From the NCBI GenBank assembly GCA_947166625.1, contig CAMVEX010000021.1, positions 1 through 45,329 of the forward strand: a DNA stretch of 45,329 nucleotides. Reading direction: 5' to 3'. The notes below the pieces were generated by a model that worked only from the letters and a program-made list of their open reading frames with translations, ran no database searches and had not been told where the DNA came from. The position numbers and the translations under genes were made by a program. Below are positions 1-45,329 of this stretch, one piece after another (the stretch's first letter is position 1; each line of letters begins with the position of its first letter). Origin of the DNA: an uncultured Clostridia bacterium. Lineage in GTDB: Bacteria; Bacillota; Clostridia; Oscillospirales; Acutalibacteraceae.

Positions 1-120
1 CTTCTGCCTGCGGCAGAGGTCTCCACCGGAGACCCGCACCCCTCGGCATCCCGTTTTCAAGGATATGCGGAGCATACGCAATTAGTAATGAGCATTTTCG
101 GGTCGCTTCGCCCCGATCAT

Positions 121-349
121 ATCGCCACACCCGCCCCTTCGGGGCACCCTCTCCGGTCTCGGAGAGGGCTATGGAGTGCAATTCATCAATTCAATAAGTA
201 AAAAGCTAATATTCAGTTTTATCAGGAATACATTGGAAAAATATTTCATATTCGCCATGCCCATTATTCAAGGATATGCGGAGCATTGGCCCTCTCCGAG
301 ACCGGAGAGGGTGGATTGCGAGCGAAGCAAGCAAGACGGGTGTGGCGAT
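121..349. repeat. MITE-like composite inverted-repeat element
   Basis: Two nested perfect inverted repeats are visible: a 13-nt outer pair (121-133 with 337-349) and a 22-nt inner pair (147-168 with 290-311). The inner arms are themselves near-palindromic (CCCTCTCC...GGAGAGGG). Short GC hairpins lie to the left, for example GGTCTCC/GGAGACC near 19-35. A 20-nt direct repeat (56-75 and 267-286) enters the element. No transposase or plausible gene lies inside, so this looks like a non-autonomous or extragenic repeat. The exact outer ends are uncertain. Confidence 0.6.
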
Positions 350-379
350 TTGGACATTAGATTTACTCCAAATGATTGC

Positions 380-740
380 TTATCCACGGGATGAATCATA
401 TTTCCCAAACTTGATGGGTAAAGGGTGTATGGAAAAATGCACGGTAAAACATAAATCTCATCCCCGGGATGAATCATATTTTCCAAACTTGATCGGTAAA
501 GGGTGTATGGAAAAATGAACGGTAAAACATAAATCTCATCCACGGGATGAATCATATTTCCCTAACTTGATGGGTAAAGGGTGTATGGAAAAATGAACGG
601 TAAAACATAAATCTCATCCCCGGGATGAATCATATTTTCCAAACTTGATCGGTAAAGGGTGTATGGAAAAATGCACGGTAAAATATAAATCTCATCCACG
701 GGATGAATCATATTTCCCTAACTTGATCGGTAAAGGGTGT
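380..740. repeat. 78-bp tandem repeat array, about 4.6 copies
   Basis: Units start at 391, 469, 547, 625 and 703, exactly 78 bp apart. Each unit boundary carries a short dyad (TCATCC-nCG-GGATGA). Units alternate in type: 1 and 3 share variants, as do 2 and 4, so a 156-bp pair seems to have been duplicated. Because 78 is a multiple of three, open frames run through the array on both strands; I regard these as by-products. The last unit diverges just before the rpsR terminator. Confidence 0.9.
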
Positions 741-747
741 AAATAAA

Positions 748-774
748 AACGGGCTGTCGGTTTGACAGCCCGTT
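748..774 (-). terminator. Intrinsic terminator of the rpsF-ssb-rpsR operon
   Basis: An 11-bp perfect stem (748-758 with 764-774) has a 5-nt loop and is followed, read on the minus strand, by a T-rich tail (TTTTTATTT). It lies about 40 bp beyond the rpsR stop. Confidence 0.9.
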
Positions 775-812
775 AAATTGGTTATGGGGTTTGCCCCGGG
801 CGGCTGAATAAA

Positions 813-1058
813 TCAGTCGTTGATATAGGGCATAAGAGCAACCTGGCGAGCGCGCTTGATAGCGGTAGTGAGTTCACGCTGATGTTTTGCGCAGGTGCCG
901 GTTACGCGGCGGGGGAGAATTTTCGCTCTCTCGGAAGTGAACTTTGAAAGCTTATTTACATCCTTGTAATCAATGCTCTCAACTTTATCGACACAGAAAG
1001 CGCAGACTTTTCTGCGGCCTTTTCTGTTGCCTCTTGCTGCATTCTTATCGTAAGGCAT
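813..1058 (-). CDS. rpsR: 30S ribosomal protein S18
   Basis: An 81-residue small-subunit protein that binds next to S6 on the platform of the 30S subunit. It matches the S18 core ([21 protein letters not shown], then [11 protein letters not shown]). The N-terminal CAFC pair plus the later TGTC/H residues are what a zinc-type S18 would use, a form typical of anaerobic Clostridia. The start is set by AAGGAGG seven bases upstream. It is the last gene of the rpsF-ssb-rpsR operon and is followed by a strong intrinsic terminator. Confidence 0.97.
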
Positions 1059-1094
1059 GGTTTTACCTCCTTAATTTAATGTGTGATCCTCCGC

Positions 1095-1532
1095 TCAGAA
1101 GGGCAGATCGTCCTCGTCGGGGATCTCCTGGAAATCGCCCTCGTCAGCGGTTGAATATGAGGGCGCGGGCTCGTGGAAAGCCAGAGCTGCGGGCTGAGCG
1201 CCTGCATTATCCGATTTGGGACCGCAGAAGCTGATGTTATCCGCAATTATCTCAGTGGTCTTTCTCTTGTTGCCGTTTTTATCTTCCCAGTTTCTGGTCT
1301 GAATGGAACCCTGGATGGCAATCATAGAGCCCTTGTGAAAAAATCTGCTGACAAATTCGGCCTGCTGTCTCCATGCGGTAATATCAATGAAATCTGCCTG
1401 ACGTTCTTCACCCTGCTTGACAAAATTTCTGTCAACAGCGACGGTGAATGAAACTACCGAAACGCCCGTTGCGGTCTTTTTGAGCTCGGGCTCGGCGGTC
1501 AGACGACCCATAATTGCTGCACAATTAAGCAT
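1095..1532 (-). CDS. ssb: Single-stranded DNA-binding protein
   Basis: A 145-residue SSB that coats single-stranded DNA during replication and repair. The OB-fold region (about 1-105) shows the usual start (N-C-A-x-x-M-G-R-L), FTVAVDR, ITAW and the GSIQTRNWEDKNGNKR segment. A flexible linker leads to the acidic tip DEDDLPF, the docking peptide for partner proteins. AGGAGG lies eight bases upstream of ATG. The gene sits between rpsF and rpsR, the classic Firmicutes order. Confidence 0.97.
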   Translation of the reverse strand: MLNCAAIMGRLTAEPELKKTATGVSVVSFTVAVDRNFVKQGEERQADFIDITAWRQQAEFVSRFFHKGSMIAIQGSIQTRNWEDKNGNKRKTTEIIADNISFCGPKSDNAGAQPAALAFHEPAPSYSTADEGDFQEIPDEDDLPF

Positions 1533-1555
1533 TGTGATGGCCTCCTGAATTTTAA

Positions 1556-1846
1556 TTAGTTGTCTTTTGCTATGATGAGCGAACGCAGAACGCCGTCTGT
1601 GATCTTAAACACACGGTCAAGCTCAGCGGGGAATTCGGGCTCTGCCGAATAATTGTAGATGGCGTAATATCCCTCGGGCTCGTCATTGATGGGATAAGCG
1701 AGCTTTCTCTTGCCCCACTCATCAATGCTCTCGAGAGTGCCCTCTGCCTCGATCATGGCCTTGAACTTCTCGATGAGAGCCTGAACAGCCTCTTCGCCTT
1801 CAGCGACTGAGAAAACGACCATTGTCTCGTAGTTTTTTGTTGACAT
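1556..1846 (-). CDS. rpsF: 30S ribosomal protein S6
   Basis: A 96-residue S6, partner of S18 on the 30S platform. It begins KNYETMVVFSVAEGEE and contains the W-G-K-R-K-L-A-Y-P-I motif followed by the GYYAIYNY strand, both diagnostic of S6. GGAGGTG precedes ATG at good spacing. It is first in the operon, 23 bp upstream of ssb, and is preceded by a long leader with two hairpins and a consensus-like promoter. In many bacteria this leader is bound by the S6:S18 pair as feedback. Confidence 0.97.
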   Translation of the reverse strand: MSTKNYETMVVFSVAEGEEAVQALIEKFKAMIEAEGTLESIDEWGKRKLAYPINDEPEGYYAIYNYSAEPEFPAELDRVFKITDGVLRSLIIAKDN

Positions 1847-1864
1847 CCTTAAGCACCTCCTTCC

Positions 1865-1940
1865 GGTCTTCGGTCACGGTCTGCCGTGACAAGGATTTGA
1901 TTTTTTGATCTTAACTTGCCGCAATAATCGCGGCAGGAAT
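1865..1940 (-). promoter_or_regulatory. rpsF leader with two hairpins, candidate S6:S18 autoregulatory site
   Basis: On the minus strand the 5' leader holds two perfect stems: 1917-1922 with 1930-1935, and 1873-1879 with 1884-1890. GACCG and GAAGACCGG follow shortly before the ribosome binding site. An S6:S18-binding element with a CCG triplet is known in many rpsF leaders. I see suitable hairpins and CCG triplets but cannot confirm the exact fold. Confidence 0.4.
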
Positions 1941-1942
1941 AG

Positions 1943-1971
1943 ATTTTATCAGATAATATTATAAAAGTCAA
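1943..1971 (-). promoter_or_regulatory. Sigma-A promoter of rpsF operon
   Basis: On the minus strand, TTGACT (1966-1971) is followed after 17 bp by TAAAAT (1943-1948). The -35 box overlaps the stop codon of the upstream AMP-forming ligase gene. Confidence 0.8.
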
Positions 1972-3671
1972 GATTTATTTTCGTTCTCATAGTAAGAACG
2001 GTCTCTGATTATCTTCATCGTGGTAGTCTTCGGGAATTCGGTATCTCTGACTTTTATTGAAGTGACCCTCTTGAATTTGGGCAGAGTTTCGTTTACATTG
2101 TGGACATCGTCTCTGAGACGGTCTGCCGCGTCGGGATATTCCTCGGTGTTGAGGAAGAATTCAGCGGTGATCTTATCATTCTCCTGATAAACGAGGACCT
2201 CGCTGACATAATCAATGCATATAAGCTTATCCTCGATCTCTTCGGGAGAAACATTTTTGCCGTTGGTGAGGACTATCAGATTCTTTTTGCGGCCCACGAA
2301 ATAGAGATAGCCGTCTTCGTCCATTTTGCCGTAGTCGCCGGTTCTGAGCCATTCGCCGTCAAATGCCTCGGCGGTCGCCTCCGGGTCGTTGTAGTAGCCC
2401 TGCATTACGTTGGTGCCGCGGACATATATTTCGCCTACTCCGAATTCATCGGGATACATTATTTTGATCTCATTGCAGGGAAGCGCCTGACCGACGCTGC
2501 CAAATCTGACATGATCCCTGAGATTGACCGTGATGGCGGGCGAGCATTCCGTCATTCCGTAGCCGTTGATGATCTGGATCCCGAAATCATTCATTCCCTG
2601 CTCATATTTCGGGTCGAGATTGGCGCCGCCGCAGATTATGAATTCAAGCTCTCCGCCTAAATTGTCTATGATCGTCTTGAAGAGCTTCCTTCTCACGTCA
2701 ATGCCGTGTTTGTAAAGGAATTTTGATATTTTGAGGCCCTTTTTGAGTTTTTCCGTCTGCCCCGTTTTTTTCGCGGTCCTCCAGATCCTGTCATAGATGG
2801 TGTTTACCACGAGGGGAACGGCGGAGAAATTCTGCGGTTTGTAGGTCTGCATATCCTTCTGAAGATCCTTGATGCCGTCGCAGATATAGCCCCACTCCGC
2901 GAGCAGATAGCCCGAAAACAGAGCGCCGACCCAGCAGAATGTATGGTTGAGCGGAAGAAAACCGATCGCGTGCTCGCCCTTCTGGACCGAGCATGACGCC
3001 GTTACATTGCTGGTGATGTTGTAATGAGAGAGCATAACGCCCTTGCTCAGACCGGTCGTGCCCGATGTATAGACGATACAGGCGAGATCGTCCGCCTTGA
3101 CCTCGGCGTCAATGCAGCGTGTGTCTCCGGCTTTGATCGCCTGCCTGCCCTTCTCTTTATATTCGGGGAAATCCGAAACATTGTAAAATTCTTTTACGGG
3201 ATTGTTTTCGTCGGCCTTTACGGCGTCAGCAAAATGAGCGGTGGCGTCACAGTAGATCATAGCGTCGCATCCGCCTCTGACAAGCTGGCTGACTATCTCG
3301 GCATCCGTGAGCTTGATATCCATCGGAACGGCAATGTTTCCGCCGATGAGGGTGGCGTAATATGAAACTATCCATTCATAAGAATTTTCGGCGATTATGG
3401 CAACCTTTTTGCCGCCGTCGATCCCGTTGAGATAGTAGTAAGTGCCGAGAGCCGTTATTTCATCCCAGGTCTGATTGAAGGATCTTTCATCCACCTTTTT
3501 GTTTGCGTCGAGGAAGATGAATTGCCTTTTGTCTCCGCCCTTTTTGGTGCCGTATTCGATGATTTCTTTCAGAGTTCTGAATTTTTTGATTTCTTCTACA
3601 AATGCGGGGTCGATATCATTCAAGAGTTTCTTTTTCAATGATAAAGCTTCCTTCCGTTTTATTTTCGGCAT
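1968..3671 (-). CDS. AMP-forming acyl-CoA synthetase-like ligase
   Basis: A 567-residue ANL-superfamily enzyme that should adenylate a carboxylic acid and pass it to CoA or another thiol. The ATP loop YTSGTTGLSKG is near residues 201-211, GYGMTECSP near 370, the RTGDYGKMDEDGYLYFVGRKKN hinge segment near 443-464, and the late catalytic lysine in TTTMK near 553. Overall it is most like long-chain fatty acyl-CoA ligases, but the substrate cannot be read from sequence. The ATG at 3671 has no good ribosome binding site. A TTG at 3638 follows GGAAGGAAG at good spacing and may be the true start, giving 556 residues. The rpsF promoter begins inside its stop codon. Confidence 0.88.
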   Translation of the reverse strand: MPKIKRKEALSLKKKLLNDIDPAFVEEIKKFRTLKEIIEYGTKKGGDKRQFIFLDANKKVDERSFNQTWDEITALGTYYYLNGIDGGKKVAIIAENSYEWIVSYYATLIGGNIAVPMDIKLTDAEIVSQLVRGGCDAMIYCDATAHFADAVKADENNPVKEFYNVSDFPEYKEKGRQAIKAGDTRCIDAEVKADDLACIVYTSGTTGLSKGVMLSHYNITSNVTASCSVQKGEHAIGFLPLNHTFCWVGALFSGYLLAEWGYICDGIKDLQKDMQTYKPQNFSAVPLVVNTIYDRIWRTAKKTGQTEKLKKGLKISKFLYKHGIDVRRKLFKTIIDNLGGELEFIICGGANLDPKYEQGMNDFGIQIINGYGMTECSPAITVNLRDHVRFGSVGQALPCNEIKIMYPDEFGVGEIYVRGTNVMQGYYNDPEATAEAFDGEWLRTGDYGKMDEDGYLYFVGRKKNLIVLTNGKNVSPEEIEDKLICIDYVSEVLVYQENDKITAEFFLNTEEYPDAADRLRDDVHNVNETLPKFKRVTSIKVRDTEFPKTTTMKIIRDRSYYENENKS

Positions 3672-3815
3672 AATTTCATTCTGACAATAACCTTATTGAT
3701 TATATCAATTACGGGTCTGAAAAGCAATTGGATAAAAAGCGAAAAGTGCATAAAAACCGGGCGGAATTTTGTGCAAATTTGTTCCCTGCCTGTATTTCTT
3801 TTGAGGCGCCGATAA

Positions 3816-3844
3816 TTGACATAATTTGCCTTATATGGTATTAT
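3816..3844 (+). promoter_or_regulatory. Sigma-A promoter of uvrC operon
   Basis: TTGACA (3816-3821), 17-bp spacer, TATTAT (3839-3844), about 35 bp before the uvrC start. Confidence 0.8.
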
Positions 3845-3878
3845 ACTATGAATTACCACGGCATAAGGAGGTGAGGAA

Positions 3879-5720
3879 ATGAACGAAAAAATCGGAGAGC
3901 TTCGCAAAAAAGCGATGTCTCTTCCGCTGACTCCGGGCGTTTATATCATGAAAAACAAGAGCGGCGAGATCATTTATATCGGCAAGGCAAAGGCGCTCAA
4001 AAACAGGGTGAGTCAGTATTTCGGCTCACCTCACAACCATCCTCCCAAAGTGCGCAAGATGGTCGAGAATGTCAATGATTTCGATTATATCCTCTGCGAT
4101 ACTGAGTTTGAGGCGCTGGTCCTCGAATGCTCGCTTATAAAGCAGCATTCGCCGAAATATAATATTCTGCTCAAGGATGATAAGGGCTACAGCTATATCA
4201 GAGTCGAGCGCGGAGAATGGAAAAATTTCAAGGTCGTGAAGCAGAAATATGACGACGGCGCGGAGTATATAGGGCCCTACATGAGCTCCGCGGGCATCTC
4301 GGCGGCGGTTGACAGAGCAAAAAAAATATTCAGGCTGCCCACCTGCAACAAGAGCTTTCCCAAAGAATACGGCAAGAGCAGACCCTGCCTGAATTATTCG
4401 ATAGGTCAGTGCGCGGCGCCCTGTGCGGGAAAGATCTCCGCCGAGGCTCATAACGAAAATGTCAGAAGCGCCCTCGAATTCATAACCGGCGGCTCCGAAA
4501 AGGTCATCAAAGAGCTCACCGAGCAGATGTATAATGCTGCGGAAAACGAAGAATATGAAAAAGCGGCGAAGCTCCGCGATACGATAAAATCGATCAACAG
4601 AATTTCGGATAAACAGAAGGTAGTCGCCGCCTCGGTCAAGGAGCAGGATGTTTTTGCCACGGTAGGCGCCAAGCAGGGTATAAATCCCAAAGCCTGCCTC
4701 TCTGTCCTGAGATTTGAGGATTACCGGCTCTATGACAGCGAGTATTTCATCATAGATCTGCCCGAAAATATGGCGGAGGCAAGGCATGAACTGATAAGAA
4801 GCTTCTATACGATCCGCGACAATGTGCCCGCGAGGGTCGCGGTTGACGGAGAGGTTGAGGATTCGGAACTGCTTTCCGAATGGCTTTCTCAAAAAGCCGG
4901 CAGGAAGGTCACCATCGCTCTCCCCGTGAGAGGGGAGCAGCATAAGCTGACGGAAATGTGCCGTTCAAACGCCGCGCAGAAGCTTGCGCTCTATCTCGGA
5001 AGGACGGGCAAGGCTACCGCCGCGCTTGATGAGCTCGGCCAGCTTCTCGGTCTCAAAGAGCCGCCCGAATTTATCGAATCATACGATATTTCACATACCG
5101 CAGGCTCAAATAATGTAGCGGGAATGGTCGTATTCAAAGACGGTCTTCCTTATAAAAAATCTTACAGGCGTTTTTCGATCAAAGGCTTTTCGGGTCAGGA
5201 TGATTACGCTTCAATGGCGGAGGTCATCGACAGAAGGCTTACGGAATATGAAAATGATAAAGACAGCGGCGAAGGCTTCGGCAGGCTGCCCGATCTGATC
5301 CTGCTTGACGGCGGCACGGGGCAGGTAAACGCGGTCATCCCCGTCCTCGAGAAACACGGGCTAAATATACCGCTTTTCGGAATGGTGAAGGATTCTCATC
5401 ACCGCACAAGGGCGATAGCGGTTTCGGGCGGAGAGATTTCGCTCACCTCAAAAAGGAGCGCCTTCACGCTTGTTTCCACCATTCAGGAGGAAGTCCACAG
5501 ATATTCCGTAGCGTATCACCATGCAAAGAATAAAAAATCGGGCATCTCGACCACCCTCACGAATATCGAGGGGATCGGCGAGGCGAGAGCAAAGACCCTG
5601 CTCAGGCATTTCAAGACGGTAAAAGCCATTTCTCAGGCGAGTGAAGAAGAAATACAGGCCGTCAAAGGTATGAGCAAGGCGTCCGCACACGCGGTCTATG
5701 AAGCGTTTCATTCTGAATAA
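3879..5720 (+). CDS. uvrC: Excinuclease ABC subunit C
   Basis: A 613-residue UvrC, the nuclease that makes both incisions during nucleotide excision repair. The N-terminal GIY-YIG nuclease is clear (GVY near 20, YIG near 33). Four cysteines (C156, C170, C178, C182) fit the UvrC iron-sulfur site. A UVR (UvrB-contact) helix pair spans about 208-240, the RNase H-like nuclease has its aspartate in SYDISHTAG near 403, and a helix-hairpin-helix pair spans about 560-610. The start follows AAGGAGGTG. It heads a same-strand block with obgE, mrnC and a YitT-family gene. Confidence 0.98.
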   Translation: MNEKIGELRKKAMSLPLTPGVYIMKNKSGEIIYIGKAKALKNRVSQYFGSPHNHPPKVRKMVENVNDFDYILCDTEFEALVLECSLIKQHSPKYNILLKDDKGYSYIRVERGEWKNFKVVKQKYDDGAEYIGPYMSSAGISAAVDRAKKIFRLPTCNKSFPKEYGKSRPCLNYSIGQCAAPCAGKISAEAHNENVRSALEFITGGSEKVIKELTEQMYNAAENEEYEKAAKLRDTIKSINRISDKQKVVAASVKEQDVFATVGAKQGINPKACLSVLRFEDYRLYDSEYFIIDLPENMAEARHELIRSFYTIRDNVPARVAVDGEVEDSELLSEWLSQKAGRKVTIALPVRGEQHKLTEMCRSNAAQKLALYLGRTGKATAALDELGQLLGLKEPPEFIESYDISHTAGSNNVAGMVVFKDGLPYKKSYRRFSIKGFSGQDDYASMAEVIDRRLTEYENDKDSGEGFGRLPDLILLDGGTGQVNAVIPVLEKHGLNIPLFGMVKDSHHRTRAIAVSGGEISLTSKRSAFTLVSTIQEEVHRYSVAYHHAKNKKSGISTTLTNIEGIGEARAKTLLRHFKTVKAISQASEEEIQAVKGMSKASAHAVYEAFHSE

Positions 5721-5749
5721 AAGCGCTTGATTTTCAAGGAGAAACACAG

Positions 5750-7021
5750 ATGTTTGTTGATATTGCAAAGATAAAGATAAAGGGCGGAAACGGCGGCAAC
5801 GGAGCCGTCAGCTTCCGCAGAGAAAAATATGTGGCCGCAGGCGGACCCGACGGCGGCGACGGCGGCAGGGGAGGAAACGTTGTTTTTAAGGTGAATGACA
5901 ATCTTTCCACTCTCGCCGATTTCAGATATAAGAGAAAATACACCGCCCCCAACGGGCAGGACGGCTCCGGCGGCAGAAAAAACGGCAGGAAGGGCGAAGA
6001 TCTGATCATATATGTGCCCAAAGGCACGATAATCAGAGAGGCAGAGAGCGGAGCGGTAATGGCGGATATGTCATCCGACGAGCCTTTCATAGCTGCAAAG
6101 GGCGGCAGAGGCGGCTGGGGCAACCCTCATTTCGCCACGCCGACAAGGCAGGTGCCGAGATTTGCCAAAGAGGGCACTCCCGGCGAGGAATGGGAGGTTT
6201 CTCTCGAGCTTAAACTCCTTGCCGATGTGGGTCTGCTCGGCTTTCCGAATGTTGGCAAATCCACCCTTGTATCCGTTGTCAGTGAAGCAAAGCCCATAAT
6301 CGCGAATTATCATTTCACCACCATAACCCCCGTGCTCGGTGTGGTCTCGATGGGCGAGGGCAATTCATTCGTTATGGCGGATATCCCCGGTCTGATAGAG
6401 GGCGCGGGCGACGGCGTAGGCCTCGGCCATGAATTCCTGCGCCATGTTGACAGATGCCGTATGCTCGTTCATATTCTTGACGCGGCGGGCAGCGAGGGCA
6501 GGGACCCTATAGATGATTTCAATATCATCAACAGAGAGCTCGAAAAATTCGATCCGGAGCTCGCAAAGCGGCCTCAGATAGTGGTAGCGAATAAAATCGA
6601 TCTCGCCGAAGACGGGCAGGTCGAAAAGCTCCGCAAATATTTTGAGGAGCGCGGATATGAGTTTTACACGATGTGCGCCCCGATCCTCGAAGGCACCCGG
6701 GAGCTTGTCAACGCCATCTGGAATAAACTCGGCACTCTGCCCCCGATAAAGCAGTATGAGACCGAGTCGATACCGCTCGAAATGTTTGAAAAAACGGATG
6801 ACAAAGGTTTCACGATAACCGTCAGAGACAATGTTTATTTCGTTGAGGCTCCGTGGCTGCTCAAAATACTTCAGAGATGCGATCTCGATGATTATGAGTC
6901 GCTTCAGTATTTCCAGCGGGTGCTTTTATCGAGCGGAATAATCGACGCCCTTCATGAAAAAGGGATCAATGAGGGCGACACGGTTTCGATATACGATCTC
7001 GAATTTGATTTTGTGAATTAA
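5750..7021 (+). CDS. obgE: Obg/CgtA-family GTPase
   Basis: A 423-residue ribosome-associated GTPase involved in large-subunit maturation and growth control. The glycine-rich Obg fold occupies about 1-158. The G domain shows GFPNVGKS (164-171), the Obg-type TT switch, DIPG (211-214) and NKID (281-284). The C-terminal OCT domain (about 345-423) is the form found in Firmicutes. AGGAGA lies upstream of ATG. It starts 29 bp after uvrC and ends 9 bp before mrnC, so co-transcription is likely. Confidence 0.98.
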   Translation: MFVDIAKIKIKGGNGGNGAVSFRREKYVAAGGPDGGDGGRGGNVVFKVNDNLSTLADFRYKRKYTAPNGQDGSGGRKNGRKGEDLIIYVPKGTIIREAESGAVMADMSSDEPFIAAKGGRGGWGNPHFATPTRQVPRFAKEGTPGEEWEVSLELKLLADVGLLGFPNVGKSTLVSVVSEAKPIIANYHFTTITPVLGVVSMGEGNSFVMADIPGLIEGAGDGVGLGHEFLRHVDRCRMLVHILDAAGSEGRDPIDDFNIINRELEKFDPELAKRPQIVVANKIDLAEDGQVEKLRKYFEERGYEFYTMCAPILEGTRELVNAIWNKLGTLPPIKQYETESIPLEMFEKTDDKGFTITVRDNVYFVEAPWLLKILQRCDLDDYESLQYFQRVLLSSGIIDALHEKGINEGDTVSIYDLEFDFVN

Positions 7022-7030
7022 GGTGATAAT

Positions 7031-7426
7031 TTGCCAAGCCCTTCATCATACAGCCCGCTGGCGCTTGCCTTTCTCGGAGATACGGTGTTTGACCTGCTTG
7101 TGAGAAAAGAACTGCTCGGCAGCGCAAACAGACCGGTCAAAGATCTGCATAATCTCGCCGCGTCAAAAGTCTGCGCGGCGGCTCAGGCGGCTGCGGTCAA
7201 AAAAATCCTCCCCCTGCTCGATGATGAGGAGGCGGAGGTATTCAAAAGAGGCAGAAACGCGCATCCCGGCAGCGTTCCCAAAAACCAATCGGTATCCGAT
7301 TATCATTACGCGACGGGCCTTGAGGCGCTTTTCGGATGGCTGTATCTCTCGGGCAACACCGGGAGAATACAATATCTCTACAATATCATTGCTCAGGGCG
7401 GTGAAGAGAATGAAAAAACCGGATAA
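7031..7426 (+). CDS. mrnC: Mini-ribonuclease III
   Basis: A 131-residue RNase III-type nuclease without a double-strand RNA-binding domain. In Bacillus the family matures 23S rRNA ends. Visible marks are LALAFLGDTVFDLLVR with catalytic D17, the KRGRNAH motif, and ATGLEALFGWLYL with catalytic E98. The start is TTG, supported by AAGGTGA four bases upstream; no ATG fits. The 3' end overlaps the next gene by 17 bp. Confidence 0.93.
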   Translation: MPSPSSYSPLALAFLGDTVFDLLVRKELLGSANRPVKDLHNLAASKVCAAAQAAAVKKILPLLDDEEAEVFKRGRNAHPGSVPKNQSVSDYHYATGLEALFGWLYLSGNTGRIQYLYNIIAQGGEENEKTG

Positions 7427-8288
7427 AGCGGATTTATTGAACGGTGCTAAGCAGGCTTGTATCTGGATAATCGGATGTCTGCTCTATTCTACGGCGGTCA
7501 ACGGATTCGCCCTGCCCAATTCCATAGCTCAGAGCGGTATGACGGGCGCCTCGGTCATTTTGCATAAGCTTTTTGATTGGCCGATAGGCCTTGTGGGATT
7601 CGCTTTGAATATCCCTCTGCTTGTGCTTATGTTCTTTTTCATAAGCAGGGCAAGTCTGCTCAAAACGCTTATCGTTTCGGGAATCCTCTCCGTCGCGCTC
7701 GATCTGATGACCTATCTCTTTGATAATTTCATCCCCGTATATGAGGGCAACCCGATCCTCGCGGCTCTGATTTGCGGAGTGCTTCAGGGGGCGGGTCTCG
7801 GTATGATAATGACTACCGACGCCACAAGTGGCGGCACCGATATTATCGGAAGGCTCGTCCATAAGCTATTCCCTTATATCACCGTGGGCAGAGTGGTTAT
7901 GGCGGCGGATGCTCTTATCGTCATCGCTTATATGCTCGTTTTCAGGAGCTTTGACAGCGGCCTTTACGCCATCATAGTCGCCTTCGTTTCAACGAGAGTG
8001 ATAGACTCTCTGCTTTACGGTATGGGCAACGGCAAAATGCTGATGATCTTTTCCGATAAGGCTAATGAAATAGCCGAGGCGATCATTTCTTCATCGAGGC
8101 GCGGAGTCTCGATCATACCGGCGACGGGCGCGTATTCAAAGGAAGAGAAAAATATGCTTATATGCGTCGCGAGGAAGAATGAGATCAGCGGTCTGCTCAA
8201 AACCGTAAAATCTATTGATGACGAAACTTTCATCATCGTCAGCGAGGCAAATGAGGTGCTCGGCAAAGGATTTAAGCGGACGATATGA
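7410..8288 (+). CDS. YitT family (DUF161/DUF2179) membrane protein
   Basis: A 292-residue integral membrane protein of unknown function. About five hydrophobic segments occupy the first 200 residues, with family motifs GFALPNSIAQSGMTGAS and TDATSGGTDIIGR. A soluble DUF2179 domain ends the protein (about 215-290, with SRRGVSIIPATGAYS). The ATG at 7410 follows GGTGAAG and lies inside the 3' end of mrnC. The frame is open further upstream but that extension overlaps mrnC and looks non-coding. Confidence 0.92.
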   Translation: MKKPDKADLLNGAKQACIWIIGCLLYSTAVNGFALPNSIAQSGMTGASVILHKLFDWPIGLVGFALNIPLLVLMFFFISRASLLKTLIVSGILSVALDLMTYLFDNFIPVYEGNPILAALICGVLQGAGLGMIMTTDATSGGTDIIGRLVHKLFPYITVGRVVMAADALIVIAYMLVFRSFDSGLYAIIVAFVSTRVIDSLLYGMGNGKMLMIFSDKANEIAEAIISSSRRGVSIIPATGAYSKEEKNMLICVARKNEISGLLKTVKSIDDETFIIVSEANEVLGKGFKRTI

Positions 8289-8295
8289 ATATTTC

Positions 8296-8324
8296 TTGAC
8301 AATTCCCATCCGTTTTTATATAAT
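8296..8324 (+). promoter_or_regulatory. Consensus sigma-A promoter of the yebC-like gene
   Basis: TTGACA (8296-8301), 17-bp spacer, TATAAT (8319-8324): a perfect match to consensus. Confidence 0.9.
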
Positions 8325-8363
8325 TATCGGGATAATAATTCTCATGCGAAAAGAGGTAAATAT

Positions 8364-9101
8364 ATGTCAGGCCATTCCAAATGGAGCACTATCAAACGCA
8401 AAAAAGAAAAGACCGATAACGCGAGAGCGAAGGTCTTTACAAAGATAGGCAGAGAGATCGCCGTGGTTGTCCGCGAGGGCGGACCCGACCCGAGCTCAAA
8501 CTCAAAGCTCAAAGATGTAATCGCCAAGGCAAAGGCAAACAACGTGCCCAATGATAATATTGACAGGATCATCAAAAAGGCCGCGGGCGAGCAGGGCGGA
8601 GCCAATTACGAAAATATCGTTTATGAAGGCTATGGGCCCAAGGGAGTCGCCGTCATAGTCGAGGCGCTTACCGATAACAGAAACAGGACCGCCGGCGATG
8701 TGCGCCACTATTTTGATAAATTCGGCGGAAATATGGGTCAGAACGGCTCGGTTTCATTCCTTTTCAATAAACAGGGCGTTATCCTTATCGAGGCTGAGGG
8801 TGTAGATGAGGAGAAGCTTATGGAGGATGCTCTCGAGGCGGGCGCGGTCGATTTCCTCACCGATGACGGGATCTATGAGATCCGTACCGACCCATACGAT
8901 TGCGGAGCCATCAGCGAGGCTCTTGCCGCGAAGGGCTACAAATTCCTTTCAGCCGAGGCGGCATATATCCCCTCCACCTATGTCACCCTCACCGAGCAGG
9001 AAGATATGATAAATATGAATAAAATGCTCGATATGTTTGATGATAACGATGATATCCAGGGTGTGTGGCATAACTGGGAAAATACCGACGACGCAGAATA
9101 A
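8364..9101 (+). CDS. YebC/PmpR family protein
   Basis: A 245-residue protein of the YebC/PmpR family (TACO1-like). Members act as DNA-binding regulators or help ribosomes through difficult stretches such as proline runs. The start MSGHSKWSTIKRKK, the NVPNDNIDRIIKKA segment and YEGYGPKGVAVIVE are hallmarks. AGAGGT lies upstream. It is a single-gene unit with its own consensus promoter and a strong terminator. I leave out a symbol because yebC and yeeN/PmpR types are not easily separated by eye. Confidence 0.95.
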   Translation: MSGHSKWSTIKRKKEKTDNARAKVFTKIGREIAVVVREGGPDPSSNSKLKDVIAKAKANNVPNDNIDRIIKKAAGEQGGANYENIVYEGYGPKGVAVIVEALTDNRNRTAGDVRHYFDKFGGNMGQNGSVSFLFNKQGVILIEAEGVDEEKLMEDALEAGAVDFLTDDGIYEIRTDPYDCGAISEALAAKGYKFLSAEAAYIPSTYVTLTEQEDMINMNKMLDMFDDNDDIQGVWHNWENTDDAE

Positions 9102-9115
9102 TTTTCAGATCATTC

Positions 9116-9145
9116 TTCCCCCGATTCGCTCGGGGGAATTTTTAT
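9116..9145 (+). terminator. Intrinsic terminator after yebC-like gene
   Basis: Stem TTCCCCCG/CGGGGGAA (9116-9123 with 9131-9138) with a small loop and a run of T. Confidence 0.9.
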
Positions 9146-9167
9146 GCCCGGATATCATCGCCGCTCC

Positions 9168-9196
9168 TTGACAAAATATATACAATCGTATATAAT
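9168..9196 (+). promoter_or_regulatory. Consensus sigma-A promoter of queT
   Basis: TTGACA (9168-9173), 17-bp spacer, TATAAT (9191-9196), placing the transcript start at about the first base of the riboswitch. Confidence 0.92.
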
Positions 9197-9202
9197 GCAC
9201 CC

Positions 9203-9244
9203 CGTCAGTTCGAAACCATCCTGACGTAAAACAAAACTAAGGAG
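9203..9244 (+). promoter_or_regulatory. preQ1-I riboswitch
   Basis: A compact 42-nt element fits the preQ1 class I pattern. Stem CGTCAG/CTGACG (9203-9208 with 9221-9226) encloses TTCGAAACCATC. An A-rich tail and ACTAAGG follow, whose GG can pair with the CC in the loop to form the pseudoknot. That tail is also the ribosome binding site (AAGGAG) of the next gene, so ligand binding would hide it and block translation. The downstream gene is a QueT-type transporter, exactly the expected target. Confidence 0.87.
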
Positions 9245-9254
9245 ACAATTTAAG

Positions 9255-9797
9255 ATGAAAAACAAAAACAGGTTCATTGCCGTATCCGCAGTGATCGCGG
9301 CTCTTTATGCCGGGCTTTTTTATGCCCAGAGTCTTCTCCTGCCCGGGACGGCGACCATGGCTGTCCAGTTCAGGGCGGCCGAGGTGCTGAATGTGTTGGC
9401 GCTGTTTACCCCTGCCGCGATACCGGGTCTTACGATCGGCTGTATCATTTCAAATCTTTACAGCATCGGCTCGGGCCTTCCCCTCGATATGATATTCGGC
9501 TCATTGGCAACTCTCGGAGCCACGACCTGCATGTGGTTTTTGAGAAAGGTCAAAGTCGGCTCCTACCCTCTGCCCGCAATGCTTATGCCGGCAATATGGA
9601 ACGGGCTCATCATCGGCTGGGAAATCGAATTTTTCTTTATCGAAGGCAAATTTGAATGGCTCGGTTTTCTCACTCAGGGAGGGCTTGTTGCCCTCGGAGA
9701 GGTCGGGGTCATGCTCACCCTCGGCACCGCTCTCTATTATGTGATCGTAAAGAGAAATCTCGGCGAACGGCTTTTCGGAAACGATAAAATTCAATAA
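9255..9797 (+). CDS. queT: QueT-like transporter (queuosine-precursor ECF S component)
   Basis: A 180-residue membrane protein with about five hydrophobic segments. Family marks are the QFRAAEVLNVLALFTPAAIPGL stretch, the GCIISNLYS motif, and DMIFGSLATLGA. QueT proteins are substrate-binding (S) components of ECF importers that take up queuosine precursors. The energising ECF-A/T genes are not in the window and are usually shared and unlinked. The preQ1-I riboswitch directly upstream strongly supports the substrate. Confidence 0.9.
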   Translation: MKNKNRFIAVSAVIAALYAGLFYAQSLLLPGTATMAVQFRAAEVLNVLALFTPAAIPGLTIGCIISNLYSIGSGLPLDMIFGSLATLGATTCMWFLRKVKVGSYPLPAMLMPAIWNGLIIGWEIEFFFIEGKFEWLGFLTQGGLVALGEVGVMLTLGTALYYVIVKRNLGERLFGNDKIQ

Positions 9798-9804
9798 ATA
9801 CGAC

Positions 9805-9840
9805 AAACCGCGGCGATGTTAATTTCGCCGCGGTTTTTGA
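9805..9840 (+). terminator. Intrinsic terminator after queT
   Basis: Perfect 12-bp stem (9805-9816 with 9825-9836) ending in a T run. Confidence 0.92.
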
Positions 9841-9854
9841 AATATCTTAAAAAG

Positions 9855-9883
9855 TTGATTTATAATGATCTTTGTGATATAAT
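9855..9883 (+). promoter_or_regulatory. Sigma-A promoter of the 29-residue peptide gene
   Basis: TTGATT (9855-9860), 17-bp spacer, TATAAT (9878-9883) with a TG dinucleotide just upstream of the -10 box. Confidence 0.8.
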
Positions 9884-9924
9884 ATCATTATAACAAATAC
9901 CAATGTTCAGGGAGGAAATGAAAA

Positions 9925-10014
9925 ATGTTTGATTTTATCATGACGGCTTTTGACGGAATTGCGGATGTTATATCCTCATTCTTTGTAAGCATTCTGTTTT
10001 TTTTATTCAATTAA
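9925..10014 (+). CDS. Small hydrophobic peptide, 29 residues, function unknown
   Basis: The reading frame encodes 29 residues starting MFDFIMTAFDGIADVISS and ending in a phenylalanine-rich hydrophobic stretch with no basic residue. GGGAGGAAATG precedes the ATG. A four-codon frame starts seven bases earlier and overlaps it out of frame. The gene has its own promoter (9855-9883) and a strong terminator (10035-10070) with nothing else inside, which argues that it is expressed. It could be a single-span membrane peptide, a type I toxin-like peptide or a PSM-like amphipathic peptide. I recognise no family. Confidence 0.55.
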   Translation: MFDFIMTAFDGIADVISSFFVSILFFLFN

Positions 10015-10034
10015 AATCCGATACCGTGACAGAC

Positions 10035-10070
10035 GAAGCACCCGCCTTCTTTGCGGGTGCTTCATTTTAT
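10035..10070 (+). terminator. Intrinsic terminator after the small peptide gene
   Basis: Perfect 11-bp stem (10035-10045 with 10053-10063) followed by ATTTTATTAT. Confidence 0.92.
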
Positions 10071-10196
10071 TATCCGGAATTCCGGCGATTTTTTGAAAAA
10101 TCTGAAATATTAAGTTCAGATTAAGGTTTTGGATGTAATATGCACTCAAATAAAACGGCAAGCCGATTGGGCGGCAGGCTGTAAGGAGGTATTTTT

Positions 10197-11837
10197 ATGA
10201 AAAAAACGACAATGAAAATCGCAGCTTTGATCCTTTCTCTCATAATGACGGTGATATGCGCCGCACCTGCCGCGTTTGCCGCCGATACGCAGGCAGTCGA
10301 AAGCGATTCCGTTATCACATTCACCGAATCTGCCGCTTCCGTTACCTCGGGCAGCCCGGAGGGAGTTTCCGTGAGCGGCACCGATGTAAAAATCACCGCC
10401 GCCGGCGCTTATAAATTCACAGGCTCGTGTTCAAGCGGAACAATAACGGTCAAGAAAAATGTGACCGGAGTCACACTTATACTCGACGGGCTTACGCTCG
10501 GCGCGACCGCGACCGCTCCCATTACCTGCAATAAAGGCAGTCAAGTGACGATCTTCGCCGCAGACGGCTCCGTCAACACCCTGTCGGATGATGAATATAA
10601 TAATGATGATATCTACACCGACGCCGACGCTTATCCTGATATTGAGAATGCCGTGATCAAATGCAAAGACGGCTCGAATGTAACTCTTTGCGGCACAGGC
10701 ACTCTGAATATTGATTCCTACGGCAAAAACGGGATCAAGGGCGGATATGATCTTTATGAAGAGGATTCCGACGGCAATGTTACGGATACTCTGCTTTCAA
10801 CAGCTTCACTCACGATAAAGGATTTGACCCTCAATGTCACAGCCAATGTGAATGACGGGATAAAATCCGACAAAGAGCTCAATATCTTATCGGGCAACAT
10901 CACGGTTTCAGCCGCCGATGACGGAATAAAGAGCGATTACACTCTCAATATCGGCGCCGAAGGAACAGACGGGCCTTCCGTTACCGTCTCAAAGAGCAAT
11001 GAAGGCATAGAGGCGGCGACATTAAATGTATATTCCGGCAATATCACCGTCAACGCGACGGATGACGGCATAAACGCCGCAAACAGCGACCTGACAAATT
11101 ATTCATTCTCATATAATCAATACGGCGGTTTTGTTTATGTTAACTGCCAAAACGGCGACGGCGTTGATTCCAACGGCTCGGTAAATCTTGCCGGCGGCAC
11201 TCTTGAGGTGTTCTCCCCCTCACAGGGCGACGGCGATCCCATTGATTCGGATAAAGGTATCGTGCTCGGCGGAGCAACCGTTCTCGCGGTAGGGCATAAC
11301 GCAATGATGCAGAGCATTACTGCATCGACCCCCTATGTGGTATTCGGTGCATCGTCATCCGGTATGGGTGCAGGAGGAATGGGCCCGGGCAGAAACAGTG
11401 TAAACTCCGTGTCAAGCGAAACCGAAGCTTTCGGATTCGGAAACAGCGGAACAACGCTTGTGAAGGCGGGCAACACGATAGCGGTCAAGGATTCATCGGG
11501 TAATACATTATATTCGTCAACCGCGGTGCGTGACGCAAGCTATGTTTTATTTGCAAGCCCTTCGCTCAAATCGGACTCAAGCTACACGCTTTATTCCGGC
11601 TCAAGCTCCGTCGCGACCTCATCGGCAGGCAGCGCCTCGTCCGGAGGAAATCAGGGAGGTTTTCCCGGCCAGCAGGGCGGCAACGATTTTCCCGGCTCCC
11701 CCGACAACACAAACAATACGGACACCGCTGAAAACACAGACAGTTCAAGCGCGTTTTCGGGAATCCTGTCATTCTTCGGCAATGTGATCTCGTGGTTTTC
11801 ACGCATTGTCAATTGGATCGTCGGTTTGTTTGCGTAA
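10197..11837 (+). CDS. Secreted Cthe_2159-like carbohydrate-binding domain protein
   Basis: A 546-residue exported protein with a signal peptide ending near APAAFA (about 1-29). The body carries repeated NDGIKSD, DDGIKSD, NEGIEA and DDGINA motifs at each turn, characteristic of the Cthe_2159 right-handed beta-helix family, whose founding member binds cellulose and acidic polysaccharides with calcium. A Gly/Ser/Met-rich segment (about 385-400) and a low-complexity Ser/Gly/Asn linker (about 475-515) precede a hydrophobic C-terminal helix (ISWFSRIVNWIVGLF). AAGGAGG precedes the ATG. No clear promoter was found in 10071-10196. A cell-surface role is inferred. Confidence 0.85.
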   Translation: MKKTTMKIAALILSLIMTVICAAPAAFAADTQAVESDSVITFTESAASVTSGSPEGVSVSGTDVKITAAGAYKFTGSCSSGTITVKKNVTGVTLILDGLTLGATATAPITCNKGSQVTIFAADGSVNTLSDDEYNNDDIYTDADAYPDIENAVIKCKDGSNVTLCGTGTLNIDSYGKNGIKGGYDLYEEDSDGNVTDTLLSTASLTIKDLTLNVTANVNDGIKSDKELNILSGNITVSAADDGIKSDYTLNIGAEGTDGPSVTVSKSNEGIEAATLNVYSGNITVNATDDGINAANSDLTNYSFSYNQYGGFVYVNCQNGDGVDSNGSVNLAGGTLEVFSPSQGDGDPIDSDKGIVLGGATVLAVGHNAMMQSITASTPYVVFGASSSGMGAGGMGPGRNSVNSVSSETEAFGFGNSGTTLVKAGNTIAVKDSSGNTLYSSTAVRDASYVLFASPSLKSDSSYTLYSGSSSVATSSAGSASSGGNQGGFPGQQGGNDFPGSPDNTNNTDTAENTDSSSAFSGILSFFGNVISWFSRIVNWIVGLFA

Positions 11838-11868
11838 ATGCGGCGAAACAGCATAGGGGCATAATTCA

Positions 11869-11905
11869 AGCCTGTCAGTTCAGCGAACTGACAGGCTGTT
11901 CTTTA
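11869..11905 (+). terminator. Intrinsic terminator after the beta-helix protein gene
   Basis: Perfect 13-bp stem (11869-11881 with 11885-11897), tail GTTCTTTATT on the plus strand. The gene on the other strand ends 10 bp away, so it may serve both directions, though the minus-strand tail is weaker. Confidence 0.8.
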
Positions 11906-11906
11906 T

Positions 11907-13775
11907 TCAGTCTTTTCTCGGCATTTTTATATTGACATTGCGGGGCACATTATCCTCACACATCTTTTGGAGCCTTTCGTAATTTTCCTTCGGGATCACG
12001 GGGTTGCCCTTTGAAAAGCTCGGAATGATCTCGTTTTCGGGATTTTTGGGATCGGTCGTGCGCGTGTCGTTTCTCCATTTATCGCGCTCTTCTTTATTCC
12101 TGAGATTGGGGACAGCCATGGGCTTGCCGCCCTCAAGAGCGCTGAAATATCCGAAAAGACCGGGCAGGAACATATCCATCGCCTCATATACATCTATCAC
12201 ATCGGCGTTTTTGTTGCCTCTGATCCTCTGCACCATATTATACATAATGTAGTAATCTGATCCGCCGTGATAATATTCCGCGGTTCTTTTGCTCAGATCG
12301 TCATCGGTATCGTATTCAACGGCCTGATTGCCGGCATTCTCACCGTCATATTTATCAACATTCAGATACATGCTCTGAGTGCTGTTTTTGGTCTTGTCAT
12401 CCTCTCTCGCGCTCTCTGCTCTGCCCTTAGAGCCGTAAACACAATACCAGAGCGAATTCTTTGAGGGGCCTACGCCGTGAAGGCTCTTGAGCAGCGCGCC
12501 GCTCTCAAGGGTCACCATCTCAACGGCAAATCCGCCTGCCTTGGCGCCCATTCTCCACATTCTGTCATTGAACGGGCCTTCGAATCCCGTTACGCTGACC
12601 GGCCTTTCGCCCGCGATATGGATCAGAGGACCGAGCGAATGAGTGCAGTAATAGAAGGCGGACATCGTGTTTCTCCAGTGGTTTTCGTCGCCGCGGGTGA
12701 GAAAATGCCAGCCGTCCTCGCAGTTATGCATATATTCGCCCTCGCCGTATTCAAATTTACCGAGAACGCCCTCGCGATAAAGCTTTCTCATCGTCTTCGG
12801 AGCGGGCATAAAGCAGCTGTTTTCGCCGTAAACATAAATTTTGCCCGTTTCCTCAATGGTTTCTATGAGCTCGACCGCTTCTTTCATATTCTGGCAGGGG
12901 AGAAGCTCCGATAAAACGTGCTTGCCCGCGCGCATCGCTTTGATCGCAAACGGTGTATGCTCATTTGCATAGTTTGCGAGAACGACCGCCTCAAAATCGC
13001 ATTTGAGGAATTCGTCATAATCCGTGAAATACTTGATCTTATCTTCGCCGAATTGCTTTTTCATCTTGTCGAGAGCGGGCTCGAAGCTGTCGCAGATCGC
13101 GATAAGCTCAGCGTTATCCGACGCCTCGCAATATCTCATCATATCGCTGCCTCTGCCTGCGCCGACCACGCCGAATTTAACTTTCTCAGCCTTGGATTTG
13201 CGCACGATATTTTTGTAGAATGTGCCGTCCTCATAATACATTTCAATGCTGTCTATGTCTCTCTCTTCAAGCACATCTTGCCAGCGCTCTTCCATGCCTA
13301 TATCGTATTCAACGGGCTTGAAGCCGGCGTTGATATAGCCGGTGACGGCGGCCTTGCGCCATTCATCGGTGGTGAGCTGAATATGATGAAGGTCAAACTG
13401 TGAAAGATGCTTCAGCGCTATCATCGTGAGATATTTTGAGAGACCCTTGCCCCTGAAATCATCCCTTATGGCTACCATGTGAACATCGCCTGCGTTATTT
13501 TCTTTCATCACAAAAGCGGTCACGGTGCCGATATGCTCGCCGTTATAATCGAGGAAGAATACGTCTCTCTCGGGGTCTATATCCTCCTCGGCGGCTATTG
13601 CGCTACCGAAGCCGCTGTAGCCGTCATGCCCGTCGCCGACAAGCCCGTTGCGGCAGATCTCGACCCAGGCGTCTCTGTCTGCGACGGTTTTATAATTTGA
13701 AACCGAGTATCCTTCAGGAAGCTCGTATTCTTTTATCGGAGATCCGGGAAACCAATACATTTTTAATTGAGCCAT
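11907..13775 (-). CDS. GNAT acetyltransferase fused to Gfo/Idh/MocA oxidoreductase
   Basis: A 622-residue two-domain protein. Residues about 20-170 form a GNAT domain with the acetyl-CoA loop RGKGLS near 108 (preceded by VAIRDDF). From about 198 a Gfo/Idh/MocA dehydrogenase follows with the NAD(P) loop GVVGAGRGSDM, then NYANEHTPFAIKAMRAGKHVLSE. The family's EKP motif, whose lysine is catalytic in characterised members, is replaced by ELLPC, so ordinary sugar dehydrogenase chemistry is in doubt. A TTGAAA-17-TATAAT promoter lies upstream and GAGGTT precedes the ATG. The gene stands alone. Substrate unknown. Confidence 0.85.
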   Translation of the reverse strand: MAQLKMYWFPGSPIKEYELPEGYSVSNYKTVADRDAWVEICRNGLVGDGHDGYSGFGSAIAAEEDIDPERDVFFLDYNGEHIGTVTAFVMKENNAGDVHMVAIRDDFRGKGLSKYLTMIALKHLSQFDLHHIQLTTDEWRKAAVTGYINAGFKPVEYDIGMEERWQDVLEERDIDSIEMYYEDGTFYKNIVRKSKAEKVKFGVVGAGRGSDMMRYCEASDNAELIAICDSFEPALDKMKKQFGEDKIKYFTDYDEFLKCDFEAVVLANYANEHTPFAIKAMRAGKHVLSELLPCQNMKEAVELIETIEETGKIYVYGENSCFMPAPKTMRKLYREGVLGKFEYGEGEYMHNCEDGWHFLTRGDENHWRNTMSAFYYCTHSLGPLIHIAGERPVSVTGFEGPFNDRMWRMGAKAGGFAVEMVTLESGALLKSLHGVGPSKNSLWYCVYGSKGRAESAREDDKTKNSTQSMYLNVDKYDGENAGNQAVEYDTDDDLSKRTAEYYHGGSDYYIMYNMVQRIRGNKNADVIDVYEAMDMFLPGLFGYFSALEGGKPMAVPNLRNKEERDKWRNDTRTTDPKNPENEIIPSFSKGNPVIPKENYERLQKMCEDNVPRNVNIKMPRKD

Positions 13776-13819
13776 AGTTTAACCTCGCTTTTAATGGATT
13801 TGAGCAACGCTCCGTGGAA

Positions 13820-13848
13820 ATTATATCACTCAAAAAAATGTATTTCAA
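13820..13848 (-). promoter_or_regulatory. Sigma-A promoter of the GNAT-oxidoreductase fusion
   Basis: On the minus strand: TTGAAA (13843-13848), 17-bp spacer, TATAAT (13820-13825). Confidence 0.82.
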
Positions 13849-13867
13849 TATTCACGCCCGATTTTTC

Positions 13868-13896
13868 TTGCCAAGTTTACAATTAAATGATATTAT
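13868..13896 (+). promoter_or_regulatory. Sigma-A promoter of the zinc-ribbon membrane protein gene
   Basis: TTGCCA (13868-13873), 17-bp spacer, TATTAT (13891-13896). Back to back with the minus-strand promoter at 13820-13848. Confidence 0.7.
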
Positions 13897-13919
13897 CTAA
13901 CCGTAAGGAGGAGAGGCGT

Positions 13920-15491
13920 ATGATTAACTGCCCGAATTGCGGAGCGGGAATGTATTTTGATATTAAATCCCAACTGCTTCGCTGCGGCTCGTGCGACGCA
14001 AAAATGCCGGTGGCGGATTATAAAAAAGATATTGAAGCCGAGGAGCATACATACGAAAATACCGTCTGTATCTGCAAATCCTGCGGGGCGCAGCTTATGG
14101 CTCCCGGCGAGCAGGCTACGGCATTCTGCCCGTACTGCGGTAATCAGTCGATGATCCCGTCAAGGATAAAAGCCTTCAAAACCAACAAGATCATACCCTT
14201 CAAAAAGACCCGGGAGGATATAGAGAAAAGCTTTGAAAACTACACTAAGCATAAGCTTTTTCTTCCGAAGGATTATAAAGAAAACAGCGGCACCGATTCT
14301 TTCAGAGGGGTGTATATTCCCCATTACAATTACAAGGTGAATTTTGAGCCCGGCACCTTTGAAACCTTTGCCCATCATGATTTCAATGAGGGAAACAAGA
14401 GCCATCATGTCACCTATATGAATGAGGTCACGACTCCGGGCGGATACGCTCAGGATATAGTGAGAGACGCTTCCGAAGCGTTTGACGACAGCTTTGCCGC
14501 TGCGATAGCGCCCTATTCTCATTCCGAAGCCGTGACATTCAGAGAGGGATATATCGGTGATTTTTATGCCGATATCCCGAGCGTCGGAGAGGACGCTTAT
14601 TCCGATGAGGTGATGCAGGAGGCGGTTGACGAGCTTAAAGAAAAAATCACCGGAGCCTGCGCAAAAAAAGAGATGGAGCATGATTTTGATAATAAAAAGC
14701 TCGCTTTGAGGGTCAGACCCGATTCGGCGAGAGCCGACCTCTACCCCGTATGGTTTATGACCAGGAAAATGAAGCGCGGCAGAGTGGCTTATGCCGTAGC
14801 GAACGGGCAGACGGGAAAAATCGCAATGGATCTCCCCGTCAGCAAAGGCAGATTTTTCCTTACCGCCGCGGCTCTCACTCTCGCCTTTTTTATCCTGACT
14901 TCCATTGCCTTCGGATTTATGATGCCCGGCACTTTATCGGGGATATGCAGCATTTTGCTCGCTGTTTCATTTGTGATACTCTGCGTTTCGGGCTACAAGA
15001 TCCGCAAGCGCGAAAGTATGAGATCATCCGTCAAACAGGAGGGGCCGAAACTCCCCGATGTCAAGCCGAAGCTTGAAAAGTTTAAAAAAGGGGTCTCAAC
15101 ATCTACCATCGTCATATCTGCGCTTATAATCGTAAGGTGCATTCCGATTTTCAGATCGCTTAATTTTTCCGCGAGGATCCCGGTCATACTGTGTATAGTC
15201 GGCCTTATAACGGGTGCAATCGCCTTCGTTGCCCTGATCTCTCTTACCGGGTCGGACGGCTCCTTCGGAAAGCTGATCGTAAACGGGGTGTTGAGCATCG
15301 TATTCCTTGCCGCCTGCCTGATACTCAATATCAGAAAACCGTTTCAGGATTATTATTACATAGGCGCGGCGTTTATTTCGCAAGCGCTCGTTATCATAAA
15401 CTGCCTGAGCGTTATCGGGCTGTTTGACAGGCTTTGCACCCACCCAGCGCCCGATTTCTTCAGCAGAAAGGGGGCGGCTCAGGATGATTAA
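13920..15491 (+). CDS. Zinc-ribbon membrane protein of unknown function
   Basis: A 523-residue protein with two zinc ribbons at the N terminus (CPNC...CGSC within residues 4-26, and CKSC...CPYC within about 50-75). A soluble middle region contains RGVYIPHYNYKV and DLYPVWFMTRK. About five membrane segments fill the C-terminal third. ATG 13920 follows AAGGAGGAG; eleven further in-frame codons upstream have no such site. Proteins of this kind are often annotated as TFIIB-type zinc-ribbon proteins, but no activity is established. The stop overlaps the start of the next gene, a TPM-domain protein, so the pair is probably co-translated. Confidence 0.82.
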   Translation: MINCPNCGAGMYFDIKSQLLRCGSCDAKMPVADYKKDIEAEEHTYENTVCICKSCGAQLMAPGEQATAFCPYCGNQSMIPSRIKAFKTNKIIPFKKTREDIEKSFENYTKHKLFLPKDYKENSGTDSFRGVYIPHYNYKVNFEPGTFETFAHHDFNEGNKSHHVTYMNEVTTPGGYAQDIVRDASEAFDDSFAAAIAPYSHSEAVTFREGYIGDFYADIPSVGEDAYSDEVMQEAVDELKEKITGACAKKEMEHDFDNKKLALRVRPDSARADLYPVWFMTRKMKRGRVAYAVANGQTGKIAMDLPVSKGRFFLTAAALTLAFFILTSIAFGFMMPGTLSGICSILLAVSFVILCVSGYKIRKRESMRSSVKQEGPKLPDVKPKLEKFKKGVSTSTIVISALIIVRCIPIFRSLNFSARIPVILCIVGLITGAIAFVALISLTGSDGSFGKLIVNGVLSIVFLAACLILNIRKPFQDYYYIGAAFISQALVIINCLSVIGLFDRLCTHPAPDFFSRKGAAQDD

Positions 15492-16233
15492 AAGAATTGC
15501 GGCTGTCATGATTCTCGCGATCCTGCTCCCTTCGGCCTTTACGCTTTCTGCCGGCGCGGACGGCGGATATGAAATCATAATTGAAGATTCCGCCGGGCTT
15601 TTTTCGCAGGAGCAGACCGTAATGCTCACGGAGCAGCTCCGTGAGGTTTTGACTTACGGTAACGCCGCGGTTGTGACTATGGATAAACACAGCTACGAGA
15701 GCACCGACTCCCTCGCGAGAAACAGATATTCATGGATGTTCGGTCGGGAATCCGGTGTGATGTTCGTCATAGATATGTATCTGAGGAATATCTATATTTA
15801 CTGCGACGGTGAAATACACAGAGTCATCAATACGCGGCGGGCAAATGAGATAACGGATAACACCTATCGCCTTGCCTCACAGGGCAAATACTACGAATGC
15901 GTGAGCGAAAGCTATAAGCAGATCATCACTCTGCTTGAGGGCGGCAGGATCTTCACCCCGATGAAATATGTCGCTTATTTTTTCATTTCCCTCGGACTTG
16001 CGCTGATGATATGTATTATAGTCGTTATGGTGCAGAGGCGTCTTCCGAAGCTGCTGAAAGATAAAAACGGGAATGAGATCGACGGCGTTAAAACCGAGCT
16101 TCCGCTGTCGGTAAAAACTCATTTTCTCGCCGATAAGGTCACCGTAAAATCCTCCGGAGGAGGCTCGGGCTCGCGCGGCGGCGGAGGCGGAGGCGGCGGA
16201 GGTCACGGAGGCGGCGGAGGCCACGGCTTCTGA
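15484..16233 (+). CDS. TPM-domain membrane protein with glycine-rich tail
   Basis: A 249-residue protein with a signal peptide (about 1-24), a TPM/YgcG-like domain (about 30-145, beginning EIIIEDSAGLFSQEQ), one transmembrane helix near 160-180, and a tail of almost pure glycine with histidines ending GHGF. TPM proteins are linked to membrane or photosystem quality control, but bacterial roles are poorly defined. ATG 15484 overlaps the end of the previous gene and follows AAAGGGGGCGG; the frame extends upstream without support. The tail resembles those of bacterial YgcG-like proteins. Confidence 0.83.
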   Translation: MIKRIAAVMILAILLPSAFTLSAGADGGYEIIIEDSAGLFSQEQTVMLTEQLREVLTYGNAAVVTMDKHSYESTDSLARNRYSWMFGRESGVMFVIDMYLRNIYIYCDGEIHRVINTRRANEITDNTYRLASQGKYYECVSESYKQIITLLEGGRIFTPMKYVAYFFISLGLALMICIIVVMVQRRLPKLLKDKNGNEIDGVKTELPLSVKTHFLADKVTVKSSGGGSGSRGGGGGGGGGHGGGGGHGF

Positions 16234-16274
16234 TAACGTGATTTTAACTTACTGTGAATTATTCCGCTTATTCA

Positions 16275-16303
16275 TTGACTTTGTTCCCCGTTTATTGTAT
16301 AAA
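16275..16303 (+). promoter_or_regulatory. Sigma-A promoter of the HD-domain gene
   Basis: TTGACT (16275-16280), 17-bp spacer, TATAAA (16298-16303). Confidence 0.78.
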
Positions 16304-16334
16304 TAACGGGAATAACCGAAACGAGGAAAACAAA

Positions 16335-16895
16335 ATGTCTTTCAAAAGTCTGATATCCGGGATCCCCGATATCAAGGATATGGATGTCGATAAAGAAAAA
16401 GAGAATATACTCGAGTTTTGCGAAATAGGCAGGGATATACTCACTCACCCGAGATATGAAGAAATGAAGGAGTATAATCATCACGGCGATGTAAGCTGCC
16501 ATTTTCACACCCTCTTTGTGGCTTATATCACATACAAGACCTGCCTTCATACCGATTGCAACACCGTCGAAGCCACCCGCGCGGCGATGCTCCATGATTT
16601 TTATCTTTATAATTGGCATATCGTCAAGCACGATGAGCTTCACGCCTTTTATCATCCGAAAGAAGCGCTGAAAAACGCCGAGCATTATTTCGGCAGGCTC
16701 TCGGATTTGCAGAGAGATATGATCCTCGCCCACATGTGGCCGATGCATCTCACGCCTCCCCGCTCAGCGGAGGGAATGATCCTCACCGCGGCGGATAAAA
16801 TCTGCGCAAGCTTTGATTTTATGAAGGTGAGTGAAAAGTTTATACCCATCTACAACAAAATCAATGAGGTGGTGAGCGGGTATGAAAATAATTAA
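16335..16895 (+). CDS. HD-domain phosphohydrolase-like protein
   Basis: A 186-residue HD-superfamily protein. The metal-binding pattern is visible as H near VSCHFHTLFVAY and the HD pair in AAMLHDFYLYNWH, with a later D in LTAADKIC. Such proteins hydrolyse phosphate esters, often of nucleotides; the substrate here is unknown. ATG 16335 follows GAGGAA. Its end overlaps the next membrane-protein gene by 14 bp, so the two are translationally coupled. Confidence 0.85.
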   Translation: MSFKSLISGIPDIKDMDVDKEKENILEFCEIGRDILTHPRYEEMKEYNHHGDVSCHFHTLFVAYITYKTCLHTDCNTVEATRAAMLHDFYLYNWHIVKHDELHAFYHPKEALKNAEHYFGRLSDLQRDMILAHMWPMHLTPPRSAEGMILTAADKICASFDFMKVSEKFIPIYNKINEVVSGYENN

Positions 16896-17784
16896 CTTCA
16901 CGGTCAATTATTTCCTTATTTTCATTCTTTTCAGCGTTGTCGGCTGGATCTATGAAACGGTCATGTATGCCTTTCGCGATAAAACGGCGGTCAAGAGGGG
17001 GTTCCTTTTCGGACCTCTTTGCCCGATTTACGGCTCCGGCGTTGTGATAAGCTCGCTCGTTTTGTATGGCAGGATCTCGGATTATTTTGCCCGATTCGGC
17101 GATATCAAGCATTTTATCGCCCTGTTTTTCATAGGTATGACGCTCTGCACCGTGCTCGAATATATAACGAGCTATGTGCTTGAGAAGGCGTTTCATACCA
17201 GGTGGTGGGATTATTCATACAAGACCTTTCAGATAAAGGGCAGAATATGTATGACCAGCTCTCTCGGCTTCGGCCTCGGGATAGCCGTGCTCATAAAGTA
17301 TGTTTTGCCATACGTATTCTATGTGCTCAACGATGTGATCCCCGCGGCTCCCAAATACATAACCGCATTCGTTATCTATTCCGTTTTGATAGTGGATGTC
17401 GCCCTCACCATACAGAGCCTTAAAGATGTTGTCAAAGCGCTCAAAGAGGTCGAGCAATATGCGGTTGACAGATCGCAATACGGTATCGACAAGGCTCACG
17501 ATAAGATTTCCGTTATCATAGAGCCTGTAAAAGCCGTGCCCGGCGAGATCGGCGACAGAATGCGCAGCAACGAGCAGATAGAGGCTCTTATTGAAAAACT
17601 CAGCGGAAACAATTCTCTTCTCAACAGGGCAAGGCACTATTTCCCGATGTTCAAGAGCGATAAATATCAGGAGGCAATAGACCTCATCTTCCCCAAAGCG
17701 GATGAAGAGGAGCTGAGGAAGAAAAAAGAGAAAAAGAAAAAAATCAGATCGGGCAAGCCCGTAAACCTCGATGAGGAAGAATAG
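16882..17784 (+). CDS. CmpB-like putative ABC-transporter permease family membrane protein
   Basis: A 300-residue membrane protein of the family called ABC_trans_CmpB (PF06541). Its hallmarks are GWIYET, KRGFLFGPLCPIYG, TVLEYITSYVLEKAF, RWWDYS and KGRICMTSSL. Five or six hydrophobic segments lie in the first 180 residues, followed by a charged cytoplasmic tail with a lysine/glutamate run near the end. No ATPase or binding protein is adjacent, so a transport role rests on the family name only. The ATG lies inside the HD gene; GGTGGTGAGCGGG may serve as ribosome binding site. Confidence 0.85.
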   Translation: MKIINFTVNYFLIFILFSVVGWIYETVMYAFRDKTAVKRGFLFGPLCPIYGSGVVISSLVLYGRISDYFARFGDIKHFIALFFIGMTLCTVLEYITSYVLEKAFHTRWWDYSYKTFQIKGRICMTSSLGFGLGIAVLIKYVLPYVFYVLNDVIPAAPKYITAFVIYSVLIVDVALTIQSLKDVVKALKEVEQYAVDRSQYGIDKAHDKISVIIEPVKAVPGEIGDRMRSNEQIEALIEKLSGNNSLLNRARHYFPMFKSDKYQEAIDLIFPKADEEELRKKKEKKKKIRSGKPVNLDEEE

Positions 17785-17794
17785 AGATAAAAGG

Positions 17795-17822
17795 AGAACC
17801 CGCACCTTTCGGTGCGGGTTCT
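17795..17822 (-). terminator. Intrinsic terminator of the XRE gene
   Basis: Perfect 12-bp stem (17795-17806 with 17811-17822) and 4-nt loop. The T-rich tail (CCTTTTATC) is on the minus strand; the plus-strand side lacks one, although the convergent CmpB-like gene ends 11 bp away. Confidence 0.75.
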
Positions 17823-17854
17823 CTGAGGAGTTGTATATAAAGGGGTAGGAGTTG

Positions 17855-18103
17855 TCAATACTTAATGCCGAGCAGATCGTTCACGCTGATTTTAAGCACC
17901 TCGGCGAAGGCTTTTAATTCGTAGTCATTTACACCGCGAATCTGACCTTCTATCTTTGAAAGCCCTGAAGCATTGAGATCAATGCCCTTTTCTCTGAGTG
18001 CAAACAATAACTCAAACTGCTTCATCTCAAGCTCTTTACGCCTGATTTCGATTTTTGCGCCTACGATGTTTTTATCGCCGAGCGCCTGTTTTCTTATTCT
18101 CAT
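17855..18103 (-). CDS. Small XRE-family helix-turn-helix regulator
   Basis: An 82-residue single-domain DNA-binding protein. The helix-turn-helix is seen in MKQFELLFALREKGIDLNASGLSKIEGQ, followed by the usual ELKAFAEVLKISVNDLLG ending. GGAGG lies just upstream of ATG 18103; a longer in-frame extension to 18184 covers the promoter and is not believed. It is a monocistronic gene with its own promoter and terminator. Its target is unknown; autoregulation or control of a neighbour is only a guess. Confidence 0.88.
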   Translation of the reverse strand: MRIRKQALGDKNIVGAKIEIRRKELEMKQFELLFALREKGIDLNASGLSKIEGQIRGVNDYELKAFAEVLKISVNDLLGIKY

Positions 18104-18174
18104 AATAACCTCCGGGGTTTTATTAAATTGCTTTGAAATGCAACTTTTTTCCCTGAATGGCATCCTATGGCCTG

Positions 18175-18203
18175 ATTGTAACACATAAATTCGCCGTTTG
18201 CAA
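18175..18203 (-). promoter_or_regulatory. Sigma-A promoter of the XRE gene
   Basis: On the minus strand: TTGCAA (18198-18203), 17-bp spacer, TACAAT (18175-18180) with an upstream TG. Confidence 0.7.
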
Positions 18204-18313
18204 GTGTTTTTTCAAATTTTTCAGCATTTTTAATCATTTATTCATTTTTAATTCCTTTTTCGCCGAATATGCCCCGATTCTGCGCGGCTTGATAAAAATT
18301 TACATATAACATA

Positions 18314-18342
18314 TTGAATTGTTATTTTCTCTATTATATAAT
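18314..18342 (+). promoter_or_regulatory. Sigma-A promoter of the pncB operon
   Basis: TTGAAT (18314-18319), 17-bp spacer, TATAAT (18337-18342). Confidence 0.82.
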
Positions 18343-18372
18343 AAAAAAGAATATGTTTGACGGAGGCGCTTT

Positions 18373-19824
18373 ATGAGCAGCTTTGATGTTAAAAGAAATC
18401 TTACCATGCTGACCGATTTTTATGAAATAACAATGGCAAACGGATATTTCAAACACGGCCACAGGGATACCACCGCGTTTTTTGATATGTTTTTCAGAAG
18501 CATTCCCGATAAAGGCGGCTTTGCGATCATGGCGGGAGTGGAACAGCTCGCGGAGTATCTTAAAAATCTCAAATTCTCATCGGAGGATATAGATTACCTT
18601 CGTTCAAGAGGATTCGGAGAGGAATTCCTCGATTATCTGGCGAATTTTCATTTTGATTGCGATGTATGGGCTGTCCCGGAGGGCACGCCGATATTCCCGG
18701 GCGAGCCGATAGTCAAGGTGAGGGGCCCCGTGATACAGGCGCAGTTTATAGAGACTATGGTGCTGCTCTGCATCAATCATCAGAGCCTCATCGCCACAAA
18801 AGCAAACAGGATCGTCAGGGCGGCGCAGGGCAGAGCCATTATGGAGTTCGGCTCACGCAGAGCCCAGGGATGGGACGGCGCGATTTACGGCGCGAGAGCC
18901 GCCTGCATCGGCGGCTGCGTTGGCACCGCCTGCACCATAAGCGATCAGGCGTTCGGTACACCCGCTCTGGGTACTATGGCCCATTCATGGGTCCAGCTTT
19001 TTGACAGCGAGTATGAGGCTTTTAAGGCATACGCGCTTGAATATCCCGATGCCTGCACCCTGCTGGTCGATACATATAATGTTTTGAAGAGCGGCATCCC
19101 CAATGCAATTAAATGCTTTGATGAGGTGCTCAAGCCCATGGGCAAGCGCCCGAAAGGCGTCAGGATCGACAGCGGAGATATAGCTTATCTCTCACGCAAG
19201 GCGCGAAAAATGCTCGATGACGCCGGATATCCGGATTGCACGATAGTCGCCTCAAATTCGCTCGATGAATATATCATCAGGGATATGCTGCTGCAAGATG
19301 CTAAGATCGATTCTTTCGGAGTGGGCGAGAGGCTCATCACTTCATCCTCAAGCCCTGTTTTCGGCGGTGTTTACAAGCTTGTCGCCGTTGAGAAAGGCGG
19401 GGAAATAATACCCAAAATCAAAATCAGTGAGAATGTTGCCAAGATCACGACCCCCGGCGATAAAAAGGTTTACAGGATTTATGATAAAGAAACCGGCAAA
19501 GCCGAGGCCGATCTCATAGCGTTTACGGATGAAATCATTGATTTTTCCGAGCCTCTCACTCTGTTTGACCCCAATTTCACATGGAAGAAAAAGACTTTTG
19601 AAAATTACACTGTCCGCGAGCTCCTTGAGCCGATATTCGCGGGCGGAGAATGCCTCTACAAATTCAAAACTCTCGATGAAACCAAAAAATATTGCCGCGA
19701 GCAGATGAATACGCTCTGGGACGAAGTGCTCAGATTTGAAAATCCTCATAACTACTATGTCGATCTTTCCGATAAGCTGTGGCAGAAGAAACACGATATG
19801 ATCGAAGAAAACAGAAGTATATGA
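18373..19824 (+). CDS. pncB: Nicotinate phosphoribosyltransferase
   Basis: A 483-residue NAPRTase, converting nicotinate and PRPP to nicotinate mononucleotide in NAD salvage. Recognisable parts are LTDFYEITMANGYF at the N terminus, the EFGSRRAQGWDGA segment, GTMAHSWVQ, and the barrel motif KGVRIDSGDIAYLS. Length fits the long NAPRTase form. GGAGG precedes the ATG. It heads an operon with a metallophosphoesterase (4-bp ATGA overlap) and a YfhO-type protein. Confidence 0.97.
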   Translation: MSSFDVKRNLTMLTDFYEITMANGYFKHGHRDTTAFFDMFFRSIPDKGGFAIMAGVEQLAEYLKNLKFSSEDIDYLRSRGFGEEFLDYLANFHFDCDVWAVPEGTPIFPGEPIVKVRGPVIQAQFIETMVLLCINHQSLIATKANRIVRAAQGRAIMEFGSRRAQGWDGAIYGARAACIGGCVGTACTISDQAFGTPALGTMAHSWVQLFDSEYEAFKAYALEYPDACTLLVDTYNVLKSGIPNAIKCFDEVLKPMGKRPKGVRIDSGDIAYLSRKARKMLDDAGYPDCTIVASNSLDEYIIRDMLLQDAKIDSFGVGERLITSSSSPVFGGVYKLVAVEKGGEIIPKIKISENVAKITTPGDKKVYRIYDKETGKAEADLIAFTDEIIDFSEPLTLFDPNFTWKKKTFENYTVRELLEPIFAGGECLYKFKTLDETKKYCREQMNTLWDEVLRFENPHNYYVDLSDKLWQKKHDMIEENRSI

Positions 19825-21011
19825 TTTTTTACCAAATTCACGGCTTTGTAAGGCGGGCGCTCATAAAAACGGGGCTGTTTTTTGAGAATCTCATATTTGA
19901 CGCCTGCGGCGGCAAACGGGCAAAACACTGCTTTGACAGAATGCCCTATGTGAAGCCCGTCGGCTCGGATGTTGTGATCCTGCGTGAAAACGGATATTCG
20001 ACCGATATAGCCAAAACGGATAAAAACGGCAATGTTGCAGACGGTGAATTCAGGATTCTCTCAACCTCCGATTTTCATCTTGAGGATGATTATAAGATAA
20101 ATAATAAGACCCTCGGCTTGTTTGCGAGGCAGATCGCCGACGCGCACCCCGATCTCGTTGTGATAACGGGCGATGTCGTTCAGACAAAATATCAGCAGAT
20201 CGATGCGATAAGATTTGCCCGTATGATGGAAAAGATCGGAGTTTACTGGACCATTGTATTCGGCAATCACGAGGTGAGAGAAGAAAAGGGCATTTATAAA
20301 TGGATGCTCGCGAGGAGCGTTTCCTCTTATCCTCATTGCCTTTGTAAAATCGGCCCCGATGATCTTTACGGCTACGCAAACCATACGATAAATATTTTCG
20401 GGCGCGGTGATAAGCTCAGAGAAACGCTGTTTTTCTTTGATTCCGGCAGGGATATCCGCGATAATTACCGTGCGGATTACGCTGTTCCCGCAGATATGCA
20501 GGGCTATGATTTTCTCAAACGAGAGCAGATAGAATTTTACGAAAACGAGCTTAAAAGGCTTAAAGATATTTACGGAATGCCGAGCTCGATAATGTTTATG
20601 CATATCCCGCTGTGTGAATATGCGGAAGTTTACGATGACGACGGCGAGGGCGGATTTATTCCCGGCAAAAATGCCGAAATTCTTTACGGCTGTCAATATG
20701 AAAGCGTCGGCTGTTCGCCGTTTAACAGCGGAATGTTTGATTCGATACTCCGTATGGGCAGCACCCGGGCTGTATTCGCCGGGCACGACCATATCAATAA
20801 CTGGTGCGCTCTCTTCAAAGGCGTTTATCTCGTCTATTCGCTCTCGGCCGATTATAAGCTCTATCATCTCGGCAACAGATTCGGGATGGACGAAAAAGAC
20901 TGGCTCCAGGGAGTTACCCTGACGGATATTCTGCCCGACGGCGGGCTCAGATTCACACCGAGCTATAACAGCAGATATATTGAAAATGTTTCCTCAAATA
21001 AGGAGGCTTAA
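19821..21011 (+). CDS. Calcineurin-like metallophosphoesterase
   Basis: A 396-residue protein with the metallophosphatase signatures DFH (in STSDFHLED), GDVV, GNHE, a later H in MFMHIP, and GHDH. These residues bind two metal ions. The start ATG overlaps the pncB stop as ATGA; an in-frame upstream start would extend into pncB. No signal peptide is evident, though the N terminus is mildly hydrophobic. Substrate unknown. It is the first of three such proteins in the window and resembles the one at 30151-31263. Confidence 0.9.
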   Translation: MIFYQIHGFVRRALIKTGLFFENLIFDACGGKRAKHCFDRMPYVKPVGSDVVILRENGYSTDIAKTDKNGNVADGEFRILSTSDFHLEDDYKINNKTLGLFARQIADAHPDLVVITGDVVQTKYQQIDAIRFARMMEKIGVYWTIVFGNHEVREEKGIYKWMLARSVSSYPHCLCKIGPDDLYGYANHTINIFGRGDKLRETLFFFDSGRDIRDNYRADYAVPADMQGYDFLKREQIEFYENELKRLKDIYGMPSSIMFMHIPLCEYAEVYDDDGEGGFIPGKNAEILYGCQYESVGCSPFNSGMFDSILRMGSTRAVFAGHDHINNWCALFKGVYLVYSLSADYKLYHLGNRFGMDEKDWLQGVTLTDILPDGGLRFTPSYNSRYIENVSSNKEA

Positions 21012-21012
21012 A

Positions 21013-24000
21013 ATGGAAAATAACAAACTCAAAAAGGAGTCCGTATTTTCGCGGTTTTTTAAGGGCAATTCATATTGCTGGCTCTCGATGCTCTGCACCG
21101 CGGCGATAATGATGCTCGTCTTTTATTGCTATAATCTCTTCCCGTTCGGTGAGACTACGATACTCAGAATGGATCTGTATCATCAATACGGGCCTCTTTT
21201 TGCCGAATTATATGACAGGGTGATGAATCTCAAGAGCTTCATTTATTCCTGGAATACCGGGCTCGGTTCGCCGTTCCTCGGCAATTATTTCAATTATCTT
21301 TCAAGCCCTACCGCGTTTATCATCCTCATTCTCGGCCATAAGAATATGCCCGAGGCGATCGCCGGTATGATCCTCGTCAAAGCGGCTCTCTCGGCGGCTT
21401 CGTTCACCTACTTTTTGAAAAAATCGCAGGGAAGGCGCGATTTTTCCACGGCTGCCTTCGGTGTGCTTTACGCCATGTGCGGTTATTTTGTGGCGTATTA
21501 CTGGAATGTAATGTGGCTGGACGCCATGGTTTTCTTCCCTCTTGTGATGTACGGCATCGAGAGGATCATAAATAAAAGAAAGCCCTCCGTCTATATCGCT
21601 TTCCTTACGCTCACCCTTCTGACAAACTACTATATGGGGTATATGGTCTGCATATTCTCCGTGATATATTTCATCGTCTATTTCTTCTCAAATTACGAAT
21701 TCGGCTCTTTTGCGCAGGATGCTCAGTTCTGTTATGATTCCGAGCATAATAAAAAATACACGGCCTCGGCGAAGCTCAAATCCAATATCTTGCTTCGCAG
21801 CGGCTTTACCTTCGCGTTTTCATCCCTCGCGGCGGGGTGCCTTGCCGCGGTATCGCTGATACCCGTGTATCTGATACTCCGCTCCTGCTCGGCAACATCC
21901 GGCTCAATGCCCGAAAACTACCGCTCATATTTTTCGGTGTTTGATTTCCTTGCGAATCATCTCGCCTCCGTTGACCCGACCATAAGGAGCAGCGGCGAGG
22001 ATGTAATGCCCAATGTCTATTGCGGGATCGGGACTCTGATACTTGTTCCGCTGTATATTTTCTCAAAGAGGATTTCGCTCAAAGAAAAGATAGGCAGCGT
22101 ATTCACTCTCGGACTGATGTTTTTCAGCTTCAATCTGAATTATCTCAACTATATATGGCACGGCTTCCATTTTCCCAACGATCTGCCCTACAGATTTTCG
22201 TTTATGTATTGCTTCCTCCTGCTTCTTATGGCATATAAGGCATACAAAAACCTGAATGAATATACCGGCAAACAGATCCTCGGGGTCGGCACGGCGCTGG
22301 TTTTCGCGGTGATTCTGATACAAAAGATCGGTTCCAAAAATGTCGAGGATATCACGGTGCTCCTCAGCGTCATATTCACCGTAACATACTGCCTTATCTT
22401 CTATCTGCTCAAGGATATCAAAAAGCAGAAATCCGCGATCGCGGTCATCCTGCTCTGCTGTGTGATTGCGGAAATCGCCTGCTCCAATACCGACAGATAT
22501 GTTATGAATCAGATAAAGCATACCTATACGGGCGATTATGATTCCTTCTGCGAGCTGAAATCAACGCTCGATGAGAAGGAGGAGGGCAAGTTTTACCGTA
22601 TGGAGCTCACTTATAACAGAGCCCGTATGGATCCCGCGTGGTACGGCTACAACGGTATCTCCACCTTCTCCTCGATGGCTTATGAAAAAATGTCAAATAT
22701 GCAGAGCAATCTCGGCCTCTACTCCAATTTTATCAACAGCTACACATATTATGTCCAGACCCCGGTCTATAATATGATGAATTCGCTCAAATATGTGGTC
22801 GATAACGATCCCAAGGTAACTATTACCGAGGATTATCTCAAAAAAGTTGCGGGAAACAGCAAATTCACGGCTTATGAAAATCAGTATTATCTGCCCATCG
22901 CCTTTGCCGTTGACAGCGAAATTAAAGAATGGTATGCGGGATATACAAATCCCTTCTCCGTCCAGAGCGAATGGTTTGATTTCGCGACGGGAGTCAGCGA
23001 TGTGTTTGAAAAAATAGAGATAGATCCCACAAGCGTCAAATACTTCAATATGAATGAAATCACCGCAGGCTTCGATACGGGAGATATGTATTTTGAAAAG
23101 AGCGGAGCAGGCGAAGGCGAGCTTGATTTTGATATTACCTGCCCCGAGGAAAGGCACTGCTACATCTTTGTCGATTCCGACAGTTTTGACAGCATAGTGA
23201 TCTCCAGGGCGGACGGCGGCGCCGTTACCCAGGAAACCGATGAGCCATATATCTACGATCTCGGTATTATCGGCCCCGAAGAGGCGGTCGAAATACAAAT
23301 AACCGTTCCCGAGGACGGTGACGATTACGGATATATGAATTTCTATCCGTATTATGTGAATGAAGAAAAGCTGGATGAGGGCTATGAGATCCTCAAAAAA
23401 TCCTCAATGAAAGTCAAATCGTTTGATGAAACAAAGATCACCGGCAGCATCAAAGCGGACAGGGATATGGTGATGTTTACCTCGATCCCCTATGATGAGG
23501 GCTGGCATGTAAAGATCGACGGCAAAGAAATTTCAAAGGATGATTACATCGCCCTTCAGGATGCTTATCTCTGCTTCAATCTGCCCAAGGGCGAGCATGA
23601 GATAGAGCTGAGCTTCACCCAGAGAGGTCTGCTCATCGGCGCGGCGATTTCGGGCGCGACCGTTATCCTGCTTATCGCGGCGGCAATTTTCTTCAGCATC
23701 CTTCGCAAAAAGCGCTCCGCAAAATATGCGGCAATGTGTGAAAAAGCCGAGAGCAATTATCAGCATGAGCTCCTGCTCGCCGAGAGGGCTAAATTCACCT
23801 CTTTTGATTATGACGATATTGATCTGAGCGAGCTTGATATGACAGAGCTTACGGGCTCGCCGGAAGTCCCCGTTCCCGAATCGGAGATACGCAGCGAAGA
23901 GCCTGCGGATACCGAGAATGATGAAGCTCAGCCCGCCGAAGCGGGATCCGGAACGGAAGATGACGGCGAAGATACACCCGATACCCCGGACGACGGATCG

Positions 24001-24066
24001 TCAGATCCTGCCGAAGAGGACGGAGCCGAAGAAGAAAAAGAAGATCCCGAGACAAAATCCGAATAA
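21013..24066 (+). CDS. YfhO family multi-pass membrane protein with acidic tail
   Basis: A 1017-residue membrane protein of the YfhO family. Visible features are the DLYHQYGPLFAELY and GLGSPFLGNYFNYLSSP motifs typical of the first loops, about 12-13 transmembrane helices, an extracellular region (about 500-850), and a final helix near 865-890. In Bacillus, YfhO takes part in glycosylating lipoteichoic acid. The last ~100 residues form a strongly acidic cytoplasmic tail rich in D, E and P, an unusual extension. AAGGAGG precedes ATG 21013; the upstream extension overlaps the metallophosphoesterase gene. Confidence 0.92.
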   Translation: MENNKLKKESVFSRFFKGNSYCWLSMLCTAAIMMLVFYCYNLFPFGETTILRMDLYHQYGPLFAELYDRVMNLKSFIYSWNTGLGSPFLGNYFNYLSSPTAFIILILGHKNMPEAIAGMILVKAALSAASFTYFLKKSQGRRDFSTAAFGVLYAMCGYFVAYYWNVMWLDAMVFFPLVMYGIERIINKRKPSVYIAFLTLTLLTNYYMGYMVCIFSVIYFIVYFFSNYEFGSFAQDAQFCYDSEHNKKYTASAKLKSNILLRSGFTFAFSSLAAGCLAAVSLIPVYLILRSCSATSGSMPENYRSYFSVFDFLANHLASVDPTIRSSGEDVMPNVYCGIGTLILVPLYIFSKRISLKEKIGSVFTLGLMFFSFNLNYLNYIWHGFHFPNDLPYRFSFMYCFLLLLMAYKAYKNLNEYTGKQILGVGTALVFAVILIQKIGSKNVEDITVLLSVIFTVTYCLIFYLLKDIKKQKSAIAVILLCCVIAEIACSNTDRYVMNQIKHTYTGDYDSFCELKSTLDEKEEGKFYRMELTYNRARMDPAWYGYNGISTFSSMAYEKMSNMQSNLGLYSNFINSYTYYVQTPVYNMMNSLKYVVDNDPKVTITEDYLKKVAGNSKFTAYENQYYLPIAFAVDSEIKEWYAGYTNPFSVQSEWFDFATGVSDVFEKIEIDPTSVKYFNMNEITAGFDTGDMYFEKSGAGEGELDFDITCPEERHCYIFVDSDSFDSIVISRADGGAVTQETDEPYIYDLGIIGPEEAVEIQITVPEDGDDYGYMNFYPYYVNEEKLDEGYEILKKSSMKVKSFDETKITGSIKADRDMVMFTSIPYDEGWHVKIDGKEISKDDYIALQDAYLCFNLPKGEHEIELSFTQRGLLIGAAISGATVILLIAAAIFFSILRKKRSAKYAAMCEKAESNYQHELLLAERAKFTSFDYDDIDLSELDMTELTGSPEVPVPESEIRSEEPADTENDEAQPAEAGSGTEDDGEDTPDTPDDGSSDPAEEDGAEEEKEDPETKSE

Positions 24067-24080
24067 ATTTCCAAAAGTCT

Positions 24081-24105
24081 GACCCTCCGCATTGAGCGGA
24101 GGGTC
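24081..24105. terminator. Hairpin between convergent genes, probable bidirectional terminator
   Basis: Perfect 10-bp stem (24081-24090 with 24096-24105) placed between the yfhO stop and the stop of the aconitase X small subunit. Tails are only moderately T-rich (minus: AGACTTTT; plus: AATTATGTG). Confidence 0.6.
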
Positions 24106-24126
24106 AATTATGTGTTATCAGATTTT

Positions 24127-24591
24127 TTAATCGACCGTAACGGTGCCGTCCTCGGCGACGGAAATCTTCATTCCGTCCTTGACATAATCAAGGAATTCCT
24201 GACCGAGGCAGTCAACGGTCACCATCGGCTTATCCGTCCATACGGCGGATAAAACCGCTCCTGCCGCCGCAAGGGAATCAATATGCTCCGAAAAGAGCAT
24301 ACATGCGGGCGCTTTGCCCATTGCATTCGCGCAATAAAGCACCATGCCGCCGGTGGTGGAGCCGATGGTCTGCGGCAGGCAGAGAGCCTTGCCGAGCATG
24401 GGCTTGCCGAAAAGATCCTTATTATTCTGATCATCGCATTCCGTCTGTTTGTATTTGTTGCCGATTATCGGGAAATCTCCGAATTGGAGAGCGCCCTGGA
24501 AGGAGGCGAGTGTGTTGAAACCGCCGTGAGAAACGAGAGCGGGAGCCTCGCAGACTCCGGCTACTACGGGACGACCTTTGAACTGTTTCAT
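24127..24591 (-). CDS. Aconitase X swivel domain / small subunit (DUF126)
   Basis: A 154-residue small subunit of an aconitase X-type dehydratase. The core GRPVVAGVCEAPALVSHGGFN, a glycine-rich GSTTGGMVLYC loop and the ending DYVKDGMKISV fit the DUF126 swivel domain. Its ATG overlaps the stop of the large subunit by four bases (ATGA), so subunits are made in step. Known members dehydrate cis-3-hydroxyproline (bacteria) or mevalonate 5-phosphate (archaea); which one, if either, applies here cannot be told. Confidence 0.87.
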   Translation of the reverse strand: MKQFKGRPVVAGVCEAPALVSHGGFNTLASFQGALQFGDFPIIGNKYKQTECDDQNNKDLFGKPMLGKALCLPQTIGSTTGGMVLYCANAMGKAPACMLFSEHIDSLAAAGAVLSAVWTDKPMVTVDCLGQEFLDYVKDGMKISVAEDGTVTVD

Positions 24592-25883
24592 TTTACGATA
24601 CCTCCCTTTGTCGTAATGATATCGAGAATCTCGGCGCTTGTGCAATATCTTGAGGTAGTGTAGGTCCTGAGCTTGTTGGAATTGGTGATCACGTTCTTCT
24701 TTTTGCAAAGCGGATTATTCATATACATCAGCGGGCAGATATAGCTGAGGACAACGCCCGTTTCTTTTAATTTTGCGCAGTTCGGAGTTTTTTCAAACGC
24801 TTCTATAACTCCGGGAGCAGCAGTGAAAACCGTGGGAACGCTGACTTTGGACAGACCGTTTTTCTTGAGATTTGCGCTGACGTTTTCGGTCCATTCGTTG
24901 AGCTGGGCAAGCGAGAGATGCGGGCAGCCCACAAAGCAAAGCTGCGCTGGCGCATTCTTATCCTTCCACATTACGGGATAATTGTTTTTAACTCCCTCAA
25001 GCTCGGCGTCATCTATAACATAAACCTTTGCGCCTTCGGCGATAAGAGACTCTCCCTGTTCAACGGCTTCGGGGGTGAGATTCTCTATATGATACAGACC
25101 GACCGCGCCGTTTGAGGCGGTTGCCGCGCCGAAATCCTTGAGATAAGCGCAGGTATCTCCGTCAAGCTCGGTGCCTATCCACTTATCAAGCCCTTTGATA
25201 TAGGGGACGTCTTCCATCACCTTCATGCCGATTGCCGAGCCGAGGATCTGCGCCTCGGGCTTTTTATCCGTCTTTACTTCAACGATCCATGTGGCTTTTC
25301 TGCCTTCATCGGTAAGCAGACCGAATGAGGGAACATAGCCGGCTATTGAGCCGAAAAGCTCTATTATACCGGAGTTTCTGTTGCAGCGTGCGCCGAGAAC
25401 GGAATTGGCGTAAACGACCGCCGAGGATTCTGCCCACGAAAGCACATCGCCCTTCCGGGGCTTGTTGCCTACCTCATCCATATAGCAGGTGCAGGTGTAG
25501 GAATCATCGTCAATAAGCCCTAAATCCCTGAGCTGCTTATCGTAGCTGTCCTGCATGGAATACATGAACTTCTTAAATACGAAATTCTCAAGGAAGCTTG
25601 CGGGAACATTCGGATCGAGAGGCTTGGGGTCAACTGAAAATTTCTGGCCCGATACCGCCGCCGCGCGGATGAGGGTATCCATCAGGTCATAAACGGGCTT
25701 CATTACCTTGAGACCGAAGCTCGTTACAAGGTGTCCGCGGTCACCGGTTACGGGGACGAGCTTATCGGCTCCGAATGCTTCGCCGTACATAATCAGGGTC
25801 TTCATTACCTTGGCGACGGTTTCACCCTTTGAGCCGTTAAGCAGGGCTTCCTGCTCGGGGGTAAGAGTCATTTTGTAATTCAT
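24588..25883 (-). CDS. Aconitase X catalytic domain / large subunit
   Basis: A 431-residue large subunit of aconitase X, a lyase related to aconitase. It begins with TLTPEQEALLNGSKGETVAKVM, typical of the family, and has YTCTCY and NSVLGARCNRNSG, whose cysteines fit iron-sulfur ligands, then CFVGCPHLSL. ATG 25883 follows GGAAGGA at eight bases. It lies 34 bp after trkH in a same-strand cluster. The substrate is unknown; cis-3-hydroxyproline is the best-known bacterial one. Confidence 0.88.
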   Translation of the reverse strand: MNYKMTLTPEQEALLNGSKGETVAKVMKTLIMYGEAFGADKLVPVTGDRGHLVTSFGLKVMKPVYDLMDTLIRAAAVSGQKFSVDPKPLDPNVPASFLENFVFKKFMYSMQDSYDKQLRDLGLIDDDSYTCTCYMDEVGNKPRKGDVLSWAESSAVVYANSVLGARCNRNSGIIELFGSIAGYVPSFGLLTDEGRKATWIVEVKTDKKPEAQILGSAIGMKVMEDVPYIKGLDKWIGTELDGDTCAYLKDFGAATASNGAVGLYHIENLTPEAVEQGESLIAEGAKVYVIDDAELEGVKNNYPVMWKDKNAPAQLCFVGCPHLSLAQLNEWTENVSANLKKNGLSKVSVPTVFTAAPGVIEAFEKTPNCAKLKETGVVLSYICPLMYMNNPLCKKKNVITNSNKLRTYTTSRYCTSAEILDIITTKGGIVK

Positions 25884-25917
25884 TCTACCAGTCCTTCCGA
25901 TATAATATATGTTTGGA

Positions 25918-27363
25918 TTATGAATCGCTTGCAATACCGAGCTTTGAGAAAAGCATCATAATGGGGATCAGCTCAAGACGGCCCGCCAGCATATTGAATG
26001 AGAGCACGATCTTTGATAGATATGAAAAATCGCTGAAATTTCCCGCAGGGCCGACAAGGGCGAAGCCCGGGCCTACATTGTTTATGCAGGTGAATACGGA
26101 TGTGAGCGTAGTGGTGAGATCAAATCCGTCGAGCGCGACGATTATGACTGACAGAGCGACTATCATCATAAACATGGCAAAATAACCCGTGATACCGCTG
26201 ACAATGGTCTCATCCAGAGTGCGCCCGTTCATCTTGATCGTTTCCACCCGTCTCGGATTCGCCGCTTTGCGAACGGATCTGAGGCTGTTTTTAATAAGCA
26301 CGGCAGTTCTTTGAACCTTCAGACCGCCGCCCGTCGAGCCGGTGCATCCGCCGATAAACATCAGCACAAGAAGCACGGCTTTTGTAATGCTCGGCCACAA
26401 ATCGTAATCTACAGAGGAAAATCCGGTGGTCGATATAATGGAAGTGACCTGGAAAAAGGCGTATCTGACAGATTCGCCGAAGGGGTGCCTTGTGACGGTG
26501 AGGTCGAGCGTGATTATAAATGTTGCCGCGGCGATTATCCCGAGATACCAACGCATCTCCTCATCCTTCAGGGCGGATCTCCATTGCTTGATAAGGAGCA
26601 GATAATACAGGTTGAAATTCAGGCCGAAAAGCAGCATGAATATTGAGATTATCACTTCCGCCGCAGGATTCTGATAGCCCTCTATGCTGTTGTTCATCAC
26701 GGAGAAGCCGCCTGTGCCAGCCGTGCCGAATGCGCTTATCACGCTGTCAAAGAGCGGCAGCCCGACGATTTTAAGCAGTATTATGAGCAAAACCGTCATG
26801 CCGATATAGATCCCGTAAAGGATTCTCGCCGTGACCGTCACCTTTGAAACGAGCTTGCCTACAACAGGCCCCGGGACCTCCGCTTTCATAATATGGATCG
26901 AGGAGCCTTCGCTCCTGGGTATGACTGCAAGAACAAATACGAGTATTCCCATACCGCCGATAAAATGTGTAAAGCTTCGCCAGAAAAGAATGCATCTCGG
27001 CAGAGATTCGATATCGGAGAGTATGGTCGAGCCCGTGGTGGTGAAACCCGAAACGGTTTCAAAAAAAGCGTCTATGTAGTTGGATACGGAGCCGCTTATG
27101 AACATCGGCAGAGCGCCGAAGGCGGACATAAGCAGCCACGCGAGGCCTACTATCATGTAGCCCTCTTTGGAATAGAGATTGTTTTTCTTCGGTTTCCTTT
27201 TGTAAAGGATCGCGCCGACTGCGGCGACAATGCCTATCGTTATCAGGAAGCTTACTATCTGTTTCTCGCGGTAGATCAATCCGACCGCCACAGGCAGAAA
27301 CATAAGCGCCGCTTCTATCAGCAGGATTATTCCGAGATAGTGGGCGACTTTTCTGTAATTCAA
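25918..27363 (-). CDS. trkH: TrkH/KtrB family potassium transporter membrane subunit
   Basis: A 481-residue potassium channel-like translocating subunit. The four pore loops with selectivity-filter glycines can be seen: SGFTTTGST, GTAGTGGFS, ISTTGFSSVDY and NNVGPGFALVG. About ten hydrophobic helices surround them. AGGGTGA precedes the ATG. It starts 6 bp after trkA, so both subunits of the uptake system come from one message. Whether it is K-only or Na-coupled cannot be seen. Confidence 0.95.
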   Translation of the reverse strand: MNYRKVAHYLGIILLIEAALMFLPVAVGLIYREKQIVSFLITIGIVAAVGAILYKRKPKKNNLYSKEGYMIVGLAWLLMSAFGALPMFISGSVSNYIDAFFETVSGFTTTGSTILSDIESLPRCILFWRSFTHFIGGMGILVFVLAVIPRSEGSSIHIMKAEVPGPVVGKLVSKVTVTARILYGIYIGMTVLLIILLKIVGLPLFDSVISAFGTAGTGGFSVMNNSIEGYQNPAAEVIISIFMLLFGLNFNLYYLLLIKQWRSALKDEEMRWYLGIIAAATFIITLDLTVTRHPFGESVRYAFFQVTSIISTTGFSSVDYDLWPSITKAVLLVLMFIGGCTGSTGGGLKVQRTAVLIKNSLRSVRKAANPRRVETIKMNGRTLDETIVSGITGYFAMFMMIVALSVIIVALDGFDLTTTLTSVFTCINNVGPGFALVGPAGNFSDFSYLSKIVLSFNMLAGRLELIPIMMLFSKLGIASDS

Positions 27364-27369
27364 ATCAAA

Positions 27370-28731
27370 TCACCCTTCTCTGAATATATCGGTGATGCGC
27401 TTAAGGCTTTTGCCAGCGTTGATGACTATGATGCTATCTCCGCCCTTTATGCAGTCGTCACCGTTCGGAAAAATAATTCTGCCGTTTCTTATAATGCAGC
27501 CCACCAGAAGATTCTGCCTCAGATCAAGATCCTTAAACGGCTCGTCATCGTGAGCCCAGTTGAGAGGAATGAGGAATTCCGCGGCCTCTATCTTTCCGCC
27601 GACAAGCTTGTAGAGGGTCTGTATATTCATATTGTCAACCGAATTTTCGAGAGCCCTGACATAGCTTGTGACGAGATTGCTCGCGACGGTCTGCGGAGAT
27701 ACAAGCGTTTCAACGCCGATGTTGTTGAGGATCGAATATGAGTGGCGGTCAACCTTTGCGATAACCTTCTCCACATTTCTGCTCTCGGCATAGAGAGAAA
27801 CGATGATATTCTCCTCGTCAATGCCCGTCAGAGCCACGAGCGCATCCTGATTTTCTATATTTTGCTCTTCGAGAATATCCTGATCCGTGCCGTCGCCGTG
27901 AATCACCGTTACATCTGATAATTCGTCGGTCAGCTCATTGCATTTCTGAAGATCGGAATCAATAAGAGTAATGTTTCTGCCGGTGTCTGAGAGCAGTTCG
28001 CTCAGGTAGAAGCCGATCTTGCCGCCGCCGATTATCATAACGTTTTTGATGCGGTGTTTATAAACTCCCACCTGCTTGAGGAATGAGGAGATTTCGCTTC
28101 TTTTGCCGGTGATATTTATCGAATCCTCGGGCATCAGTTCAAAGTTACCGTCGGGAATGGAAACCGTCCCGTTGCGCTGAACGGCGCAGATAATGACATT
28201 TGCCCTTATCTTTTTTCTCACATCCGAAACCTTCATATTGCAGAGAGGATTTTCTTTATGAAGGACTATCCTCGCGATTTCGACTTTGCTGTTTGCGAAG
28301 GTGTCGAGATTTGCGACCGACGGGAAACGGATGATTCTCGAGATTTCGTTTGCCGTTTCATATTCGGGATTAACGGTCATATTTATACCGATCTTTTCTC
28401 TGAGAAACTGCCCCTGAGTGGCATAGACCGGATTCCTTACTCTGGCAATGGTGGTTTCGGTGCCGAGTTTTTTTGCAAAGGTGCAGCAGAGGATGTTAAG
28501 CTCATCCGAAGCTGTGGTGGCAATGAGCAGCTTGGCTTTATCTGCTCCCGCCTCTTTGAGCACGTCAACTGTCGAGCCGTTGCCGCAGATGCCCATTACA
28601 TCATATTGCTCCACCATGGCTGTCACCCTGTCTGAATTGATGTCAACCACAACTATATCGTGCCCTTCGCTGCAAAGCTGAGAGGTCAGCGTAGAGCCGA
28701 ATTTACCCTGACCTACGATGATTATATACAT
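27370..28731 (-). CDS. trkA: Trk potassium uptake regulatory subunit TrkA
   Basis: A 453-residue cytosolic NAD-binding gate protein of the Trk system. Two RCK-N Rossmann domains are present (GQGKFG near residue 7 and GGGKIG near 235), each followed by a TrkA-C domain, giving the double-length TrkA form. ATG 28731 follows AAAGGTC; an upstream TTG has no better support. It is immediately upstream of trkH. Confidence 0.95.
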   Translation of the reverse strand: MYIIIVGQGKFGSTLTSQLCSEGHDIVVVDINSDRVTAMVEQYDVMGICGNGSTVDVLKEAGADKAKLLIATTASDELNILCCTFAKKLGTETTIARVRNPVYATQGQFLREKIGINMTVNPEYETANEISRIIRFPSVANLDTFANSKVEIARIVLHKENPLCNMKVSDVRKKIRANVIICAVQRNGTVSIPDGNFELMPEDSINITGKRSEISSFLKQVGVYKHRIKNVMIIGGGKIGFYLSELLSDTGRNITLIDSDLQKCNELTDELSDVTVIHGDGTDQDILEEQNIENQDALVALTGIDEENIIVSLYAESRNVEKVIAKVDRHSYSILNNIGVETLVSPQTVASNLVTSYVRALENSVDNMNIQTLYKLVGGKIEAAEFLIPLNWAHDDEPFKDLDLRQNLLVGCIIRNGRIIFPNGDDCIKGGDSIIVINAGKSLKRITDIFREG

Positions 28732-28776
28732 AAGCAAAGACCTTTCGGGATTTTTGAAATACGCCCTGATAAATGA

Positions 28777-30138
28777 TTACGCCTGCTCACGGGCTTCGGC
28801 GCTTTTTTCATCCTGCTCCGTCTGTTTCCATTTTTTGAGCAGGAATATGAGAGGAATAATTGCGAGGACAGCGACCGCCGCCGCGGCAAGGAATATGTGC
28901 GGAGGAGGTACGTTCACTATCTCGGCGTAATCATTCGTATAAGTTTTATTCGCAAAAGTCTCCGTTACGGCGGAGCCTACCGCGGGACCGATAATCATGG
29001 GGATCATGACGATAAATATCATTCTGACGCCCTGGAATGATCCCGCTTTATCTTCGGGAGTGAAATCACGAACGGCGGCGGAGATGAGAATCGTCATCAG
29101 CCCCTGACCCGCGAGCACCACCACGGCGCAGATGGCAAATGTGACAAGTGTTTTCGCAAAGAATGCCGAAACAAGACCTGCGGTCAGCAGAAATACGGAG
29201 GGAATGGAAAACGGAGCGCGTCCGTGCTTATCCATGAGCGATCCCATAAGGATCGCCGCCGCTATTACTCCTCCGACAACGAGCACGGCGAGAATAGCGA
29301 TGCCCGGAGTGATATTCAGATTGCCGAAATCAAGACCTATCTGATGCTGTACGTAAATGAAAAGATATGGCATAAATATCTGCAGCGCCACGCTCAGAAT
29401 TCCGTAGCAGGCGAGGGAGAGATAGAGCGCTCCGTGAGTTCTGATGACCGACGGGCGGAATCCGTAGATGAGTTCGCTGAAAAACTTTGTGTTTTTCTTC
29501 TCTCCGCTCAATGAATCCTTTACCGTAAATAAGCCTATTATACCGCAAACGGTCACAAGGAGCCCGAGGCCTATGAAACAGGCGGGGTAGCCGAATGAGC
29601 TTGCGAGCACTCCGAAAGCCACCGTGACTATGACCATGGCGAGCACGGGGAGCGTTGCGAGCATTCCTTCGGTTTTTGCTCTGTTGGATGTATCGGTTAT
29701 ATCGGTGATCCAGGCGTTAAACGCGGCGTCATTACTTGTGGAGCCCATGAAGGTCATAAGGCAGTCCATAAAGATAACCACCGCGACCGTTGCCGAGAGC
29801 GCGGCTACGGCGTCAATGCCGAGTATTCTGCCGATATTTTCTCTCGAAATAAAAGCGAAAGCCATCACCGTGAAGCCCCAGGCGATGTATCCGCCGCAGA
29901 TAAATACCTTCCTGCGGTTGAGTTTATCGCTCAGAGTGCCCATTATCAGAGTCGTCGCAACGGCTACTATCGAGCTTGCCGCAACCATGTGGGCTATATC
30001 TTTGGAAGAACCGCCGATCACATTGAAAAGGAAGGTGTTGAAATAATTGTTTTCAACCGCCCACGCGACCTGCCCCATAAATCCGAAAAGGATAATGTTG
30101 AATATCGCGGCTTTGCCGAGCTTGGATGCTTTATTCAT
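28777..30138 (-). CDS. MFS transporter
   Basis: A 453-residue major facilitator with about 12 hydrophobic helices. The loop between helices 2 and 3 has GTLSDKLNRRKVFI, and the equivalent loop in the second half GSLMDKHGRAPFS, both fitting the family A motif. Sequence features (WAVENNYFN, GSTSNDAAFNAW) recall the Clostridia group often labelled sugar or SLC45-like MFS. Substrate unknown. It lies 12 bp after a metallophosphoesterase and 45 bp before trkA. Confidence 0.9.
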   Translation of the reverse strand: MNKASKLGKAAIFNIILFGFMGQVAWAVENNYFNTFLFNVIGGSSKDIAHMVAASSIVAVATTLIMGTLSDKLNRRKVFICGGYIAWGFTVMAFAFISRENIGRILGIDAVAALSATVAVVIFMDCLMTFMGSTSNDAAFNAWITDITDTSNRAKTEGMLATLPVLAMVIVTVAFGVLASSFGYPACFIGLGLLVTVCGIIGLFTVKDSLSGEKKNTKFFSELIYGFRPSVIRTHGALYLSLACYGILSVALQIFMPYLFIYVQHQIGLDFGNLNITPGIAILAVLVVGGVIAAAILMGSLMDKHGRAPFSIPSVFLLTAGLVSAFFAKTLVTFAICAVVVLAGQGLMTILISAAVRDFTPEDKAGSFQGVRMIFIVMIPMIIGPAVGSAVTETFANKTYTNDYAEIVNVPPPHIFLAAAAVAVLAIIPLIFLLKKWKQTEQDEKSAEAREQA

Positions 30139-30150
30139 ACTTCCACCCCA

Positions 30151-31263
30151 TTATTTCCTGAGTTTTTTGATGAAATACGCAAGTGCGCCTGCGGAAACGA
30201 GAGCCGAAATTCCGTAACCTGCCGCGTGGAAAGCCATGCTCTCTCTGTCGGTTATCTTTTTGAATATCGGGCCGAGGCTTTCGCTCTTGAGACCGAATTC
30301 TTTGAAATGCCTCAGCTCCTGCCTGAATCTGAGAGGGTTTCTCTCGCTGAGCTCAACATATCTTACACAGCTGTGGCAGCCGTCTGTATATGCTCTGAAT
30401 CCGGCTGTCTTATGCTGGGCGAGGAAGATCCCGTCCACAAAACCGGAGAAATCATTCAGATGGTCATGACCGAAAAACGCCGCTTTTACTCCGCCGGCGC
30501 GTTTCCACGCGTCAAACTGCCCGCTGTTGTAATCGGGGGCTGCGGGTCCTTCGCCGAGATAGCCGACGGTACCCCTCGCTTTCACATAGTGAGTGCCTTT
30601 TCTTTTACCGAATCCCTCGACGCTCCAGGGCAGCTCGGGGAGTTTTGCCTTGCGCAGCAGTTTGTATTCTTCGGGAACGGGTATATGCTGAAAGATATAT
30701 GACGGCATCGGATTTCCGCCGTTCAGTTCTTTAAGCGCCGCGGATTCTTTCTCAAACCATTCTATCTGATCCTCATGCACCCAGTCATAGACGGATATAT
30801 TTGGGTCGTCGCAGAGATTGTTTGAATCAAGAAACCACAGGCAGGCGAGGGGCTTTTTGCCGTCATGCGAATAGATAAGCTCCCTATAGTCCGCCTTGCC
30901 GGGCACGCCGTCGCATCTCATTGTCATATTCTCGATCTCGCCGTAGGCCTTGATCACCTCGGCGTCACAGCCGGCGTCATGCTCGTGGTTGCCCATGATC
31001 GCGCATACGGGAATATTCCGAGAGAGGATGGGCGCGCATATATCCTTTACGCCGCGCTTGAATCCTTCGGGGTCATCCTTGCAGTTTGCGGTGTTGAAAG
31101 TATCTCCGAGCAAAACGCACAGGTCGGGTCTGTACATATCGAGAGCGGCATTCATCAGCTTTTGCATATCTTTGAATTTTGCGGAATCCGCATAGTCAAA
31201 GTATTCGTGAAGGTCTCCGAACAGAAGTATTCCGAATCTTCCGTTTGAATTGAATTTAAGCAT
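30151..31263 (-). CDS. Calcineurin-like metallophosphoesterase with C-terminal membrane helix
   Basis: A 370-residue phosphoesterase showing GDLH, GDT, GNHEHD, a later FQHIP and GHDHLND. A short hydrophobic helix near the C terminus (ISALVSAGALAYFI) followed by lysines suggests a membrane anchor. It is the first gene of the minus-strand cluster running to aconitase X, with its own promoter. It resembles the enzyme at 19821-21011 in domain order and motifs. Substrate unknown. Confidence 0.9.
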   Translation of the reverse strand: MLKFNSNGRFGILLFGDLHEYFDYADSAKFKDMQKLMNAALDMYRPDLCVLLGDTFNTANCKDDPEGFKRGVKDICAPILSRNIPVCAIMGNHEHDAGCDAEVIKAYGEIENMTMRCDGVPGKADYRELIYSHDGKKPLACLWFLDSNNLCDDPNISVYDWVHEDQIEWFEKESAALKELNGGNPMPSYIFQHIPVPEEYKLLRKAKLPELPWSVEGFGKRKGTHYVKARGTVGYLGEGPAAPDYNSGQFDAWKRAGGVKAAFFGHDHLNDFSGFVDGIFLAQHKTAGFRAYTDGCHSCVRYVELSERNPLRFRQELRHFKEFGLKSESLGPIFKKITDRESMAFHAAGYGISALVSAGALAYFIKKLRK

Positions 31264-31312
31264 TTTTTCACTTCCCCGCGATCAGTATTGAAAGCATATA
31301 AAAATTCACCTT

Positions 31313-31341
31313 ATTATAGCACACCGCAAAGGCATATTCAA
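31313..31341 (-). promoter_or_regulatory. Sigma-A promoter of the metallophosphoesterase-MFS-trk cluster
   Basis: On the minus strand: TTGAAT (31336-31341), 17-bp spacer, TATAAT (31313-31318). Confidence 0.82.
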
Positions 31342-31355
31342 TAATAAAATAATGC

Positions 31356-31384
31356 TTGTTAAATATTGCGCCGTGTGATATTAT
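31356..31384 (+). promoter_or_regulatory. Sigma-A promoter of the RluA-type gene
   Basis: TTGTTA (31356-31361), 17-bp spacer, TATTAT (31379-31384). Divergent from the promoter at 31313-31341, only 14 bp between the two -35 boxes. Confidence 0.68.
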
Positions 31385-31413
31385 TACGGCAACAAATCGG
31401 AGAGATGTTTGAA

Positions 31414-32292
31414 ATGAAGAGAATAATCAATTATGAAATCGGGCAGGAATATGACTCCCTCAAAATTTTTACATATCTGAAATATAAAAAAGGCTTCTCC
31501 ACAAAGCTTATCCGCACTCTTAAAAATACCGAAAGCGGTATAATTCTCAACGGCTCACCGGCGAGAACGGTCGATCTGATAAAGCCGGGCGATGTCCTGA
31601 CCGTTTCCGTTCCGGAGGACGGCGCCGCTCCCGAGCCTGTGAAAAGCGAGCTTGAGATAATCTATGAGGATGAAGATATCCTCATTGTGAATAAATCCCC
31701 TTACACGGCAATGCATCCGACCCATAATCATCAGGGAGATACGCTTGCCAACGCGGTCGCTGCGCATCTCCGGGATTCGGGAAAATCGGGCGTGTTCAGA
31801 GCGGTCGGCAGGCTCGATAAGGGCACATCGGGGATAGTGGTCTGCGCCCTGAATTCTCTCGCGGCGGCAAAGCTGAACGGCAAGGTAAAAAAGATATATT
31901 TCGCGCTCGTAAAAGGCGATCCCGGTGAGAGCGGGACTGTAGATGTGCCCATTTACAGACCAGACCCGATGAAAACCCTGCGCGCCTGCTCATACGAGCT
32001 CGGCAAAGAGAGCGCCGTAACTCATTGGGAAAAAATAAAGGACGGCAGCGGCTGCTCTTTGATAAAGCTCGAGCTTGAAACGGGGCGTACCCACCAGATA
32101 CGGGTCCACATGGCTTATATCGGGCATCCGCTTGCGGGAGACTCATATTACGGAGATTTCAGACCGGAATACGGTCATCAGCTTCTTCACTGCGGAGAAG
32201 CCCGGCTTATTCACCCGGTTTCCGATGAAAAAATGATCTTCAAAACCGGTATCCCCGCCGAATTTGAAAAATGTCTGGCAGAAAGTGAATAA
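31414..32292 (+). CDS. RluA family pseudouridine synthase
   Basis: A 292-residue RNA pseudouridine synthase. An S4-like RNA-binding region is at about 10-60 and the catalytic motif GRLDKGTSG holds the nucleophilic aspartate. The later GRTHQIRVHMAYIGHPLAGDSYYG motif is diagnostic of the RluA group. ATG 31414 follows GGAGAG at nine bases; two earlier in-frame ATGs are less well placed. Target RNA site (rRNA or tRNA) cannot be assigned. Confidence 0.95.
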   Translation: MKRIINYEIGQEYDSLKIFTYLKYKKGFSTKLIRTLKNTESGIILNGSPARTVDLIKPGDVLTVSVPEDGAAPEPVKSELEIIYEDEDILIVNKSPYTAMHPTHNHQGDTLANAVAAHLRDSGKSGVFRAVGRLDKGTSGIVVCALNSLAAAKLNGKVKKIYFALVKGDPGESGTVDVPIYRPDPMKTLRACSYELGKESAVTHWEKIKDGSGCSLIKLELETGRTHQIRVHMAYIGHPLAGDSYYGDFRPEYGHQLLHCGEARLIHPVSDEKMIFKTGIPAEFEKCLAESE

Positions 32293-32316
32293 AAATACAT
32301 AATTATTTGTTTTTTC

Positions 32317-32345
32317 TTGACTTTAATACGCGAAAAATGTATAAT
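32317..32345 (+). promoter_or_regulatory. Sigma-A promoter of the amino-acid ABC operon
   Basis: TTGACT (32317-32322), 17-bp spacer, TATAAT (32340-32345). The ~100-nt leader contains a TGCCGG/CCGGCA hairpin but no riboswitch I recognise. Confidence 0.85.
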
Positions 32346-32448
32346 GCATAATTGTCAAAAGGGAATTGCCGGCGATTTTATATGCCCGGCATTATCCGTA
32401 TTCAGAAATATGCGAAATGATTCGCAGAGAATTTCAGGAGGTTTCGTT

Positions 32449-33351
32449 ATGAAAAAGTTTGTAAAAATCATTGCGGTTATTATGGCTCTTGCTCTCGCAC
32501 TCGGCTGCCTTGCCGCCTGCGGCTCAAAGACAGAGGAAGAAAATACCGCTCCGAGCGAATCCGACAGTGCTGTAACTGCGGCGGCTGTCAAAGTTATTGA
32601 TATTCCGCTTACCGAGGAAGAATATGCTTTCGGTGTTTCAAAAGAGCAACCTGAGCTTCTTGCACAGCTCAACGAGTACATCGCAAAAATCAAGGCTGAC
32701 GGCACTCTTGATAAAATAATGAACGCCTATTTCGGTGACGGAGAGTCAAATCCCGGCGTAGCATCCGCCGCGGAGGATGCTTCAAAGGATCAGTTAGTCA
32801 TAGCGACCAACGCGGAGTTTCCTCCTTTTGAGCAGATTGACGGCGAGCTTTATTTCGGAATTGATATTGATATAATGAACGGTTTTGCCCAGAGCATCGG
32901 CAAAGAGCTTGTTATCAAAAATATCGACTTTGACTCGGTTCTCACTACCGTTGATGCCGGATATGCCGATATAGCCGCTTCCGGACTCACCAAAAACGAG
33001 GCGAGAGAGGAATACGTCGCATTCAGTGATTCCTATTACAATGCGTCACAGCTCATCATCACAAAAGGTGATGATACAACGTTTGATGAATGCAAGACAG
33101 TCGAAGATATGGAAAAAGTTTTGAAAGCTTTTACTTCCTCCACCGTCATCGGCTCGCAAAACGGCACCACAGGGAAGCTCTATGTTGAGGGTGACGAAGA
33201 TTTCGGATTTGACGGTCTTTCCGCAAAGAGCGTAGGCTATGCGAACGGAGCTCTCGCAGTTCAGGATATGCTTAACGGTAATATTGATTTTGTTATCATT
33301 GATGAAGCGCCCGCTAAAGCAATATCCTCCAATTTTAACTCTATGGCATAA
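32449..33351 (+). CDS. Amino-acid ABC transporter substrate-binding lipoprotein, apparently circularly permuted
   Basis: A 300-residue exported lipoprotein (signal peptide with lipobox LAAC, Cys24) of the SBP_bac_3 family that should capture a polar amino acid outside the cell. Segment order is unusual. Residues 47-96 (VIDIPLTEEEYAFGV then GTLDKIMNAYFG) are what normally ends such proteins. The normal mature start (QLVIATNAEFPPFE) appears at 115, and the protein stops at about 300 just after DFVIIDEAPAKAI, exactly where the displaced end would follow. ATG 32449 follows AGGAGG; the upstream open frame covers the promoter. Permease and ATPase genes follow. Confidence 0.9.
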   Translation: MKKFVKIIAVIMALALALGCLAACGSKTEEENTAPSESDSAVTAAAVKVIDIPLTEEEYAFGVSKEQPELLAQLNEYIAKIKADGTLDKIMNAYFGDGESNPGVASAAEDASKDQLVIATNAEFPPFEQIDGELYFGIDIDIMNGFAQSIGKELVIKNIDFDSVLTTVDAGYADIAASGLTKNEAREEYVAFSDSYYNASQLIITKGDDTTFDECKTVEDMEKVLKAFTSSTVIGSQNGTTGKLYVEGDEDFGFDGLSAKSVGYANGALAVQDMLNGNIDFVIIDEAPAKAISSNFNSMA

Positions 33352-33369
33352 GCAGTTTCAAAATTATCC

Positions 33370-33404
33370 GCCGGGAGGGGCTCTCCTCTCCCGGCTTGCT
33401 TTTA
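33370..33404 (+). terminator. Hairpin between binding-protein and permease genes
   Basis: Stem GCCGGGAG/CTCCCGGC (33370-33377 with 33388-33395) with tail TTGCTTTTATT. Such structures commonly let only part of the transcript continue, so that more binding protein than permease is made. Confidence 0.65.
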
Positions 33405-33420
33405 TTAAGGAGTAAATCGA

Positions 33421-34134
33421 ATGTCTCAAAATATATGGGAAATAAAGTGGACCAAATTCTGGACATCATTCATTGAGCGCGGAGCGTATCATAAAGTGAT
33501 CGAAGGTCTGGAACATACGGTGATAATTGCGGTTGCGGGTCTGATGATCGGCATCTTACTGGGTACTTTAATAGCTGTAATTAAGGTTGTTCCGGGCAAG
33601 AATCCGGTAATGGGATTTCTTAAAAAAATCTGCAATCTTTATGTCAATTTCTTTCGCGGAACTCCGATGGTCGTTCAACTCCTTCTCGGGTATTATGTTC
33701 TGTTTCCGCTTATAGGTATCAAGATGTCGTCGCTCATGGTTTGTGTCGTAATCTTCGGCATGAATTCGGCCGCTTATGTTTCGGAAATTATGCGAGGCGG
33801 ATTGCTTTCGGTTAATTTCGGGCAAACCGAAGCTGGACGGGCGCTCGGACTCAGTTACCCCGTCACAATGATGAGAATTGTTGTTCCTCAGGCAGTAAAA
33901 AATATCCTTCCCACTTTGGGAAATGAATTTATCACTTTGATAAAAGAGACTTCAATAGTTTCATTTGTCGGCGCAATAGACCTGTGCCAGGCGTTCAGAA
34001 ATATCGGCGCAAGCAACTATGAATTTATGGTGCCTTATCTTGTGATGGCGGTCATATACATAGTTTTGGTGCTGTTCATCACTTACCTTATCAAAATAAC
34101 GGAAAGGAGGCTGCGTGCAAGTGACAAGCGCTGA
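33421..34134 (+). CDS. Amino-acid ABC transporter permease
   Basis: A 237-residue HisM/GlnP-type permease with about five membrane helices. The N-terminal [21 protein letters not shown] and [17 protein letters not shown] segments and the ATPase-contact loop [22 protein letters not shown] are characteristic. AAGGAG precedes the ATG. Its stop overlaps the start region of the ATPase gene, so permease and ATPase are coupled. Probably acts as a homodimer since no second permease is present. Confidence 0.95.
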
Positions 34135-35101
34135 ATCAAATAATCTTTACGCTGCCTCCCACAGCGATGACATAATCAACGCCAAGGGAATATACAAAAA
34201 CTTCGGTGAAAATGTCAAGGTGCTCAAGGGGATAAGCTGCGAGATAAAGAGAGGAGAAAGAGTCGTTATCATAGGCCCCTCCGGCTCGGGCAAAAGCACT
34301 TTTCTTCGCTGCCTGAACCTTTTGGAAGAGCCCACTTACGGCGAGGTATGGCTTGAGGATAAACTCGTCACTCCCGTTGATCCCTATCTCCATAAGGATG
34401 TCATCGAGCTTTCAAAAACCTACTGCAAGCTCCGAAACGAATATAAACCCGGGATTATCGGCGAATCCGAAGAAGAGATCAAAGAAAAGATCATAGCGGA
34501 TATCAAAAAGAGAGATCTGCTTCACGAGAAGCACGAGGGCAAAGCGTATAAAGCGCTGATGAAAAAGATATATGATGAGAATTATATCAATATAAATCTC
34601 GCAAGGCAAAAGGTCGGTATGGTCTTTCAGCAGTTCAATCTTTTTGAGAATCTGACGGTTATGGATAATATCACCCTCGCCCCGATGAAGCTGCTTAAAA
34701 TGAGCAAAGAGGATGCAGTAAAAAAAGCGACCGATCTGCTCACGAGAATCGGCCTTGCCGATAAAGCAAACGCTTATCCCGTCCAGCTTTCGGGCGGCCA
34801 GAAGCAGAGGATCGCCATCGTCAGGGCGCTCGCGATGGATCCCGATGTCCTGCTGTTTGATGAGCCCACGAGCGCGCTTGACCCCGAGATGGTCGGCGAA
34901 GTCCTCGATGTTATGAAGGAGCTTGCCGAATCCGGTATGACCATGGTGGTCGTCACCCACGAAATGGGCTTTGCCAGAGAGGTCGCTTCGCGTGTGCTGT
35001 TTATCGACGAGGGAGTTATAATGGAAGAAAACACTCCCGATAAATTCTTCGGAGATCCTCAGAATCCGAGGCTCAGAGATTTTCTGTCAAAAGTTCTTTG
35101 A
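34115..35101 (+). CDS. Amino-acid ABC transporter ATPase with ~70-residue insertion
   Basis: A 328-residue GlnQ/HisP-type ATPase powering the importer. Walker [10 protein letters not shown] is near 54-62, Q-loop in [10 protein letters not shown] near 168-177, signature LSGGQKQR near 225, Walker [13 protein letters not shown] near 245. Usual family length is about 240. The excess is a charged, probably helical stretch at about 88-160 between Walker A and the Q-loop. Two GTG starts (34115 and 34121) are possible behind AAAGGAGG; neither is decisively better. It overlaps the permease gene by 20 bp. Confidence 0.92.
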
Positions 35102-35132
35102 TTAAATCAACATCATTGAAGGGAGAATTTTT

Positions 35133-36128
35133 ATGCTGTCTGCGATCGCATCGGTAATCAGAAATGTTATGGTCGTCATTATGACCGTTGTAACCTTCAT
35201 CGCGCCTTTTTCTCACAAAAAAGAATCCAAAATCGAGCGAAAAAATGAGAATTGCAAAGCCGCTTTCGCCGCGATTTCCGATACTCATCTGAAAGATAAT
35301 TTCATCCGCCTCGGTATGTTTGAATTCGGCTTGCAGGATCTGGATCAGGCGAAGGATAAACTTGATGCCTTCATCGTAAACGGTGATATTACGGATCACG
35401 GCTATCCCGAGCATTGGCAGGCCTTTACCGATACCCTGCTCAAATACGATGTTTCCGATAACAATATCATGGTGCTCGGCAACCACGATACCTGGGGCGG
35501 CGACCGCACCTATGAATATACAAAATCCAATTTTATCAAATATTCCAAAGAGGCCACCGGCAGAGATATAGATGATGTTTATTTCACGGCAGATATATGC
35601 GGATATCCCGTGATCGTATTCGGCTCGCAGGCGGATCATACCGGCCCCACTTTTTACAGAGATCAGCTTGACTGGTTTGCCGAAGAGATGGCAAAGGCGG
35701 CTGAGAAGGGGCTCCCGATTTTCGTATTCTGCCATCAGCCGTTCAACGGCACCCACGGCCTGCCCTATAACTGGGAGCTTGAAAAAGACGCCGATCCAGA
35801 TGACGGCGGCATTGGCGAATCATCTGATGAAATTCTCGAAATTTGCAATAGGTATAAAAATGTAGTCTTTATCAGCGGCCATGTTCATGCCGGGCTGAGC
35901 ACCGCGGATGACAAAACGAATTATTCAAGCGTCGAAAAAGTCGGCAATGTCACCTCCGTAAACCTGCCGAGCTATGAGTATTTTGATTTTATGAGAGGCG
36001 GCCATTTGTTTAACGGCACCGGTTATATCTTTGAGGTCTATGATAATGAGATCCTGCTCAGAGCGAGGAATTTTGCTACCGGCACCTGGCTTGAAAAATA
36101 TGATTATGTTATTGAGATAACGGAATAA
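35133..36128 (+). CDS. Calcineurin-like metallophosphoesterase, membrane-anchored
   Basis: A 331-residue phosphoesterase with an N-terminal hydrophobic helix (about 5-28), suggesting an anchored catalytic domain facing outside. The metal motifs are SDTHL, NGDITDHG, GNHD, FCHQP and GHVHAG. GGGAGA precedes the ATG. It lies 31 bp after the ABC ATPase and 22 bp before the ferritin-like gene, so it may share their transcript. Substrate unknown; differs from the two other phosphoesterases in the window by its anchor and motifs. Confidence 0.9.
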   Translation: MLSAIASVIRNVMVVIMTVVTFIAPFSHKKESKIERKNENCKAAFAAISDTHLKDNFIRLGMFEFGLQDLDQAKDKLDAFIVNGDITDHGYPEHWQAFTDTLLKYDVSDNNIMVLGNHDTWGGDRTYEYTKSNFIKYSKEATGRDIDDVYFTADICGYPVIVFGSQADHTGPTFYRDQLDWFAEEMAKAAEKGLPIFVFCHQPFNGTHGLPYNWELEKDADPDDGGIGESSDEILEICNRYKNVVFISGHVHAGLSTADDKTNYSSVEKVGNVTSVNLPSYEYFDFMRGGHLFNGTGYIFEVYDNEILLRARNFATGTWLEKYDYVIEITE

Positions 36129-36150
36129 AGGGAAAACGGAGAAAATAAAA

Positions 36151-36534
36151 ATGACAGATGTGCAAAAGAAAGAGCTGATTAAAAGTCAGCAGGGGGAGCT
36201 TGACGCCGTGCTTATGTATAAAGCGCTGGCAAAGGCGGTCAAATCCCCGCATGATGCGGAAACCTTCAACAGACTCGCCGCGGAAGAAGGCGGCCCCGCG
36301 GTTATTTTTAAGGAATACACCGGAGAAACGCTGCGGCCCCAAAAGACTCTTGCGACCCTGCTTCCCGTTCTTTACAGGATCATCGGCAAAAAGAGGCTTT
36401 ATCCTATAATAGCCAAGTTTGAGTATGATGCCGCGAAAAATTACGAACACCTTATATCGGATTTTCCGAAGGTGGAAAGCGTCAAAAATGACGAAACACG
36501 CCACGGAGACACGGTCAACTCACTTCTGAAATAA
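36151..36534 (+). CDS. Rubrerythrin/ferritin-like protein
   Basis: A 127-residue four-helix protein. The first helix carries QQGELDAVLMYKALA, a second AETFNRLAAEEGGPA, and the later E-Y-D-A-A-K-N-Y-E-H-L stretch and H in DETRHGD supply further carboxylate/histidine ligands for a di-iron site. Such proteins handle peroxide or iron in anaerobes. No C-terminal rubredoxin domain is present. Last gene before a strong terminator. Confidence 0.78.
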   Translation: MTDVQKKELIKSQQGELDAVLMYKALAKAVKSPHDAETFNRLAAEEGGPAVIFKEYTGETLRPQKTLATLLPVLYRIIGKKRLYPIIAKFEYDAAKNYEHLISDFPKVESVKNDETRHGDTVNSLLK

Positions 36535-36554
36535 CCGCCGAACATCCGGCGAAG

Positions 36555-36706
36555 TATAACAGAATGATCACTCGATCATGTCGAAAGAATTTGAAAAAGT
36601 GCGTTGACCATATAGCAAAATATAACAGAACGATCACCCGATCATGTCGAAAGAATTTGAAGAATCGTATTGACTATGTAGCTAAATACAGCAGAATTAT
36701 CACCTC
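36555..36706. repeat. 66-bp direct repeat, 2.3 copies
   Basis: Units begin at 36555, 36621 and 36687 (partial), exactly 66 bp apart. Each unit has an internal dyad (ATGATC...GATCAT in the first, 36564-36579). A frame from 36564 to 36764 stays open and would encode 22-residue repeats (TRSCRKNLK...), but no convincing ribosome binding site is present, so I list only the repeat. Confidence 0.85.
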
Positions 36707-36735
36707 AAAGGCTGTCACCCGACAGCCTTTTTTAT
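36707..36735 (+). terminator. Intrinsic terminator after the ferritin-like gene
   Basis: Perfect 10-bp stem AAAGGCTGTC/GACAGCCTTT (36707-36716 with 36721-36730) followed by TTTTAT. Confidence 0.9.
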
Positions 36736-36933
36736 ATACACCCGTTACCGATTACAAAAGGTAACTGTGCCTCATACAGTGGATGAGTAATCAGTTGATA
36801 TGTGCATTTATAGTCGCCCCTACGGGCTCTAATATTTGCAAATAATCAGATTTGCACAGTGAAAAATTATGTATCACTTTTGGGTTGAATCACATTTATC
36901 TTATTTAATCGGTACAGGTGTAAATGAATAAAC
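36733..36933. repeat. Gene-free stretch with dispersed relatives of the 78-bp repeat
   Basis: Read on the minus strand, 36733-36754 matches the core ATCGGTAAAGGGTGTAT of the array at 380-740 at 16 of 17 positions. On the plus strand 36905-36933 resembles the end of that array (ATCGGTA...AGGTGTAAAT...ACGGG). A weaker copy lies at 37751-37768. GTCGCCCCTAC occurs at about 36814 and again at about 37811, so the lipoprotein gene between them is flanked by related sequences. No gene seen. Confidence 0.5.
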
Positions 36934-36937
36934 GGGA

Positions 36938-37726
36938 TCAGTTAGCAGCCGAAACAACTGTAGCGGGCAAAGAGCGGCTTGTTTCTTCCGGATCATAATA
37001 AACCGAATCCCATTCCGTTGCAGTAAACTTGTAGTTTTTATAATTACCTGTTTTTACCCACATAGCCGGTCTTACATAATGCGGCACGGAAAGATCGGTT
37101 CCGTTAGCCCCTATTGAGGAAGCAAAGGTGTCAACAACACAAAATCTGTTTGTCTCTCCTCCGACACTTCTAAGCCACCACATACAGCTCCTGTACTCAT
37201 CGGATGAATCGCTGTCAATATAACGGTATGTTTTCTGCGCATAAGGAGTCGGCTCGCATATTCTGATTTTTCTGTCTGTGAGATAATCTGTAACTTCATC
37301 GGCGGAAAGCAAAAACACATAGTCATCGGTGTCGTTCCCGCCATCTGTCCCGAATTCGGGGTTGTCGGAGTTAATTATGTGTGAAAGAATTATGTTTTGT
37401 CTCTCATTATCTGAGAATGCAGTCAAATAGAATTCATTATTCAGCCGGTCTCTCAGTTTTGAGTTTTCCCAAGTGACGGCAGTTTCGCTCCATTCTTCGG
37501 TATTAAAGTATTTTTCTTCAAGGGCATATCTGCTGAGCAAAAGCAGTTTGTCATCTTCTTTGGCAATAACTATCCATTCTATAGACTCGGTATCGGACAA
37601 ATCCGTGTCAATATTGTATTTTCCGAATTGAATAACGCTTCCGACAGGAATATCTTTTTGAAATGAGCAACCGGAAAATCCAATAACGGTAAAGAACATT
37701 ATCAACAGCGAAACAAGCTTCCTCAT
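36938..37726 (-). CDS. Putative lipoprotein with DUF6273-like domain
   Basis: A 262-residue exported protein with a signal peptide and lipobox FSGC (Cys20). The rest (about 28-250) resembles the DUF6273 domain: GSVIQFGKYN, IEWIVIAKEDDKLLLLSRYALEEKYFN, WENSKLRDRLNNEFY, DYVFLLSADEVTDYL, and the WWLRS...VRPAMWV ending. Function is unknown; the fold is reminiscent of formylglycine-enzyme/C-type-lectin-like surface domains. GGAGGG precedes the ATG. Related repeats flank the gene on both sides, so it may have been acquired. Confidence 0.82.
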   Translation of the reverse strand: MRKLVSLLIMFFTVIGFSGCSFQKDIPVGSVIQFGKYNIDTDLSDTESIEWIVIAKEDDKLLLLSRYALEEKYFNTEEWSETAVTWENSKLRDRLNNEFYLTAFSDNERQNIILSHIINSDNPEFGTDGGNDTDDYVFLLSADEVTDYLTDRKIRICEPTPYAQKTYRYIDSDSSDEYRSCMWWLRSVGGETNRFCVVDTFASSIGANGTDLSVPHYVRPAMWVKTGNYKNYKFTATEWDSVYYDPEETSRSLPATVVSAAN

Positions 37727-37884
37727 AAGGCCCTCCGAAACAGTAATGTTATTTAATCGGTAAAAGATATACTTGAATAAATCGCCGCAACTGCCCCCTC
37801 AGAAACATCGTCGCCCCTACTGGGTCAGATACTTGAAAACAGCTGGGATTTACGAGATTTTCAATTGTTCCCGGGAATTCGGTT

Positions 37885-38445
37885 TTATTTTGTGATGTCG
37901 ATTTTTTTGGCGCCGTCCCTGATATAAAGGATTCCGCTGATTACGGCAAACAGAGCGGTGATTCCCAAAAGAATGTTACAGCATATCACAAATTTTCCGT
38001 TGCTGCTTACGGGCTCACTGTGAAATGCGAGCGCCGCGATAATTGCCGTAGAAAAAATCATCTGACTTGCAGTTTTGATTTTTCCGGGTAAGCTTGCTGC
38101 TATAACTATACCTTGAGATGATGCGACAAGGCGCATCGAGGTCACCAAAAATTCCCTTGTGAGGATAATCATGGGGATCCAGATGTTGCAGATATCAAGC
38201 TCCATGAAAGCAAGCAACGCGGCGGTCGTCAGCATCTTATCCGCAAGCGGGTCGCAAAGCTTGCCGAATACGGTGATTTGATTTGTTTTTCTGGCAATTT
38301 TTCCATCAAGATAATCTGTGACAGAGGCTGCGAGAAAAATTACTGCGGCTGCCAAAAAATGATATGGAAATTTCAAAGTCATGGCACATAAAAAAACAGG
38401 GACAAGTATGATACGCAATACCGTGAGTTTATTAGGCAAATTCAT
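37885..38445 (-). CDS. pgsA: CDP-diacylglycerol-glycerol-3-phosphate 3-phosphatidyltransferase
   Basis: A 186-residue membrane enzyme of phosphatidylglycerol synthesis. The CDP-alcohol phosphotransferase signature is complete: DYLDGKIARKTNQITVFGKLCDPLADK with all conserved D, G, A, R residues. Four or five hydrophobic helices. The start NLPNKLTVLRIILVP is typical of PgsA. GGAGGAAAA precedes the ATG. It stands alone between accessory genes. Confidence 0.95.
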   Translation of the reverse strand: MNLPNKLTVLRIILVPVFLCAMTLKFPYHFLAAAVIFLAASVTDYLDGKIARKTNQITVFGKLCDPLADKMLTTAALLAFMELDICNIWIPMIILTREFLVTSMRLVASSQGIVIAASLPGKIKTASQMIFSTAIIAALAFHSEPVSSNGKFVICCNILLGITALFAVISGILYIRDGAKKIDITK

Positions 38446-38503
38446 TTAAGTTTTCCTCCGAAAATACCGATTTTTTGAGCTGATTATACCGGATCTTTCT
38501 CTC

Positions 38504-38790
38504 TCAATGAGACCATTTTACATCCGGATAAGCGGAATGTTCAATGGATTCCCGGTCAATGACTTTGCAGGGCTCATTTATTTTGAATGTGTAGATGTTC
38601 CCGTAGTCTTTGTTGGCGGCAATTTTCATTTTTCCTTCGCCGGTGTTATATACGGCGCTCCACAAAGCGACCACATTCCACCGATGTTTATCATGCTTAT
38701 AATCCGGTTTCACATGCGAAAGCAGTTTCATGGCGTCAAGCTCGGTCATCAAGCCGTCTTTTGCCCGCAGGACACTTTTGACCGTTTCTC
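38504..38790 (-). pseudogene. C-terminal remnant of an Ntn-type linear amide C-N hydrolase
   Basis: The frame reads RETVKSVLRAKDGLMTELD and then WNVVALWSAVYNTGEGKM...KDYGNIYTFKI. That order (helix, then W/S-VYN and Y-F strands) matches the end of choloylglycine-hydrolase/acyl-transferase type Ntn hydrolases. The catalytic N-terminal part, including the nucleophilic cysteine, is absent. The upstream frame runs into a stop and then into a phage tail remnant, so this is a broken gene. Family assignment is by pattern only. Confidence 0.5.
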
Positions 38791-38993
38791 TTTATCGCTT
38801 CATAGTAGCATATAAGTTTACGATTGTAAAGTGATGTTTGCCGTTTTGCGGCAAGCGACGAAAACATCGAAGCCGATACGGGATATGTCAGCGTCAGTTC
38901 ATATACGCCGTTCCGTTCTTCCGTCACTTCGCAGCTTAATGCGTCGGGAAGGAAACCGATAACGGCAGATTCGGTCTGGAGGATGGGGGTCAT
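38791..38993 (-). pseudogene. N-terminal remnant of a phage tail (Tal/endopeptidase-like) protein
   Basis: Begins MTPILQTESAVIGFLPDALSCEVTEERNGVYELTLTYPV, which fits the start of siphophage tail-associated minor structural proteins (prophage endopeptidase tail). AGGTGATCCT precedes the ATG. Homology ends after about 45 residues; the frame then continues as unrelated sequence into an Ntn-hydrolase remnant. The full protein would be many hundred residues. Confidence 0.68.
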
Positions 38994-39013
38994 AGGATCA
39001 CCTACTTGTTATT

Positions 39014-39042
39014 GAAAAAACTAATTGTATATGTTAGAATTA
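39014..39042 (+). promoter_or_regulatory. Sigma-A promoter of the HEPN-motif gene
   Basis: TTGAAA (39014-39019), 17-bp spacer, TAGAAT (39037-39042) with an upstream TG. Confidence 0.65.
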
Positions 39043-39073
39043 ATTGAAGATAAAATGAAAAGAAAAATTCATT

Positions 39074-39655
39074 ATGAACAAGAATCTACCTGAAGATATG
39101 CTTAAAAACGCACTTATTTATGCGGATGATTGTTTTGACGCTGGTAAGGTAAATGGTGTAGAGTATAAAATTCTTGAGGCCATTGATGACTTATCACGTG
39201 AAGAACAACTCCTTATTTATGGTCAAGTGTTAGAGTTTATAGAAAGAATGAAAGCAAAGGTAAAAAATATGAATGGCTTTTCTAATAATCCAGATTATAT
39301 TATACCATTAGAATGGTTTAAGTACGGTCTTGAAATTGACGATGATTATATTATTAAATTCATGATGTATTGGGTTGCATTTAATTGGTTTTATTCGGAT
39401 GGAGTTTTAGAAGATAGAAAAGCGTTAGAACTATACTGTGATAAAAACCTTGAAAAGCTTAAAAAATTTGATGCCTTTGGAAATAAGGCATGCAAAGTTC
39501 TTATGGAAAAAGCTGTAGGAAAAGGAAATAACAGTCCAAGTTATCATCAGAGAGAACTATTAAGAGATTTAAAAGCAAGAGATGTTAAAGCGCTTTTTCT
39601 CACAATGTATCAAATAAGATGTAATCTGTTTCATGGTTCAAAAAAAAATAGGTAA
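39074..39655 (+). CDS. HEPN-motif protein, probable phage cargo gene, frameshifted at the end
   Basis: A 193-residue, AT-rich gene. The N-terminal part (about 1-60) is helical and unrecognised. The C-terminal part ends with YQIRCNLFHG, an R-x4-H motif of the HEPN type, used by many toxin and defence RNases. Right after it a run of nine A shifts the frame to an early stop at 39655. With one A fewer or two more, the frame continues GNERDQNLVRASAVLLEGYL to a stop at 39740, restoring the usual HEPN ending. It has its own promoter, a weak ribosome binding site, and lies opposite to and between two phage tail-gene remnants. Confidence 0.68.
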   Translation: MNKNLPEDMLKNALIYADDCFDAGKVNGVEYKILEAIDDLSREEQLLIYGQVLEFIERMKAKVKNMNGFSNNPDYIIPLEWFKYGLEIDDDYIIKFMMYWVAFNWFYSDGVLEDRKALELYCDKNLEKLKKFDAFGNKACKVLMEKAVGKGNNSPSYHQRELLRDLKARDVKALFLTMYQIRCNLFHGSKKNR

Positions 39656-39736
39656 CGAAAGAGATCAAAACCTTGTTAGAGCTTCAGCTGTTCTTCTTGA
39701 GGGTTATCTAAAAGTTATTTTAGATATAAGCGATGA

Positions 39737-40117
39737 TTAGAGTGTCCTCCACCTCGGCACAATTTCAATCCTGCTGACGGACCCTGTCCAAGAGATTGTG
39801 TTTGAGCCCGGCTGCAGCAAAGGGAACTCGGTGAATGCAATCTGATTATTGCAGAGCGTCGAGCCTTTATAAGCCGACATAAATTCCGAGTCGAGTTCGA
39901 TATATGATGAAATGCTGTTTATTTTATATGCCTTGCTGTTTATGGTAAGCGTGACAGTCCCGCTTCCCGTAATCTTAATATACGGCTGCGATTCATAGTT
40001 TTCGGGATTGGTAATGCTTCCGGATGAAGTCATAGTAATTGTGTTCTGCCCGGCGAAGGGATACATGAACGGTTTGCAGTTGAAAACCAGCCTCGCCTGA
40101 CCGACGTTGCTCATGGT
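39737..40117 (-). pseudogene. C-terminal remnant of a phage distal tail (Dit) protein
   Basis: The frame gives GQARLVFNCKPFMYPFAGQ, SSGSITNPENYESQPYIKITGSGTVTLTI, SSYIELDSEFMSAYKG and NTISWTGSVSRIEIVPRWR, the standard ending of siphophage Dit proteins. The N-terminal half is missing: at about 40111-40117 it is joined out of frame to the start of a portal gene. The stop at 39737-39739 nearly coincides with the frame-restored end of the HEPN gene on the other strand. Confidence 0.75.
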
Positions 40118-40349
40118 CGATGGCTTTTTCCTTGCCACCCGAATCATTGTATCTGTAAAGGTGGACCGGCAGGGACGCGACTGCTTCCGAAAGTATTCTC
40201 ACGCAGGCGTAAACCGCCGTCATCTGCATAGCTGTCTGTTCAGTTACATTTTTGCCTGATGAGGAGTATCCCATGAAAAAAGAATACCCGGAACCGGCTG
40301 TGCGGTTCGCGGGCTTGTCGCGCGATCTGAATTTTGAAAATATGCCCAT
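40111..40349 (-). pseudogene. N-terminal remnant of a phage portal protein
   Basis: Starts MGIFSKFRSRDK and contains TAMQMTAVYACVRILSEAVASLPVHLYRY, the typical N terminus of HK97-type portal proteins. About 75 of the expected ~400 residues remain before the out-of-frame junction with the Dit remnant. AAGGAG lies upstream of the ATG. A deletion between portal and dit, removing capsid and neck genes, explains the join. Confidence 0.75.
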
Positions 40350-40404
40350 AGGTGCTTACTCCTTGTTATTAGTTATTAGTATTAGTCTTTTGATAATGAT
40401 ACAA

Positions 40405-40434
40405 TTGACAATTTAGTAAGAAAAATGATATATT
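40405..40434 (+). promoter_or_regulatory. Sigma-A promoter of the zinc-ribbon/TPR-like gene
   Basis: TTGACA (40405-40410), 18-bp spacer, TATATT (40429-40434). Confidence 0.68.
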
Positions 40435-40462
40435 CAATTAAATTTTAATTGGGGTGAATATA

Positions 40463-41395
40463 ATGGCAATAATTAATTGTCCTGAATGTGGAGGAAAAGT
40501 TTCAGATCTTGCCGAAACATGTCCGCATTGCGGGTATAAAGTGAATTCATTCAATCAAGTCTTTGCTCAGGATTCTTTAAATTCCCAGGTTTCAGCAACT
40601 AAATCAAAGAAGAAAAAAGGCAAAAATAAAATCGTTCCTATCATTATTACAATGATAGTGCTTTTCGTTGTTCTTATTGCCATCGTTGTTTCTATTATGC
40701 TTAAAACAAATTCCCAGGCGTCATATAATAAGGCGGTTGAGTATGAGAATACAGGTGATTTTGAATCAGCTGTTAGTATGTATAAAAAGGTTATTTTCAT
40801 TGATCCTAATTATAAAAATGCACAAGCAAGAATTACCGAAATTAATAATATAATGATTGAATACAAAGAAGAAGCGGAAAGCCTTAATAGCCGTATTGCT
40901 TCTTTAGCTGGCATATTAAAATATAAACAATCTGAATTAGATTCTTTAAAAGATGAATATGATAGGCTTCCATATGGTGCAAAAAAGATGGTCACCAACT
41001 ATTCTATATTGGAAAACGTGTATGATATGCCTACTGAATATGAAGAATGGGCGTGTATTGTTTGCAGAGTTTTGAAAAACCGTCTGAAGAACCCCGATAG
41101 TTTAAAAATAGTATCAATCAATTTTGCTTTAAATGAAAATGAGCCACCTTCAAGTGTTCAGCACTGTGTTTTTTATTTAACTTACACAGGTCAAAATGCA
41201 TTTGGAGGAAACGTAAAACAATCCTGTTATGTTCCTTTTATTACTGAAACCAAAAAGATTTATATGGAAGAGCTTTTTTCCTTTGACGAAGAAGGAGAGG
41301 TTACTTACCTCTTATTTAAATACTATCAAAATGCAAAATCCAATATAATTGAGCTTGATCCAGATAGAATAATGCACTTAATTGATTTATATTGA
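40463..41395 (+). CDS. Zinc-ribbon, single-span membrane protein with TPR-like region
   Basis: A 310-residue protein. A zinc ribbon (CPEC...CPHC, about 7-25) is followed by a lysine-rich stretch, one transmembrane helix (about 58-82), a TPR-like repeat (YNKAVEYENTGDFESAVSMYKKVIFIDPNY), a coiled-coil-prone segment (about 135-175), and a C-terminal domain (about 185-305) I do not recognise. ATG 40463 follows GGGGTGA. It is AT-rich compared with the core genes and has its own promoter and terminator, fitting an accessory gene. Function unknown. Confidence 0.75.
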   Translation: MAIINCPECGGKVSDLAETCPHCGYKVNSFNQVFAQDSLNSQVSATKSKKKKGKNKIVPIIITMIVLFVVLIAIVVSIMLKTNSQASYNKAVEYENTGDFESAVSMYKKVIFIDPNYKNAQARITEINNIMIEYKEEAESLNSRIASLAGILKYKQSELDSLKDEYDRLPYGAKKMVTNYSILENVYDMPTEYEEWACIVCRVLKNRLKNPDSLKIVSINFALNENEPPSSVQHCVFYLTYTGQNAFGGNVKQSCYVPFITETKKIYMEELFSFDEEGEVTYLLFKYYQNAKSNIIELDPDRIMHLIDLY

Positions 41396-41448
41396 TTTGA
41401 TGCTCGTGGTTAATCTTTTATAGCCCTATTAAACATAAAAATACAAAG

Positions 41449-41475
41449 CCCTTTGTCTTTTGACGGAGGGTTTTT
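41449..41475 (+). terminator. Intrinsic terminator after the zinc-ribbon/TPR-like gene
   Basis: Nine-bp stem with G-U pairs (41449-41457 with 41462-41470), loop TTTT, then TTTTT. Confidence 0.78.
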
Positions 41476-41491
41476 GCTTTTTCGTTAACTT

Positions 41492-41605
41492 TTAGTCAAG
41501 CTTGATTATAAAGCCGTGTGCTTTTTCGTATTCTTCCGAGAAAATTTTCTTTGTTCTTGCGTTGATGTTTGAAATCCGGTTTTTGCGCACGAAGCCATTG
41601 AAATA
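41492..41605 (-). pseudogene. Possible C-terminal coding remnant
   Basis: A minus-strand frame ends at 41492 and reads NGFVRKNRISNINARTKKI followed by FSEEYEKAHGFIIKLD. It has codon use like a real protein end but no start and no recognised family. It could be the tail of a gene cut by the recombinase cassette. Low confidence. Confidence 0.25.
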
Positions 41606-41615
41606 TAAGGGAAAG

Positions 41616-41652
41616 AGAAATCCTACCCTGATTCTATCAAAATCAGAGTAGG
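41616..41652 (-). terminator. Inverted repeat after the recombinase gene, probable terminator
   Basis: Two 15-nt arms with one mismatch (41616-41630 with about 41638-41652) and a 7-nt loop, directly after the recombinase stop. The minus-strand tail is pyrimidine-rich (TCTCTTTCCCTTATATTTC). It might also mark the element end. Confidence 0.6.
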
Positions 41653-41653
41653 A

Positions 41654-43120
41654 TTATGGCGGAGAGAGCGATTTCAAGCTCGAACGTTTTGCAGGAGCGT
41701 CAAGTTCTTTGATATCAACCTGCTTGGTGCTGTTATTAAAATTCATGTTTATGAGAATGTAATCATCATAAATAACCACACTGTTCAGGAATCTGTCAAC
41801 AACAAGTCTTCTTCCTTCTGATGAATCATAATCAACTTTTCTGAAACTCATAATGAAGAATCGAATTTCATCTTCAGAGAATATCGTTGCCTTTATTTCT
41901 TCTTTGGCTATGCTGATTTCAAGATTACTCTTTGTTGCTTCCAAATCTGTGAGACGCTGTTTTGTAGATTCCGTAACAATGCCTGCCTGGATGGCATCCA
42001 CCATATTCTTTATGCCCTTTTCGGTTTCGGCAAGCTCTTTACGTAAAACTGCCAGCTCGCTGCTTTCTTCCTTTTGTGCAAGATAAGCCCGCTTTGCGAA
42101 TTCATCAACAAAAGCGTCATCAAATACGGCTTTTTTAATCTCCGATATTACTAACTCTTCGATACGGTCTTTTCTTATGGATTTGTGTTTTGATTTACAA
42201 GTCTTTTTCTTTTTTGAATTAACACAGCGGTAGTAATTATATGTTTTCCCTTTTGAAGCGCTTGTGCCGCATTCGCCGACCATATATGTTTTACAGCATC
42301 CGCAGAAAAGCTTTGTTGTAAGTATATATCCGTCGTCTCCGCGTTTGGCTGCCGGTGCTTTCTTATTCTTAGCAAGCTGTTCCTGAACTCTGTTAAATAA
42401 ATCCTTGGGAACAATTGCCGGAATGCCGTCGGGAATGATTGTTTCATTATAACGGTATTCGCCGATATATTTACGATTGTGCAGTGTGCGTGTAATGAAA
42501 TTGATATCCGGTTTCAGGGAAAGTCCTTTCTCCGAATAATACTGACTTATCTCTTTTATGGTCTTTCCGCAGTCATATTGTTTGAAAATATCAAGCACAA
42601 TGGGAGCGTTTACAGGATCAATCTCATAACTCTGCTCGGGTCCTAACTTGTATCCGAATGTCATCGTGCCGCCGTTGAATTTGCACTTTAATGCATTTTC
42701 CGTTAGTCCGCGTTTAACTTTGACCGAAAGCTCTGCCGAATAGTATTCCGCCATACCTTCAAGCACCGATTCAAGCAGAATTCCGTCGGGTCCGTCGGCT
42801 ATGTTTTCGGTAGCGGAAACAACTTTGATTCCGTTCTTTTTGAGCTGATTTTTATAATGTGCACTGTCATAGCGGTTACGGGCAAATCTGTCGAGCTTCC
42901 ATACCAGAACTATTTCAAATTTACCCTTTGCGCTGTCCTTTATCATACGCTGAAAATCGGGACGGTTATCATTCGTTGCGGTATGAGCGCGGTCAATATA
43001 GTTTTCAATTATTGTAATGCCGTTCTTTTCGGCATAAGCTTTGCATTCTCTTAACTGTCCTTCAATGGATTCTTCACGTTGATTATCGGAAGAATACCGG
43101 GCATAAATTACACCGTTCAT
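41654..43120 (-). CDS. Large serine recombinase
   Basis: A 488-residue serine site-specific recombinase. The resolvase domain (about 1-145) begins NGVIYARYSSDNQ with the catalytic serine near residue 10 and has KLDRFARNRYDSA. The Recombinase domain (about 155-270) and a zinc ribbon (CGCC...C...C, about 285-335) follow, then a coiled coil (about 355-410). The protein ends SLSPP. The ATG at 43120 follows AGGTGA; an ATG one codon earlier is too close. It lies 24 bp after a DUF4143-type ATPase on the same strand. It probably integrates or excises a mobile element. Confidence 0.93.
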   Translation of the reverse strand: MNGVIYARYSSDNQREESIEGQLRECKAYAEKNGITIIENYIDRAHTATNDNRPDFQRMIKDSAKGKFEIVLVWKLDRFARNRYDSAHYKNQLKKNGIKVVSATENIADGPDGILLESVLEGMAEYYSAELSVKVKRGLTENALKCKFNGGTMTFGYKLGPEQSYEIDPVNAPIVLDIFKQYDCGKTIKEISQYYSEKGLSLKPDINFITRTLHNRKYIGEYRYNETIIPDGIPAIVPKDLFNRVQEQLAKNKKAPAAKRGDDGYILTTKLFCGCCKTYMVGECGTSASKGKTYNYYRCVNSKKKKTCKSKHKSIRKDRIEELVISEIKKAVFDDAFVDEFAKRAYLAQKEESSELAVLRKELAETEKGIKNMVDAIQAGIVTESTKQRLTDLEATKSNLEISIAKEEIKATIFSEDEIRFFIMSFRKVDYDSSEGRRLVVDRFLNSVVIYDDYILINMNFNNSTKQVDIKELDAPAKRSSLKSLSPP

Positions 43121-43144
43121 CATTTCACCTGATTTCTTTAACAA

Positions 43145-44491
43145 TCATATTAATCCCGTCATATAAATGGGAATATATGTTATTCCGTCTTCAATTTTCA
43201 AATCTTTCGTGTAAACAATATATTTGCTGTTTAATTTTATATTATACTTTTCTTTGAAATAATCAAACGATTTGTGGTTTCTGTAGCTTGATGATTTAAC
43301 TTCAATCGGAACAAGCCGTTTGCCTTTTACGGTAAGAAAATCAATTTCATATCGTTTCTCGGATTTGTTGCCAGGAGCAGTATAATAAAATTCATGAAAA
43401 TATAATTCGTGTTCGTTGACTCTGAGCATTTGAGAAACGATATTTTCAAATATCATACCTTGATTTATATCCAGATTATCGATAATCAGGGCGCGATATA
43501 ATTTATCTGCATTTTCTCCGCTTGTTTGTAGAATATAAGTTACAAGCAAGCCCGTGTCACCCATAAACATTTTAAACTTGCTTCTGTCTGCATACAGTTC
43601 AAGCGCAACTTCGGGCTTGGTTACATTTATACAATTATTGACAATCATTGACTCGTTAAGAAAGTCTATGGCATTACCGTAACTGCGTGTTCTTGCGTTT
43701 TCGTCAATTGTTGCCAAACGAAAAACAGAATTATGATTTGACAATTGATCCGGCAGTGATTTGAAAACCGCGGAAGCGTTATCGCCGTCATCTGTATCGT
43801 GCTTTTTCAAGTCCTGTATATACAGTTTGAGAATATTTCTCTTTACCCTGTCAATTTCTCGGAAATTTTTTCCGGAAACATATGCTTCAACCGCCTGCGG
43901 CATACCGCCTACTGCCATATATGATCTGAACTGTTGCATTATCTTGCGGTGAATATCCTGACCCAATGGTTTTTTATTATTAAATGCTTCTTTTATCGCA
44001 TCATAATAAACATAGTTATTGTTTGCCCACAGAAACTCTTCAAAATCCATAGGAAACATTTTTATGCTTTCTTCTTCTGACGGGATAAGAATATCTTTAA
44101 CATTTTTGTTTATGGAAATAAGCGAACCGGTTTCAATATAATCATATCTACCGTCTTTTACCAGTTGTTTTATTGCCTGCCTTGCCTTTGGAAACAATTG
44201 CACTTCATCAAAAATGATAAGCGACTCTCTCGGTTTCAGCGTCTTACCGCAAATCAAAAACAGATTTCTGAAAAAAGTATCAAGATTACCAATGTTTTCA
44301 AAGTTATCTTTAAGTGCTTTTTCCGCCAGTGAAAAATCTATGATAATATAGCTTTTGTATTCTTTTTTGGCAAACTCTTCCGCCACTGTGCTTTTGCCGA
44401 CTCGTCTTGCTCCTTCAATTAATAAAGCGGATGAACCGGCAGACTCTTCTTTCCAGTTTTTTAAATCGTCATATATTTTTCTTTTGAACAT
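43145..44491 (-). CDS. AAA ATPase with DUF4143 domain
   Basis: A 448-residue ATPase. Walker A is EGARRVGKST near 30-38, Walker B SLIIFDEVQLFPKA near 95, and ETGSLISI is the sensor segment, all in an AAA_14 fold. The C-terminal DUF4143 part (about 215-440) ends with a nuclease-like core, ERYEIDFLTVKGKRLVPIEVKSS, with D, E and K placed as in PD-(D/E)XK enzymes. GGGTGA lies upstream of ATG 44491. Members are common in mobile and accessory regions; their role is not established. Confidence 0.9.
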   Translation of the reverse strand: MFKRKIYDDLKNWKEESAGSSALLIEGARRVGKSTVAEEFAKKEYKSYIIIDFSLAEKALKDNFENIGNLDTFFRNLFLICGKTLKPRESLIIFDEVQLFPKARQAIKQLVKDGRYDYIETGSLISINKNVKDILIPSEEESIKMFPMDFEEFLWANNNYVYYDAIKEAFNNKKPLGQDIHRKIMQQFRSYMAVGGMPQAVEAYVSGKNFREIDRVKRNILKLYIQDLKKHDTDDGDNASAVFKSLPDQLSNHNSVFRLATIDENARTRSYGNAIDFLNESMIVNNCINVTKPEVALELYADRSKFKMFMGDTGLLVTYILQTSGENADKLYRALIIDNLDINQGMIFENIVSQMLRVNEHELYFHEFYYTAPGNKSEKRYEIDFLTVKGKRLVPIEVKSSSYRNHKSFDYFKEKYNIKLNSKYIVYTKDLKIEDGITYIPIYMTGLI

Positions 44492-44913
44492 CTTTTTCAC
44501 CCTGTTTGATAATACCATAAATATATGTGTATTTCAAGTATAATCTTCCGAAATTACGAATTATTTTATTTTGTAACTGCACGATATTACAATATCTGAA
44601 TCAAATGTTTTTCACTAATATCACAATTTGAATGGTATTGCGAACGCAAATTTTAACGTTTGTATTATCGTTCGTTTTGTTCTTTTTTGTGAATGGTATT
44701 CTTTTTGTCGCATTTTTGCAACTTTTCGGATTGCGGGAATCTGTTTTGTTGCATTTTTGCAGCATAGCCGTTTTTTCGGCGGGTTAACTGTATAATTATA
44801 AAGGGAAGAGAAAAAACATATTTTTATATGATTATCACTTTTGCATTTTGCCTTGAATGACCGGCAGGAATATGCTATGATTTATATATCATTTTTCAGG
44901 AAGAATGCTTATA
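44492..44913. other. AT-rich gene-free stretch with short direct repeats
   Basis: Two 18-nt direct repeats of the form TTGTnGCATTTTTGCAnC occur at 44705-44722 and 44746-44763, each with an internal TGC-A/T-GCA dyad. GAATGGTATT occurs at about 44630 and 44691. No gene, RNA or clear consensus promoter was recognised. Confidence 0.5.
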
Positions 44914-45329
44914 ATGATAATTGAAGTCAAAGATAAATCGCTGTTGCCAATGTGCCTGAATATTATTCAAAAAAGTTTTACGACTGTTGCCGAGGAATTT
45001 AATCTTACGGAAGAAAGCTGTCCCGGTCACACTGCATTTATGAAACTTGAAAAACTGCAGAATTCTTTTGAGTCCGGCAACCGGATGTTTCTGTGTTATT
45101 CCGGTTCCGTTCCTGTCGGCTTTTTCTCACTCAAGAAGATTGATTCCGACACATATGAATTGGACCATCTTGCAGTGTTGCCTGAATATCGGCATAACGG
45201 GATAGGTAAAGAGTTGTTGAATTATGCAGAAAACGCCGTTAAAGAGCAAAACGGAAAAACGATTAAAATCGGAATAATAGAGGAAAATACTACGCTCAAA
45301 AACTGGTATATAAAAAACGGATTTATTCA
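44914..45329 (+). CDS. GNAT family N-acetyltransferase, truncated by window end
   Basis: The first 138 residues of an acetyltransferase. The acetyl-CoA-binding motif is LDHLAVLPEYRHNGIGKELLNYAE, with the R-x-x-G-I-G loop. The frame then runs ENTTLKNWYIKNGF, the usual motif B, and leaves the window one or two dozen residues before the expected end. AGGAAG lies ten bases before ATG 44914; another in-frame ATG at 44905 is too close to it. Substrate unknown. Confidence 0.85.
   Translation, partial: MIIEVKDKSLLPMCLNIIQKSFTTVAEEFNLTEESCPGHTAFMKLEKLQNSFESGNRMFLCYSGSVPVGFFSLKKIDSDTYELDHLAVLPEYRHNGIGKELLNYAENAVKEQNGKTIKIGIIEENTTLKNWYIKNGFI

Follow-up and report, generated by a model that had tools for sequence, protein, structure and literature searches.

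The window analysed here, a stretch of 45,329 nucleotides from an uncultured Clostridia bacterium, contains a gene for a lipoprotein of the SBP_bac_3 family of substrate-binding proteins (SBPs), with genes for an ABC-importer permease and ATPase directly downstream. The features of this locus are collected in Table 1. The promoter-like site listed there is a consensus match only, and five such sites occur in the region compared with a mean of 2.1 in shuffled sequences. The hairpin in the gap between the SBP and permease genes is a possible read-through attenuator, which might lower the expression of the permease relative to that of the SBP. We note that calcineurin-like phosphoesterase genes (PF00149) flank the operon on both sides, at 30151–31263 on the minus strand and 35133–36128 on the plus strand.

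Table 1. Features of the permuted SBP locus (positions in the window)
Feature	Position	Strand	Basis
Promoter-like site TTGACT-17-TATAAT, 5' of the SBP gene	32317..32345	+	11/12 consensus matches
AGGAGG, ribosome-binding-site-like, 7 bases 5' of the ATG	32436..32441	+	Read directly
Circularly permuted SBP_bac_3 lipoprotein (type A), 300 residues	32449..33351	+	Translation, Pfam, phmmer, doubled profile, AlphaFold
Lipoprotein signal peptide with lipobox LAAC (residues 21–24)	32449..32520	+	Read by eye
Spacer from Cys24 to the domain, residues 25–45	32521..32583	+	pLDDT below 50 in 23–27, 29–33 and 38–40
Displaced segment, the canonical C-terminal end, residues 46–97	32584..32739	+	Alignment to 4zv1 181–233
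New 17-residue linker from old C terminus to old N terminus, residues 98–114	32740..32790	+	phmmer alignment
Lobe 1, first part, to hinge strand 1, residues 115–206	32791..33066	+	phmmer, AlphaFold model
Lobe 2 to the new C terminus, residues 207–300	33067..33348	+	phmmer, doubled profile, AlphaFold model
G+C-rich hairpin (11 pairs), then T-rich tail, in the SBP/permease gap	33370..33395	+	Sequence
ABC importer permease (BPD_transp_1)	33421..34134	+	Pfam
ABC importer ATPase (ABC_tran) with insert of about 68 residues between Walker A and the Q-loop region; start codon uncertain	34115..35101	+	Pfam

The window SBP matches SBP_bac_3 (PF00497) with 104.1 bits (E = 6e-30), well above the gathering score of 26.4. 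It has the signal peptide and lipobox cysteine of a lipoprotein, and Cys24, which is invariant in an alignment of 33 proteins of the window type (type A), is the probable lipidation site. Arg186 and Asp285 are also invariant in this alignment; conserved positions of this kind are presumably the ligand contacts of SBP_bac_3 proteins, and the ligand is probably an alpha-amino acid. In the earlier note the C-terminal segment of the family was placed directly behind the signal peptide and ahead of the normal N terminus, and a circular permutation was proposed. The translation contains KVIDIPLTEEEYAFGV...GTLDKIMNAYFG within residues 46–97, QLVIATNAEFPPFE, which resembles a mature N terminus, begins at residue 115, and the stop codon follows shortly after DFVIIDEAPAKAI. 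In a phmmer search of the PDB, residues 11–174 of AncQR (PDB entry 4zv1, a single domain of 233 residues) align with residues 115–292 of the query (i-E = 5e-17) and residues 181–233 with residues 45–97 (i-E = 8e-4), giving near-full coverage with the blocks swapped. The same swapped blocks are found with 5t0w (i-E = 5e-13 and 4e-5), and the whole-sequence E values are 1.3e-23 for 4zv1 and 9.5e-22 for 5t0w. These blocks bear out the displacement, and the permutation itself is confirmed by a permutation-aware alignment, in which the protein matches a doubled canonical profile from position 168 to 385 of 2 × 218, which is one full turn.

According to the AlphaFold model, the displaced segment comprises two strands (47–50 and 57–63) and two helices (68–83 and 86–95), which we take to be the last strand of lobe 2, hinge strand 2 and two helices of lobe 1. 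With the lobes named as in GlnH-type structures, the canonical order lobe 1–lobe 2–lobe 1 has become lobe 2 (last strand)–lobe 1 (whole)–lobe 2 (rest), which is the new hinge order that had been suggested. We also looked for a second C-terminal segment, which would make residues 47–96 an extra partial copy. None is present in any of 35 non-redundant permuted proteins (the window protein among them), all of which end 9 or 11 residues past the D..PA motif. The window SBP is a natural circular permutant, a single complete copy that has been rotated and has no duplicated segment.

The single-chain AlphaFold model is confident (pLDDT 90.8, with block means of 87–99 across residues 51–300) and has the two-lobed fold of a type II flytrap. 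The comparison with known folds was only partly informative, as Foldseek and VIA-align follow chain order and most of their rows match residues of about 109–298 only. The best Foldseek TM-score to the query is 0.43. The VIA-align superpositions have r.m.s. differences of 3.4–6.8, and six of 50 rows start at residues 65–69, the longest being that of 5jkq_B with 204 residues. Residues 46–97 are placed in the fold on the basis of sequence and pLDDT. Among the best PDB matches listed (60 of 76 rows for the window protein, and 30, 40, 25 and 3 rows in further searches) only the tandem chain 6h30 spans the new junction, so that no permuted protein with a solved structure was identified.

Purifying selection on the gene is evident from a comparison with an 81%-identical homologue (L037), in which dN is 0.14 and dS 1.95 by the NG86 method and 0.15 and 1.31, respectively, by YN00, with dN/dS well under 1 and intact reading frames. 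The displaced segment is the best-conserved part, at least level with the remainder of the domain (48/52 residues compared with 80/92 and 79/94), and the linker shares 11 of 17 residues. These values bear on the question of whether the displaced segment fills in the fold of a neighbouring chain, which would make the protein an obligate domain-swapped oligomer and not a permuted monomer. The arginine-binding protein of Thermotoga maritima (ArgBP) is a domain-swapped dimer formed via its C-terminal helix and is among the top Foldseek matches, and the linker would be long enough for a swap. The linkers, however, have medians of 16–19.5 residues in five groups split by score and type (range 16–30; rows with incomplete ends were left out), as expected if they bridge two fixed termini of one lobe, and this suggests that linker length reflects a fixed distance to be spanned on lobe 1. 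The high block means of the single-chain model and the even conservation of the displaced segment also argue against a swap, which we regard as improbable. We favour instead a window SBP that would fold as a monomeric two-lobed flytrap, in which the 17-residue linker bridges the former N and C termini on lobe 1 and the new termini are placed in the lobe-2 loop directly before the last lobe-2 strand.

Scanning of genome contigs yielded 102 confirmed relatives, of which the best 80 loci were examined. The permuted order is present in 80 of 80, in other Clostridia that include isolates, mostly in SBP–permease–ATPase operons; one locus (L049) is truncated where its contig stops. They include Ruminococcus torques ATCC 27756, Coprococcus catus, Dorea sp. 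5-2, Acetivibrio mesophilus, A. straminisolvens, Thermoclostridium caenicola, Mediterraneibacter massiliensis and Sporofaciens musculi, the last on a 5.4 Mb contig. Relatives had been called for in the earlier note, together with a check for an assembly error at the locus. The window genome is an assembly of 49 contigs, but the recurrence of the permuted order in all 80 loci, the intact frames, the low dN/dS and the single C-terminal segment lead us to reject an assembly error, a partial second copy or a pseudogene, and an artefact or decaying tandem duplicate is to our mind vanishingly unlikely. Among 45 genomes of the window's genus, its own included, the permuted SBP is present as one open reading frame (ORF) in 14 and in two pieces on separate contigs in two more. 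In 28 the best match covers the block 104–294 only, and the 14 of these matches that were examined (L023–L036) have the canonical order; one of the 28 genomes (G028) also carries a divergent type-A protein, L199. The remaining genome has a weak match only.

The operon context is much the same throughout: of 139 type-A rows, 131 have the order SBP, permease, ATPase and eight are without one or both partners in the stretch examined. SBP_bac_3 domains are also used in receptors, and a sensor or chemoreceptor component is an alternative to an importer subunit. With permease and ATPase genes directly downstream here as in those 131 rows, and with some permuted proteins of a second type (type B, below) fused to permease and ATPase, we consider this alternative most improbable, though not quite to the degree of an artefact. 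The window ATPase shares 83% identity with ATPases from canonical-SBP operons of two congeners (loci L303 and L311) but 77% with the ATPase of L207, its permuted sister. For the permease the nearest sequences are those of the permuted family, which suggests an exchange of the ATPase between operons. We also asked whether the ATPase insert goes with the permutation and rejected the idea: a long insert occurs in seven of the 139 type-A rows, from about three genomes, and in four of 43 canonical rows, most rows of both kinds have a short one, and the inserts of canonical and permuted operons are alike.

Beyond what the earlier note proposed, the rearrangement recurs, and at three cut sites. The alignment of 33 type-A proteins (A1) also matched ORFs of about 270 residues in which the matching part starts at the displaced segment and ends in or soon after lobe 1. 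The ORFs were sorted on the 218-position canonical profile, doubled. Canonical proteins match positions of about 2–219. Type A starts at 159–177 and ends at 380–388 (the one early end, in L022, is a contig end), type B, single or permease-fused, starts at 95–109 and ends at 312–326, and type C starts at 127–129 and ends at 345–346, each running for one turn. On AncQR the cuts fall between residues 174 and 181 (A), 104 and 109 (B) and 135 and 141 (C). Judged by the structure of GlnH, we take all three to be lobe-2 loops, B following hinge strand 1, C in the middle of lobe 2 and A preceding the last strand to hinge 2. The loci hold 295 SBP ORFs, 229 of them distinct: 116 of type A, 77 canonical (counting L017, a contig-end piece of a permuted protein), 33 of type B, ten of these fused or tandem, and three of type C. 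A permuted start within lobe 1 was found in none of these ORFs, a sample drawn mostly via type-A and type-B profiles and hence no unbiased census.

Among 391 genomes of a class sample, the window's own included, at least 36 have a full-length type-A match (E up to 1e-40) and at least 24 others have a type-B match, alone or permease-fused (E up to 1e-45); these counts were read from rows at the stated cut-offs and are lower bounds. One further genome (G789) has a tandem, and types B and C are also present in a wider phylum sample (G124; G140, G279 and G327). A search of plasmid proteins with a type-B query returned 1,011 records, all below 60% identity and counted regardless of chain order. The best 15 of the 1,011 consist of joined pieces, annotated, where an annotation is given, as SBP or SBP/permease.

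For the phylogenetic analysis all sequences were re-phased to canonical order, so that chain order stays out of the trees. Rows with X, with odd segmentation (e.g. L097) or nearly identical to others were left out, reducing 205 rows to 85 and 282 to 111. Eight long-branch or tandem rows were removed for a 77-row tree. For a 78-row tree, 17 rows that were long or came from other subfamilies were dropped and a further 16 were thinned out. Counting gains and losses alike, 12 topology changes are needed with 85 rows, nine with 77, 14 with 111 and ten with 78. Strongly supported branches force four changes for A and five for B (85 rows), five and five (111 rows) and four and three (78 rows), falling to only two and three in the 77-row tree without long branches. 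A single clade is rejected by the AU test for all A (p = 1.5e-9), all B (p = 8.8e-4) and all permuted sequences (p = 7.2e-6) and, without long branches, for A (p = 0.0038) and for B minus L198 (p = 0.0050). These rejections, together with the nine to 14 changes, show that the permutation of SBP_bac_3 in this group has recurred and has more than one origin. Types A, B and C were named beforehand by cut site; the subgroups main A, small A, main B, B2 and B3 were named after the tree had been seen. The union of main A with L172 and L019 gives p = 0.0055, that of main A with small A p = 0.0022 and, with 78 rows, that of main B (with L119) and B2 p = 0.036. The test does not reject L172 with L018 (p = 0.10), main B with L119 (p = 0.50), the three small A groups together (p = 0.076) or, with 78 rows, B2 with B3 (p = 0.37), and L134 and type C already form one clade in the 78-row tree. 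We would defend a figure of about five permutation events or more, not a precise one, as some of the sub-splits are non-significant.

A different account of the trees is that there were very few old permutations, which spread by transfer and were in part undone again, either by reversion or by gene conversion with canonical copies. The linkers of L172, L018 and L175 are similar, although L172 and L018 each group with a different canonical protein, and as noted their union is not rejected; the apparent exchange of the window ATPase indicates that recombination does occur in these operons. Against this, one clade is rejected for A, for B and for all permuted sequences, and three cut sites imply at least three events. 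Furthermore, L199 (type A) and L083 (type B) belong to another SBP_bac_3 subfamily, where they lie beside canonical proteins in the 111-row tree (in the 85-row tree they are long branches). We consider this account rather unlikely, though it deserves more weight than the other alternatives discussed here. In our view, the most consistent interpretation is that SBP_bac_3 has been permuted repeatedly in Clostridia and their kin, at three lobe-2 sites.

The closest matched pair is that of L172 (type A) and the canonical L287, which share 132/168 and 36/49 residues (79% and 73%) over two blocks and are followed by permeases that are 76% and ATPases that are 72% identical. This similarity indicates orthologous importers, of which one species uses a permuted SBP and the other a canonical SBP. 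A looser second pair, L018 and L292, shares 113/177 and 31/49 residues. As a separate observation, a Lachnospiraceae locus (L083) encodes a type-A SBP (4995–5858) and, about 1.6 kb further on, a type-B SBP of a different subfamily (7509–8348).

The earlier note suggested tandem duplication as the origin and asked for tandem two-domain ancestors. Tandems in the permuted phase do exist, though an ancestor was identified in none of them. Four proteins of 755–779 residues (L197, L213, L225 from Sporofaciens musculi, and L281) carry tandem binding domains that open in type-B phase, with lobe 2 first, and Pfam confirms a permease domain in L213 and L225. The tandem of L284 opens in the same phase. 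In L284 (263–3715) and in L226 (1057–3423; Clostridium sp. Marseille-P3244), one or more type-B binding domains, a permease and an ATPase are joined in one polypeptide, apparently a whole ABC importer in a single chain. The existence of type-B-phase tandems fused to a permease, and even of single-chain importers, makes a duplication origin plausible; the most likely route would be that the gene was duplicated head to tail in frame and that the outer parts were lost afterwards.

We are highly confident in the overall reading of the window gene as an SBP lipoprotein of an amino-acid ABC importer with a permuted domain, the proposed flytrap and recurrent permutation in lobe 2 included. In the transport cycle that we envisage, the cleft would shut around an alpha-amino acid, the protein would dock and deliver its ligand to the adjacent permease and ATPase, and the lipid anchor would leave from lobe 2 instead of lobe 1. 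As all of the new termini seen are in lobe 2, closure and docking would take place with the anchor pulling on the opposite lobe. It is conceivable that the shift is the selected trait, and that amino-acid binders of Clostridia have repeatedly undergone a selected switch of their membrane anchor, or of the point of permease fusion, from lobe 1 to lobe 2; we offer this tentatively, as somewhat less likely than otherwise. If it is correct, type B further permits single-chain importers, and the switch has a convergent counterpart in the permuted sugar-binding proteins of treponemes and of Gram-positive gut bacteria.

Several consequences follow from the existence of these proteins. The pair that shares 79% and 73% of its residues and has orthologous transporters would allow the effect of topology on folding, binding, anchoring and transport to be measured almost in isolation. 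For annotators, profile matches in swapped order can be complete proteins and not fragments. Permuted flytrap proteins are also natural templates for sensors.

The window SBP resembles GlnH, ArgT/LAO, T. maritima ArgBP and AncQR in sequence, predicted fold, operon partners and conserved ligand-contact positions. It differs from these same canonical proteins in that its type has lobe-2 termini and old ends joined by, usually, 16–20 residues. The importers of GlnPQ type (e.g. 6h30) likewise have tandem, permease-fused SBP_bac_3 domains; unlike these, the tandems of L197, L213, L225, L281 and L284 start in type-B phase. In the open-licence literature searched, a natural permuted amino-acid binder is reported in none of the matches listed, which comprise only a Treponema pallidum protein, engineered sensors or constructs, and titles that appear unrelated. 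As far as the accessible part of the report describes them, the permuted halves of the T. maritima ribose-binding protein (PMC9815098) are also permuted flytrap pieces, but are laboratory constructs made from a sugar binder.

The closest precedent is TpMglB-2 (Tp0684) of T. pallidum, a crystallized, glucose-binding, circularly permuted lipoprotein of type I fold, for which its authors proposed a 'Type Ic / Cluster Bc' class and suggested that the topology might have to do with anchoring (PMC4990184). Relatives in Gram-positive and gut bacteria are presented there as one family. Like the window SBP, TpMglB-2 is a natural, membrane-tethered, permuted binding protein of an ABC importer, and it is functional; it differs in that its permutation lies inside the N lobe, with an extra (fourth) crossover, in a Type I glucose-binding fold (PMC4990184). 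Judged by Pfam matches alone, the window SBP falls outside the Type I sugar binders of 'Cluster Bc', as its four matches with E up to 1 (SBP_bac_3, Lig_chan-Glu_bd and two weak others) include no sugar-binding family. The window family is set apart from TpMglB-2 as described there by its amino-acid fold of type II, by its three cut sites and multiple origins, and by its close canonical relatives. The sole natural permuted importer-binding protein found in the open-licence literature searched is thus a single family, whereas here one small domain has undergone repeated permutation in a single group of bacteria, at a few sites of one lobe. On this comparison, the permuted amino-acid SBPs are a recurrent new form of permuted importer-binding protein, with TpMglB-2 as their precedent.
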